A stretch of 64,000 bases of DNA, taken from assembly GCA_013368375.1 (NCBI GenBank), contig JAACJP010000004.1:1612001-1676000 (forward strand). Direction: 5' to 3'. The DNA comes from Tricholomella constricta (lineage: Eukaryota > Basidiomycota > Agaricomycetes > Agaricales > Lyophyllaceae). The position numbers were made by a program, and so were the translations under genes. The notes beneath the pieces are model-generated. The model had not been told where the DNA came from and ran no database searches. It saw only the letters and a list, made by a program, of their open reading frames with translations. Of the stretch, positions 1 to 64,000 are shown piece after piece (within the stretch, counting starts at the first letter, position 1; every line of letters starts with the position of its first letter).

Positions 1-3000
1 ACCCCCGTCGTACTGCCCGTTCCGACCTTGCCTAGCACCATCGCACCTCAGCCCATGCTGTCGGTCGGATCGCAGACCAGTCGCCCACTCCCCACGACCA
101 GTCGGAACCGTTTCGCCCCCCTCTCTGTCGAACCCATGGACGTTCTGGAGGAGACAGCAGCCCCACAGACTCCGTCGGTCGACCCAACGCCCGACCCGAT
201 CATTAGGTCGCGCCGTGGGCTACCACGCTGGGAGAAGCGCCTACCACGTCGCCTTGTGGTCGCCGCCATCCCTTGCCCCAGATCCCTGTGGTTGGACGTC
301 AAATTGGAGACCACCGACACTCAGGAGTCGCACGCGATCACTGCACTAGTGGATAGCGGGGCGACCGGCAGCTTCATCAATGCGGCCTTTGTTGAAAAGC
401 ATAAGCTCACAACGAAGGCGCTCAGTCGGTCGTCCCCGGTGTACAATGTCGACGGAACCCTCAACGAGGCTGGCTCTGTCTCGTGTATTGTGGAGGCAGT
501 GCTACGGTACGACGGTCACACCGAGCGCGCTATCTTCGGGGTCACCCAGTTAGGCAAACAAGACATGATCCTCGGGTTCAATTGGCTTAAAAACCACAAC
601 CCCGAGATCGACTGGGCGACCAAGGAGGTAAAGATGAGCCGCTGTCCGACACACTGCGACACCTGCAAGGACGAGGTCAAGGCTGATCGACGCGCACGCA
701 CCAAGGTGCGCGCAGCAATTCACGCTTGTCGGGCCGACGGCATTCCGACAGTTGAGCCCGACCTGCGTGCCCCGACCAGTCCCTACGTCGAGGACGACTC
801 GGATGGCGACGAGTTCCTCCCCTACACTCCGATCCTGGAGGAACCCGACCCAGAGTCCGACGACTTCCTGGTGGAAACCTTCCTGAACGGCGATCGCATC
901 TTTGCGACCGCGATCCACCCGACCCCGACCGCTGAACATATTCGGGCCAGCCAAACGACATCGCAGCGACTTGCGGAAGCGCACGCTGCTAACTCCGTGC
1001 CCAAAACGTTCCGCGACGCCGTACCGACCCACCTCCATGACTTTGAAGATGTCTTCTCCAAAGTCGCGTTCGACGAGCTCCCAGAGCGCAAGCAATGGGA
1101 CCACGCCATCGAACTGGAGCCGGGCGCGTCGCCAACCGGCACGAAGGTCTACCCGCTGTCACCGGCAGAACAGGTCGAACTCGACGCGTTCCTTAAAGAG
1201 AACCTCGAGACAGGTCGCATCCGACCGTCCAAGTCGCCCATGGCGTCGCCGGTCTTCTTCATCAAGAAGAAGGACGGGTCGCTCTGACTGGTACAGGACT
1301 ATCGGACGCTCAACGCGCTTACGGTGAAGAATCGGTACCCGCTGCCCCTCATTAGCAAACTGGTGAACAACCTTCGCGGCGCGCGGTACTTCACCAAGCT
1401 AGACGTCCGATGGGGGTACAACAACGTTCGGATCAAGGAAGGCGACGAGTGGAAGGCAGCGTTTCGGACGAACCGCGGTCTCTTTGAGCCGCTTGTCATG
1501 TTCTTCGGCCTCACAAACAGCCCAGCGACATTCCAGACCATGATGAACGACATCTTCCGCGATCTGATCGCCGAGGGTGTTGTTTGCGTGTACCTCGACG
1601 ATATCTTGATTTACACCAAGACTCTCGAGGAGCACCGTCGGGTCGCGCGACTCGTATTGGACCGACTCCGCGAACATCAGTTGTTCTTAAAACCCGAGAA
1701 ATGCGAGTTCGAACAGACCAAGATCGAGTATCTTGGGCTAATCATCTCGCACGGGCAAGCGGAAATGGACCCAGTCAAGGTCGCTGGAGTGTCGGAATGG
1801 CCGGCGCCGAGGAACAAGAAAGAGGTGCAAGCGTTCTTAGGCTTCACCAATTTCTACCGACGGTTCATCCAGGACTTCTCGCACCACGCCCGACCCCTGT
1901 TCGATCTGACAGGCAAGGACGTCGCCTGGCGCTGGGAAGAATCGGAGCAGTCGGCTTTCCAACTCCTGAAGGAGGCGATCACGTCGGGGCCAGTCCTCAT
2001 GTTCCCCGACGACGACCGACAGTATCGCATCGAAGCCGACTCGTCCGACTTCGCAACGGGCGCGGTCCTCTCGCAGGAGTCGCCGACCGACGGCAAGTGG
2101 CACCCGGTCGCGTTCTACTCGAAGAGTTTGAATGCGGTCGAGCGGAACTACGAGATCCACGACAAGGAGATGCTGGCGATCATTCGGTCTCTAGAGGAGT
2201 GGCGACATTTCGTAGAAGGTGCGAAGCACAAGGTGGAGATCTGGACCGACCACAAAAACCTCGAGTACTTCCTCACCGCGAAGAAACTCAATCGGCGTCA
2301 AGCTCGGTGGTCGCTCTATCTCGCCAACTTCGACTTCGCTCTCCACCATCGCCCTGGTCGCAGCATGGGCAAACCCGACGCCTTGTCGCGTCGAGCCGAC
2401 CACGGCGACGGGAGTGCCGACAATGCCGACATTGTGCTGCTCAAGCCCGAGTTCTTCGCGGTTCGCGCGACTGAAGGTCTCGTACTGGTCGGAGAAGAGG
2501 ATGACGTACTGAAGGCAATTCGCAAGGGCAACCGTGACGGTGCACAGGAGGATGCGGTCGCGAAAGCGGCGCAACTGGTCAAGGCATCCAAGATCGCCGG
2601 TCGCTCTCTTCGCTTCGGCGAGTGGGGAGAGGAAGGCGGTCTGCTCACGTTCCGTGGACGGATCTACGTCCCGAACGTTCCTGACCTCCGCCGACGCATC
2701 GTGGAGCACCACCACGACTCCAAGGTCGCTGGTCACCCAGGTCGCTGGAAGACGTTAGAGCTGGTGTCGCGCAACTACTGGTGGCCCCAGATGTCGCGTT
2801 TCATCGGGTCCTACACCAGCACCTGTGACATGTGCTTGCGCACGAAACCCCGCCGCCAACTCCCTGTTGGACAGCTGCAGTCGCTCCCAATCCCTGAAGG
2901 CCGATGGAACGTCGTGTCGGTCGACTTCATCACCGAACTCCCCGAGTCCAATGGCCACGACGCGATCATGAACATCGTGGATTCGGTCGGAAAGCGCGCG

Positions 3001-4056
3001 CACTTCATCGCGTCGCACACGACTTGTTCGGCTTTGGGGGCTGCGAACCTCTACCGTCGCCACGTCTGGAAGCTCCACGGTCTCCCAGACGCCTTCATCT
3101 CCGATCGAGGTCCACAGTTCGTCGCCGAATTCACGCGCGAACTGTACCGACTCCTGGGTATCAAGCTGTCGGCTTCGACGGCGTACCACCCGCAGACCGA
3201 TGGACAGACCGAGCGCGTGAATCAGGAGCTGGAACAGTTCTTGCGGGTCTTCTGCAACGAGCGCCAGAACGACTGGGAGGATCTCCTGCCTGACGCCGAA
3301 TTCAGTTACAACAACCACGTACATTCGGCGACGCAGCAGACCCCCTTCCTGCTCGACACTGGTCGGCATCCGCGCATGGGCTTCGAGCCGCGTCGGGGCG
3401 CTTCCAAGAACGAGTCGGCCGACGAGTTCGTGGAGCGCATGAAGGAAGCACAGGAGGAAGCCAAGGCGGCGCTTTCAAAGGCGAAAGACGACATGGAACG
3501 GTATTACAACCAGCGACATGCCCCAGCGCCCGACTACCAGCCCGGCGACAAGGTGTACTTGGATGCGACCGACATTTCTACGACCCGACCGTCCAAGAAA
3601 TTGTCGCATCGCTACCTTGGTCCGTTCGTCGTGCAAAGGCGAGTCGGCCCGCTCGCATATCGTCTTCTGCTGCCTCAGTCCATGAAGCGCATCCACCCGG
3701 TCTTCCACGTCGTGAAGCTCGTCCCCGCCGTTGCCGACCCGATCCAAGGTCGGCGAGCCGATCCACCACCGCCCCCCGACATCATCGACGATGAACCCCA
3801 TTACGAGGTTGACAAAATCCTCGACAGCCGTATCTTCCGCAAGAAACTTCAGTACAAAGTTCTGTGGAAAGGATACGGCTATGAGGAAGCCTCCTGGGAG
3901 CCTCGCGAACATGTCTCCGCCCCCGACCTGGTACGCAAGTTCCATCGCGACCACCCCGACGCCGCACGCCACATTCGCGGAATCTTCACGTTGTCCCCTG
4001 CTGTCTTCGCCAGCATCACCCCGCACCGAGTCGTTGCGATTCAAAAGGGGGGGTGA
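1..4056 (+). pseudogene. pol polyprotein of copy A, broken by an in-frame stop
   Basis: The frame is open from the first base. It shows the aspartic protease motif DSGATG near 352, the RT motif YLDD near 1591, RNase H, an HHCC/DDE integrase and a C-terminal chromodomain (about 3802-3960). A TGA at 1285-1287 sits at the start of the RT domain, where copy B has an arginine codon (CGC). The downstream frame is otherwise intact to the stop at 4054-4056. A CGA to TGA transition from an ancestral arginine codon is the simplest route, which would fit cytosine deamination, but the ancestral codon is inferred. Without readthrough, no RT or integrase is made from this copy. Confidence 0.92.
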
Positions 4057-4590
4057 TGTCAGGGGAACTCCCGTTCACGCCCTCCGACGCTCTCTGGTCG
4101 TCCCCCGACTGCGCACGATCGCTCTCGTCCCGATCCCGATCGCATCCCCGACGCTCCGCCCCCAGCGTTGTGTTCATACTCCTACATACCCATACACTCA
4201 TTTAATCACCAACCGTCCCCTGACTGCGATCACGTGACCATCCGATTCTTCGGATGAGCACGTGACCGATCACTCCTCAGATGATCACGCGCCCAACCTC
4301 GTGCCTGCACCCTGAGTCACGAGGGTCGGACAGCGTCGGGGACATGTACATACACGCGCCACTGACCCTTCCCTGTCATTACATGTACAGTATACCTTAG
4401 AGGACCTGCCCTCACGTACATACGTCGTATATAGTCGTTCCCCTGACATCTGGGAATCCTTTAGTCTATTCTCTTCGGATTCCCCCTTGTCAGGTAGGCC
4501 AGCCTTTACTACATTCCTTACTGTACATAATATAACTTCGGATTCCCCCTTGTCAGTGTGATAGCGCTCCACTGTAAGGTTGCCCTAACA
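4057..4590 (+). repeat. 3' LTR of copy A
   Basis: Begins TGTCAGGGG directly after the pol stop and ends GCCCTAACA, so it keeps the TG...CA ends. A TATA element lies at 4428-4433. A hairpin around the transcript start (4442-4494) matches the one in copy B, with one compensatory base-pair change. At 534 bp it is a diverged variant of the 474-bp LTR of copy B. Confidence 0.9.
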
Positions 4591-4591
4591 G

Positions 4592-5143
4592 TTACTTCCG
4601 ACTTCCTCTTCTTACACCCCTTCTCTTCACGTCTCTCGCGACTCGAATTTCAAACTTTCTTATGTTAACAACTCAAAAGTACTTACTTTCCACCTCCCTT
4701 CCACCAAAACTTCGCCTTCAGGCGAACAGTGCATCCTCACCGGCACGAACAACATTTTCTGTCCTGTCACCACGCTCCAAAATCATCTACGTATCAATAA
4801 CATCTCCTCTCCCGCTCCTCTCTTCGCTTATCTCTCTTCTCCTTCCAGTTCTCCTTCACCAAGTTTTACTACGTTGACGAAATCCTTATTCCTTCAATTC
4901 ACGTCCAAAATCTACGCCGCTCAACACCTCGACCTCGTCTTCGGACACAGTTACCGAATCGGAGGCACGGTCGAGCTTCTGGCGGCTGGTGTTCCCCCCG
5001 AGATCATTATGAAACTCGGTGGTTGGACATCCCTTTGTTTTCTCATCTACTGGCGACACCTCGACCTCTTGGTTCCTTCTGCAATCACCCGGTCTTGGGC
5101 CGCTCGACGTGAGGAGTTCGCTCGAAAATTCCATCTCCCTTAA
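4592..5143 (+). pseudogene. Tyrosine recombinase, C-terminal part
   Basis: An open frame of about 183 codons runs from the LTR junction to a stop at 5143. It contains the recombinase core: a GHSYRIGG block (H-x-x-R), a GGW block, and IYWRH with the tyrosine nucleophile. The stretch near 4703-4790 resembles the strands that precede the core in fungal YR proteins. There is no start codon of its own, because the LTR retrotransposon interrupts the frame at its first base. The N-terminal arginine of the active site is missing, so the fragment should be inactive. Confidence 0.78.
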
Positions 5144-5391
5144 TCACTTCCTCCTTTATTTACTTACCTATCTCTTATGTACATTAATATATCGCTATTA
5201 TCGTTCGCACAATCTCTCTCCGAGAACGAGTCGTCCCAGTCATTCCACCGTTTACGGAACGACAACATTCATCCATGTCCACGCCTCCTCTCGATAACGA
5301 TTCTCGCTATCCTCATCTCCTCTCCTCCGCATGACTCCTTGGGGAAGCTCGTTTCATGAACGACGTAGAGCCATGCTCTCGGTGGGTAGTC
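5144..5391. other. Non-coding stretch between recombinase ORF and split repeats
   Basis: T- and C-rich, no convincing coding frame. Probably the 3' untranslated part of the recombinase element. Confidence 0.4.
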
Positions 5392-5580
5392 TTTCATATC
5401 ACTCGCTTAAGGACTCGCTTAAGGGTTAAAGTTACTTTTTGTACTGGAGAGGCTCTCCACGCCGCCCCCTTTTCCCGGTCGTCCAGTCCGGCGCTTCCCG
5501 CGACGAGCCTTTCCTCACCAAACCTTTTTCCTCTCATCTTCCCTCTTCGCGGGCATTTACGCGCGCGCGCCAAGCCTTAT
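5392..5580 (+). repeat. Split direct repeat B1 (189 bp)
   Basis: Matches 5916-6104 base for base by eye. It starts TTTCATATCACTCGC, contains a tandem ACTCGCTTAAGG unit and ends in a GCGCGCGCGCC run followed by AAGCCTTAT. Confidence 0.85.
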
Positions 5581-5915
5581 TGATGGCTAGGGCTACGTAA
5601 GCCTGCGCACGGCTAGCCTGAGCTTAGATAAGGCAACGCGCGCACGAAATTCCGCTTCATAATCTTTCCCTTTTTTGTACAATCCCAATTGTACTTATGT
5701 TTCATTCCGTAAATTCTGATACACATCTCTCTCAACCTCGTTCAATTATTTTCGCTCACCCACCATCCCACCCTTTACACACAATTAGTAACTTCGCCTG
5801 GGTAGTCTTTCATATTACTCGCTTAAGGACTCGCTTAAGGGTTAAAGTTACTTTTTGTACTGGAGAGGCTCTCCACGCCGCCCCCTCACTCGCTTAAGGA
5901 CTCGCTTAAGGGTTA
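5581..5915 (+). repeat. A2 block between the B repeats, with a partial extra B copy
   Basis: 335 bp lying between the identical B blocks. Its own partner (A1) would be at the left end of the element, outside the window or lost. From 5799 to about 5887 it holds an extra partial copy of the B repeat start, followed by another tandem ACTCGCTTAAGG pair, so the block has been internally duplicated. Confidence 0.6.
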
Positions 5916-6104
5916 TTTCATATCACTCGCTTAAGGACTCGCTTAAGGGTTAAAGTTACTTTTTGTACTGGAGAGGCTCTCCACGCCGCCCCCTTTTCCC
6001 GGTCGTCCAGTCCGGCGCTTCCCGCGACGAGCCTTTCCTCACCAAACCTTTTTCCTCTCATCTTCCCTCTTCGCGGGCATTTACGCGCGCGCGCCAAGCC
6101 TTAT
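5916..6104 (+). repeat. Split direct repeat B2 (189 bp)
   Basis: Identical by eye to 5392-5580. It ends AAGCCTTAT exactly where the inverted repeat of the next element starts, so two transposon boundaries coincide here. Confidence 0.85.
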
Positions 6105-6196
6105 CGACGGTCAAACCCGAAATTTAAGCTCCGCCGAGCGCCAAACAAACGCAGGGCCCGAACCAGTTCATCTAATGATTTCGCGATAATCGGGAC
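6105..6196 (+). repeat. Left inverted repeat arm (92 bp)
   Basis: Reverse complement of 15355-15446 with a single mismatch (C at 6182). Outer end CGACGGTCAAACCCG. Confidence 0.9.
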
Positions 6197-6762
6197 CCTC
6201 ACTTTAGTTTGCTCAAGCTCCTCCACTGCAATTTTCAATGTTATGTATCAACTTCAGAATGCTATTCTATGCTGCGACTCAGACAGTAATTCGGTTCTGA
6301 GTACTCTAACCTGGAAACCCTGGTGCTGATTTGTCTACAAGTCATATTGCAACGATGAATTCTGTTATCCTGGGCTTCCAGCAAGTAATTAGGAGGCCCG
6401 TGTTTGTTATCTCTGCGTGCCATGGTTCATCTAGGTCTGGAAAAACTGCACGGGAACTCTGCAACACGCGCCAGAACACGTCTCGATCGTTGAGGAAAAG
6501 TATGGGTCAGCAATATCACTGTTGAATTTTTTGATACATGCACATTATACATGTAAGTCGTGAGGTCGTCCGATGCTAAGTTCACCCTTGGCTACTTATA
6601 TCCAGATAGCTGACCAGTGGAACAGATCTCGGGACTTGAGGTTCATCGAGCTCTCCTCATGCGCCGCGATAATCAACATTTTTTGTCTGTTTTTTCACGG
6701 CCGTCGTGGGGCAGGCAGCTCGTGAACTCCAGGACTACACCAGGTCCGAGTACGCGTGCTGA

Positions 6763-7999
6763 TTGCCCCACAACAGTTGTACAAAACAGACCCTTGTGTT
6801 CTGCCTGACCTACGCTGAAACACTCCCTCAGAAATACATCAATGAAGCTGCCGATGTTTTTGGCCCGCAGCATGCGTTTCCTCTTCCTTCATCTCGCTTT
6901 TTTCCTGATATGATACTGGTGCGCCTACAGACGCGCTCTGGGGCAGAGTCTTCGCTGTTTCAAATGTCAGTCGCTGAAGCCCTGGCACTCAACCTCCCTG
7001 ATGCCCTCAAGTTATACTTGGAGGAAGAAGACCGCGAGGATGTGTTTTCTGCTCGCTTGCTGCCGAATGATCATTGCACCAAATTTCTGACTTCACAATC
7101 AAGCTGCGCCAACTCGACTCCCCTGGTACCCCCACCTCCTGGAGCTGCCGCTTCAGCCAAGCACCTGCGATCTTCATCGGTTGATGCTGACGACAGTCGG
7201 CACACAACGTCTACAAATGCCGATGCAAAGAATTTGCTTCTTGTATTGCCACGCGGCCCCCACTGCAACACTCGGCGCGGTCGAAATGCACGCGTTCACG
7301 GGAAACGTCAGCGCCGACGCGATGCTGCCGCATGGTCATCACGTCCTGCAGCCTGTCATTGCAGCTGACCCAGACATCATGCGGATGGCGCACTTTGCTG
7401 ATGGTGAGTTTGCACTTCTTAATCTTATTAATGTGTGCCCATTTATTCCCTAAGAGCACTCCATCTTTGGGCATCTGACATCCATAAGCGCTATCGCGAC
7501 CATCTGAACACCTTATTCGATCAACTTCCCGACCTTCACAAAATCTTTCCCCGAAGCGTCATTCCTGCCACCGCGATCAACTTTGGCGGCAATGTCTGGA
7601 CGAAGTCATACCGCAACGGCAAGAATGCAGCAATTGGATGGTGCGGAATACAGTCACTCGGGCCTTTCGACCCCAAGAAAGGCAGCCATCTCGTGCTTCC
7701 AGACGTCAAGATTGTTATTGAGTTCCCATGAGTTCCCACCGGGCTCACTCATCTTCATCCCATCGGCAACGTTGATCCACGCCAACATCCCCGTGCAACT
7801 GGGTGACGGTCGTGTTTCCTTTATACAGTACTGCAAGGGTGAGTTGCTCCGCTATGTTGACAATGGTTGTTTTATTGAGAAGCAGCTTATGATGAACAAT
7901 CTGAAGGAGTATCAGCGGATATGCGAGCTCAAGGCTGGGTGGTGGGAACGAGAGTTGAAGCTTTACCGGAAGCTGGAAGATATCATATGTAGAATATAA
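6763..7999 (+). pseudogene. TET/JBP-like 2-oxoglutarate dioxygenase, inactivated
   Basis: The second half (7455-7999) matches the fungal TET/JBP fold: NFGGNVW, GWCGIQSLG.FDP, GSHLVLPDVK, a frame break, then PPGSLIFIPSA and a retained histidine in LIHANIP. It is preceded by a plausible 51-nt GT-AG intron (7404-7454). Active family members oxidise 5-methylcytosine using an Fe(II)-binding H-x-D motif. Here the aligned positions read Y-R-N, so two metal ligands are gone. A 10-bp insertion near 7728 shifts the frame. The N-terminal limit is unclear; 6763 is where family-like coding sequence begins. Family assignment is from remembered consensus, not a search. Confidence 0.65.
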
Positions 8000-8740
8000 G
8001 ATACTTTGCGCATACTGGACAGTGCGAATGCAGAGCGACAATCACTCATCACATTTCTAAACTACAAACACAAGGAACAGGGTAAAACTACGTGATGATT
8101 TCGAGTTACCGTCGCGGTCACTTGGCAACGCTCGAATAATTGCTGTCCTGCCACCCAATGTCGAATTGCCGTTGCCCTGCAAGTCAAAGGCGGCACAAGA
8201 CTGAGTACTGCTGGTATCGACTCGGGCGCAGAGTTCACGCTCGTGTAACCAGATGTATAGTATTGATTGAGACGATGGCTCTGTGATAGAGGCGACGGTG
8301 CTGCAGGTGGGGGGGCTTGTGAATGATGGAACCTCAAGGGATGTGATCTGATCCTACCCAAAATCTGGCACTATGACCTTCTCTCTCTCTCCAGGGCGCT
8401 GAAGTGGGGGGAACGTGAGGCTAACGGATGTCGAAGGTGGCGAGCGATAGCTTGACAAATCATTTGGCAAGGGAGGAACTTGTGATACAAAGGAGCCTTC
8501 TGCAGTAACAGTGTTGATGAACGACCACGATGGCATTCGGCAATTCTCGAGTAGTCGCCATCGTCGTTCGAGTTACCATGTCGAGTTTGAGAATTCACCC
8601 TCGAAATATATCCTCCCTGCTCCAGTATTGGGGTGTCAGAGGCAGGGGAGAAAGAAACGCACCTGGGACAAAAGCATCCACCGACGATCTTCATTGACGC
8701 GCCCATCGCCAGGCCCCGCAGACGCCCTCTCACAAATGTC
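8000..8740. other. Inner sequence of the inverted-repeat element, no recognised gene
   Basis: Several short, proline- and serine-rich frames occur on both strands but none resembles a known protein or keeps a consistent frame with splice sites. Probably transposon interior or decayed coding sequence. Confidence 0.4.
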
Positions 8741-8745
8741 GCAAC
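8741..8745 (+). repeat. Target site duplication, left copy
   Basis: GCAAC directly before the 5' LTR; the same five bases follow the 3' LTR at 15096-15100. Confidence 0.95.
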
Positions 8746-9059
8746 TGTTAGGGGAACACCCGTTCGCGCCCTCCGACGCTCACCAACTGTTCCCCGACAC
8801 GTGCGCTCACTCCTGACCGATCACGATCCCGACCCCGACGCTCTGACCCAAGCGTCGGTGTACATATTTACCTTACTCACTTCCTGTCATTTCCCTCGTT
8901 TCCCTGTTCATATTCCCGATCAACTGACATCCCGACGACGGTTACCATCAGACAGCATCCGGAACCCGCTCATCATTATCACCTGTCATGGTTATCACAT
9001 GTCGTTATTATCACATGCACAGTACACTATGGAGAGCCTGCCCTCATGTATCACACTTG

Positions 9060-9065
9060 TATATA
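9060..9065 (+). promoter_or_regulatory. TATA box of the copy B LTR
   Basis: TATATA, 30-35 bp upstream of the inferred transcript start at 9092-9095. The same element is conserved at the same place in the diverged LTR of copy A (4428-4433). Confidence 0.7.
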
Positions 9066-9073
9066 GCCGGCCC

Positions 9074-9126
9074 CCTGGCATCTGGGAATCCTTTACACTA
9101 TTCTCTTTGGATTCCCCTTTGCCAGG
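9074..9126 (+). promoter_or_regulatory. Hairpin enclosing the self-primer
   Basis: Arms CCTGGCA/TGCCAGG (9074-9080, 9120-9126) and GGGAATCC/GGATTCCC (9084-9091, 9109-9116) pair around a symmetric 3x3 internal loop. The 17-nt apical loop holds the 10-nt primer sequence. In copy A the outer stem is CCTGACA/TGTCAGG, a paired G-C to A-T change. Confidence 0.75.
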
Positions 9127-9221
9127 TAAGCCTTATTTACCTCGTTACTGTACATCAATATAACTTTGGATTCCCCTTTGCCAGTACGACTAAGCTCTGC
9201 TCTAAAGGTCGCCCTAACAGC

Positions 9222-9231
9222 AGAATAGTGT
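9222..9231 (+). promoter_or_regulatory. Primer binding site for self-priming
   Basis: AGAATAGTGT, two bases after the 5' LTR, is the exact reverse complement of ACACTATTCT at 9095-9104, which should be the 5' end of the transcript. No tRNA 3'-end complement is evident. This matches the self-primed reverse transcription known from Tf1. Confidence 0.75.
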
Positions 9232-9345
9232 CTCTTAGAAACCCGACGAAGCCGACCGACCAGCTTCCGCGCCGAAACACGCGTCTGCTACACGCGACCG
9301 TCCAACGCGCGCTCGCTCTGATCGCCCGCCCAGTCCCGTTTCGAG

Positions 9346-10590
9346 ATGTCCGAATTTGGTGACATGCCGCTCGAACGACCGTTCTCTCCCTTCCTCACGA
9401 CGGAGGAGCGGTTGGCGAATATGGAAGCCACGATTTCGGCTCTCTCCGCCTCCAACACATCCAACTCGGCCTCTATGGACCGCCTCTCCGCTCTTTTCGA
9501 AAAACTCATGTCGGGGACACCCCCCAATCCCACCCCCGCTGCTCCCGAAGCAGACACGACCCCTCCGCCGCCTGAGACGATCCCTCCGTCGCCTGCGACG
9601 ACCCCTCTGCTGCCAGGCGCTCCGCAATCAGGATCGCACCACCTCCGACCGTCGCCCCCTCCCATTTACGACGGCGCCCGGTCAGGCGGTCGCGCGTTCT
9701 GGAACGCCTGCAACCTCTACTTCTCCTTGTGCGGGGGAAGTTTCGCTGACGACCACGCCCGAATTGTATGGGTGCTGTCGTACATGCAGCACGGACGAGC
9801 CGCCGACTTCGTCAGTCGGGTGTTCCAGTTCGGAACCGCCAAGGACGTCTTTCCCGCCTGGAAGGACTTCGAAGACACCTTCCGCGGCGAGTTCTTCCTC
9901 TTCGACGAAGTCGCTGACGCCGCGCTCATCTTGGAGTCGACGGCGTACTTCCAGAACGGTCGGTCGATCGATGAGTACATCGACTCGTTCCGATCCCTGT
10001 GGGTCAAGGCAGGCTACCCCGATGGGCGCCACCTGGTCCTCAAATTCCGTCGGGGAATGGACCCAAAGCTTTCGAGGCGACTTGGAAGCATCACCACGGG
10101 TCGCCCGCACGACGAGAAGATTGAGGAGTGGCTGAGGATCGCCCGTTCTCAAGACTTTATCATGAGGTCGGAGGACGACTTCCACCGTCGGATGGTCCCG
10201 ACGAAGGCGCCGGACGGCCGCCCAACCACCGCCGTAGCCGCACGATGGGCGTTCGCTACGGCCCCCACTCCCATTCCCACTCCCGCTTCTGCTCCCCCCG
10301 CCCCTCGCGCTCCCATTACACCGGCCCCTAGGCCGCTCCCCCAGGGCGTCCCGATGGATGTAGATCGGATGCGCGACAGGGTCGCACCTGCCGACGACCA
10401 CTGCTTCCGGTGCAAGAAGAAGGGTCACTACTCGCGTGACTGTCCCTTGCGCTGGGACGTGCGCCACATGCTAGACGACAAGCTGGAGGCGCTCATCATG
10501 GAGCGTCTAGCCCGCAAAGACGCAGTTCCCGCCGACCAGACTCCATCGTCGCCCGACGCGGGCACCTCCGACGCTGAGGAGGGTTTTTAA
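9346..10590 (+). CDS. Gag protein of copy B
   Basis: 414 residues. It forms the retrotransposon particle that packages element RNA. The N-terminal third is Pro/Ser/Thr-rich, the middle has the alpha-helical capsid pattern of Ty3/gypsy Gag, and a CCHC zinc knuckle (C-x2-C-x4-H-x4-C) lies at about residues 352-366 after a Pro/Ala linker. The ATG at 9346 is 126 bp past the LTR. The last sense codons form the slippery heptamer used to enter pol, directly before the TAA stop. Confidence 0.93.
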   Translation: MSEFGDMPLERPFSPFLTTEERLANMEATISALSASNTSNSASMDRLSALFEKLMSGTPPNPTPAAPEADTTPPPPETIPPSPATTPLLPGAPQSGSHHLRPSPPPIYDGARSGGRAFWNACNLYFSLCGGSFADDHARIVWVLSYMQHGRAADFVSRVFQFGTAKDVFPAWKDFEDTFRGEFFLFDEVADAALILESTAYFQNGRSIDEYIDSFRSLWVKAGYPDGRHLVLKFRRGMDPKLSRRLGSITTGRPHDEKIEEWLRIARSQDFIMRSEDDFHRRMVPTKAPDGRPTTAVAARWAFATAPTPIPTPASAPPAPRAPITPAPRPLPQGVPMDVDRMRDRVAPADDHCFRCKKKGHYSRDCPLRWDVRHMLDDKLEALIMERLARKDAVPADQTPSSPDAGTSDAEEGF

Positions 10591-13500
10591 TCGCACAACG
10601 GGTGGAACGTACGCCCCCGTTGTCTAGTCGTAATCGGTTCGCTCCACTGTCCATAGAATATGCCAATACACCTATTATTGCTGCTATTCCTACGAGTGAA
10701 CCGACCGACAAAGACGTACAAAACCCCTCCGACCCGACGACACCGATCGCAGTCGCAAAGCCGATCGCTCCGTCGCGTCGTGGCCTACCCCGCTGGGAAA
10801 AGCGACTTCCTAGTCGCTTCATCGCCGCTGCCTCCCCCTGCCCCAGATCCCTGTGGCTCAACGTTGAACTTGAGACCACCGACACCCAGGAGTCGCACGC
10901 CGTCACTGCGCTAGTGGACAGCGGAGCGACCGGCAGCTTTCTCAATATCGCTTTCGTCGAGAAACACAAACTCACGACCAAGGTGCTTAGTCGGCCATCC
11001 CCAGTTTACAACGTAGACGGCACCCTCAACGAAGGCGGTTCGGTCTCTTGCATCGTAGAAGCTGTCTTGCGATACAATGGTCATACCGAACGAGCCGTCT
11101 TCGGGGTCACCCAGTTAGGCAAGCACGACATGATCCTCGGGTTCAACTGGCTTAAAAACCACAACCCTGAGATCGACTGGGAGACCAAAGAGGTAAAGAT
11201 GAGTCGCTGTCCGATGCAGTGCGACACCTGCAAGGATGAGGTCAAAGCCGATCGACGCGCACGTACCAAAGTGCGCGCAGCAATCCGTGCCTGTCGAGCC
11301 GATGGCATCCCAACGATTGAGCCTGACCTGCGGGCCCCGACCAATCCGTACGTGGAGGACGACTCTGATGACGACGAGTTCCTCCCCTACACTCCGATCC
11401 TGGAGGAACCCGACCCAGAATCCGACGACTTCCTGACGGAGACCTTCCTGAATGGGGATCGCATCTTCGCGACCGCGATCCATCCGACCCCGACCGCCGA
11501 ACATATTCGGGCCAGCCAAACGACATCGCAGCGACTTGCGGAAGCGCACGCTGCTAACTCCGTGCCCAAAACGTTCCGCGACGCCGTACCCACCCACCTC
11601 CACGACTTTGAAGATGTCTTCTCCAAAGTTGCGTTCGATGAGCTCCCTGAGCGCAAGCAATGGGACCATGCCATCGAACTGGAGCCGGGCGCGTCGCCGA
11701 CCGGCACGAAGGTCTACCCGCTGTCACCGGCGGAACAGGTTGAACTCGACGCGTTCCTCAAAGAGAATCTCGAGACGGGTCGTATCCGACCGTCCAAGTC
11801 GCCCATGGCATCACCGGTCTTCTTCATCAAGAAGAAGGACGGGTCGCTCCGCCTGGTACAGGACTATCGGACGCTCAATGCGCTCACGGTGAAGAACCGA
11901 TACCCGCTGCCCCTCATTAGCGAACTGGTGAATAACCTTCGCGGCGCGCGGTACTTCACCAAGCTGGACGTCCGATGGGGGTACAACAATGTTCGGATCA
12001 AGGAAGGCGACGAGTGGAAGGCAGCGTTTCGGACGAACCGCGGTCTCTTTGAGCCGCTCGTCATGTTCTTCGGCCTCACGAACAGCCCCGCCACATTTCA
12101 GACCATGATGAATGATATTTTCCGCGATCTGATCGCCGAAGGTGTTGTTTGCGTGTACCTCGACGACATCTTGATTTATACCAAGACTCTAGAGGAACAC
12201 CGTCGGGTCGCGCGATTAGTACTGGACCGACTCCGCAAACATCAGTTGTTCTTAAAGCCCGAGAAATGCGAATTCGAACAGACCAAGATTGAGTATCTGG
12301 GGCTGATCATTTCGCAAGGGCAAGCGGAGATGGACCCTGTTAAGGTCGCTGGAGTGTTGGAATGGCCAGCGCCGAAGAACAAGAAGGAAGTGCAAGCATT
12401 TCTAGGCTTCACTAACTTCTACCGACGGTTCATCCAGGACTTCTCGCATCACGCCCGACCCCTGTTCGATCTGACAGGCAAGGACGTCGCCTGGCGATGG
12501 GGAGAGTCGGAGCAGTCGGCCTTTGGCCTTCTGAAGTCGGCGATCACATCGGGGCCCATTCTCATGTTCCCTGACGACGACCGACCGTACCGCATCGAAG
12601 CCGATTCATCTGACTTCGCAACGGGCGCGGTCCTGTCGCAAGAGTCGCCGTCCGACGGCAAATGGCACCCCGTCGCGTTCTACTCAAAGAGCTTGAACGC
12701 CGTCGAGCGGAACTACGAGATCCATGACAAGGAGATGCTAGCGATCATCCGGTCTCTGGAGGAGTGGCGACACTTCGTAGAAGGCGCAAAGCACAAGGTG
12801 GAGATCTGGACCGACCACAAGAACCTTGAGTACTTCCTCACCGCGAAGAAACTCAATCGGCGTCAAGCCCGATGGTCGCTCTACCTCGCTAACTTCGACT
12901 TCGCCCTCCACCACCGTCCTGGCCGTAGCATGGGCAAGCCTGACGCGTTATCGCGCCGCTCCGACCATGGCGACGGAAGTGCTGACAACGCCGACATCGT
13001 ACTGCTCAAACCCGAGTTCTTCGCGGTTCGCGCAACTGAAGGTCTTGTATTGGTCGGAGAAGAGGATGACGTGCTGAAGGCAATTCGCAAGGGCAACCGC
13101 GATGGCGCACAGGAGGATGCGGTCGCGAAAGCGGCGCAACTGGTCAAGGCATCCAAGATCGCCGGTCGCTCCCTTCGCTTTGGCGAGTGGGGAGAGGAAG
13201 GCGGTCTGCTCACGTTCCGTGGACGGATCTATGTCCCGAACGTTCCTGACCTCCGCCGACGCATCGTGGAGCACCACCACGACTCCAAGGTCGCCGGTCA
13301 CCCAGGTCGCTGGAAGACGTTAGAGCTGGTGTCGCGCAACTACTGGTGGCCCCAGATGTCACGCTTCATCGGTTCTTACACCAGCACCTGCGACATGTGC
13401 TTGCGCACGAAACCCCGCCGCCAACTCCCTGTCGGACAGCTGCAGCCGCTCCCCATTCCCGAAGGCCGATGGAATGTTGTGTCGGTCGACTTCATCACCG

Positions 13501-14621
13501 AACTCCCCGAGTCCAATGGCCACGACGCGATCATGAACGTCGTGGATTCGGTCGGAAAACGCGCGCACTTCATCGCGTCGCACACGACTTGTTCGGCTTT
13601 GGGGGCTGCGAACCTCTACCGGCGCCACGTCTGGAAGCTCCACGGTCTCCCAGATGCCTTTGTCTCCGATCGAGGTCCACAGTTCGTCGCCGAATTCACG
13701 CGCGAACTCTACCGACTCCTGGGTATCAAGCTGTCGGCTTCGACGGCGTACCACCCGCAGACCGACGGACAGACCGAACGCGTCAACCAGGAGCTGGAAC
13801 AGTTCTTGCGGGTCTTCTGCAATGAGCGTCAGAACGACTGGGAGGACCTCTTGCCCGACGCCGAATTCAGTTACAACAACCATGTACATTCGGCGACGCA
13901 GCAGACCCCCTTCCTGCTCGACACTGGTCGGCATCCACGCATGGGCTTTGAGCCACGTCGGGGCGCTTCCAAGAACGAGTCGGCCGACGAGTTTGTGGAG
14001 CGCATGAAGGAAGCACAGGAAGAAGCCAAGGCGGCGCTCTCAAAGGCCAAAGACGACATGGAGCGGTACTACAACCAGCGACACACCCCAACGCCCGACT
14101 ACCAGCCTGGCGACAAGGTGTACTTGGACGCGACCGACATTTCTACGACCCGACCATCTAAGAAATTGTCGCATCGCTACCTTGGCCCTTTTGTCGTGCA
14201 AAGGCGAGTCGGCCCGCTCGCATACCGCCTCCTGCTGCCTCAGTCCATGAAGCGCATCCACCCAGTCTTCCACGTCGTGAAACTCATCCCCGCCATCGCT
14301 GATCCGATCGAAGGTCGTCGGTCCAATCCTCCTCCTCCCCCCGACATAATCGACGACGAACCCCATTACGAAGTTGAAAAGATCCTCGATAGCCGAACCT
14401 TCCGCAAAAAACTACAGTACAAGGTCCTGTGGAAAGGCTATGGTTACGAAGAAGCTTCATGGGAACCTCGCGAAAATGTCACCGCCCCCGATCTGGTACG
14501 CAAGTTCCACCGCAACAACCCCGACGCTGCCCGCCACATTCGTGGCATGTTCACATTATCCCCGGCCGTCTTCGCCACCGCTACCCCGCACCGAGTCGTT
14601 GCGATTCAAAAGGGGGGGTGA
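10578..14621 (+). CDS. Pol polyprotein of copy B (protease, RT, RNase H, integrase, chromodomain)
   Basis: Open in the -1 frame relative to gag from 10578, overlapping the gag end. There is no ATG in the first roughly 170 codons, so entry is by frameshift rather than its own start. Motifs in order: DSGATG aspartic protease (near 10914), RT fingers and YLDD (near 12155), RNase H, integrase zinc finger HHCC (about 13270-13400), the DDE integrase core, the GPY/F region, and a chromodomain (about 14363-14510) with the aromatic cage pattern ending YKVLWKGYG..EASWEP. Chromodomains steer integration toward histone-marked chromatin. No stops or frameshifts are seen. The stop overlaps the polypurine tract. 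Confidence 0.95.
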   Translation, partial: GGFLIAQRVERTPPLSSRNRFAPLSIEYANTPIIAAIPTSEPTDKDVQNPSDPTTPIAVAKPIAPSRRGLPRWEKRLPSRFIAAASPCPRSLWLNVELETTDTQESHAVTALVDSGATGSFLNIAFVEKHKLTTKVLSRPSPVYNVDGTLNEGGSVSCIVEAVLRYNGHTERAVFGVTQLGKHDMILGFNWLKNHNPEIDWETKEVKMSRCPMQCDTCKDEVKADRRARTKVRAAIRACRADGIPTIEPDLRAPTNPYVEDDSDDDEFLPYTPILEEPDPESDDFLTETFLNGDRIFATAIHPTPTAEHIRASQTTSQRLAEAHAANSVPKTFRDAVPTHLHDFEDVFSKVAFDELPERKQWDHAIELEPGASPTGTKVYPLSPAEQVELDAFLKENLETGRIRPSKSPMASPVFFIKKKDGSLRLVQDYRTLNALTVKNRYPLPLISELVNNLRGARYFTKLDVRWGYNNVRIKEGDEWKAAFRTNRGLFEPLVMFFGLTNSPATFQTMMNDIFRDLIAEGVVCVYLDDILIYTKTLEEHRRVARLVLDRLRKHQLFLKPEKCEFEQTKIEYLGLIISQGQAEMDPVKVAGVLEWPAPKNKKEVQAFLGFTNFYRRFIQDFSHHARPLFDLTGKDVAWRWGESEQSAFGLLKSAITSGPILMFPDDDRPYRIEADSSDFATGAVLSQESPSDGKWHPVAFYSKSLNAVERNYEIHDKEMLAIIRSLEEWRHFVEGAKHKVEIWTDHKNLEYFLTAKKLNRRQARWSLYLANFDFALHHRPGRSMGKPDALSRRSDHGDGSADNADIVLLKPEFFAVRATEGLVLVGEEDDVLKAIRKGNRDGAQEDAVAKAAQLVKASKIAGRSLRFGEWGEEGGLLTFRGRIYVPNVPDLRRRIVEHHHDSKVAGHPGRWKTLELVSRNYWWPQMSRFIGSYTSTCDMCLRTKPRRQLPVGQLQPLPIPEGRWNVVSVDFITELPESNGHDAIMNVVDSVGKRAHFIASHTTCSALGAANLYRRHVWKLHGLPDAFVSDRGPQFVAEFTRELYRLLGIKLSASTAYHPQTDGQTERVNQELEQFLRVFCNERQNDWEDLLPDAEFSYNNHVHSATQQTPFLLDTGRHPRMGFEPRRGASKNESADEFVERMKEAQEEAKAALSKAKDDMERYYNQRHTPTPDYQPGDKVYLDATDISTTRPSKKLSHRYLGPFVVQRRVGPLAYRLLLPQSMKRIHPVFHVVKLIPAIADPIEGRRSNPPPPPDIIDDEPHYEVEKILDSRTFRKKLQYKVLWKGYGYEEASWEPRENVTAPDLVRKFHRNNPDAARHIRGMFTLSPAVFATATPHRVVAIQKGG
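10581..10587 (+). promoter_or_regulatory. -1 ribosomal frameshift heptamer
   Basis: G GGT TTT in gag register fits the X XXY YYZ rule and is followed at once by the gag stop TAA. Slipping one base back places ribosomes in the pol frame, which is open here. Confidence 0.75.
14608..14621 (+). promoter_or_regulatory. Polypurine tract
   Basis: AAAAGGGGGGGTGA directly before the 3' LTR; it primes plus-strand DNA synthesis in LTR elements. It overlaps the last pol codons. The same tract precedes the LTR of copy A. Confidence 0.85.
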
Positions 14622-15095
14622 TGTTAGGGGAACACCCGTTCGCGCCCTCCGACGCTCACCAACTGTTCCCCGACACGTGCGCTCACTCCTGACCGATCAC
14701 GATCCCGACCCCGACGCTCTGACCCAAGCGTCGGTGTACATATTTACCTTACTCACTTCCTGTCATTTCCCTCGTTTCCCTGTTCATATTCCCGATCAAC
14801 TGACATCCCGACGACGGTTACCATCAGACAGCATCCGGAACCCGCTCATCATTATCACCTGTCATGGTTATCACATGTCGTTATTATCACATGCACAGTA
14901 CACTATGGAGAGCCTGCCCTCATGTATCACACTTGTATATAGCCGGCCCCCTGGCATCTGGGAATCCTTTACACTATTCTCTTTGGATTCCCCTTTGCCA
15001 GGTAAGCCTTATTTACCTCGTTACTGTACATCAATATAACTTTGGATTCCCCTTTGCCAGTACGACTAAGCTCTGCTCTAAAGGTCGCCCTAACA
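14622..15095 (+). repeat. 3' LTR of copy B
   Basis: 474 bp, identical by eye to 8746-9219, including the primer hairpin (14950-15002). Confidence 0.96.
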
Positions 15096-15100
15096 GCAAC
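15096..15100 (+). repeat. Target site duplication, right copy
   Basis: GCAAC, matching 8741-8745. Confidence 0.95.
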
Positions 15101-15354
15101 GCACTCCCAAAAAATGAAATAAGCCAGTGCGCAATGTTGCGAGTAACATTGACGTCGACATTGCATCGAACGGTGGCCAGCAGTGTCAGTAGTTACTGGC
15201 ATGGAACAAAAGAAGACGCACCGAGTTGGATACACATGCAGTAGCCCCCATATTTCAAAAAAAAAGTCTTTACCTGGAAAGATTTAGGAAGGTACCGAAG
15301 GGATAAGTGGTGAAGTTGTCATGCGTCGTGGCCATCGCGGAAGAGTGTAGAGTC

Positions 15355-15446
15355 GTCCCGATTATCGCAAAATCATTAGATGAACTGGTTCGGGCCCTGC
15401 GTTTGTTTGGCGCTCGGCGGAGCTTAAATTTCGGGTTTGACCGTCG
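15355..15446 (-). repeat. Right inverted repeat arm (92 bp)
   Basis: Inverted partner of 6105-6196, 91 of 92 positions complementary. Confidence 0.9.
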
Positions 15447-15971
15447 GTTAGCAAGCTGGTCTGTCCCTGTTGCCATAGTTTGGCCTGTCCATTGCGGGCA
15501 TAATATGGAAGCAACCACTTCGTTTTTCTTGAATTCCCTTGTTTCATATGCATTGCCTTAGCAAACCATATCTTACATATATAACCAGACATAAATACAA
15601 AGCTGTCGCATACTGCCGTTCGTGTTGATGGAACAGTGGCTCCCAAAATGCACTATCTAGCAATTCTAGGGTCCTCTCCTTGTTCTTATGATACCATGTC
15701 GTCAACTAGCTCAACAGCAACATATGTGGTCATGATCCCCGTCAATTGCAAGTCTCATCAAACAGCTTCAAAAACAATACCGGAACATTCCGAGCTCACA
15801 ATTGGAATCTCTTGTTCAACGATGCGATCGAATATAAAGTCGCCTTGATTGAATTCAAGCTGGAAGCTCTTCCCGTATTCTCTTTCTAAGATAGCGCGAG
15901 TCGCTCCCATTCACGTTTCTTGTCATTCACGCCATTCATTTTGAGTTCGATTGAATCCGCCACTCCTTGTC
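15447..15971. other. Intergenic between transposon island and homeodomain gene
   Basis: No gene or repeat recognised; presumably the promoter of the homeodomain gene. The transposon arm ends about 525 bp upstream of its ATG. Confidence 0.4.
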
Positions 15972-16758
15972 ATGCCCCACCAACTCACGAACTCGAACGC
16001 CAGCACAACCAGTCCACTTCAGTTCCTCGCTCACGTTGCCCTCGATGTACACCATATACCTAGATCCGACGGTCCTGGTTCTACGTGCTCAGTAGATCGA
16101 AATCCCATGACCATCCTACAATCACAGCTACCGCGAAACGCCTCCACCACCCTTCATATTGATTGCGGGCAATCAACCTCCTCGTCACCTATAGCGCCGA
16201 AGCCTCTAAAACGTTCGAGCACTTCGAACAGTCTTCATTCATCCGAATCTTCAGCTGAATCGGGTCGATGTCCAAAGCCCAAAAAGCATACACGAAAATC
16301 TTCGCGACTCCTCCTGAAAGCTAGAGCGGATATAAAGGCGAGGCGGAGGGAGTATATGACACGAGTTCTGAAAATAAAGACGCTTGACAACTCTCCCGTT
16401 AACGATCAACAATACGCCATCCTTCGTACTGTGTACGACGAAATAACTATGTACCCAAGCGAGGCTTGGATGGTATTAATTGCCCTCATTATACATCGGT
16501 GAGTTCTGATTCTGATATCAGCATCCAGTTATTCATTTATTAAATTCTGTGCCTTCAAGGTCACTTAAGCAAGTCAAGAATTGGTTTTCCAATGAACGGC
16601 AAAAACAGAAGACAGGGGAAGTTGTCTCCATCCAATCTGATATCGGGGAGAAAGTCCGACTGCGACCTTCAATCCTGCAGCTCTGTCAGGAATGGTCGGA
16701 CGGCCTGTTTGAGGGGATTATTAGGGTTTACCACTTCAAGATCACGCACTCTTCATAG
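15972..16758 (+). CDS. Homeodomain protein
   Basis: Two exons (15972-16498, 16560-16758) encode 241 residues. The intron is a clean 61-nt GT-AG and splits the homeodomain. The N-terminal half is Ser/Thr-rich with a basic patch (KKHTRKSSR), a likely nuclear signal. The C-terminal half shows a homeodomain ending in the recognition helix KQVKNWFSNERQKQ, where W, F, N and R are the diagnostic positions. It should be a sequence-specific DNA-binding regulator. It is short, and I do not see the extended regions expected of mating-type HD1 or HD2 proteins, so a mating-type role is not claimed. It is the first cellular gene next to the transposon island. Confidence 0.8.
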
Positions 16759-16955
16759 CATCTTACATCGACCATAGACCCACATACTTTACAGCATCTT
16801 TAATTTAGAACAGGTTCGGATAATACCTTTATAAACTGTGTAGCCTAATACTTTCTACTATATGTACATGTACAGGGGTACTGTAACCGCTAATGACAAA
16901 CAGTACAAGTTATAAACATGTTCTCCATCCTGAACCCGCTTGAATTCCAAGAAGC

Positions 16956-18439
16956 CTAATCAGACGATGTGCTTTCCAGAGATTCGTAATTTACCAGGGA
17001 CTTCGGCCGTGCAATGAAACGTCGGAACCAATTAAGATGGCTAGGCGTTGCTCGCCTGACCTCTCCATTCCTAAGTACCTGGTAACGATTTCCCCTCCAA
17101 ATAACTTCGTCTCCGAAGATCGCCAGCATATAAATCGGTAATGCAAGGAGTTCTCGAGCTGCCCATGCCGCTAAGAACTCCCATCGAATGGAAGTTGGAA
17201 GGGGATGACCAGCGAGAGAGGCGTATACGTCCAAATCCACAGACAACCACAAGGGAAAATGCAACACTAGGACGATCCACGAGGGTATGGCGAAAAGGTA
17301 TCTAAAGGATAAGCTTGCGATAACCGAGAGCATGACGGATTCTGTAAAAGGTTCCAGAAGCGTCGCGACAAGGACCATGTGTTTTCGTACTCGAATCCAA
17401 CGTACGCGTCGCCAAACGTAGTCTCCGAGGGTCATATTTCCTACAACGTTGCGTGCAACATCACAGGATAAACTATGTCGTAAACCCAGTTCGTGCCAAA
17501 GAGCACTCGCGATCATGTTGTCTTCGGCGAGGAAGCGTCCAAATGCAGCAAGGCCGTAATCATCCTCCTGACGAGGCGCTTCTTCAAGAGGCATGGCATT
17601 TAGGGATCCATTGACGCGTTCAAGGTCGGAGCGGCGATAAAGATTGGATTTGCCAACGACACATGATTCGATTGCGACCGTATTGATTGCGATGTACATT
17701 TTGGCATGGTTTGTATTGAGAAATGCTTCTTCAATTCGAGAGCCAATCTTTGCCTCGGCGGCAAAAGCGAATGGGACATGGTGGACGACAGCAACCCTAC
17801 GGAGCGATGTCGGAGACCCAGGTGGGGGAGGGCCGTCGAGAGCATCAACAGAGCGTGCGAGGGTTCCCGGTTGAACCATGACGTTTGAATCGAGGACCCA
17901 TAGTATGTCATTCGCGGCTTGACGATAAGAACGAATGAGGTTGTTGATTTTAGGGTTGACGCCAACAATTTCTTCGCCTAGACACCGTCTTAGTATCCAT
18001 CTGGGCACAATGACGGAACTCGTTTCTTACCGATGATAACCGCAGTGTTAACATGGGGATACTTTGAAATCAAATCCCTCACTATAGGGAGAGCCTGGTC
18101 ATTTTCTTCCGCGACGGAAAATATGATCTCATAGTTCGGGTATTCTTGCTGAAACGTGGACTCGAGATTTTCGTAAAGGTTTGTGTCTAGTCCTTTGAGA
18201 GGTCGAAGAATGGATACTCCAGGGGCTGAAGTAGCAGTGGCAAGTGGTGACCGAGGACGCAGGCGATACCTTCTTCGACTGTGAAAAGAAATGGTCAATA
18301 AAGGACGGTCAGAAGAGTGATAGCTGACATACGCAGCCCAGCAGCCAAAGAGCCCAATAGACCATAACGCCAGATACCATATTATGCCCGCAACGGACAG
18401 GCAGAATAGAAATACATCGCGAAATCCCCCAGATCCCAT
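16956..18439 (-). CDS. Ceramide glucosyltransferase (GT21)
   Basis: Exons 18333-18439, 18031-18278 and 16956-17977 give 458 residues. It transfers glucose from UDP-glucose to ceramide at the Golgi/ER membrane, making glucosylceramide. An N-terminal membrane segment is followed by the GT-A core: VSILRPLKG, then the D1, D2 (LDSNV) and D3 (EDDYGL) aspartates and the R-x-x-R-W motif (RRVRW) typical of this family. Hydrophobic C-terminal segments are expected. The second intron has a textbook TACTAAG branch point and uses the acceptor TCTAG, which restores the family sequence VIIGEEIVGVNPKINN. Confidence 0.93.
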
Positions 18440-18561
18440 TGCACACAGTGCAGTAAGTACTAACCAACAAGTTAGTACTCACGAGACGAACTTCAACTGT
18501 GGAATAATTACGTAAAGAACAATTCATGACATGTAGCTTTCGACGACACATAACGCCTCCT

Positions 18562-20067
18562 TTAATTGATATCATCCAGCCCAAAAACCTCCACCGTGTT
18601 CTTCCAAGCTGTCTCTGAGATCTCTTCAAAGGCTATCCCTAACCGCTGATGCATCACCCAAGCAACTGCGCCGACGGATGTTGGCTCATTCCTTCCTTTG
18701 ACGGATTTTCCAGATGAAAATCTTTCTGGCTTATTCGCAGGCGGAAAATACAATGATTGCAGGGGTGCAGGCAGCGAAATAAGATGTGCCTTCGAAGCGT
18801 GAGTTGATGTCATGGAACACCAAGGCGCGTCTAGTATAGTGTTCAATATACAGCGGTCGTTTATATATAAAGGGATATCACCAGTTTCAAGCATAAGAGA
18901 TTGAGGTTTTATGGTGGCCAACATCTTGAGGTTCTCCTCCGTTTTCATGGAGCAGCCATTGACACTTTCACACGTCCTCGGAAGATTAGTGGCAGAGGCC
19001 GGAAACTTTGCAGAACCTGAAGATAACCATACCCTATGTGAAAGCCCATCTCTATCTACAGTTGCGAGGTAAGTCAAATACCACAGCCAAAATCAAACGT
19101 CGCACCAGCTCGTGAGCTTCTTCGCTCGTCCCCGTAAAGCTATGAATGACACCACCCTTAGCGCCCACTTCTATGCCGCCCTCTTCACCGAAACCTTCTT
19201 CTCTAAGGATAACAACAAAGTCTGAATGAGCAGCACGAGAATGGAGGAAAAGAGGAAGGTGATATTTTTTTGCAAGTGCAAGTTGTGAACCTGAGAACTT
19301 CTTAACTCAAAATCTCATAATCTGTAGTTTCACGCACGGAAATGGGTTCTCTGTACGTCTGGCGATGCAAAATTCGTGCGGTCATAGTCTATCATGTACT
19401 TACCTGAATTAAATAAAGCAGAGAATATTATAATGAACGCGCACCTAAGCCACATTCCCCAACCGCTACGACTCTACCGCTGCCTTCTAGATTGTCCTTG
19501 ATGAGGTTATCTAAAGCTTGAAGGTATCCGCTAGGCCCGCCATGAAATTTGTCGAACTCGCTAGAACGAGTGGGATGGCATCCGATCGTTACGTATAATC
19601 CTATAGGAGTGGCAGTGAGTTTGAAGAACGGGCAGATGGGGTGTATAGGTAAACCGTATTGTTTTGCGAGGCGCAATGCAAGTCGAGATTCTTTCAAGTT
19701 TGTGCCGGTGATGATAAGAGATTTGACTCCTGCAGCGCGCGATCTTTCTAACATAGCTTCGAGGTCATCTGGAAAGGTTTGGTTGACCAGTCACTGAGAG
19801 ATATGGTCAGAGTTCACCGAAAGAATGAGCTACCGTCGTGCTTTCTCTTTCCGTGATAAAAACCTCGAAACACGGGGTCGGTCAAGTTGACTGGTTAATT
19901 CACGAGTGAAGCGTAGTACACGCTCGAAGTGTGTTGTAAGCAAACCTGCAATATCTTGCAAGGCAACAAAGCACACAAATGAGAAGGGTATGACGTCCAT
20001 GCTAATGAGTAATACCAATGAACCTGAGTTGCCCTTGAATTCGTTCAGGCAGGGTGGTTGAGGCCAT
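18562..20067 (-). CDS. TatD-family deoxyribonuclease
   Basis: Nine exons (20016-20067, 19946-19954, 19834-19890, 19445-19768, 19338-19388, 19106-19290, 19033-19055, 18882-18964, 18562-18830) give 350 residues and close in frame. TatD proteins are Mg-dependent 3'-5' nucleases of the amidohydrolase fold, linked to DNA repair and apoptotic DNA degradation. Family blocks appear in order: FIDIAVNLTDPVFRG, GECGLDYDR, LPLFLHSR, GVIHSFTGT, SLMLETDAPWC and a THAS block. Exon 2 is only 9 nt; without it the conserved DIAVNLTD block is lost, which supports the model. The N-terminus faces the thiolase gene across a 241-bp divergent promoter. Confidence 0.93.
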
Positions 20068-20308
20068 CCTGACACGGTCCTTCAGTCGAGTTGTAAAGAC
20101 GGATTTGAGAGATAAGAAATTACGCGAGGACCGAGGAATGCTGTGAGTCAGCATGGTTGGATCTATCATCTCATGTTGCGAGCGGGACGGAGAATGATGG
20201 ATGTGCCGGATTGGGCAGCCCTGTCGGTCAACTACCCGGCCGGATCCAAGCTCGAGAAACTGAGTTCGTGAACCTCCAATCTTAGCTTATACTCGCTCTC
20301 AGCACACC
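20068..20308. promoter_or_regulatory. Divergent promoter, TatD nuclease / thiolase
   Basis: 241 bp between two start codons on opposite strands. No clear TATA box or operator was recognised. Confidence 0.55.
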
Positions 20309-22045
20309 ATGGAACGCGTCAAGCAGCTCGCCGCACATTTCACTGGCCCGTCTCAAGGACGCGCCGCTCTAGAGCGAAAGAGCCCTGATGACGTCGTCAT
20401 TACTATGGCCATCCGCTCCCCTCTGTGCAAAGCAAAGAAAGGCGGCTTCAGGGATGCAAGGTTTGTCTCTAATCACATCCAACTTTCTACAAGTACATAG
20501 TTACAGCTCCTTTCCACTCCAGGACTGACGAACTAATGCTCGAAATGTACAAGGTACGGCTACACATGTCCTCGCCATGAAGCCTCGTCTAAAATATTGC
20601 GATGCAGCAATCCATTGCACACTCTAACATAGACCCGTCCTTGGTTGGGGATATATGCGTTGGAACAGTTCTGACCCCGGATGCCATGTACGCTGCACGG
20701 TCGGCAGCCATCGCAGCAGGGTATCCCGATACCGTGCCAGTGCAGGTCATCAATAGATTCTGTTCGAGTGGTCTCATGGCAGTTACCACTATTGCAAACC
20801 AGATACGGAGCGGGCAAATTGAGATAGGACTCGCTGTTGGCGTTGAAAGCATGTCTGAAAAGTAAGCTTTACTAGTCCAACGTGACAACAGTGTCAGCTG
20901 ATTCATTCATTATAAAGCCCTGACAAGGGAGGTCCAGCTCAGAGCGAGCTGATATCTGTGAATCCAGCTGCATGCGACTGCAAGGAGCGTATGGGATGGA
21001 CTAGCGAGAACGTCGCAAGCGATTTCAATATCACTCGAGCTGAACAGGATGAATTCGCTGCAACCTCATTTCAACGCGCCGAACATGCACAGAAATCGAG
21101 ATACTTTGTTAAAGAGATAGTTCCTTTCACCGTATTCCAGAAGGACCCGTCGACTGGGGAGCGCAAGCGGGTCGTGGTAACGGAAGACGACGGAATTAGA
21201 CCTGGGACGACCCTGGAGGGCCTCATGAAGATCAAGTCTGCGTTTCCTCAATGGGGCAATGGAACCACTACTGGGGGCAATGCCAGTCAAATTACCGATG
21301 GCGCTGCAGCCATCCTGTTAATGTCTCGAAGGAAAGCCGAGGAATTAGGCTTGAAAATCCTTGCGAAACATCATACTACAGCTGTCGCTGGTACGAAAAC
21401 CTGCTCGTTTCTGTCGACCTTTGTTCATTGGTTTCAAGGCGTACCTCCTCGTATCATGGGCGTTGGTCCGGTTTATGCCATTCCTATGGCTTTGAAGAAC
21501 AGCGGGATATCCTCAAACGAAGTCGACTTGTATGAGGTACTTACAACCTATTTCCAATATCTGGGTCTTATTTACTAATTTCTCTAGATCAACGAAGCTT
21601 TTGCATCGCAGTGCGTTTATACCATAAAGAAACTTGAGATACCGAGGTATGTCTTATTAAACTTCTCGAAATCATCCTTCTCATGCGAGTACTCTCTAGG
21701 GACAAGGTGTGATGGCTTTCTTCTCATCTGCTAGACGATTGAGCCTGAGTGAGTATAAAAGGTCAATGTCAATGGCGGTGCCATCGCTTTTGGACATCCT
21801 TTAGATGAGTCATCTCCTCGCTGTTAATGGCGGCAGATGCAATATTTACCCCTGCTTCGTCATGCACGTTGCACAGGAGCGCGGCAATTGGTGACAGGAC
21901 TCAATGAGCTTGCTCGGAGAGATCAAAAGGTCTGATCATCGTATCGACACACCGAAAACTCTAATAAAAAGCCCCTTAGGTCTTGGTGACCTCCATGTGC
22001 ATCGGCACAGGAATGGGAGCAGCAGGAGTATTTGTACGAGAGTAA
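20309..22045 (+). CDS. POT1: 3-ketoacyl-CoA thiolase, peroxisomal type
   Basis: Ten exons (20309-20460, 20523-20553, 20608-20861, 20918-21390, 21439-21536, 21588-21646, 21700-21706, 21762-21804, 21868-21929, 21980-22045) give 414 residues. It catalyses the last step of beta-oxidation, cleaving 3-ketoacyl-CoA to acetyl-CoA. The N-terminus carries a PTS2-like signal, R-V-x5-H-F. The acylated cysteine is in NRFCSSG, the histidine in GHPLG, and the second cysteine in CIGTGMG. Exon 7 is 7 nt. The intron at 21805-21867 begins AT and ends AC; splicing there rebuilds the conserved GHPLGCTGARQ exactly, and no GT-AG choice does. PTS2 usually ends in L or A, so F is a variant. Confidence 0.93.
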
Positions 22046-22299
22046 TTTAGTCACATACAAAATTGACAAAGCCATGAATGGAGGAAAGAATATTTGTTCT
22101 TTTGTACTGCCATCTTGGGCTCCTGAGTCTACATTGGTATCCCACGCCACCTGGCAACACATGCCCGTGCGAGGCCATTGCCATTGCCTGCCATTTGTCA
22201 AACTTTGTCCCTCTCTCCGTCCCCCATCACTTTTGTACATTCCTGGTTCTTCGTTACTCGTCTCTCCTTTAGGTCTCTTATTCGACTCCAGCCACGAGC

Positions 22300-24793
22300 A
22301 TGGCTGCCAACTATAACGCTGTAGGCGCCCACGCATCGCCGTACGGCTCCGGTGACCCCTACTACAACGAATCATCTGGTTTTATCACACCCCATCCCGT
22401 AAAGAAACGCACAAACAACTGGGTCAAGATTGGCGTCCCAGTTCTTATCCTCGTCATCATCGGCGCCGTTGTTGGAGGCGTTCTCGGTTCAAGGGCTTCG
22501 AAAAACGACACGAGCAGCAACGGGGAGACAGGTAGCTCTCGCGGCGAAGCTGCGGCCAGTTCTGCGGCTAGTATAAAGCTGGAGGTCGGCAGGTTTGCAA
22601 CCGCAACTAACAGTGCATTTATGATGCCGATTTACCCATCGACAGTGAGTAAAAACTTGCAAAAACGGCCTTCATTTCCAACCTGAGCCTTGATGACCAG
22701 ACGAACACGGCGGCCTTTACCACACCGACATTCAATCCTTCCGTTAACAACGCCCTTGCCTGGCCCAAAGATCCCTTCCAACCTTCAAAGCCTGACCCAC
22801 TCACACCCAGGACTGACCGTCCTCGTCTTATTGCACCGTCCTACAAATGGCAAGCGCTACCAACGCTTATCAAAAGTGATCCTTATCTCAAGGGTTGGAA
22901 TGAAACTATCTTCGCCAATGCGACCAACTATTATGGCCAGCAACCCGTTAGATACTTTATGGACGGTGACAGTGGCATCCTCGATAATGCGCGCGAAGTC
23001 AAAATGAGGATCAAGGCCTTTGCTTATGTATTCCTCATGACCAACGACACGAAATGGGTAGACCGCACATGGGCTGAACTTCAGGTGAGTTCCCTTCAAC
23101 GCAAGATGTAAAGCTAGCCCTAATTTCTTGACCTTTTTAGAACGCTGCTGGCGATGGCCCAACGCCATTCGGACCTGACGATGACAAGTGGAACTCAGTT
23201 CATTTCCTCGATACTGCCGAATTTACCGCAGCCTTCGCCATCGCTTACGATTGGCTGTACTCACAGTGGTCAGATACTCAGAAAAGTCAAATTCGGACCA
23301 CCATGATCAAATATGGACTGCAGCCTGGTGTTACTGCTTTTACTAGCAGCGCCGGTTGGTGGAGAAATAATATCACCGGCAACTGGAATTGCGTTTGCAA
23401 CGGCGGCCTGACATTGGGATCGCTGGCGATTTTGGGTGACGACAATACAGGCATTGCTGAGCAGCTTCTCGGACTCACTGTCCCAAATGCCAAAGAAAAC
23501 TGTGCGCGCGCAACCGTTGACGATGGAACATGGGCTGAAACTGCTAATTATTGGTACTTCGGGTCCACCGGACATGCCGAGATGTCGTCAGCTCTACTCA
23601 CGGCGACCGGCTCCCATTATGGTCTTCTTGACGTCAATCCAAACTTTTTCAAGACGGGCGTTTACCACATGTATGCCACCGGCGCCACCTCCCTCTTCGA
23701 TTATGGCGATCATGGTCCAAACAAATTCTCCTCAACTGCCAATTCCCTAATACTCTACGCTGATCAGTACAACCATCCTGAGTTCGCCCTGTTCCAACGC
23801 GAGCAGCACGATGCCGCTGAACCCTGGAGCATGTTCTGGTACAATCCCACCATTTCCGGAGCATTCTGGGACGGTGCCCCTCTGGATCACTTTTTCGACA
23901 ATGCCCTGGATCAGTGGGCATCGATGAGGAGTAGCTGGACAGACTCGAATTCTTTGTACGTCGCCGTTAAGGCAGGGAAAAATCAAGGCCTTCAAACACA
24001 CAACGACCTCGATGTCGGCGACTTCGTGCTCGATGCCCTAGGCACGCGTTGGGCTGGCGAGCTTGGATCCGGTGATTACAGATCACCTGACTACTTCAGC
24101 AGCGAGGCGCAGGATAGCAATCGCTGGAAGTATTATCGAAAGATGACGCAAGGGCAGAACACCATTCTAATCAACCGAGAGAACCAAAACGTTCTTGCTG
24201 CACCCACCGTTAAGCACGAGACTTCCGGTACCACACAGGGCTCAAGCACCGTCCTTGATATTCCCCAAGATTCCACGGCATATTGGACTGCAGATATCAC
24301 GTCTGCTTACTTCGGAGTGTAAGTTCTCACATATGGGTTGAAAAGCCGATGGTTAACATGTCGATCTAGATCATCTGTCAAGCGCGGAGTTCGTTTGTTG
24401 AACGCGCGGAAACAGGTGCTCATTCAGGACGAAATCGCCTCCCAGGAATCTGTTCAATGGCGAATGCACACCAACGCGACCGTTAGCATTGACGATTCGG
24501 GTACCTCGGCAACCCTCAGTCTTGACGGGCAGTCCATGAAGGTTGCCATGCTTTCGCCCCCTGACGGCGCGAAATTCTCGACATCGCTGGCGCAGAGGTT
24601 TGAGTCCGACCCGACCCCGCCTATTCCCGATCAAGAGAATCCCGGAGTGACTGTGCTCATCATTAGCCTGCCGGCGGGGACGTACAACCTGCAGGTGCTT
24701 TTCAACCCACAGTGGAGCGGAATGTCGGATGGCGACTTTGTGACGCCGAAGACAGTGCCATTGGATAGCTGGTCACTGACTAGCCATAATTGA
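22300..24793 (+). CDS. Membrane-anchored heparinase II/III-like polysaccharide lyase
   Basis: Four exons (22300-22644, 22701-23084, 23141-24318, 24370-24793) encode 776 residues. A cytosolic tail of about 45 residues is followed by one hydrophobic segment (about 47-68) and then a Ser/Gly-rich linker, so it should be a type II membrane protein with its catalytic part outside the cytosol. The body matches the (alpha/alpha) toroid of heparinase II/III-type lyases, with NYWYFGSTGHAEM and a H-x-D in THNDLDVGDF. The C-terminal beta-rich domain is present. The substrate is unknown; fungal members may act on cell-wall or host uronic polysaccharides. No close family name is assigned. Confidence 0.78.
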
Positions 24794-25189
24794 TACCCTA
24801 TTTGTGAACATGGACATTGCTTTACTATTCAGACACTCTACGTTATTAGATTCCTCTTCAGTAAGTATTGGACTTTAGGTAGCAGGTGTACATCAATGAT
24901 GTGTGGCACGAACGCTTGGCGGATTGTTTATGAAATGATGAGTGGTTACAGTAACCTTGGAGTTGAAAACAAGAGCGGGCGCCAACCGACCTCCACTCTT
25001 TTCCCACCACCAACGCCAGTCTTGTCAACGTTGACCTCAACAGCGACCCCGTCCGAGTGCGCGCTAGAAGCCCTCTCCATAGCACCCTCCGTCAACTGTA
25101 AGCCACCGACTGTCTCCCCTGTCCTCCCAGCCTCATTTTTTTCTTCGCAGGACTAGAATAAGAGCGTCGAACCCGCCTCCTCTCGCGTC
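24794..25189. other. Intergenic, no feature recognised
   Basis: 396 bp between two genes on the same strand. Short frames occur, but none has family resemblance or a start with plausible coding bias. Confidence 0.4.
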
Positions 25190-26300
25190 ATGAATCCAAG
25201 AAAATTTACCCTCACGCTCTTTGTTTACATCGCCCTTGTCCTCGCTCTCTCAGCCTCCTCCAACGCACACATCCAGCAGCGCGGCCATGCGAACCTCAAG
25301 CGTTTGATCAAGAAACGCTCTCCGTTCCCGCAAGACGACGGCCTGCCCTTGGGCCCCGTTGCTGGTGCGGGTGCAGCAGTGCCGACCTTCCCCGTGTCAT
25401 CATCATCTGCAACCAGCACTTCCTCTGTTACATCAGAGCCATCCGCATCTGAGACTTCCTCCGCCTCCGATTTGTCTACATCGTCGTCCGTCAGTAGCTT
25501 ATCTTCTTCATTGTTTTGGCTTTTCTTATGTCTCTTGCATCGTTTTATAGGCTCCTGAGTCCACCTCTGCCACCGAGTCGTCCACCTCCGCATCCGAGTC
25601 CAGCACTACAGTCGAAACCTCGCAAACCACGTCAACGACTGCGACCAGTGAACCTCCTGCTCCCACTTCAGAATCGCTCAATGTCATTGGTGCCCCAGAC
25701 CCCACAAGTTCGAAAGCGACGGTTACGCTTACAGAATCGGTTGATGCTTCACACACCCCTTCATCTCCCCCTCAGATCCAATCCAATGCCACCAAGCCCA
25801 AGAGCACGGCCGTAACAGCCCTCATCATTGTCGCTTCTTCACTCGCAGGTGTCGCTATTCTCTGGACCGTTTTCCGTAAATGGAAGCTTGGACGCTCATC
25901 CAAGTTCGACGAACGTCTCCAGCCCATTGACTGGCAGCCCACCAATCCTGATGATGCTCTTCCTGGTTCTCGCCGTCGTCTCTCTGGCGCGTCGTCCTTC
26001 CGCTCAGGATCCGGTAACCCCAACTCAGCACGCGGATACGGCACTTCTGATCATGGTCATGACGCTCCTTCCTCATATGCCATTCCCGACCACGATTTCA
26101 CTGCTGGATCTTCTACCCTCGCCCCAGTCGGTGGCTACGCTGATCTCGCACGTGGCCCCAGCCCCCAGCCGCAAATGAACCAGATGAGCCATGGTCCCAG
26201 CCTGACCCGCCCAGCCTACGATGTCAACGTACCCCTTCATCACCAGGCTGGCTACGGCACCCAAGATGCATATGACTACGGGGCTTCGAGGAGATATTGA
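25190..26300 (+). CDS. Single-pass Ser/Thr-rich membrane protein
   Basis: Two exons (25190-25489, 25551-26300) give 349 residues. Signal peptide at about 1-27, then an extracellular region of about 150 residues very rich in Ser and Thr (likely O-mannosylated), a transmembrane helix (TALIIVASSLAGVAILWTVF, about 204-223) and a cytosolic tail of about 125 residues rich in Gly, Ser, Tyr and Pro. A KR pair before SPFPQDD may be a Kex2 site. The layout is that of fungal cell-wall stress sensors (Mid2/Wsc-like), but no cysteine-rich WSC domain is present, so sensor function is only suggested. Confidence 0.75.
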
Positions 26301-26709
26301 AGCAGCCCCTTAGAATTTGACGATCCGCACGAATCTTGACCCTTCACGACCATGCCCTGACGCTTCAGTCGTTTGGGCCAGGCCGGCATTCTTTTTCCAT
26401 CACCATCCCTTTCGTTTTGTTTATTCTATAATTTTAGGCTAGTGCCGCTGGATGCCTCATTTTTTCGGCACTTTCAATTTCAATTTTCTTGGTATCCTCC
26501 TCTGGATCAGGCGTAATGTCTTTATCCTGCTATACCCTGTGGTTCCTTTCATAGTTACCCACGCATAATGGACTTTCTGTCACATATCTTTCATCACTTT
26601 AGCAAGGTCAAGAAAGCGATTGCAGATCCTGTACTGATTGATGTCTGTCGACTTTTCTGACTGCTTTCTTCCAACATCAGAGGTTCAAATATGTTATCCA
26701 TGAAACGTT
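26301..26709. other. Convergent intergenic region
   Basis: 409 bp between the 3' ends of the membrane protein gene and the Ima1 gene; T-rich, likely holding both polyadenylation signals. No gene seen. Confidence 0.45.
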
Positions 26710-28572
26710 TCATATTGAGGATGTTTCTGGCGGATCGCGAGGATTGAGAACGTTCCTCTGCGTCGCCTGCACCTTGTACACAATACCGACTAATGGTACA
26801 ATGAGTAGTAGGGAAGTCCACCACCATCTGTGGAGGTGCCTCCAAGAACGGAGCATGGTATATCTACCTTTGCCTTCTCCCGACACAACAGGTGCGTCAT
26901 CAACAACTAGCAGTGTCCGTTCAAATAATCCTTCTAAACCTGTTGGCTTTTCCGGCGCAAAGAACCGTTGAGGCCTTAACCAAGACCCATCATCAGGCTC
27001 CTGTACCGCTTTCGATTTCTCCGGGTCAGAAGCGGCTGTTGGTGTCCAGTCCATTGCGTCAGTGTCCGTTTCTTTGGTTGTAGATGACGGTGGGACAGCC
27101 GACAGCAGCGATGGTAGACCAAATACGGGAGATGTGGAGGTCAAAACAGGTTTCGATGAAAGCGACAACGCTGCGAGAAAATCTGGGTCTTGGGCGGACG
27201 CAGGACGACCGAGTCCAAGGGCTGGGGTATTCGCACGAGTGGAGGTATGGGGCGTCGCGGATCGTGAGAGAGATGGTTTGTGAGAGTTTGTGTTGAGAAG
27301 ACGGACGGCGGGAGGTTGATGAAGACGAAGAACCATGCAGGATACAGTGAACGCCTGTTCAAACAAAGTTGAGAACAATATGTGTCAAGGTATACAAGAA
27401 AAGCTCGCACGGTTAGTTCTAGTAAGAGTGATATTGTGAAATATGTGCGCCTTGCTGACGGCGATGATATTGGAAGATTCACATCAGGTCTATGCCACGC
27501 CAGCGCCAGAAAAGCAGACGTGACAAGCCTTGAAAACCAGGCAGCTAGCTGCATTTTCTAATATACAGGATTAGATTTTATGCACGCCAACACAAGAACA
27601 GATGGCTTACAATGTACTTACTCTTCCCGCGAATACGAACATCACGACCTTGCCGCTTCGCTCGCTGGAAGGAGGAGTATGTGGGATCCCACACAGTCCA
27701 GAATAATGACAGGAGGATAATGGCAGGCAATATTGGTTGAAAAACGGTCAATGGGTACAAAGATTGAACACTCAAGGCACCTGCATGGACCTAAAAGTTG
27801 GAAACAGAATAGAGGAGGTCGATACACACGCACCCGCAAGGTTGCACAGGACTGCAACCACAAATGACGTCGCCCAGAGCACGCCCCGTGCTCTCCAAAT
27901 CGTAATTTCCGTGGTGACCTTTTCTGGTTCCTTGTACCCCTCTGATACGCGCCGTTGCCTTTCCTTTCCTTTGCTATCCTTCAACCAACCGCCGAGCGCT
28001 TTCGTCCTTGCCATGTGGTCCTTCCGTCGGATCTCATCTTCGACCGCTGGGAGACATGCATCGCATACAGGAGGGTATCTCACTTGAAGGGACTCTCTGT
28101 ATTCGGGGAGCATCTCAAGGCGTGCGGCATGCTCAGGATCCTATCAATATTTCGTTTGAAACAAGGACCACGATTTGTACACCTTGGCACGCACATTGGG
28201 AGGAGGGAGATAGTTTGATAACAGGTTTATGATTAACAACTGGTTCGACTGGCAAGTGTGGCAAAATGGGCCTTTGCCATAGATAGTGGGCAATTGATCC
28301 TCGCTGGTGGATCCTATGTAGTATGACGATTCGTAAGAACTGAGATTATGAAATGAGATTGGAGAGAACATACCGCGCATTGCGAATGAATTAGTGTTCA
28401 AAGCCTCGGCATGCATTGCTGGTTCTTCAGAAATGATGTCGCCATTATCATCGAATCGGTTCCAGCAGCCACAGGTAGAGCACCGAAAGCTACGCGGATT
28501 CGTGGGGAGAGCAATTGGAGACTGGCAGAAAAAGCAGACGACGCTGCTGTGGCGACGAAATAGGGCAGGCAT
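26710..28572 (-). CDS. ima1: Ima1-like inner nuclear membrane protein
   Basis: Six exons (28374-28572, 28195-28313, 27834-28140, 27611-27780, 27411-27557, 26710-27354) give 528 residues. Family members (S. pombe Ima1, animal TMEM201/Samp1) sit in the inner nuclear membrane and help couple chromatin or the cytoskeleton to the envelope. The N-terminal domain has paired C-x-x-C motifs (CFFCQS, CSTCGCWN, CHTC, CDAC) that should bind zinc. Several hydrophobic segments follow (near GVLWATSFVVAVL, in the next two exons, and SLLLIVPLVGIVY close to the end). The long middle of the last exon is Ser/Pro-rich. It shares a 111-bp divergent promoter with the SNAPc-like gene. Confidence 0.87.
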
Positions 28573-28683
28573 CGCTCGGGGCAGCCACAGACCAGCCTAG
28601 GGCCAGCCTTGGAATTGCTCGGACAATGACCGTGACAGCGACGCGCTTATTTGTGCAAGTTTACGCTTTCCCTTTGCACCGTT
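28573..28683. promoter_or_regulatory. Divergent promoter, Ima1 / SNAPc-like
   Basis: Only 111 bp separate the two start codons, so the promoters must overlap. Confidence 0.6.
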
Positions 28684-29886
28684 ATGTCAATCGTCGCTCC
28701 AGCACCATCTGGGAGCCGAGGAGAGGTTATCCTGCAGCCAAACTATTTCACCTCCTCCATATTCGTCAAAGCCTTCCGCGACGATATTACTACTCTTATC
28801 CACTCATACCACGAGCAGTACACAACAACTCAGCCAGGCGAACCCTTTTTGCTCTTCAAGGCTCTCTGGTCGTCTCAAGGTTGGAAGTGGTTGCATTTTA
28901 TGGTATTCGACGACCGAACCCGCGAAGCATTCTTAAATGTGGTACTGCGATTATTCCTTGGTCTGATCTCATATTTTTTGTCCAAATTCAGCTGCCAATA
29001 TTTCTATAGAACGCATGGTCAAAACCGAAGCACCGTACAGCAGAGTTGTTGCGTTGTTCGGCCTGTATACTTTCTATTATACCCAGCCTCGGGGAACTGC
29101 GCCGCCCCTTCATAGTGTCACTCACATTCCAATACAATTAGGTTTGGTCATTTATCGCCTCTAGATATATCTCTTCATATTCACCTCTTTGCAGATCACC
29201 TTGCATCTTTGAAAGCACTCCCCGACTCGCTGAACGCCGATCACCTCCAGCCACTCCAGCCTAACGTATCGCGTATACTGTCCGTTCTGCTAAAGGACAA
29301 GGTTTTTTTCGTCACTCCACACTCAGTTCTCGGCGCCTTGAGTCCGAGAGATCTTCCCCGAGAAATATTCGTTGACGAGGGAACTGTTCTACGGCTAGAT
29401 CCAAGCGCACCGAAGAAAAAAGGGCGACCTACTAGACGCGACAAGGCTAAAAAGGCGAAGTTGGCCCTTGACAACCTTGATAGGTGGCTAGAAGGAACTC
29501 CTGGCCCCTTGCCAACTCTCTCTACTGTGTTGATGCCCCCTCCACTCGAAGGCGCCCCCACTTTAGAGCACCCACTGACATCTACTCTCAGACGATACCA
29601 CGCCGAAAAGACTCAAATTTTGAACAGCATCGATACTCAGTCAGAATCCACCGTTCTGCCCTTGCATGTGGGCATGACCGTTGAAAGAGCAAATCAATTC
29701 GTACTCGGAAGGCTTAAAGCAGCGGAAGGTCTTTTCTCTCTCGATGGGGTTATTGTCGAGGGTGGTGCGCTCGCGGGCGTCGCTCGAGTAGAACGCGCTG
29801 TCAACGAGTTGGGCGATGTAAAGGCTTTGGGAAGAAAGGGTGGTGCTCTTAATCTTCTGGAGGGTGCTGGAAAATCAAATACTTGA
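28684..29886 (+). CDS. snRNA-activating complex subunit 1-like protein
   Basis: Three exons (28684-28960, 29010-29141, 29195-29886) give 366 residues. The N-terminal 170 residues resemble the SNAP43 domain of SNAPC1: FRDDITTLIHSYHEQY, then a WKWLHF block and ALFGLYTFYYTQP. In animals SNAPc binds the proximal sequence element of snRNA promoters; a fungal counterpart would act in snRNA or small RNA gene transcription in the nucleus. The middle has a basic stretch (KKKGRPTRRDKAKKAK) that looks like an AT-hook or nuclear signal. The acceptor of the first intron was chosen because it gives VLRLFLERMVKTEAP in frame. Function is inferred from the domain alone. Confidence 0.72.
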
Positions 29887-30353
29887 GATCCTCGGAGACC
29901 TGTCCAGTATCAAGCCACAGTTTTCGCGTTCAGTCTGTGGGGGATGACACCTCGTTTTTGCCACTTCGACTTCATCATTTCGGTCGAAACGATAGCCTTT
30001 GCAATAAATTGAATCAGAAGAACATTTTTGACCACTGCCCAAGCCAATATTTTCAGAACATTTATATCTGGGCGGGGTTCGGGAGTACTTCCATATTCAG
30101 GGAATCAAGCAATTGACTTGCTATTTGACAGAGCGCTTGTGGCGCAGTTGCGAATGGGGGCTGCTGGTTCGCCTTATTGAACGGGATCAAGCGTTGTTCT
30201 CACTGATTATTGTCCATTGCTCTGTCGACGTTCCGACCACTGTCACTGGTTCCACAACAATCAATCCAGCGGTGGCCTTGACATCGCTGACGTAACTCAA
30301 GGGTCTTCGTCTGTCGGTTCTCTTCCTCGTTTCCCTTAACTACCCACCTTGCA
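29887..30353. other. Intergenic, no feature recognised
   Basis: 467 bp holding the 3' end of the SNAPc-like gene and the promoter of the KRE6-like gene. No repeat or RNA gene was recognised. Confidence 0.4.
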
Positions 30354-33075
30354 ATGTCAAATTTTGGATCAAACGTTCATGAGAATAACTATCACGGCAG
30401 CAGAGCATCTCCTTCCACGACGAATCTCCTCCCACCAAGCAATGCCCGCAAGACCAGCCCCGGTATCGCACATCAGCTCAAATTCACGGCTAGCCCGGGC
30501 CCTTCTTCGCTGCACAGGATACCAAGTAATAGTCCATTCTTTCGCCCACCTCCGGGATTAGATTCGCCGTACGCAATTGCTATTTCCATGTTTCTTTAAA
30601 AATGTTTAGCTATCGTGTTCCAGTTCAACCAGCAACAAGGTCTTAGGTTTTACCTCCATCTCAGAAAAGGCGAGAAAAAATCTTGTTCTGGTTCCAGAAA
30701 TTCCTCTGCATCGTTTCACGCGTCTGTAACCTTGCATATAATCTCTACTACCTAGACGCGTCCATCACGCGTTGTAGATGACGGGCAACTACACCCTTTT
30801 AACGGGTCACTCATTCAAATACCTCTGCAGTTCTCTTTGGCTCCTTACCCCCTAGCCTGGAGCTCCGGTCATTTTCCCCATTTTCCTGAGAGCGATGACT
30901 ACATCCACAACCCAGACCCTCGGCGGGACCGAAAGCACGATTTGCGAGGCAGCATATTCACGCTGAGAGGTCTCACTAACCTTGGTTGCTTGATCCTTCT
31001 TGGTGTAGGCCTGGTTGCACTTTTGTAAGCCTTTTCGCTCTCCCGTCACTGGGTCTTCACGGAATTCGCACTTGTGAATCAGCGCGGGGTATCCTCTAAT
31101 TTCGCATTTTACTTCGAGAAAGCAATCATTGATGGGTGGGTTCAATCTTGGGGGAATAAACGCAACTGGGCAGGTATGTTTCTGGTTTGTTTCCTGTTGT
31201 ATTTTGCGAGCTGACTGGGATCCCGCTCCATCTCCCAGATTCCAAGCATGCCGGGAAATTGGGGTCTAATCGATCTTGAAACCCCGAAAAGCGCATATAC
31301 AAAGGCATCATACAAAGAACCGAGGAAGAAACTGCAACTGGTATTCAGCGACGAATTCAATACCGATGGACGGTCTTTCTATCCAGGAGACGATCCTTAC
31401 TGGGAAGCTGTGGATTTGCACTACTGGGCCGTAAGTGAAAAGGTTTTGTGATGTAGCAGCTACCAACGCTCCCGCAGACCAATAATATGGAATGGTATGA
31501 TCCTGCAGCTATAGTAACGAAGGGGGGGGCGCTAGAAATCACAATGTCCAAGAAGGAATCACATGGATTACACTACGAAGGGGGGATGATGACAACTTGG
31601 AACAAATTCTGCCTCTCGGGGGGATTGATTGAAACGTCTGTGACTCTTCCAGGGGCGAATAACATTGTTGGAATCTGGCCAGCCATCTGGACGATGGGAA
31701 ACTTAGGTGAGTTCGAATATTATACCATCAACACGGTTTTAAGACCATACCACAGGTAGAGCCGGATATGGCGCAAGCTTAGAGGGAATGGTACCAGCGG
31801 CATTTAGATTATTACTACACGCTGACCTTGTTTTGCAGTGGCCTTACACTTATGATTCCTGTGATGTCGGTACAGTTCCCAACCAAACAGTCGGCGGTCT
31901 TCCGAAAGCTGCCACTGTAAACGGCGATATGAATGCTGGAGGCGCCCTGTCTTATCTTCCTGGACAGCGCCTCTCCCGATGTACTTGTCCGGGTGATTCA
32001 CATCCGGGCCCTATGCACGCAGACGGGACATTCGTGGGTCGTTCTGCACCGGAAATCGACATCTTTGAAGCTCAGGTACATCTACAACGATCTTGTCGAC
32101 ATTCTACCAACTTAAAGTGGGAATAGGTCACAGGAAACCCACCGACCGGCCAAGTGTCTCAGTCAGCTCAGTGGGCGGTAAAGCCGTTTCTCCTACATCC
32201 TCGGCACGTTTTAACGAATTTTAAGCCGATCAACGACAGATATCTTTGGAAGAATACAACAGACACTACATTCATCGCCGACGCCACCATCACTACATTG
32301 AACTCTTACCTCGGTGGCGCCTTTCAACAAGCAACATCAGCAGTGACACGAACAAGTTTGTTTCCTCATGCCTCACTCGTTGTCAACTGAACCATGCGTT
32401 TCTCCAGATCAAGATTGCTATGAGTTTCAAAAAGGCTGTTTCTCTGTGTATGGATTCGAGTACAAGCCAGGTAGGTATCGAGTATATTTATCTTCAGTCT
32501 ATTGCCGACTCTCGTCTAGGGTTCGACGATGCAGTTTGTTTCAAGAATTTTGGAAGAAATCATTTATCGCATCGCTGACTTTAGATACCAGTATATTTCA
32601 TGGATCTCGGATGGGAAGCTCACCTGGACTCTCAAGCAAGAGGGTATGGGTCCCGATGAAGAAGTAGAGATCTCTGCACGGCCAATTCCTCAGGAGCCAC
32701 TGGTACGTCGGCGCTTTGTCGATACGATCTCGTTGCAGGCTTACCTGAACCAAGTACATTATTATCAATCTCGGGATGTCTATGAACTTTGGCGAGGTCG
32801 ATCTCGAGCACTTACAATTCCCTGTGAAGATGCGGGTAGACTGGATTCGAGTGTACCAGCCCCAGGACGCGCTCAATGTCGGATGTAACCCCAAAGAGTT
32901 CCCCACAGAGCAGTACATCAATAAGTAGCTCGATCTTCATTTGTGACTTCAACACCCGTGCTTCAATCTGACATGCAACAGATACATTGACGCATACACC
33001 AACCCAAACCTAACAACCTGGGTAGACGACTTCAAACAAAACTTCCCAAAGAACCGATTCCTGGATCAATGTTGA
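30354..33075 (+). CDS. KRE6: KRE6/SKN1-family beta-glucan synthesis protein (GH16)
   Basis: Fifteen exons, ending 31083-31173, 31239-31430, 31478-31706, 31756-31790, 31839-32075, 32127-32177, 32226-32355, 32408-32470, 32520-32533, 32592-32702, 32755-32924, 32982-33075, give about 628 residues. It is needed for cell-wall beta-1,6-glucan and acts in the secretory pathway. A Ser/Pro-rich cytosolic tail, one membrane segment (GCLILLGVGLVALF) and a lumenal GH16 domain are visible; the catalytic block is EIDIFEAQ. The conserved C-terminus (QYINK, then a segment ending FLDQC) is complete. The first three exons (30354-30568, 30665-30725, 30831-31024) are the weakest part; a 105-nt intron there is unusual for this genome. 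Confidence 0.93.
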
Positions 33076-33227
33076 GGGTGCGCCACACACGATTCTTTCA
33101 TAGTAGGTTGATACGATAGGGTAATAGATGATTGTTTACTTTGATGTTACGGTTCGTTCCCTATGTCGTATCCGGTCACCTGTGATTCAATTAAATGAAC
33201 GTTAAAATATATAAACAAGCTGGTTAA

Positions 33228-36200
33228 CTAAGACGAAGCGTGACTGGAATCAAGGAGTAGCTGTAGTTTGTTCAATGTCCGTTCGAGCGTGATGATTCCC
33301 CCGACTGTCAATCGCGGTACTGCCAATTCTTGATCAAATTCGTCTATCTGGGGGGTAATCCTGCTTTTCTCGATCAGCGCACGAGCATCCCGTAGGACCT
33401 TGTCGAGTCGATGATCCTGATAATATAAACACTTGATCACAGAGTCGAGTCCGCCTAACGGAATTTCAAGAGCGCGGCGGACAAACGCTCTTGACAGAAC
33501 GTATGCCTTCTCGTTGTATAATCGACTATGATCATATAGATATGGTCAAGAGGTTGCAAAGAACACATGTACAGTCCATACCTGTTGACGATCCCCTCTT
33601 CAGTGCCCCTTAACTTGTCGTAAGCAGGTTCGCAGAACCACCTACATGCCACATAAATTATATGTCTCCGCGTTACAGAATTACTCACGGCTCTTTGACT
33701 AGCACGAGGCCTTGAATCGAGACAAAAGCTTGGAGTAAGGACGATCCTGCCGCACTCCACATCTCATCCCTATCCCCAGACCAGGTTCCTAGAATAGACA
33801 GGCAAACTTTTCCTTCTTCGTACAGATTACTAGATGTACAGGGATAAGTAGATGATTAAGAACCAGATGGATATTACACTCACGGATTTACTAAGAGCGT
33901 TCAGTAGACAGTTTCTATAAACGAAAAGTCAAAAATAAAACAACTGGAGAATCCCACCTCGTCCATTCCCATTCGTCCAACTGTGAAAATGCGCTATTGG
34001 GGGACTATGGGGAAAGTTCGAGTCAAGCATCCAGTCGATCATAAATGGAGCGTCCTCGTATGGTGTATTTGCTGGTCCGATGATAAGACATCTGAGAAGA
34101 TCTGTTCGATCTTCGTAAGCCCGTACGATGATCGAATCTGCGCGCAATGAAGTGAGATAAGAGGTAGTGACAGTAATCTGTGCGTACCTGGAAGACTATT
34201 GGAGAGGACGCGATACTCTTTTGTCAGACGCCCAAGGAATGCCTTAGATGGAGCCGCAGGAGGTGATGAGAAGAACGCATGATCAGGTGGCGCAGAAGAA
34301 AGGATGTCAAAGCGCTTCCAAGTAAGCTTATCGCCGCCTTCCACAGGCTCTTCAACGGTATTCAAAGGTCGATTAAGGAGGGGTGGGTGATGACCGACTT
34401 GCATTGTGGGTATGGGCAACGGTGCTGATGCTTCAGAGGCTTCGATAGATTCTTCCGCTAATTCATTCGCCCATCCTCCAGCCTCGACAGCCATCGGGTC
34501 CTCCGATTCCACGACATCATCTTCGTACTCCTCCCATTCATTACCATCTAGATCAGGCTGCCAGATACCATCCTCATCCATAGTCCAGACCTGTTCATCG
34601 CCATTCAAGTGTGCATCATGAGGCTCTACAGCTTCGTCGCCCCACAAGTCATCTTCAAGTTGCTCTATGCCGTCGTATAACTTTGTTAATCGCTCTAAAG
34701 GATAAATTTTCACCGTGGAGTCTGGGTGCGTAACCTCCACAGTCCCGTCAAGATTCAGCTGGTAAAAAAAAAAAGGCAAACTTATGAGTTCATGGAGAGC
34801 AACTAAGATTAAATAACATACACTAGTAACTTCGCCAATCCACGCAAATGAGCCACTTCTTGGAATGGGGTGACGGATCCGTGCCTCCTGTACCTTTTCC
34901 AATGCACGCTGTGCTGCAATACCAGCCCCAATATCAGCCATTTCTTTCCTCCACCCAACCAGTTGACCTTCTGAGGTGGGAAATTCGCGAACCCAAGCTT
35001 CCACTTCTCCTATTTTTGGAACAGTGGGTTTCTCGAATCCATTGGTGGTGCCTTCTCGATGGATGAAAACGAAATCGCCCCTCCGGACGCCGAGTTCCTC
35101 GGACGCTGACTGTGGAATGACGACAGCCAAATCGGCTGTGCCATGGGGATCAAGTTCTAACACTGATGCAAGTTCAACTGCACCAGTATCTGGAAGTAGG
35201 ATCTTGGCAGTTCGGTCAAGCGCATTTACGGACTGCACAATGGCGGGGCGCTTGAGTTCTTCTGTTTTCCAGACGACATGATCACCAGGCCTACAAGACG
35301 TCAGCTCATGTCTAACTCTGATTATGATTATTCTTACCAACAGTCATACTCGTCGGGGTTCAAGTAGGGGATAACCTTCGTAGACCTTATGGTTTCTTGT
35401 GTACCATCTTGCCACAAAACATCGAGGGTCGTTTCGGTTTCGGCCACAACGTACACTTGTATTTGGATAGTTTCGTCACCCTCTTGACCATGCTTCGTCG
35501 AAGGGGCCCCTGAGCTGTCCTTTAGACGAACCCGATCACCCAAACGCATCTCTAAGTCCGAACGACCCCGAATGACTGTCAAATTTGCAAGATCTTTCCC
35601 ATACCAAAATCTCTGAGGCCGCGTTTTCTTCGCAGCTTCCGCAGGGTCGAGCTGAAGCAGAAAAGATGACATTTTCACGCCGTGTAAGTCGACAAAAGCG
35701 CTCACTAATTGACTGACAGCCAACCATGCGACCGCATAGACGGTGTGCATGATATCGATGACAGTGTCGACACTATCTGGGCAATACATGCCGCCGGAAG
35801 GAGGCGGAAGGATATCCTGCATACAGGTCATTCGCAATACGATGGAATGCAAAACAGATTACCAACAGTGCCCTTTTCACCGACGTTGAGGCGAGAACTA
35901 AATTCACGAAGCCGAACAAGTTGACCAGTCGAAACTTCAACCAAAGATTCGTCAAATAACTGGGAATGTCAGTTTGCATCTCTGGAATGCTTAATGAACG
36001 ATTTCATACCTCAATAACCTACAGTAACAGTGAGCGATACATCGTAAATAGAACGTGCGACATACCTGGCCAACCCAATCATCGTACACCACATAATCGC
36101 CAATCTCGGCGTTAATTCTAAGTTCAAGTTCGTCCAGTGTCCTCCAGCCATCCACAGACTCCCCGCTGATTGCGTGATCGATACGCCCTTTGACATGGAC

Positions 36201-36625
36201 GTTCGTAACTACACCAGATTGAACATCGTCGATCGTTTGCTTGCAAAAGTCTCCCGGCTGGATGGTGCGATCGACGAGCCTCAGTTCAGACTCGAAAAGA
36301 ATTTCTCGCTCTTCCGAATCTGTCAGAAATGATACGCCCACCTCTCCGGGTTGTAATGGCCGCATCATAGGATCCGAAAATGCATTGTGGGGCGGCACAT
36401 CCTCAGCATCGTGCCAACATCTCTATGATTGACGCATCACATGTTAGATAACAGAGCTCCGGATTGACCGCAGCATACGTGCCAGGACGATTCCAAACGA
36501 GTCGTAACGAGCAGTTCGCTGTACGATATCTTGTTGATATAACTAGACGTCCGTCAGCCGTTGATAACGTCACTCAAGGGGCACCAAACCTTTGTCGAGG
36601 AGCGGTTGAGATCCTTGGGAGGCAT
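33228..36625 (-). CDS. UBE2O: UBE2O-like E2 ubiquitin-conjugating enzyme
   Basis: Fourteen exons (36590-36625, 36483-36542, 36066-36422, 36010-36018, 35867-35959, 35706-35816, 35338-35651, 34822-35290, 34188-34758, 33958-34137, 33884-33890, 33689-33829, 33582-33641, 33228-33525) give 901 residues in one frame. UBE2O is a large E2 with E3 activity that clears orphan proteins. The N-terminal half has SH3-like conserved repeats ([36 protein letters not shown]), then an acidic linker. The C-terminal UBC domain has the active cysteine in [15 protein letters not shown]. Two exons are 9 nt and 7 nt, and the second intron has a GC donor (GCACGT); all are forced by the conserved sequence. Confidence 0.92.
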
Positions 36626-36773
36626 TGTCCAGCGGTGTGGCCCCTCGGATTCAGTGCAATGAAGAATTATAACGAAGGAATGATCGTGGTCGCTCGTGTC
36701 AATGATCAACTGTCAATGAGTCTGACCAATATTGATGGTGTTAGACTTCCATCTCGACTCTTCTTTTAGCACC
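36626..36773. promoter_or_regulatory. Divergent promoter, UBE2O-like / F-box gene
   Basis: 148 bp between opposite start codons. A frame across this segment on the + strand is the antisense of the first UBE2O exons and was not called. Confidence 0.5.
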
Positions 36774-38532
36774 ATGCCTCCCTTTCAACCTTTGAATGTC
36801 ATCCCGGTGGAACTGCTTGTCCAAATTTTGTCCTCGCTGGATTACCTGGCCGTTCTGCGATGTAGACAGGTGAGTTTAGGTTTCGCCTCACAGGCAAGCA
36901 CAGGCTTCAGTCTAATCTGGACAGGTTTGTAAATCGTTCGAAGCCTTGATAGGCTCAACGAGTAGTCTTCAGTTAATCGTAGAGCTCCATGCAGCTGGTC
37001 AGGATATGGAGCCTAACGGCACAGCCAGTTCTGTAATTCGCCTCGAACTCCTGAAGCAGCGTACCGCGGCTTGGGATGAATTGAAATATACGAAGGATCA
37101 CCGAATTCCAATGTCAAGCGGTAACTTGTGGGAGCTCTATGGCGGGGTTTTAGCCCAGAGTACAGCGGAAAAGACTATCATTTTTCGGCGGCTACCGTCC
37201 TTGTGCAGGTCTATCGAGGAGGTCGAATGGACACTCGATGCCTTTGGCTTTCCAGTTCGCGATTTTGGGATGGATCCGTCTCAAGATCTTCTCGTTATTG
37301 TGGAAGCTCCACGCTGGTTTGCCCCATCATTCACCTTGAAATGGCGGTTCAAATAATGCGACCTTGTTCTAGGTCTGATACAGATCACACATGTCGAATA
37401 CACCTGCGCAGCCTGTCCACGGGCCACCACCATCCAAGGGCTCAAACTCCGATGATAATATGCTACTCCCAAAAGGTTTTGGACGCACTCATCTCCCTGA
37501 CCATACAGATATCCGGAGATCACCTCGGTGTCTTGTTCAATCATTCCGGTGGCCCAGAAAACGAAGTTTACATCTGGGATTGGAAGAAGGGGACCACAGA
37601 GGCTGTGAGTGAATAGCAGGATGTCGATTTGTCGATTTGCTGAGGTTACTTATAAAGAACCTGTCTGGCGACGAAATGGAGTCCTTTGTATTCATGAGCA
37701 AACGGGAAGTCATTTTTGGCCTTCTGGGCCCATCCGAAAACGAAGATTTAGCAGTCACACTGCTCGTGCTAGATTTTGAAAAAGAATGCAATGAGAGACA
37801 CGCTATCACTGAAGTTGAACACGGCGTTTCATTCCTCTACCCCAGTTTTCAACCCCACATAGGTCTAGTCACATTCGAAATACGGTCTGATCCAGCGCCA
37901 ACGTTGACACCACCCTCTCGTCTTCAACTTCCGTTCTTCACAGCTTCACACAACAGGCTTCTCACCGCATCCCTTTCCATCATCCACAACAACCGTTTGC
38001 AAACTGTCATGCTGTTTTCTCCTCTGGCCACCTTTCGATCCTGCTTGGACCGCCGCATCACTGGCCAAAAGACGATTGATTGGTCGGTCTGGGGACCTAA
38101 AAGTACTCGGATCTTAATACCGAATCGGAATCCTTCCGATGTCTGGGTTTGCTATGTCAATGCCTGCAAGTATGTTGCGTTGCGAAAGACAAGGACAAAC
38201 CATACTATCCTTGTGGATGTGTTTGATTTCCACCAGCCAGGTTTATCACGCGCTCTCTCCGATCCCGACCATGGAACCGATTGTGTGACTAGCACGAACT
38301 TTTTTGAAGCTGGCGACGTTTTTGGCGAAGAAGTACAAACCTCCCTGCCCTATCGATTGCGGACACTGCCGTTAGATTGGAGATATAATTCCGACATGGG
38401 CGTTATGTGCAGTGAAGATCATATCCTCATCGTTGATGTGCGTGTTCATGATGGAACCATTAACCCATCCTGACAATGTTGGCTGTGCAGGCACACGTGG
38501 ACTGCAGAGAATACCGAATACTCTCCTTTTAA
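36774..38532 (+). CDS. F-box protein
   Basis: Five exons (36774-36869, 36925-37316, 37373-37604, 37658-38437, 38491-38532) give 513 residues. The N-terminal F-box (IPVELLVQILSSLDY...VLRCRQVCKSF, residues about 9-40) would bind Skp1 in an SCF ubiquitin ligase. The rest resembles the beta-strand-rich substrate region of the large agaricomycete F-box family (blocks such as ISGDHLGVLF and EVYIWDWKKG), which behaves like a degenerate propeller. Substrate unknown. The last exon adds only 13 residues and is the least certain piece. Confidence 0.82.
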
Positions 38533-39076
38533 GCGCCTGATTGGCATCTTTCCGTTAGGATGCTCTACATTCATCGAGGCTCGTGGATAGTTGTCAAATT
38601 TACATCAGTGTTGGGCCAAAAATGGGTCGCTGTGGTCCAAAGTTACCCAGCCTTTCGGCGGAAACACGGGTGTTGTGGAAGCATCTCATATCACGAGCCA
38701 ATGGCACATCGCACGCTGTGCAACAAGGTGCGAAAAAAATTGCTGCCAGGAGCTTGGAACGAGGTGGTTCTTTGTGCATGAAACATTGCGGGATATGAGC
38801 TATTCGTGTATATATTCATATTGACCATCCAAATGAACATTTCTTCCAATGGCAATAATCCTTGACAAGCGTTTAGGAACGTCTATGGGCGTTTCTGCTG
38901 AGCCTAAGCGGTGCCCAGGCGCTTGGGTTTGATCGGATTCCAATCTTATCAGATACGCAAGTTCCAATCAAGCGCTAGATTTTACTGCAGTCAGTTTGCG
39001 CAGGGCTATATAATACCACACCCAGCTTCCATGACTCTCCCCATTTCCTCCCTCTACCCCCTCAGCGCTTCTTAAC
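38533..39076. other. Intergenic upstream of N-acetylglutamate synthase
   Basis: 544 bp. Three short overlapping frames (38560-38824) have no family resemblance. A TATA-like run is annotated separately. Confidence 0.45.
39007..39014 (+). promoter_or_regulatory. TATA-like element of the N-acetylglutamate synthase gene
   Basis: CTATATAATA run about 65 bp upstream of the start codon, within GC-richer sequence. Distance and sequence fit a core promoter. Confidence 0.5.
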
Positions 39077-41035
39077 ATGATCCCTCACGCCTCTAGCCCT
39101 CGTACCCTGGTCACAGCTTCTCTCAGAGCAAAGCGCACCCAAACCTTCAAGGCATTCTATGCTGTTCGTATCCATTTTGAAAGGACTCCTTCCAATTCTT
39201 ATTTTTCTCTCATTTTGATAGACAATTCGTGGTCTTCGTCAGCCTTCGTCTGAGCCAGATGGCACCCCCATTTCAGAGAATGTTTGTTGAGTCATATTTT
39301 AACCTCGTGGATATCCACCCATATCGTGCTTTAGGATTTTTTCCTTTCGATCTTACGCGCCAACCCATCATTGAGGGATACTCGATCATACTTAGCTTCG
39401 TTTGGCCCTCAACCTCAGACCAGTCTGGTCCCGGTCTCTTTGAATGTCTCCGTTCCTTCTCCATCAACAGCTCAGTTGCCTCAGCAAACAATGCCTGCTC
39501 TTGAACATCCGAAGCCGAGTCCTATCCTTGCATCCATTTTGAACCCTGTCATACGACGAACAGCTTTAGTAAAGGTGCAAGGCCCATTCACAGATGTGCA
39601 GCTGGAAAGTATCACTCGAGGCCTTGTCTATCTCGAAAAGCTCGGCCTGGTCAGCGTCATTGTTGTCGAGAACGATGAATTACCCCGCGGTGAGCAAGAC
39701 GAAAGGGCTGCCATTATCGAGGAAACTATGCGGGTCGTTACTAGCCTGGAAAAGCATGGTTCTCGAGCTCGTCCCGTAGTCGGCGCCATCGTAAGGCTTG
39801 GACCGAAGCCTGGTGACGACGAAGGAACATTAAACGACGGGATCGCCCCTCCTGAATCCCACACTGTCTCCTCCGACCTTATTCCAATCCGATCTGCGCT
39901 GCGAGCAGGCGAAATTCCAGTCATATCCCCATTCGCTCTTGACTCCTTCTGCCGCTCCATTCGAATAGACGCCAACGACGTCATTGCAGGCCTAGCTCGA
40001 GGAATGGTCGAAGCAGCTGTTGAAGATCAATCCAAACGCGGTGACCAGCGCGATGACGCGTCCGAGGACGTTGATCTTACCCCCCTTCGACTCATGATCA
40101 TCAATCGGGAAGGCGGCGTCCCGTCATACGCCCGTTCAGGATACCCTCATCTCCTCATTAATCTTGCTTCCGAGTACTCGCATATCCACCAAACTTTCCA
40201 TCAGTCATGGCTTCATTCAAACCCAACGGCGCTTGCCAACCTCTCGCTTGCTCGAACGTGTCTAACGTACATGCCTTCGACGTCTTCCGCTATCATGGTA
40301 TCGCACAGGTCTTCCAGCTCTCTTATCGCAAATCTCATCACAAACAAGCCCGCTGTCAGTTCAAGTTTACCGCATGCACTGCTCCAGGGAAATCGTAAAC
40401 TCACCCCAAATACCCCCACCTTACTGCGCCGCGGTCTACCCGTACAAGTCATTCGCAATGCCTCTCAAATCGACAGAACCAAGATGAACACTCTACTGGA
40501 ACAGTCGTTCAACAAAACCCTTGATCAGGGCTCTTTCTACGAGCGATTGGAAAAAACGCTCGACTATGTTATCCTTGCAGGTGACTATGCTGGAGCAGCG
40601 ATCGTGACGAAGGAGGAATGTCCTGGTCTTGACATACCGATATCCTATCTCGATAAATTCGCCGTCCTTCCAAGTCATCAAGGAGACGGCACCGTGGACT
40701 TTTTATGGGTCGCTCTGCATGACGAGTCGTATGGGCTTGGTCTTCCCTTCTCTGCCAATCCCAATGGAGGGAAGGGCGGGAAGGGTCAAGGCCAGGACTT
40801 GGTGTGGAGAAGTAGGACTGATAATCCGGTCAACAAATGGTACTTCGAACGAAGCTCAGGTCACCTCCGAATGGGATCCTGGGTTCTGTTCTGGTGCGAT
40901 GCGGAAAGGCGCCTAGAGATCGAGAAAGGACGCCGTGGCCGTTCTGGTTTGTCGTACATAGAGGATTGGGAAGATGGGCGCCTTGAGAAGTGGGCTGACG
41001 TTATCTTCAAGATCCCAGGAAGTTGGCGAAAGTAG
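39077..41035 (+). CDS. ARG2: N-acetylglutamate synthase, mitochondrial
   Basis: Three exons (39077-39163, 39222-39281, 39335-41035) give 615 residues. It makes N-acetylglutamate from acetyl-CoA and glutamate, the first step of arginine synthesis in the mitochondrial matrix. The N-terminus is basic and Ser/Thr-rich, as expected for a mitochondrial presequence. The second acceptor was set by the family block DFFLSILRANPSLRDTRSYL. An amino-acid-kinase-like domain fills the middle and a GNAT/NAGS acetyltransferase domain the C-terminus (YVILAGDYAGAAIVTKE, DKFAVLPSHQGDGTVDFLW, NKWYFERSSGHLR). The third exon is uninterrupted over 1.7 kb, unusual in this window. Confidence 0.94.
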
Positions 41036-42149
41036 GTTACTTTGTATGAAACAATTAGAAACAGACTTGGATCGTAATAGTACATAGATTAGTATTTGTA
41101 TCACCGGCATTGTCCAATTAACGTGAGGGCCGAGATTGTCCCGATATCATATACATCACTTAGTTTATTCTACAGAATCTTCTTCTCGGGCCCGACCTCA
41201 CTACTTTCAGTGAGCTAGGCCGGAATTTAGAGGATCTCTGGAAAGCCGTGTGGAAGGGCGTGCGGCAGAAATAAGTTTACTGTCTAGCGATTGCGTCATT
41301 CCAGCATGGGACGTATAACAGGGATAGTTTCATTGATACTTCATGGGTGTAATGTAATCCAATTGTTTTCGTTTATTCTTCGGAAATATCGAGATCACTG
41401 AACCTGAACCGGCAGAAAGGCCTACATTCTCCTTGCGCACCACCAGCGATGGACTATTCGCCGACTCGCCTCCATGAACAATAGCGTCAATTCTTCTTGA
41501 CAACTCTCTTCACGAGTTCGCCAACGCCTTTGACTACCTGATCACGAAAACCCTTGTTGGTCCAACAGGTTTCGCATCACGAAATTATTTATACGGCACA
41601 ATGTGGCTTGACGGCTCCAACTACTGCTCGTGGGACATGTTCTCAGCCATACCTGAATAAGGTGCTGAAAGGATAGTCTGGGAACTGTTATTTGTTGCGA
41701 AATATGTACATAGCTTGGGCCAACTCGCAGATAGTTCGCCGCCTTCGACCCTACACCGGTCCACACTGGCATGTAGCCCACACAAGCAATCCTGTGAAAC
41801 AATGCAATGAGGAGTTGAGAAGCATGAAGTAGTGTTGATTCACCTACTTTGAGGCGCGTTGCTCGGAGGCGGGGTAGCCCTTCCTCTTTGCAGCCTTAGT
41901 AGCAGAGCCGGGAGAACTTATGAGGTTGAGAACAAGCCTTCACCGGCACCCCTAGATTGACAGTTCTTTAGTTTCTGTCATATCATCGAACTGATCTCGT
42001 GATCGTGTGTGTCTATTTATGGATCAATGTGGAAACAAATTTATCCACGCGATGATTTGCATCCGCCGAAATCCATGATCCAACCATGATCCAGATAAGA
42101 TATACGGGTACTGCCCTTGCCCTGTACTGTCATCTATGTGAGGAGACTT
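41036..42149. other. 1.1-kb convergent region, mostly without recognised genes
   Basis: Lies between the 3' ends of the N-acetylglutamate synthase and carrier genes. A possible small minus-strand gene (41487-41960) is listed separately; nothing else was recognised. Confidence 0.4.
41487..41960 (-). CDS. Possible small gene, conserved-looking fragments
   Basis: Not a finished model. Reading the minus strand, an exon ending LPRLRATRLK can be spliced through a 50-nt-range intron (CACAG acceptor) to IACVGYMPVWTGVGSKAANYL. A short basic amphipathic end, VGELVKRVVKKN followed by TGA at 41487, lies downstream. The first part reads like real protein sequence, but the connection to the end is not resolved and the family was not recognised. 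A small mitochondrial protein would fit the composition; this is a guess. Confidence 0.3.
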
Positions 42150-43545
42150 TTAGAAAAGCTTATCCATAAGATTTCTAGACGCTTCAACTCCAAGCTGAAA
42201 TGAAGTAGATTAGGTGACATATGTGAAGAACTAAAATAATAACTTACGAAAGTCGCCGCGTTTGCGGGGAATGCCTAGCGAGCAGTCAGCGTGAGCGAAA
42301 AGAATGAGATGAAGAGGCTCACCCTTGCCATGGCTGGCCCAAACCCTTTCCACAGTGCACGAACTCCATCTCGGGCTATCGTCTTCCGCGCACAGTCCAG
42401 CATTCCGGAGTATGTTCCTGTTGGCGCAGACTGAATCCTAGATTTTAACACCTGTCGAATATCATCAGATGCTATTGTTTCTGAGACAAATTTGTTGAAG
42501 GCCCACATCTGGAGGGATGGCCAATGCCCACATAGCGATACCCGCTGTACCTCCCGCTACTATGATAGCACCAAGATTCAATTCGGTTGGTGAGGATCCT
42601 GCTGGGGTCAGAGCTTTCTTTGTCACCTCGTACGCGGCGAAGTAACTGTAACCCAAAGATTAAACGAGGCCTTTGAGAACAGCGAAAGAGACGAACGCGG
42701 CACTTCCTGGACCATCCCGAGCAAGCGTAGCCCCCGTCCCACGAAAGATACTTCTCATTCCCCCCTCTCTATAAAGATGCTTCATGACATCGAGGACACC
42801 CTTATACTTCTCAGAGCCGCCCTGGCCTTGAACCTACATCCCAAAATTGAATATAGCTGCATCATGTCATAGACGAAGGCAGCTCACTTGTAACAAAACT
42901 TTCGCTCTTTCCACAGGAGCTGTAATTAGAGTCGTTGGTACAGCCGATAAAAACCCAGCAGCTGCTATTTCTGCGGTAGACAATGCCTCGTTTGTCCGGT
43001 TCGGAGTGAATGCGAAGATCAACTTCTTGGAGGCGTCATATGCCTTGGAAGAGATGAAGAATGAGACAAAAAGCCTAGCGACGTCCCCATAAAGATCGTA
43101 CCCAGAAGGATACGGCGAAGATAGGTGTAACGCCTAGTAGTGGCGGAACCATGCCACGGTACATCCTTTTAATAGTGTGAATATCATTAGTATACTAAAA
43201 GAAAGGAAGTATCGATACCCCGAAATGCCATCCCGGGCTAAGGCTTTTTTCACTACGTCCACCGCCCCTGTATAAACGCCGGGACCAGCAGTTTGAAGCC
43301 GTGTTTTTGTTAGGTCAAAGGGATGGCCTGGGAGAGTTCAAAGTTTTTGACATTAGTTCTCAAAGTATGATGAAACACAGACAGACCGACGAGCACAGCA
43401 GCGACACCTCCGCAACCGCCAGCGATAAAAGATTTGACCGAGTCGATTGCGGTTCCCCGAACTTCCTCTGCTGCTGCAGCTTCGTTACTCTGTGATGGGG
43501 GTATGTTAGTGGTAGCCTGTGAGCAATGAGTGAACTTCGAACCAT
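42150..43545 (-). CDS. CRC1: Mitochondrial carnitine/acylcarnitine carrier
   Basis: Ten exons (43543-43545, 43387-43489, 43219-43327, 43102-43165, 42888-43043, 42697-42833, 42507-42645, 42323-42451, 42248-42274, 42150-42194) give 303 residues, the normal carrier length. It exchanges acylcarnitines and carnitine across the inner mitochondrial membrane, feeding beta-oxidation products to mitochondria. Three repeats with the carrier signature are present: GHPFDLTKTRLQT, APVERAKVLLQ and PPDVLKSRIQS; the last two suit the carnitine subfamily. The first coding exon is just the ATG; the 53-nt intron behind it has a CACTAAC branch point, and no other start gives the conserved N-terminus. Confidence 0.92.
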
Positions 43546-43906
43546 TCTGGTTACTGAGGAGTGCAGGAAAAAGGGCAGAAAACTCGATCCGTGCAGGACC
43601 CTGACCGGGACGGACGGGAAAGACGGGTGAATTTCACATGCTCCCACGGTACCCCATTACTTTTTTTCGTCAAGGTCAAGCGGTAAAGCCTAAGTTTGAG
43701 CATGATCACCTTGATAGGAAGTTGGCGACATATGTAGGCAGCCCTTTGGAGATAACATATAATGTGATTTGTACGTATATATTCGGTCAAGATAATTACA
43801 ATCATATTACTTACTGTACCGCATACTCTAACACATCAATGCATCACCAGCCGTCTGATGAATGAACAAACAAATACTACTATACCGAGAGCAAGGTCGA
43901 ATGTTT
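43546..43906. other. Intergenic, no feature recognised
   Basis: 361 bp between the FAS1 gene 3' end and the carrier start. It should contain the carrier promoter. Confidence 0.4.
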
Positions 43907-46722
43907 CTAAGGTTCATCGTCCCGTCCAAATCCTCCGACTGGTTCATAAGTCGCCTCCGTTGTATCCCGTCTCCAGACTATCCTAACCCCATAGAAGAAC
44001 AGGCATATGAGCATGGAACCGACAATGCCCACGCCTGAAGGAGCACCATACGATATCCACCAGGGCGGATTATACGGGCTTAGCAAACGGTCGATCTGGA
44101 TCACCCCACCCCCACCGGCGGTGGTTGATCGGCCCCATGAGAGGACACGAGCCCAATCAGCGCTTCCGTCGGTTCCCCGTGCACCCTTTATTCCGACGAT
44201 ATATCCCTTCGTCTTCGTCTCTGGTTCATCACGCCAGCGGAAGACAAGGTCTCCATAGGCAGATGTGGTGGAAAGGAGGGTGGAATAAGTTGGAGAATCG
44301 TCGAGGGGCAGAGGCCTATTGTTATAAAGTGCATTGTTATCGTATAAGAACGATTCTCCTTTGGTGGGAGGAGAAGGAATGAGGTGCTGGGAAACAATGG
44401 AACGCAGCCCATCGGAGTCGGCGTATAGTTGAGTCAGATTTAACCCTTTGAATGCACTGTCCGTGGGGCACAGCAAAGTCCAGCCAGCACCTGTAAGTCC
44501 TTCATCGGCCCATGGGGATCCTTCGGGAGGCGCAGTACCATTGAGTGCCCATTCGAAGCCTGCTTTGATGGCCAGTGTGGTCATAGTGCTTCCCTGAGCA
44601 GCTTTGACAAGCTTGCCGATTGTCAAAGTGACTGAGCGTGGAATGAGAATGTCCGAAAGCTCGTGGACAACTCCAGTACTGGTGAGGCGATTTTGTAGGT
44701 AGACCTCCGCTTGCATCCCAGCCCAACCCCCGCTGGGGCTGATAAACAGGCTACCATTCTTTAGCCTGTCGAACTGCACGTCACTGCCCTCTAATGTGGC
44801 AAACGTATGCTGCGAGCCGTTCCTCAGAGACTGAGCATACTCAACAGTTTTTAACGCGTGGTGCAGCAGTACATTTTCCAAGTCTTGCTTCGAAGATGGA
44901 CCAAGGAGATGTGCGCTGACGAGCATGCCAAGACGTTTGAATGCGGAATTGTGGGGAACGAGGAGAGAAGTCTTTGGGGCGCTTCTAAGAGTTTCGGCTT
45001 GTGAGGTTGAAAATATGGCAGCGAGGAATGACGAGAGGTCGAGGAAAGGAAGAGCAGTTTGCAAAGGGTCGACGGGGGGTATCAGAGGCCGCGAGACAAA
45101 ATATAGAAGGGTACTGTTGACTTGGACTAGAAAACGATGTCAATATTGCCAGTGATTTCAATGTATGCCGACCTACTTGGACTTCCAATTGTCCCAGCAC
45201 CAGCAAACCTAATCGACTTGTCCTTCAAATTCTGATTGCCCATGCTGACCTCGACATTCAAGACCTGTCTTCCACCAGCAAGTCCGGCTTCTTCTAACGC
45301 GGTTTCCAATAGCATTCCATCGGTTAATATCTCGGGGATCCAGTTTCCAGGGATGAAATGGTATTGTAGAAGTCTCTTCAACTCCTCGCTGCCTCTCTCT
45401 GGAAGCTCTCCATCCTCAAAGAGGGAAAGTACGTCATCGGATGGTGCAAGTATTGTGTACTTCGATTCCGTGTCGTTAATTAGGGACCTTAAATCGACAG
45501 AGTGGAGTAAAGATACGAAGGCTGTGCAGTTGAGAGCGAGCAGGTATTTCTCCGGCGTGATCTGAAGCGCCCCTGGTGGCACAAGAAGTGAATCTACAAG
45601 ATGGAGAACACCATTTGATGCATATATGTCAGGCTGGATGAGGCTTGCAGTTGATATTGTGGTTTTGTTTGAAGCAACCACAATTTCAAGAGTTTTGCCA
45701 TCAATAGTTGTCACTATTGTACACTTCAGTATAAAAATGAGAGCAACAACGAGACACCTTACAGTTCGTTGCTTTCCCGAAGGAATCATGATATCTGACT
45801 CCTTTCTCCACAACGGCGTGCATATTCAAAATGCGGTTTAGGTCATCAAAGGCATACTCGCTTTCGAGGTAGATTCGCTCGTAAGGATCCAAAACGTCCC
45901 ATGCGTCGTCGACAGGAAGAAACAGAGTGAGTTCGGCGGTGGAGTTGAGTAGTTTCGCGATTTCAGGAGTCAGTACTTTCTGAAAATAGGATACGGATGG
46001 CTGTTGAGATACGACTCGGGCTGGAAGTATTGCCTTAGTTCCTTTTCCAGCGAATGCGCAAACAGTGTCGTACCTAGATCGGAAGGTGGCTCAAGGACCT
46101 TGGAAACGCCGATGACGACGCCATTACCAGCCTTAGTGGTGTTTACAGTCTCAGCGCCACCTTTCCCAAAAGCATCTACACCGACCCAAGCAGCTTCGTC
46201 GTTCCCTGAGACCCGCAGTCGCTGCGGTTCACCCCCAAGTGTACCTCCAGGGATAGGCATCCAAGGAGGAGAGGGCGGAGGATTTCGTGAGGGCGGATCA
46301 AGAGGAGCTCTGGGAAAGTGCAGAGTCCTGTGCGTTTCTGGATCTTGCACGGTAGGTAAAGCCAAGAGGGAGTAATTTAGAAGATGGTAGAAGAGTTGCT
46401 GTCTCAATTGCTCCTGGATGTTATCGCTGAGAATGAGATTGTCGTCATGAATGGCGTTGTGCCATATCTGATTATGCTGAATGTGGTGCTTAATGGCATC
46501 GTTAGTGGGGGCGAAGATAGTGCTGCCATTGAGTCGGTTCAGTGTGGGAATAAGGCGTGCGCGTTGAAGCAGACGAAGCAATGAGGTATAATTAGGATCC
46601 GCGGAGAGGGCGTCAACGAGAGTAGTGGATATGGTGGTCGACAATGGGTGCTGCGACGAGGAGAGAGCGGGGGAAACGAGGATGGCGGTGAGCAGAGCCC
46701 ACGGCAGGCGGTAAAGGCGCAT
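43907..46722 (-). CDS. Multi-FAS1 (fasciclin) domain membrane protein
   Basis: Four exons (46074-46722, 45763-46020, 45177-45713, 43907-45126) give 887 residues. A signal peptide (about 1-21) is followed by several FAS1 repeats, each with the pattern of an N-terminal strand, a T-I-F/L-A-P-(S/T)-(N/D) box and an H2 box: GSTIFAPTNDA, LTLFLPVDDAW, YTILAPSDDV, SLLVPHNSAF and TLLCPTDSAF, suggesting five copies. A single hydrophobic helix near the C-terminus (GSMLICLFFYGVRIVW) anchors it, leaving a short cytosolic tail. FAS1 proteins mediate adhesion; in yeast a similar protein acts at the vacuole. Its start lies 71 bp from that of RAV1. Confidence 0.88.
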
Positions 46723-46793
46723 GGTGGCGGTTGGGTTGCAGAAGGCGTCCCAAGGCTTAGGCGACCGATCACTCGGAGTCCGTGCTTCATGTC
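46723..46793. promoter_or_regulatory. Divergent promoter, FAS1 protein / RAV1
   Basis: 71 bp between start codons. Both transcripts must start within the other gene's territory or have very short leaders. Confidence 0.55.
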
Positions 46794-49700
46794 ATGCTCC
46801 AACTCCACCATGCCTATGCTGCATATCCAGCACACATTGTCCAGCATCTCTTGCTTCCTCAAGGAGCTCTAATTGTGCGTTCTATTCTTTCACCTAGTCT
46901 CCCCTTTGACCTCTCTTTCATTCCAGCTTTATCCCTCAGCCGACGTGGTGATCCTTGTCAATGCTTCCTCTCTGTCGCTCGTCCGAGTCTTAGCCTTTTC
47001 CGAAGCCTTTCCCAGTACCCTAAATACTACGGAAACCATACCATGTATTGCAGTCGATTCTGGTATGAAGATTGTGCGTTACACCGTGCGTCTTATATGT
47101 CGTGTCTCATTGACCTCGCCTTCAGGTCTTCGCTACAATGAACACCCGGATCGCCGCATGGTCGCTCTCTGGCGTGCAACATGATACTTGGCGCATCCAT
47201 TCCACTCTTGTCCTTCCGGAGAATCATACCGTAACGACATTGGATAGCAGATCTGGTACGCTGTCGTCAATCTACGCGTCATCCAGCGCTCACGCTCCAC
47301 AGGCCTACTTGCCGTTGGCTCTCAGCGCGGTCTGTCTGTGTATACCTTAATTCTTGAAAATGATCTCCCCACATGGTCACAGAAATGGACCGTTCCGTAC
47401 GCGTTTCAACTGTTACCGTGAAGTTCCCTTTCATGGATGTCTTGTAGTGTTCCACCACCAACCTGTGTGCGTTTTGCTCCTTCACTCATGTATATTGCTA
47501 CCTTATCCAGTGTATGTGCTCTTCTTTCAATTCTTCACATCAAATCAATTCTGTCTTACCCACCTAGCACGACAATGCTATCAGATTGTATTCTACAACC
47601 TCGGGTCGTCAGACGCAAATTGTACCCCATCCACGTCCCATTATGAACTTTTCATGGCGACAACCCCAAGCAACGAGTCGGTTAGTCTCCGCATGTCTTC
47701 CAAATCTTCATCTCTTTATTTCTTTCACAGCGACGACTTAATTCTGTATACTGTCACTAATGACTCTACGATCCGGATATTTCTCCCGGTGCTGGATTCA
47801 CCTCAAAACCTACAACTACACGCTTCTCTGGACCTCTTCTCCTCATTTCCATTTTCTATTGCATCCAATCACCTGTGGCAGCTCCCATCTACCGCTTTTT
47901 GGCTTGACAGAGAAGTCGTTGGAAACGCCCTGAAGGAAATATTGAAACAACGAATTGAACAGGACGATGCGCGGGGCAGAAGAATCAAGGAAATTCTAGA
48001 AGAGCGTTGGGACCTTTTCCTTCGAGTGCTTGGCGATGGCTCAATTGTGGTGACCGCTGTTGCCGTGGGTCATCCATTTTTCTCCATCTTCCATCTTCCA
48101 ATCCATCATTTCAGAATATCGACCGCAGGCCACCAACCCTTCTAAAGCAATTTACCCTACAACAGTTGTTGCCCTCGACCTTACCTGGCCCGCCTTCACA
48201 TCTCTCCATCTTCCCTCATCCAAATCCGTGTATGTTAACCCTTGCGGTGTCATCTCCTTTGACAACTTTCAGCCTTTCTCCCGTTGCCTTTTTTGACGCA
48301 CAAACGGATGGGCTTCGTTTATCTGCGAGAATGTTGTCGAGGGTTTCGGAAGAGGAAGCTAAAATTGTGAGGCTTGTGAGGACACCAGAAGGGAGAGGTG
48401 TGGGTATCATACGTTCAGATGGGGGAGGCGAAGCTTGGAGAGTCGTAGAACAGGGCACCAGGCTGGTCCGCTCTGGATATTGGACATCCGCAGACCATGT
48501 CGTCGTTCTCCAAGGAGGTAAAGTATATCAATCGCTTACATCTTTCTTCACGATTTGATTTTCCATGCATAGGTCGCACCTTCGTGACATATTCTGCGTC
48601 GAACAGTATGCTAACACTGCATTCGGCGCCTCCTCAAAACCTCTCAATCCAAAATATTGCCTACCTCTTTTCGGTACCTTCTCAAGATCAAGACGACTCC
48701 ATCATCGGAATTACGCCAGACTTTTCCATAGTCCATCTACATGCTATACATGCCCCCTCGCCAAGTCTGATCCTCCGCTCACAAAGCACTCTACCACTCT
48801 CATGTCGTCCAAAAATGATACTTCCTGTTGATCCCATGGCATGGGGCCTTAGGCAGCCTTGGACTCAGCCTGATGTACTTCTTAGCATATCTCATGCCGG
48901 AGAATTGGCTTTTTGGGTGCCAGAAGAGACCGCCACGGCATCATGGCGAAGTACGGGCAAGGTGAGGACGAGGCGAAAAGGCATCACGAAAGCTAGTTGC
49001 AGCTCTGCGAAAAAGACAGCTTTGAGGGAGTCGTTTTTGTTTCGATTTTTGGTACACTGTACTGATACGTGGTGGTTCGGGTTCTAGTCGTGCCTGGGTC
49101 AGACGGTGATGAATTGACGATATGGGATTCCCATGAATCTGAGTTCGCCACAGGCATGGAATTCTGTGGCCAACACAGGTATGTCGTGCTCTATATATAT
49201 CGATTTTGGACCTAATATTCGATAACTTCTAGTGAGCCTATCCACGACCTGGATTGGACTTCAACACCAGATAACCAATCTATTCTGGCCGTTGGATTTC
49301 TGCACCGCGTTGAGCTGCTATGCCAACAGCGGATGACCTACTTCGATGAAGGCCCTGGTTGGGAAAAATGCACCACAATTGAGATAGGAAGGTACGGTTT
49401 GATCGTTCGCCCTCTGCACAATCCTTCTAATCAATGGGTGCCCAGCTTCATTTCTGCTCATATCCAGGATTCCATCTGGCTAGCAAATGGATCACTTCTC
49501 ATAGCAGCTGGACATCAAATGTTCCTCTATGGTGCACCGCCAATTTCTTCGAAGAAGGAAACACTCTTCGAGTACGCTGCGAGACACAATGGCCCTCTCG
49601 ACGATTACCATCCACAGATGATCCTGCAGTGTTTACTCTGGGGTCAGCGGTTGAGTTTTCAAAATCATCCTTCCAAGCTAAAGTCGTGAACAGATAAGGT

Positions 49701-51801
49701 TGAGTTAGTTAAAGAAGTCATCGTCAATCTTTCTCGAGACATTGCCAGTCACGGTTCAAATCTGAATGGCATCGAATGGACCTCTCTGCCAGTGGAGAGG
49801 TTCCTGGAGAACGATCAGAGGGATTCCTCTGTGAGTACTAAGCGGGACATCTTCTGCGAAAATAACCGACCGCAGTGGGATTTACAGAATGGCGTGCAAA
49901 GAAAAATATACACTCAACTGTTCCACGGCCCAGAACAGAAGAAAGAGTGCGCTTTTATTCTCTTTTTTATCGAATGTCTGGATGAAATAGTTGTCCCCAG
50001 GTCTGATGAGGAAGCCTTCTCTCGCCCACTTGTCAAGCAATTAATAAATGCTCTTGAAGCATGCCCTCTTCCCCATCTGACACCCAACGAGCAGGCCCAC
50101 CTACTTGCCCTTGTTCAAGCCACGTTAGAGGTTAGTTTGATTTGACTCACTATAAGGCTCACTGACCATTGCCTTGTTTGTAGATTGACGAGCAGCGCCG
50201 GGCCTTGGATTCCAGCGGATTACGATGCCTGATATCGATGCGGTCTTTCTACATCCTCAATCGCCGCGCCTCAGCTCCAAGCAGCCCGGAATCAAAAGGC
50301 GCACACCCTATCAGATCTGGTCGGAGAGGACGCATTCGTTACCGCGACATGATTTGGGCGTTTCACAGCGAAAGCCAAGACCTGCTATTGAATGCTTCTA
50401 TCGCAGCGTGTAATGGAAAGCTTGGGTGGTCCGACGCTCGGGCTTTGGGGCTTCCAATCTGGTTGACCTCCATAGAGACCATGGTCTGTTTTGTTGCATT
50501 GGTCTTTTTTGGTTTTGATCTGATTTATCTGATCCTCTTATAGAAAACGCAAATCGAAGCCATCGCGCGGAATGAATATATGGCAGGGGAGAATAGAGAT
50601 CCGACAGCCTGCTCACTCTACTACTTTGCGCTTGGGAAAGTAAAGCTAGTGCATGGACTTTGGCGACAAGCAGCGTGGCATAAAGAGCAGGCTGTCATGC
50701 TGAAGTTTTTGGCGAACGACTTTGCCGATGCGAGGTGGCGCACAGCGGCGCTCAAGAATGCATTCGCACTGCTCAGTAAAAGGCGCTTCGGTAAGTTCCT
50801 CTTATCTGTCCTTGTGCTTTTCGCGTTTTCTCAACCTCTTAATTTAGAGTATGCGGCAGCTTTTTTCCTGCTGGGAAATTCCCTAAAGGATGCTGTCAAC
50901 GTTTGCATAAAGCAATTGGACGATTTCCAACTGGCGGTTGCATTGGCCCGGGTCGTCGAACGAAGTAATGAAGGGCCTGTGTTACTTGAAATCCTAACCG
51001 ATACGGTTCTTCCTATCGCGTTCAAAAACGGAAACCGATGGCTTGGAAGCTGGGCATTCTGGTTACTTCATCGCAGAGATCTGGCCGTGAGAATTTTGCT
51101 GGTACGTCCCAGTCCAAATTGTGTCAGCCTGATAGTGGTTAATGGGCGATCAGACTCCTCTACAGGACATTGCTACTGCTTTGAACATTCAGGTGGCAGA
51201 GATTGGAGAGCCTCACTACGACGATCCAAGCCTAGCGCTCCTGTTCTCCCAGCTACGATCCAAGACCCTGCAGGCCGCAAAAGGAACGAGCGAGATTTCG
51301 GGACGGTCCGAATTCAATTTTGTTCTGCAGATGGCCCGTGTATTCTGTAGAATGGGTAGGTGCATCAGTCGATGTCGTCAGGGCATAATATCTCAAGAGG
51401 TTGTCTCTGCAGGTTGCCATGTATTAGCTTTGGATCTCGTCAGATCCTGGTCATTTGATCGACCATCGATGGTAATCCAGGATGATTCTGATCTCGTCGA
51501 TCAGGAAAAAAAGCTATGTCCTCCTAGCCCCACTCTCTCTCGTCGATCTAGATTCGACCGTGCAACTCGTCGACGGTCAACTATCTTGATAGACATGCAT
51601 ATACCGTCACTTCCTCCTACGAGAACTGCATCCCCAGAACGGCCACCGACGGGCGTCTCCAAAATCACCGAGGAGGGAGAGGAAGAGCGTTTACAGAATG
51701 AGGGGGATTTCTTCGCCAGGAAAGTGGGTTTGGGAAACTTGATGAAATCTGCAAAGCAGGATGTCAAAGTTCCAGAGTTTGATATGGATTCGTTCTTTTA
51801 G
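46794..51801 (+). CDS. RAV1: RAVE complex subunit Rav1
   Basis: Twenty exons give about 1327 residues: 46794-46874, 46927-47073, 47126-47255, 47303-47396, 47448-47511, 47568-47680, 47731-48064, 48115-48517, 48573-49025, 49088-49178, 49233-49391, 49446-49642, 49694-49830, 49888-49946, 50001-50130, 50184-50483, 50544-50790, 50848-51101, 51154-51355, 51413-51801. Rav1 (rabconnectin-like) reassembles the V-ATPase with Skp1. WD-like N-terminal repeats (AAWSLSGVQHDTW, HDNAIRLYS, ELTIWDS) precede the Rav1p C domain (LGWSDARALGLPIWL, GNSLKDAVNVCIKQLDDFQLAVALARV). The intron after 49025 starts GGGAGT instead of GT, the one splice site that fails. The start of exon 14 (49876 or 49888) is uncertain. Confidence 0.92.
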
Positions 51802-51895
51802 AAATTGAAGAACATCTACAAGGTTTCATCTTTCATGGATCAAAGGACCATTGAGAAAATGGAAAATTTGTGTCATATATTGTCTGATGATGGAA

Positions 51896-53550
51896 CTACT
51901 CTTGAACCTCAACCTCACGCTTCTTAAGCACGAGTTCCGCACCCATGACACGTTTCCAGATGTCCTGGACGTCCTCAACAACAGTCTCAAAATGAGACGT
52001 CGCGTCGTAGGAACGGGTAATAAAGATGTTGTCCTGGTCACCCAAAGTCGTAGGTTGGTAAAGAGGGGAAATAGACAAGAATCTGTAAGAGAACATCAGC
52101 CTTACAATGAGACGTGAGGTACCACTGATTCACTCACTTCTCATGGATGGGACCCAACAGATTGAGACCAGGCGCTATCTCGAGTTCGGGCTTATCAGTC
52201 TCAACAATCGTGCTTACAATGGCCACATAAATATCCTTCGCGCAGACATTATGAGTTGACGAAACCATAGCAATGTAGATATCTGTAATGGCTCAGATGC
52301 GAGAATGAAGATGAGTCTCATCTAACGTACCGTTCCTTCGGCCGACCTGGTTTTGAGGAATGATGATCTGCAAGCTGTCGCTGTCATCTGTCCCTGGAAT
52401 AGGATGCTTCAAGAAGCAGATGGCCCTGACAACTTTGCCAACTTCGACTACTCGAATAGCTCCGCTTTCCGAGGTACTGCCTGCACCGAAATAGCTGGGG
52501 TCGCCGATGACCTGTTTTGCTTTGACCGTCTCCCCGCCGCTCGAGACACCGACGAACTTTCCATCTACGTCCGTAACAATCTCATCGATGTGCTTGTCGA
52601 GCATGTATGTGCCGCCATAAATAGCGCTGAGGCGAGCAAATGACTGAGGGAGCTCCCCAAGCCCATAAAGGGGATAGATGTAGGGCGACTTGCCATAGCG
52701 AGCCATCGAGGAAGTATACAAGATGATGCGATCGTATGTAGGACGCGCAGGCTTGGTGATGTAACTGCCACAGATGAATATCGAGTTGTGGCAGAAAACA
52801 TCGAGGCTCAGACTCACTCGTCATCCAAGTAGAGAGCCATAGCGTGCCCAATGAAGTCTTGAGTGCCGGGCTCCAAGCCAAACTTCTCATACACGGTCTT
52901 CATGCTATCCCTGTCGAGATCGATGCCTAAAGGAGGTTGACTCAGTACTGAGTATTCAGGGGAGGCAAGCACCAACCCTGGTGAGTCGCTGGGTCGTCAT
53001 CCTTCCATCCCTGGAGAAATTCGAAGAACTTCTTTGCCCGTCTCTTCTCGAAAAGGCCCATGAGGGGGCTTTTGACCGCCTCCATTTCGGTGCTGGGTAC
53101 TTTGGAGATCTTTCCATCACGATATACGAAGCTCCCTGCGATCTGCTTAAATTCCAAGTAGCGGGTCACGTCGGTATGCACAAGGATCTTTGTAAGTTCT
53201 CCGGAGGCGATGATAAACTTAGGAATAAGATCGACGGCGTAATCGCGGTCGCGACCCAGCTCAGAGGGCGGCGCTTCGTTTGGCCGAAATTTGCGGTATA
53301 GCTGTCCGAGCTCAGTAATATATTATGATGTACGACAGTCCCAGACATACCTGAGTCAGGTTGAGACTTGCACTGTCACCTCCGTAGTAGTCGTTGCGAT
53401 CTATGTGGAGGACTTTCTTCCCCTCTACGGACAGTAGTCCTGAGAGGATACACTCCGTCAGACCAGTTCCGAGAACAATGACCTGGAAAGGTAAGTGTTT
53501 GCAATGTCTTACGAGAACGGTAAGATACCTACGTCGTATTCTTCATCCAT
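51896..53550 (-). CDS. GDI1: Rab GDP-dissociation inhibitor
   Basis: Seven exons (53533-53550, 53351-53482, 52977-53301, 52818-52926, 52331-52764, 52138-52282, 51896-52082) give 449 residues, matching the family length. GDI extracts prenylated GDP-bound Rab proteins from membranes and recycles them. The N-terminus [21 protein letters not shown] is the modified dinucleotide-fold motif; conserved blocks [47 protein letters not shown] and [12 protein letters not shown] follow. All phases agree and no residue change stands out. Confidence 0.95.
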
Positions 53551-53863
53551 GGTGGGTTTGTTGTTGGTTTAGATGCAAGGTCGCTGCGATCTGGGTATCT
53601 TACATCGATCAGTTCAGCACGTGGCATCGATATAGGGACAGCGTGTTGCTACTATGCATTACTATAGAAATTAGCTCGAAAATGCCTAACTATGTACATA
53701 ATTGCTATGATATATACAGAGGGTTCGCGACTCACCACTATCCATTACACATGCCCAATGGCCCCGAGAGAATGTTTGAAAGTGATATGGTCTAAGAGAA
53801 TGGCCAAGAGTTGATCGAAACGATGACGAGAGACAATAAATGTGAGAGAGTAGAAAGTTGTTG
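53551..53863. other. Intergenic, no feature recognised
   Basis: 313 bp between two minus-strand genes; should hold the GDI promoter and the 3' end of the Myb-like gene. Confidence 0.4.
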
Positions 53864-55754
53864 TTATGCGTCGCCGCCTCTCCCACGTTTGTTCCGACTT
53901 GGGGGACGTTCGTTGTCGTCCTCACCATCAGCATCGGGGTCTACGCTATATTTACGCTTTGCCCGGTGCGAATCGCTTGTATCCGTAGAGGCCCAAGAGG
54001 GCCGGGCACGTTGGGCTTGAATAGAAGACCCCCCTGATACGTGGTGACCCTGCCTTTTCATCCTCCTTGCAAGTCTTTGAAGTGCTATAGATATAGACAA
54101 CGCGTCATGATGTTTCCATTGCTGAATATGTGAGGATATATCCTACATGCTTCGTTCCTGCGGTAATACTCGGCCCACGACTTGGCAGATCGTTGAGGAA
54201 ACTGAAGAGTAAGGTGGTTAGACACATTAGCAAAGAATGAATCTGAAAGGCTTACCCGTTCGCTGTAAGGCTGCCATCTCTCCTTACCCGAAGCTTCATC
54301 GAAACTGGGGAAGGATATCATGTACTTGGCAGTAACATAAAGATCTGCATCGGTAAAAGGTCCACCTCTAGGTCCCATCTCGCTTTCAGGCCAAACTTTG
54401 ATGGGTGCATCGTCGTCCCCATCCGATTCACCTTCAGCATCAGCTGTATCGTCTTCCTCGTCTTCTTCCTCATCCTCGGAGCTGGATTCGCGGTATATTG
54501 GTCTACGCCTCACGGTAATTTTCTCTTCTTCCTCGGATTCAAACTCGTTGGAGTCATGTTCGTCACCTTTTGCGGCAGCCAAAATTTTGTCGGGGACATC
54601 GTGGCGGTTTGACCAGTAAGAAGCCCACGACTGAGAAGTGTGGTGAGGCGCCTTTGTGATATTTGCGTCATGTGAGCTTGATTGCATGAGGAACTGGTAG
54701 GTTACTTACCTTTTCAGCCAACATGGCACAAAGATCATTCCTCGTCAACGTGGGATCGCCTTTGAGGCGCCAGGCGATGAATTTTAAGAAAAACTCTCGA
54801 TCTTCGGGCGTATACTTGTTGCCCCTGCCTCGATGAGGTATTACTATGGTGGGCGGCGTTGGTGAACGCGAAGGAGGCTCAGGTATCTGTATGTCGGCGT
54901 TGGGGGGCGGTAAACGGTCACCGAAAACAGGGGCGGGCGCCGTGAGGCTGTTGATGGTACTTCGGCCACCAGTTGCTGGCTGGAGTGGACGATGGTCGGA
55001 GGGTGTTTGTCGCTTAGCAGAGCCACGGGAAGGCGCGGCCGGTGAAGGTTCCGTCTTGTAAGCACTGGGTGATGGCTTCTTAATAGCCTGGAGGGCAACC
55101 TTGGGGGGGTTGAGATAAACGGAAATAGTCTCATCGAGACGATCCTTGTGATCAAGATAATAGTCTTTCCAGAGACTTGCAGAGTGTCCGTTTTTCTGAA
55201 GCGCCTTAGACGCGTTAAAAATAGACTAGAACACGATGACTTACACCATGTAACGCATTCAACGCGTCCTTGTAGGTCGCTCGTCTACTTCGACTCTCGA
55301 CCAACGCCTGGAGAAGAATCTTCTCGTCTGCCTGCTCAACAGGTGCAGACAGGGCGAAAGCATCTTGAATCATCTGCTGCTGGATAAACGGTATGTTGAA
55401 ACCGCCCATGGCTGGTATTCCGTTAGGAAACTGCTGAGGGTGCATTTGATTGACATTTGACCAGCCTGGCTGATTGAATAACTGATTTTGCGGCGCACTG
55501 GGGATAGGTACGTGAGATAACGAGTTCTGTTGCATGGGGGGATTCCATTGGTTCTGGTTAATTGCGTGGGTTTGCTGAGACTGAGGCTGGGAAGGATGGT
55601 GCTGATGCTGTCGCTGAGGCTGGGCGGGCAGGTGAGAGCTGGTATACATGGGTGGGTTGACATGGGAGAAATCAGGATAAGGGTTGGCGCTTGACGAGGC
55701 AATATTTCCGTGATGAAAGCCGTTCATCCCGGCAGGCAGGCTTGCAGGATTCAT
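53864..55754 (-). CDS. Nuclear protein with two Myb/SANT-like modules
   Basis: Five exons (55245-55754, 54710-55195, 54256-54651, 54147-54201, 53864-54084) give 555 residues. The first 110 residues are Gln/Asn/Pro-rich. In the middle, KYTPEDREFFLKFIAWRL...SWASYWS looks like a Rap1-type Myb helix bundle. After a strongly acidic run (Glu/Asp, about 290-330), a second module FTDADLYVTAKYMISF...SWAEYYRR has the same spacing. The end is basic (KRKYS, RNKRGRGG). A DNA-binding or chromatin role is inferred; telomere binding by analogy with Rap1 is possible but unproven. The intron acceptors give uninterrupted phase. Confidence 0.7.
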
Positions 55755-55919
55755 CGCTCAGTCGACAGCAAGAAAACTGAACCCGTCTTGGAAGGACACT
55801 GCATCACGTGACTACGTCGCGTGTAAAGGTACATATAGGGTGGCAAAGCCTGGCTAATTGCTGGCTAAGCTCCGAGGCCGCTGTCCGTGGGGCTCCGTCG
55901 ACTTTCCTTCTCACCCACC
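55755..55919. promoter_or_regulatory. Divergent promoter, Myb-like protein / MMSDH
   Basis: 165 bp between opposite start codons. It includes a near-palindromic CATCACGTGACTACG stretch with a CACGTG E-box at about 55803-55808, a common bHLH site. Confidence 0.5.
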
Positions 55920-58366
55920 ATGTACGTGTCCAGACTCTCTCGTGTAGGTGCTCGCGCGTTCGCTACATCCGCACCACTGCGTGCCTTGAACGCAGCAGCA
56001 CTCCCAAAAGCTGAGCGCATCTCCGCGGAATGGAAGGGAACTAGTGCTACGGGAGGCACGACCAAAAATTTCATCGGAGGGGAGTTCGTGGAGAGCAAAA
56101 CTTCCGAATGGGTCGACGTCGTTGACCCAGTCAGTATCCGTCATTCTCTTTGTCCCCTGTTCGCTAACCTTACTCTCCTAGTCCACCCAAACACTACTCT
56201 CACGCGTACCCCAAACGACCAGTCATGAATTTGAGCAGGCTGCAGACGCCGCTTCGCAGGCATTCAAGACGTGGAGTCAGACAAGCGTGCTCAGCCGCCA
56301 AAAATTCGTTCTCAGGTACGTCTTACACACAGTGTCCCAAATGATGTATTAACAGATCGTCATCTAGCCTCCAACAATTGATTCGTGAAAATGCAGACGC
56401 AATTGCAAACAGCATCGTTTTGGAACAAGGCAAAACAACAGCTGGTGCGCACCGAGAGTTATTATATGTGAAGCCCTTCTGACCTCGATTTAGATGCCCA
56501 TGGAGATTTACTCCGCGGACTTCAAGTAGTGGAATCATCCATTGGCATTACCTCAACGCTTATGGGAGACAAACTCGAAGGTATCTTGGAACTTCTCCTT
56601 CTCTCGACGTGCCTCAACTAATTCCTCGGCCTCGTCTTCAGTTAGCAGGGACATGGACACCTTTGTCAGAAAGGTACCTTTGGGTGTTTGTGCAAGTATT
56701 GCACCATTCAATTTCCCTGCGTATGGTCTCTTCACTGGACGATCTATGTATGATGTTTACATATTACTCTTATTTAGCATGATCCCATTGTGGACTATAC
56801 CTATGGCTGCCGTCACTGGAAACACGCTTATTCTCAAGCCTTCTGAGCGTGATCCGGGTGCAGCCATGATGATTGCCGAATTATGTCAACGCGCAGGTAT
56901 ATATCCTGTCGAGCAAGATCAGTAGAATTCTAATTTGTTCTTCACAGGTCTCCCGGCAGGCGTTCTCAACGTTGTTCATGGCTCTGTTTCCACCGTCAAT
57001 GCTATATGCGACCACCCACAGATCAAGGCTATCAGTTTCGTGGGAGGTGACAAAGCTGGGAAGCACATTTATGAACGGTAAGGAAATGACGCAACTGAAT
57101 TCCAGCTACTGACGCAGCAAATACAGGGGAACCCAGAATGGCAAGCGTGTACAAGTGAGCGGCACCTTTCCAGATGGTTTATAGTTATAACCTCTCTTCA
57201 GGCAAACCTAGGAGCGAAGAACCACGCTGTCGTCATGCCAGACGGTTTGTTCAATGACAGAATTTTGTTTCAGTACTGACCAACTCCTGTCTAGCGAACA
57301 AGAATCTGGCACTCAACTCCCTTGTGGGTGCCGCCTTCGGAGGTTTGAACCATGATTATACATCGGATCTTTGCTGAAGACATACCACATAGCTGCGGGA
57401 CAGCGTTGCATGGCTTTATCAGTTGGTCAGTTCGGTTTGGGGCGACTCTCTTGATTGTCTTTAATACTCCTTCGCAGCTATTCTTGTCGGAGAAGCCCAG
57501 TCTTGGCTCCCGGAGCTCATCGAGCGCACCCAGAAGTTGAAAGTCAATGGTGGATTTGAACAAGGCGCCGATTTGCAAGTAATTTTCTGGTTCCACCTAT
57601 GGCTAGACTGACCTTTCTTTCTAGTGGCCCTCTAATTTCTCCCGCGGCGAAGCAGAGGGTCATTGGTTTAATTTCATCAGCGGAGGAGGAAGGCGGAAAA
57701 ATCCATCTCGATGGACGAGGACTGAAGGTGTCCGCTTACCCGAACGGAAATTTTGTAGGACCGACTATCATCGAGGCCAACACCAACATGAGGTGTTACA
57801 CGTACGTTGCGTGTCAAATTAGCGAAATCATTCTGACGAGCAACTCACACAAGCGAGGAGATCTTTGGCCCTGCCTTGGTGGTTATCCGGGCGCCAACTC
57901 TCGATGACGCGATAGACATCATCAACGAGAACAAGTATGGTAACGGAACCGCTATTTTCACGCAATCCGGAGCCACCGCGCGAAAATTTGAGACTAACGT
58001 CAATGTTGGACAAATTGGAATTAACGTCCCCATCCCTGTACCCTTGCCCATGTTCTCATGGAGTGGCAACAAGGTAATACACAGAAACAGGTGGAAGAAG
58101 ACATGACTGACTGGTCTATGTTAGGCAAGCTTCTTGGGCGACGTCGGTTTCTACGGAAAGAGGTAAGCTATCAGCACGAATCCCGCCTAGAGATGACTGA
58201 CTCAAGTGTTTGCAGTGGTATCAATTTCTACACTCAGAACAAAGTAAAGTATACTTAATCTGCTACAGCCAAGCTTAACCAAGTTTCACAGACTACGACG
58301 AGCCTATGGAGGGCAGAGGATGCAGTCGGCAACCGCGCATCTGTAAACATGCCGACCCACCACTAA
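55920..58366 (+). CDS. ALDH6A1: Methylmalonate-semialdehyde dehydrogenase (acylating), mitochondrial
   Basis: Seventeen exons (55920-56129, 56182-56315, 56368-56444, 56494-56580, 56642-56720, 56778-56896, 56948-57077, 57127-57154, 57202-57244, 57295-57342, 57393-57425, 57478-57574, 57625-57801, 57854-58073, 58125-58162, 58216-58243, 58292-58366) give 540 residues. It converts malonate and methylmalonate semialdehydes to acetyl- and propionyl-CoA in valine and pyrimidine breakdown. An Arg/Ser-rich presequence (about 1-25) points to mitochondria. Blocks: [44 protein letters not shown] and GQRCMALS with the catalytic cysteine. The intron after 57574 has the GC donor GCAAGT. Confidence 0.95.
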
Positions 58367-58440
58367 GTGCAGACCATGTAGCCAAGAGTAATAAAAATTA
58401 TATTTCCAATGTTGCACCGAGATATGTTTCTATCAGAAAG

Positions 58441-59161
58441 TTATTTTTCTAGTGCATTTCCTGTGACGGTATCTAGAAAAGCGTCCGAGAGCGCCGTGCA
58501 TTGTTGGAAGACCTTCTCAAATCCATCCTGGTATGGTATGTGAAAAAATCAGGAACATCGAACAAAGTCGTATTCAATAACATGCTACATACCGTTCCAC
58601 CATAGTAAGGATCTGGTATCGGCTTGTTGTCGAGATATGAGCCCCACAAACGGATATCGGCCGTGGAGTTCTGAGGCTTCCGCCGCATCAGGTTGCGTAG
58701 GTTGCTCTCATCAGCAGCGAGGATGTGCGTGAATTCCGCAAAATCAGAGGTAGCAAGCTCCCGAGCCTGGCAAGATATGGGAACGTTGTGCTGGAGTGAC
58801 TCTATCTGAGCAAACACTGATTATCTGAGTCAAGTCTACGGCTCACTTTCCTACAAACTTCGGCGGTTCTAAAGTCATATAAATTTTAATCGTCATAGCG
58901 TCTCAAGCATCTCCTCACACTCTTACCTTTCATCCGGACCCTCACCCACATGGTATCCTCCTGTTCCACAGCTGTCCACAACGATATCGAGTCCGCGCTT
59001 CTTGGCAATATCCTTTAGGACGGCCTCGCCCATAGGGGATCGGCAAATATTCCCTTTATCAGAGTAGTCCTTCAGTCTTGATATCTTATTCTAAAGCAGC
59101 TTTCTCGTATCATACCTAAACAGACGACGAGGACTTTGATTGAGGAGTTGGGAGTCGACAT
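58441..59161 (-). CDS. LTP1: Low-molecular-weight protein tyrosine phosphatase
   Basis: Five exons (59116-59161, 58927-59053, 58847-58868, 58593-58805, 58441-58527) give 164 residues, the family size. Cytosolic acid phosphatase acting on phosphotyrosine. The P-loop C-x5-R appears as VCLGNICRSPMGEA across the first intron, and the general-acid loop as DPYYGG near the end. The third intron (58806-58846) is only 41 nt, near the lower limit for splicing, but the phase requires it. Confidence 0.94.
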
Positions 59162-59269
59162 GGTGGCTTCTGTAAATGGGATATTAAAATCATCGATCAA
59201 ATCACTTCGATCATTTGGCACAAAGAGTGACTCCTGCCACCCAATTTCTATATATCCGAGTCGTTAAGC
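59162..59269. promoter_or_regulatory. Divergent promoter, LTP1 / SH3BGR-like
   Basis: 108 bp between start codons on opposite strands; a TATATA run near 59249 lies about 20 bp before the + strand ATG. Confidence 0.5.
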
Positions 59270-60191
59270 ATGCCTTCGCCCCCAATCTGTGTATTTTTGA
59301 CCACGATAGCTTCTCAGCCGGCTCTGAGACAACGACAAGGTAGGGACGGTTACAAAACCGTCATCCACACACACTGAATGTCGAGTTCTCTAGAATATCT
59401 GCTGCGCATTCTTCAAGTCAAGAGGATCCCTTTCTCGTCTTACGACCTTGCATCCGATGAAGATGCCAAACGGCTCTGGAGAAGGAGAGCACCGCCAGGT
59501 AACACTTATGAATTGACCATTCCTCAGCAATATTCACATCGTGGTTTGTAGACCAACAACAACTCCCAGGGATCCTTGTCGGTGGTCAGTTCCCTGGTGT
59601 AGGTGTCTTACTCTTAGAAAACCACGGTTCGCTTAACGAGTTCAATGAATTAGCCTTTCTCAGAGTTGTAAGTGTGCCTATAACTCAAAATATCCTGCCT
59701 TTACAACTGGAGATCTCAGTGAGGATGCTGTCGAATGTGATGAACTCGATGTCTTCCTTCGCCTCAACGAGACATGGAAGGCCGATGACGATCAGCCAAT
59801 GATTCCTGTAAAGCCCATTGGTGTCCCCGGCGCCGTCACTCCCTTGCAGATGACCCCAGATCACCTGAAGAAGAAGATCCTCGCCCAAGCTCCTGTATCT
59901 CCGCTCAAAGGGAAGAGGATACCAGTCAACAAGCGAGAGGGGCAATTTGATGTCAGCACGGAACTTGAAGGATATGGTCTGCAAGGTGTCAAGGTCACAG
60001 AGGAGGAGCTCATAAACCTTGTGGCGGAATTGGGACTTGACGGCGACGACGCTGGAGACTTGGTTAAGGGATTGAGCGGCGGCTCGTCATCAAAGGCCGG
60101 CGGCGATGACACCGAGCCCAGCGAAGCAGTTGGGGAAAAGGAACAGACAGGGGTGAGCGAAACCGAGTCCAGCCAAGGCCGGCACCGATGA
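59270..60191 (+). CDS. SH3BGR-like thioredoxin-fold protein
   Basis: Four exons (59270-59339, 59394-59498, 59552-59667, 59724-60191) give 252 residues. The first 100 residues match the SH3BGR/glutaredoxin-like fold (ICVFLTTIASQPALRQRQEYLLRILQ across the first junction; LPGILVGGQFPG). The rest is low-complexity and acidic, typical of this family. The third exon boundary is uncertain: the frame around 59600-59667 includes an unusual hydrophobic insert. After the stop, another frame continues an Ala/Lys/Glu-rich tail through a purine run (60210-60250), so the true C-terminus may be longer or shifted. Confidence 0.68.
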
Positions 60192-60744
60192 GGCCAAAGC
60201 CCCTGCTAAACAGGAGCCGGAGAGGAGGAGGAGGAGAAGGAGGAGGAGTATATCAAACTGGCATGCCCAGTTGGAACAACCAGTTCACTGCGGGCCTACA
60301 TAGGTAAACAACTATACATTGGCTACCTGCACGTTTCGACTCGTCGCAGTACCTACTGCTGGGGGCGAAGATGCACAACAGTAAAACAGGACCGCCCTGG
60401 ATGCAACTGTTACAACCAGTTGAAGCTAGCATGCGCAGTCCCCTGCTTATCAGCATAACTCCCCGTCATCCAGGCATCCTGCTATACCGATTGGTCCACA
60501 GTCCAACAGAGCATGCATGCGTTTTCGTACATCGACACAAACCCATCATTCTGCTTCTTGGGGTGGCAACAACCCGGCTGGAATAAATGATCCCCGCAGA
60601 ACGACTCAGCCATGATGTTTGACTCCGTCTTTCCATTGCAGGTCAATTCTTCCGCGACTACGACAACCCCGAATCCCGCGATATTAACTATACGAGAACA
60701 TATATACACTATTGAAAACCATCCTCTGTAAGCTGAAGATCGTG
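60192..60744. other. Convergent intergenic region with a purine tract
   Basis: 553 bp between the SH3BGR-like and SDR genes. A (GGA)-rich simple repeat occupies about 60214-60250. No gene recognised in the rest. Confidence 0.45.
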
Positions 60745-61879
60745 TCAGAGCTTGGGCAACTGGTTCAGAGCCTGCCGCTTCAGACCTCCGCCCGAGAGCA
60801 GGAGGCCACCATCTAAGGTGATGGTTGCTCCGTTGATCCACGATGCGGCTGGACTCGCCAAAAACAATGCCGTTCCTGCGACATCTTCAGGCTTTCCGAA
60901 CCGCTGCGCCGGTGTCGACGCTAGCAGGGGGTCTCCAGATGTTGCCAGGGTATAAGCAGTCACTGCAAATACAACTTAGGAGATGCCATGAATGAGTAGA
61001 CATGACCGTACTTTTGCTTTCAAAAAATCCGCAAGCAATGGTGTTTGAAGTCACCCCCTCCCATCCCAGTCTTCCACCAAGATGTCGGCTGAGATGATGA
61101 AGGGCAGCCTTAGAAGCTGAGTAAGCGTATGTTTCATGGTCAGGGACGGCTAAGCCTTCGATGGAACCAATCTGTCGGAAGCAATCAGCGGGCGCACACG
61201 AAGGCGGCAGTGACAAGGGACTCGCGTTGATGATGCGAGCGGGATCGTCATATGTCCTGCCATTTCTGCTGGTCGCAGCTGCAGCGCGGAGTAGCGGTAA
61301 CAATTTTTGTGTGAGAGTGAAAACCCTCTGCAGATTTAAAGTCAGGACTTTGGTAAAAGCTGCATCCTAGATGTTTCGTTGAGCGTTTGCTTGGAAAAAA
61401 AGAGACGCGTTTTTGACTTGCCGGGAATTCATCGAGTGTGGAGCCCCAAGCAGCACCCGCATTGTTGACCAAAATATGGAGAACAGATTCCCTAGATGCG
61501 AGTTCCTTGACAAGGCGTTCAACCTCCTCATATTTTTGTAAATCTGCAGGGAGGGCTATACATGTCCCCGGGCCTAGTGCGTTGAGCTCCTTTGCGGTCT
61601 CTTCACAATCTTTTGCAGTTCGGGACGATATGTAGACCTTACATATCATGTCAGCTTAAAGATTTGGTCATTTGACACGTTCCTCCCCCTACCTTCGCGC
61701 CATTTTTGACAAAGCCGGTCGAAATCTAAGGCCAGAAGATTAGGGGTGAGGGAAAGCACGATGGCTAAAAGTTGGATTACCATTTTCCCAATACCCCGAC
61801 TCCCCCCCGTGACGAGCGCGACTTTCCCTTTTACTGAAAAAAGATTTTGAACCTCGAATGTGGACATAATGCTTGACAT
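60745..61879 (-). CDS. Short-chain dehydrogenase/reductase
   Basis: Six exons (61781-61879, 61693-61725, 61422-61637, 61226-61366, 61012-61171, 60745-60962) give 288 residues. Rossmann-fold NAD(P)H oxidoreductase of the classical SDR type, resembling FabG-like 3-oxoacyl reductases: TGGSRGIG cofactor loop, NNAG, catalytic Ser in INIGS and Y-x3-K in YAYSASKAALHH. Substrate unknown. Two introns use GC donors (GCAAGT after 61422 and GCGAGT after 61226, minus strand). Keeping the second would insert 18 residues before the catalytic IGS motif. The ATG at 61867 is an alternative start. Confidence 0.88.
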
Positions 61880-62225
61880 GGCATTTCATCCATCCATGGT
61901 ACTTTATACATTTCACGGGCCGCAAGCGAGATCCCAAGGTTTAGCCCTTTCGGGTGACGGGAACCAAAGTTACCGACGTGATGTGGCAGTGCCATTTTTC
62001 AAGGCCGAGGGGATGTCGAAATCTGAAAGCAATAGAGAAATCAACTTGACAACGTAGTCAAAGGTGCAAATAGGAAGCTTGCATTTGGCAAAGTGGAAAA
62101 TCTACGCATCTACGCGAATTTTCCAACTACAACCCGCGGAGATAAAATAAAACAAGTTGTGTTACAAATATGGCGCATGCAGTTCACGTCGAGGTCAAGC
62201 GGCTCCAAGCCCCAAGCCCTAATCA
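61880..62225. other. Intergenic, no feature recognised
   Basis: 346 bp between the SDR start and the seipin 3' end; should contain the SDR promoter. Confidence 0.4.
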
Positions 62226-63513
62226 TCATGAATCTGAATCTGTCAGTCCGTCGAACGCTCTCGATGCACGGCGGCGAAGTGGATCTGGTTTCACACTCGC
62301 AGGCGGCATGGTAGTCATCGGAGCCTCTACTTTGACCCGCTGCATACGGAGAAAAATATTAGGAATAAAGAGGAATAAAAATACAGAATCCGAAGACTGA
62401 CGGATTTTCGACTCGGGGTTCTGCTCAACCTGGACCGACGTCTCCTTATTGGTGGTTGCTCATCGCTCTCCGAATTGGATGAACTTGGTGGTGACCTAAT
62501 TAGTCCCTTCTGTTCACTCATGGGGCTTCCGACTCCACCCCGAGATGTTCTCCGCAGTATAGTGGGGAGGATACAGGACGCAAGGCTGACCAATAGGATG
62601 ATGAAGCAAGCAGTCGCAGATATTAGGGCGAATGTCAATGGAAAGCGTGACACAAGGCCCCTGGAAGATCATCAGATATCTACGGACTCGTATAAGAGAG
62701 GTTCACTTTACCGAATGCCGTGATGGACAATAGAACCTCGAATTGACGCGGAGATCACGCTTATCTCTTTCCCTTCACCATTTCCGAGACTTTTCCACCC
62801 GTCACGACGCCCAACCTCTACAAAGGCAACAACTTTAGAGGAACCTGGAAGGAAAGAAGCCAGCATTGGCACGGTGAGGCTGATCGTGCTTGGTTTTCGA
62901 CGCAAAAAAGAAGCTCGGGGACGGAATGCAATAGCCTGGTCCAGGTGTAAGTGAAGATAAACAAACAAATACCTATGTTGCACTCACAGGGCGACGAACG
63001 GAGGTTAAAGTCTTGTTGGAAGTTGTGCTCAAGGACAATGTGGTCATGAAATTCCCGAGAGCAAAATTAGACTCGATGGCAGGAATGTTCAGATGAATTG
63101 AAACATCGTAACGTTGCTGAGCGACTAGAGGTGGAAGGGGTGTCAGAGCATAGGGTGGAGCGCCATCACTAGACGGTATTAGAAGAGGGGAACGTTGCAG
63201 AGATCATAAAACGACGTTACCCAAACTGTAGGTGGAGCGAGGATTCCCAACCAACCGCAACGTTTTTCCAGACAATGAAACCTGCAGAGAAGGAAAGAAG
63301 AATGGAGAGGGGTATAAGAAAAAGACAGATTAGTAGGGGGATTATTTGAGGGGCGAATGGACGAAGAAACGAAGAAGTGGTGGAGACGACTGCAAGAAGG
63401 AGATGGAGTGGGGCGGAAAGGGCATTTGAGAGCACTTTTGAGATATTGTCCCTGTCCTCAACGGTGCGTCCGTCCTCCTGCGCAATTGAGGTGTGTGTAT
63501 TGTCCATTGGCAT
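62226..63513 (-). CDS. Seipin (lipid droplet assembly protein)
   Basis: Five exons (63221-63513, 62988-63168, 62712-62935, 62402-62660, 62226-62339) give 356 residues. Seipin forms ER rings that organise lipid droplet formation. A first membrane helix (about residues 50-75, LLICLFLIPLSILLSF), a lumenal beta-sandwich with the family blocks YDVSIHLNIPAIESNFALGNFM and VVAFVEV, and a second helix (FALISATACFIILLVSLASC) are seen. The tail is basic. If the last intron (62340-62401) is retained, the frame stops at 62327 after a very hydrophobic end; splicing gives a charged tail and is preferred. Confidence 0.9.
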
Positions 63514-63569
63514 GGGTATGGGTGCAAGCCTCAAGATTTTCGTGGCTGTGCGCTTTACCACCCACTTCC
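63514..63569. promoter_or_regulatory. Very short divergent interval
   Basis: 56 bp between the seipin ATG chosen here and the next + strand ATG; the shortest such interval in the window. An upstream seipin start would shrink it further. Confidence 0.45.
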
Positions 63570-64000
63570 ATGGCGCCTCAAAGTGAAGTCAGAAATCTCA
63601 TCGGGCTGCATCCATCCTCAGAGCAGCTAAACAAATACTTGACGTCTCTTGCGAACGTTGTTTCATCTCCAAACCTAACCGCTGAAGTCAAGTCCTACCA
63701 AGATGCCGTCTACTTGAACTATTATCCGCTTGGCCTAAGTCTTCTCTTCTCCCCACTCCCGGGCTATAGCCCAAAGACAGGCCTTACATTGGCCGAAATT
63801 AACAATGACCGGCTTGTCCTCGACAGCATTGATATCTACAATATTCCAAAGCCTGCATCGTCCGACCCGAGGTCCAAGGGAACGTCCTCCCGAACTGCAG
63901 AGTTGGCGTTTGCGTCATTCCCTCTGTTTCCCCTCGTGCTTGACGTCGGCGGCGAAGTCAAGGAAAAGGATAACGACGCTTTAGCTCGCTCATCGCAGCT
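63570..64000 (+). CDS. Unrecognised protein, 3' part outside window
   Basis: An ATG at 63570 opens a frame that stays open to the window end (143 codons, no intron needed). Notable segments are YLNYYPLGLSLLFSPLPGY and LVLDSIDIYNIP, then a Ser/Arg-rich linker and FPLFPLVLDVGGEV. The conserved-looking hydrophobic blocks suggest a small globular domain. I do not recognise the family and propose no function. Confidence 0.65.
   Translation, partial: MAPQSEVRNLIGLHPSSEQLNKYLTSLANVVSSPNLTAEVKSYQDAVYLNYYPLGLSLLFSPLPGYSPKTGLTLAEINNDRLVLDSIDIYNIPKPASSDPRSKGTSSRTAELAFASFPLFPLVLDVGGEVKEKDNDALARSSQ

Follow-up and report, generated by a model that had tools for sequence, protein, structure and literature searches.

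What primes reverse transcription of the retrotransposon found at positions 8746 to 15095 of the window, the 64,000-nucleotide stretch of Tricholomella constricta DNA analyzed here? The first-pass annotation of this DNA proposed that the 5' end of the element's own mRNA anneals next to the 5' long terminal repeat (LTR) and serves as the primer, as in Tf1. The element is a Ty3-type chromodomain retrotransposon, and all of its features described below lie on the forward strand. Its two LTRs (8746 to 9219 and 14622 to 15095) are identical, 474 bp long, begin with TGTTAG, end with CCTAACA, and carry the TSD GCAAC on both outer sides. The gag frame (9346 to 10590) matches the Retrotrans_gag domain and includes a CCHC knuckle. 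The pol frame (10578 to 14621) has matches to protease, reverse transcriptase (RT), RNase H, and integrase, as well as to the SH3_Tf2-1 domain (E value, 6.5e-20) and to a chromodomain at the integrase C terminus (Pfam ID PF00385; residues 1256 to 1304; E value, 3.2e-15). The heptamer GGGTTTT at the gag stop (10581 to 10587), with pol in the -1 frame, represents a candidate frameshift site; a -1 frameshift between gag and pol predominates outside the fission yeasts (PMC10085805). The polypurine tract, AAAAGGGGGGG (14608 to 14618), is read directly from the letters and is assigned by its position, preceding the 3' LTR. Sister families (C18:339891-340790 and C2:1776268-1777167 in G000) show a 1715-aa open frame around the RT, perhaps a fused gag-pol, and differ in this respect from the window element, whose gag and pol frames are separate. 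The nearest named proteins come mostly from Lyophyllum shimeji, with up to 88% identity over the RT-RNase H region searched. An NCBIfam search returned only weak matches, all below the cutoff, and a literature search for Lyophyllum retrotransposons gave none.

The segment at 9095 to 9104, inside the 5' LTR, reads ACACTATTCT, and the segment at 9222 to 9231 reads AGAATAGTGT; as the first-pass annotation stated, the two are exact reverse complements. The second of them, the putative primer-binding site, begins two bases past the LTR end (CCTAACA, ending at 9219), after the spacer GC (9220 and 9221), and the primer 10-mer is present only once in the LTR. The criterion for self-priming given in PMC6317226 is a complementarity to the LTR of at least 10 bp, starting 0 to 5 bp past it; here, 10 bp are found at +2. 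The TATA box had been placed correctly too, TATATA being present at 9060 to 9065. From its start to the start of the pairing segment there are 35 bases in the window copy and 31 to 35 in the loci examined, the rearranged copy L034 left out. This spacing and the end of the complementarity point to a transcription start at or within about 3 bases of 9095. The single copy is suggestive, not decisive, because at least 10 matching bases between any LTR position and the first 15 bases past the LTR also appeared in 20 of 5,000 randomizations (first-order Markov shuffles of the LTR, in which a position at TATA+35 was not demanded). Comparison across copies provides much stronger evidence than the window copy by itself.

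Pattern searches over the whole 44-Mb host genome find the core pair at normal spacing in 238 copies. In 236 of these, primer and primer site match perfectly, as one of three alleles that differ at two base pairs, namely, ACAC/GTGT (96 copies), AGTC/GACT (45 copies), and ACTC/GAGT (95 copies), and the other 2 copies fall in none of the three classes. Backward control patterns run over the same genome have no matches. The primer-site 15-mer occurs 249 times: besides the 238 occurrences at normal spacing, 5 are spaced about one unit shorter (the unit is described below), 1 is spaced longer, and 5 others, counted by subtraction, have no exact core primer within the three spacing ranges covered by the search. 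An alignment of 35 copies, covering the 5' LTR and the leader, has an intact primer site that matches its own primer in 34; L025 shows one mismatch in the primer site. A sister family accounts for two of the aligned rows, namely, the second copies in L029 and L030; its pair is different yet again matched. Scans of viral contigs and genome contigs found no relatives outside the host genome, so that the covariation rests on one genome.

The length of the pairing varies as well, from 10 to 13 bp across the loci examined, with 16 in the rearranged L034. It is 10 nt in the window family versus 11 to 13 in ten sequences from other families (12 to 13 in nine of them), and this shortness in the window family is a point against self-priming. 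An eleventh pair has arisen by sequence change in L017 and L024, two of the 24 closest copies, as would fit a primer that is now and then 11 nt long. At the start of the window lies an element whose 3' LTR (position 4463) has the AGTC allele of the primer and whose 5' LTR, in L071, is beyond the window edge. Two different chromovirus LTRs stand 915 bp apart in an arrangement that is found twice on C11, about 45 kb apart (L029:3893-5404 and L030:213-1724). At 5383 to 6110, the window contains repeats with block lengths of 88 and 195 nt and 93 to 99% identity.

Many of the 238 copies are near-identical and recent, and independent events are therefore few: there are four on a tree built from about 250 bp of the leader downstream of the primer site, branch supports aside. 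This tree includes 33 distinct leaders and omits duplicates, leaders shorter than 230 bases, L034, and also L025, with a site that departs from the pattern. On it, the LTR allele and the primer-site allele change four times each and agree in 33 of 33 sequences, and each of the three leader clades holds two alleles. In a set of 15 aligned sequences, all ten core pairs are intact throughout and two of them carry changes on both sides; when the core pairing is slid, no such pair appears in any of six versions. Neither the covariation score nor the share of paired cells is attained by any of 500 shuffles; the tally of doubly changed pairs is attained by 254 of them, because only two pairs vary. 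The first-pass annotation had suggested following the two segments across related copies, and in both the genome count and the tree they change together, not independently.

The primer site follows the LTR allele rather than the surrounding leader, as if it were rewritten from the primer, a relationship that the first-pass annotation missed. In the copies L071 and L073, the U5, the leader, and the start of gag are nearly alike, and the upstream LTR differs; their primers and primer sites both differ, by one base pair, and are matched in each. A primer site that follows the LTR is predicted by self-priming, since the plus-strand DNA would copy the attached primer and thereby rewrite the primer site, and selection for pairing would likewise permit it. 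L073 (positions 1435 to 1798) is likely a recombinant, in which the LTR through the second repeat resembles one family and the U5, leader, and gag start resemble another. A different rearrangement is seen in L034 and its continuation L045 (L034:131-1000 and L045:1-215), where LTR, GC, and primer site are joined to the reverse-complemented part of the LTR that precedes the primer. The inverted U3 is followed by an inverted gag and then by normal internal sequence, with 457 bases between the two loci uncovered. The junction falls exactly at the primer/primer-site pair, and an exact pattern search finds it nowhere else in the genome. Mis-annealing of the plus-strand end to the primer segment would explain this one case.

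The matched primer and primer site in nearly all copies and the four concordant switches on the leader tree support the self-priming reading, and it is very probable that the element primes minus-strand synthesis with its own RNA. Complementarity, covariation, a primer site that tracks the LTR allele, and no match to the tRNAs compared are what the DNA itself displays. The transcript start, cleavage, extension, and rewriting might be pictured as follows. The transcript would begin at or near 9095, and the first 10 nt of the RNA would fold back onto 9222 to 9231. By analogy with Tf1, an RNase H cut after about 9104 would free a piece of 10 to 13 nt, which would then prime the synthesis of U5 and R. 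The plus strand, in copying the end of the minus strand, would also copy the primer, and the primer site could in this way be rewritten in each cycle to match the LTR start.

Covariation demonstrates pairing, not priming, and the same pairing could in principle serve the leader as a duplex for structure, packaging, or regulation, with another RNA acting as the primer. This is improbable, given that the pairing occupies the very position required of a primer site, 2 nt past the LTR, that no tRNA fits among those compared, and that the site in L073 matches its own LTR within an L071-like leader, as fits templated rewriting by an extended primer. Priming by a tRNA or a half-tRNA, with an incidental match to the LTR, is more improbable still: an incidental match would not covary, and the first-pass annotation's statement that there is no tRNA-like primer site agrees with the searches. 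The trinucleotide TGG (the complement of CCA) is absent from 9214 to 9275. None of the 20 tRNA genes compared fits, with a best match at the 3' end of 9 of 14, at most 7 consecutive bases anywhere in 9214 to 9275, and a longest exact match of 6 in the 20 bases after the LTR. These 20 genes come from the 59 tRNA matches listed and do not include initiator Met, and what likelihood tRNA priming retains lies in this coverage; it is rejected here on the tRNA comparison together with the covariation of primer and primer site. A 10-bp match by chance, for all that some shuffled LTRs produce one somewhere, is rejected as vanishingly improbable in view of three matched alleles that covary over the genome copies.

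Self-priming leaves a further property of this LTR to be considered, a twin 21-nt repeat that the first-pass annotation also missed. Copy 1 (9105 to 9125) directly adjoins the primer and extends to the splice-donor-like junction CAG/GTAAGC, and copy 2 (9164 to 9184), identical to copy 1, ends in an acceptor-like CAG. The 59-nt unit from 9126 to 9184 is intron-like, with GTAAGC at its start, AATATAA at 9157 to 9163, and CAG at its end. The donor-like hexamers in the loci examined are GTAAGC, GTAGGT, GTAGGC, and GTGAGC, and AATATAA, ahead of copy 2, does not vary among the 15 aligned sequences. ATG is absent from 9095 to 9345. The twin copies evolve in concert: they are identical to each other in 61 of the 64 LTRs that keep the search anchors in the loci examined, across seven mutually different haplotypes, with the stretch between them varying much more than the repeats. 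On the other side, among 40 copies read in part, copy 2 differs in its visible part in 5 (counted by eye), and the donor-like GT is lost in 1; the divergent copies in this set may be old.

Some copies are without about one unit. A pattern search finds six such LTRs, and there are five unit-less copies of the primer site. In the one unit-less sequence read, copy 1 runs straight into the U5 that otherwise comes after copy 2. Two LTRs on C5 of G000 (1029090-1029151 and 1034916-1034977, minus strand), 5.8 kb apart, are both without about one unit of 59 to 61 nt and seem to be the two LTRs of one element. The pattern search found no exact gain of one unit; one copy is longer, by about 50, which is not a unit. 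The unit-less copies fit splicing and recombination between repeats alike.

The repeat also takes part in the predicted structure of the leader RNA. All 10 primer pairs are present in the minimum-energy folds of 15 of 15 sequences, with or without the unit. For a side duplex between 9116 to 9120, within the repeat, and 9204 to 9208, in U5, 93.1% of the cells are paired, and changes on both sides are seen in two pairs (in one pair when the duplex is slid by +1); this duplex is similar to the U5-IR portion of the structure in Tf1. The repeat partner of U5 is copy 2 in the unspliced fold and copy 1 in the spliced fold. For the Tf1/sushi group, in which self-priming is common, a structure of three duplexes has been described (PMC10085805). 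The central duplex and one side duplex of this "pretzel" are supported in the present element; the candidates for the second side duplex are short, and their covariation is not clear.

Two explanations of the twin repeat deserve consideration. One of them, which we regard as somewhat likely, involves no splicing: the copies would be kept alike by template switching, by gene conversion, or by the need of both to pair with U5, and AATATAA would act as a poly(A) signal instead of a branch site. Either copy is indeed able to pair with U5, recombination between direct repeats would also account for the unit-less copies, and AATATAA resembles a poly(A) signal. Such exchange, however, should add units too, whereas the five unit-less primer-site copies stand against no exact one-unit gain. 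It also leaves unexplained why, in each family examined, the repeat fills exactly the interval between the primer and GTRRGY. The other explanation, which is possible though rather doubtful, is that the R region of the LTR carries a real intron (9126 to 9184) that is restored at strand transfer through the twin repeat. In such a case, exon 1 would consist of the self-primer and the 21-nt repeat, and the intron would end with the second repeat copy. Strong-stop DNA made from the spliced RNA would end exactly in the repeat, because the primer would have been cut away. Landing on copy 2 of the 3' LTR, this DNA would restore the intron and overwrite copy 2 with copy 1; landing on copy 1 instead, it would lose the intron. 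If the intron is real, a self-primed LTR element would keep it across reverse transcription of spliced RNA, and what RNA reads should show is clearly predicted by the model. A limited literature search found neither a twin repeat nor an LTR intron that a repeat restores, which is weak evidence of absence.

For self-priming, the value of this genome lies in its copy number, as about 240 copies allow the pair to be followed through allele switches and include a likely recombinant whose primer site matches the new LTR inside another family's leader. Two questions become testable in sequence, namely, the length of the primer in each family and the copying of the primer into the primer site of the next generation. 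Genome-wide covariation with a primer site that follows the LTR was not found in the literature searched, in a limited search that left subscription papers mostly outside its reach. These observations bear on priming in basidiomycete chromoviruses such as Tcn2 to Tcn5.

Ty3 uses a tRNA primer. It is the closest solved relative of the window element by sequence (7q5b; E value, 9.9e-136) and, unlike that element, is described without a chromodomain (PMC3601003). PMC2864245 lists marY1 of Tricholoma matsutake, a mushroom basidiomycete chromovirus, by name as a clade, and the tree of PMC10085805 includes it; it is likened to the window element by host and type only. Tcn1 of the basidiomycete Cryptococcus neoformans is likewise a chromovirus and has been proposed to self-prime, with possibly novel mechanisms in Tcn2 to Tcn5 (PMC7175516); it is likened to the window element by host group and priming only. 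Plant members of the Tcn1 clade are predicted to self-prime (PMC6317226), and for one plant element of this clade, the account in PMC2864245 gives evidence for neither tRNA priming nor self-priming.

Self-priming has been demonstrated in Tf1 (PMC4600332, PMC7175516) and elsewhere in this literature is proposed or predicted from complementarity. As presented in PMC10085805 and PMC6317226, it is what one expects of the Tf1/sushi group, a point that the first-pass annotation underplayed. The mechanism is thus already known, and the window element is a well-supported additional case, likened to Tf1 by its features and not by a tree. With Tf1 of Schizosaccharomyces pombe, as well as Tj1 (described in PMC4600332), Tosmo1 to Tosmo3, and Tcry1, it shares, given its predicted transcript start, an RNA 5' end complementary to a primer site just after the LTR, an integrase with a chromodomain, and a duplex adjoining the primer site (PMC10085805, PMC7175516, PMC4600332). 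The primer pairing of Tf1 measures 11 nt (PMC7175516), compared to 10 nt in the window element. Those elements have a single frame or an in-frame stop, whereas the window element has a gag with a CCHC knuckle and a separate pol in the -1 frame. Finally, in contrast to Tf1, the window element has, just past its primer, one copy of a twin 21-nt repeat.
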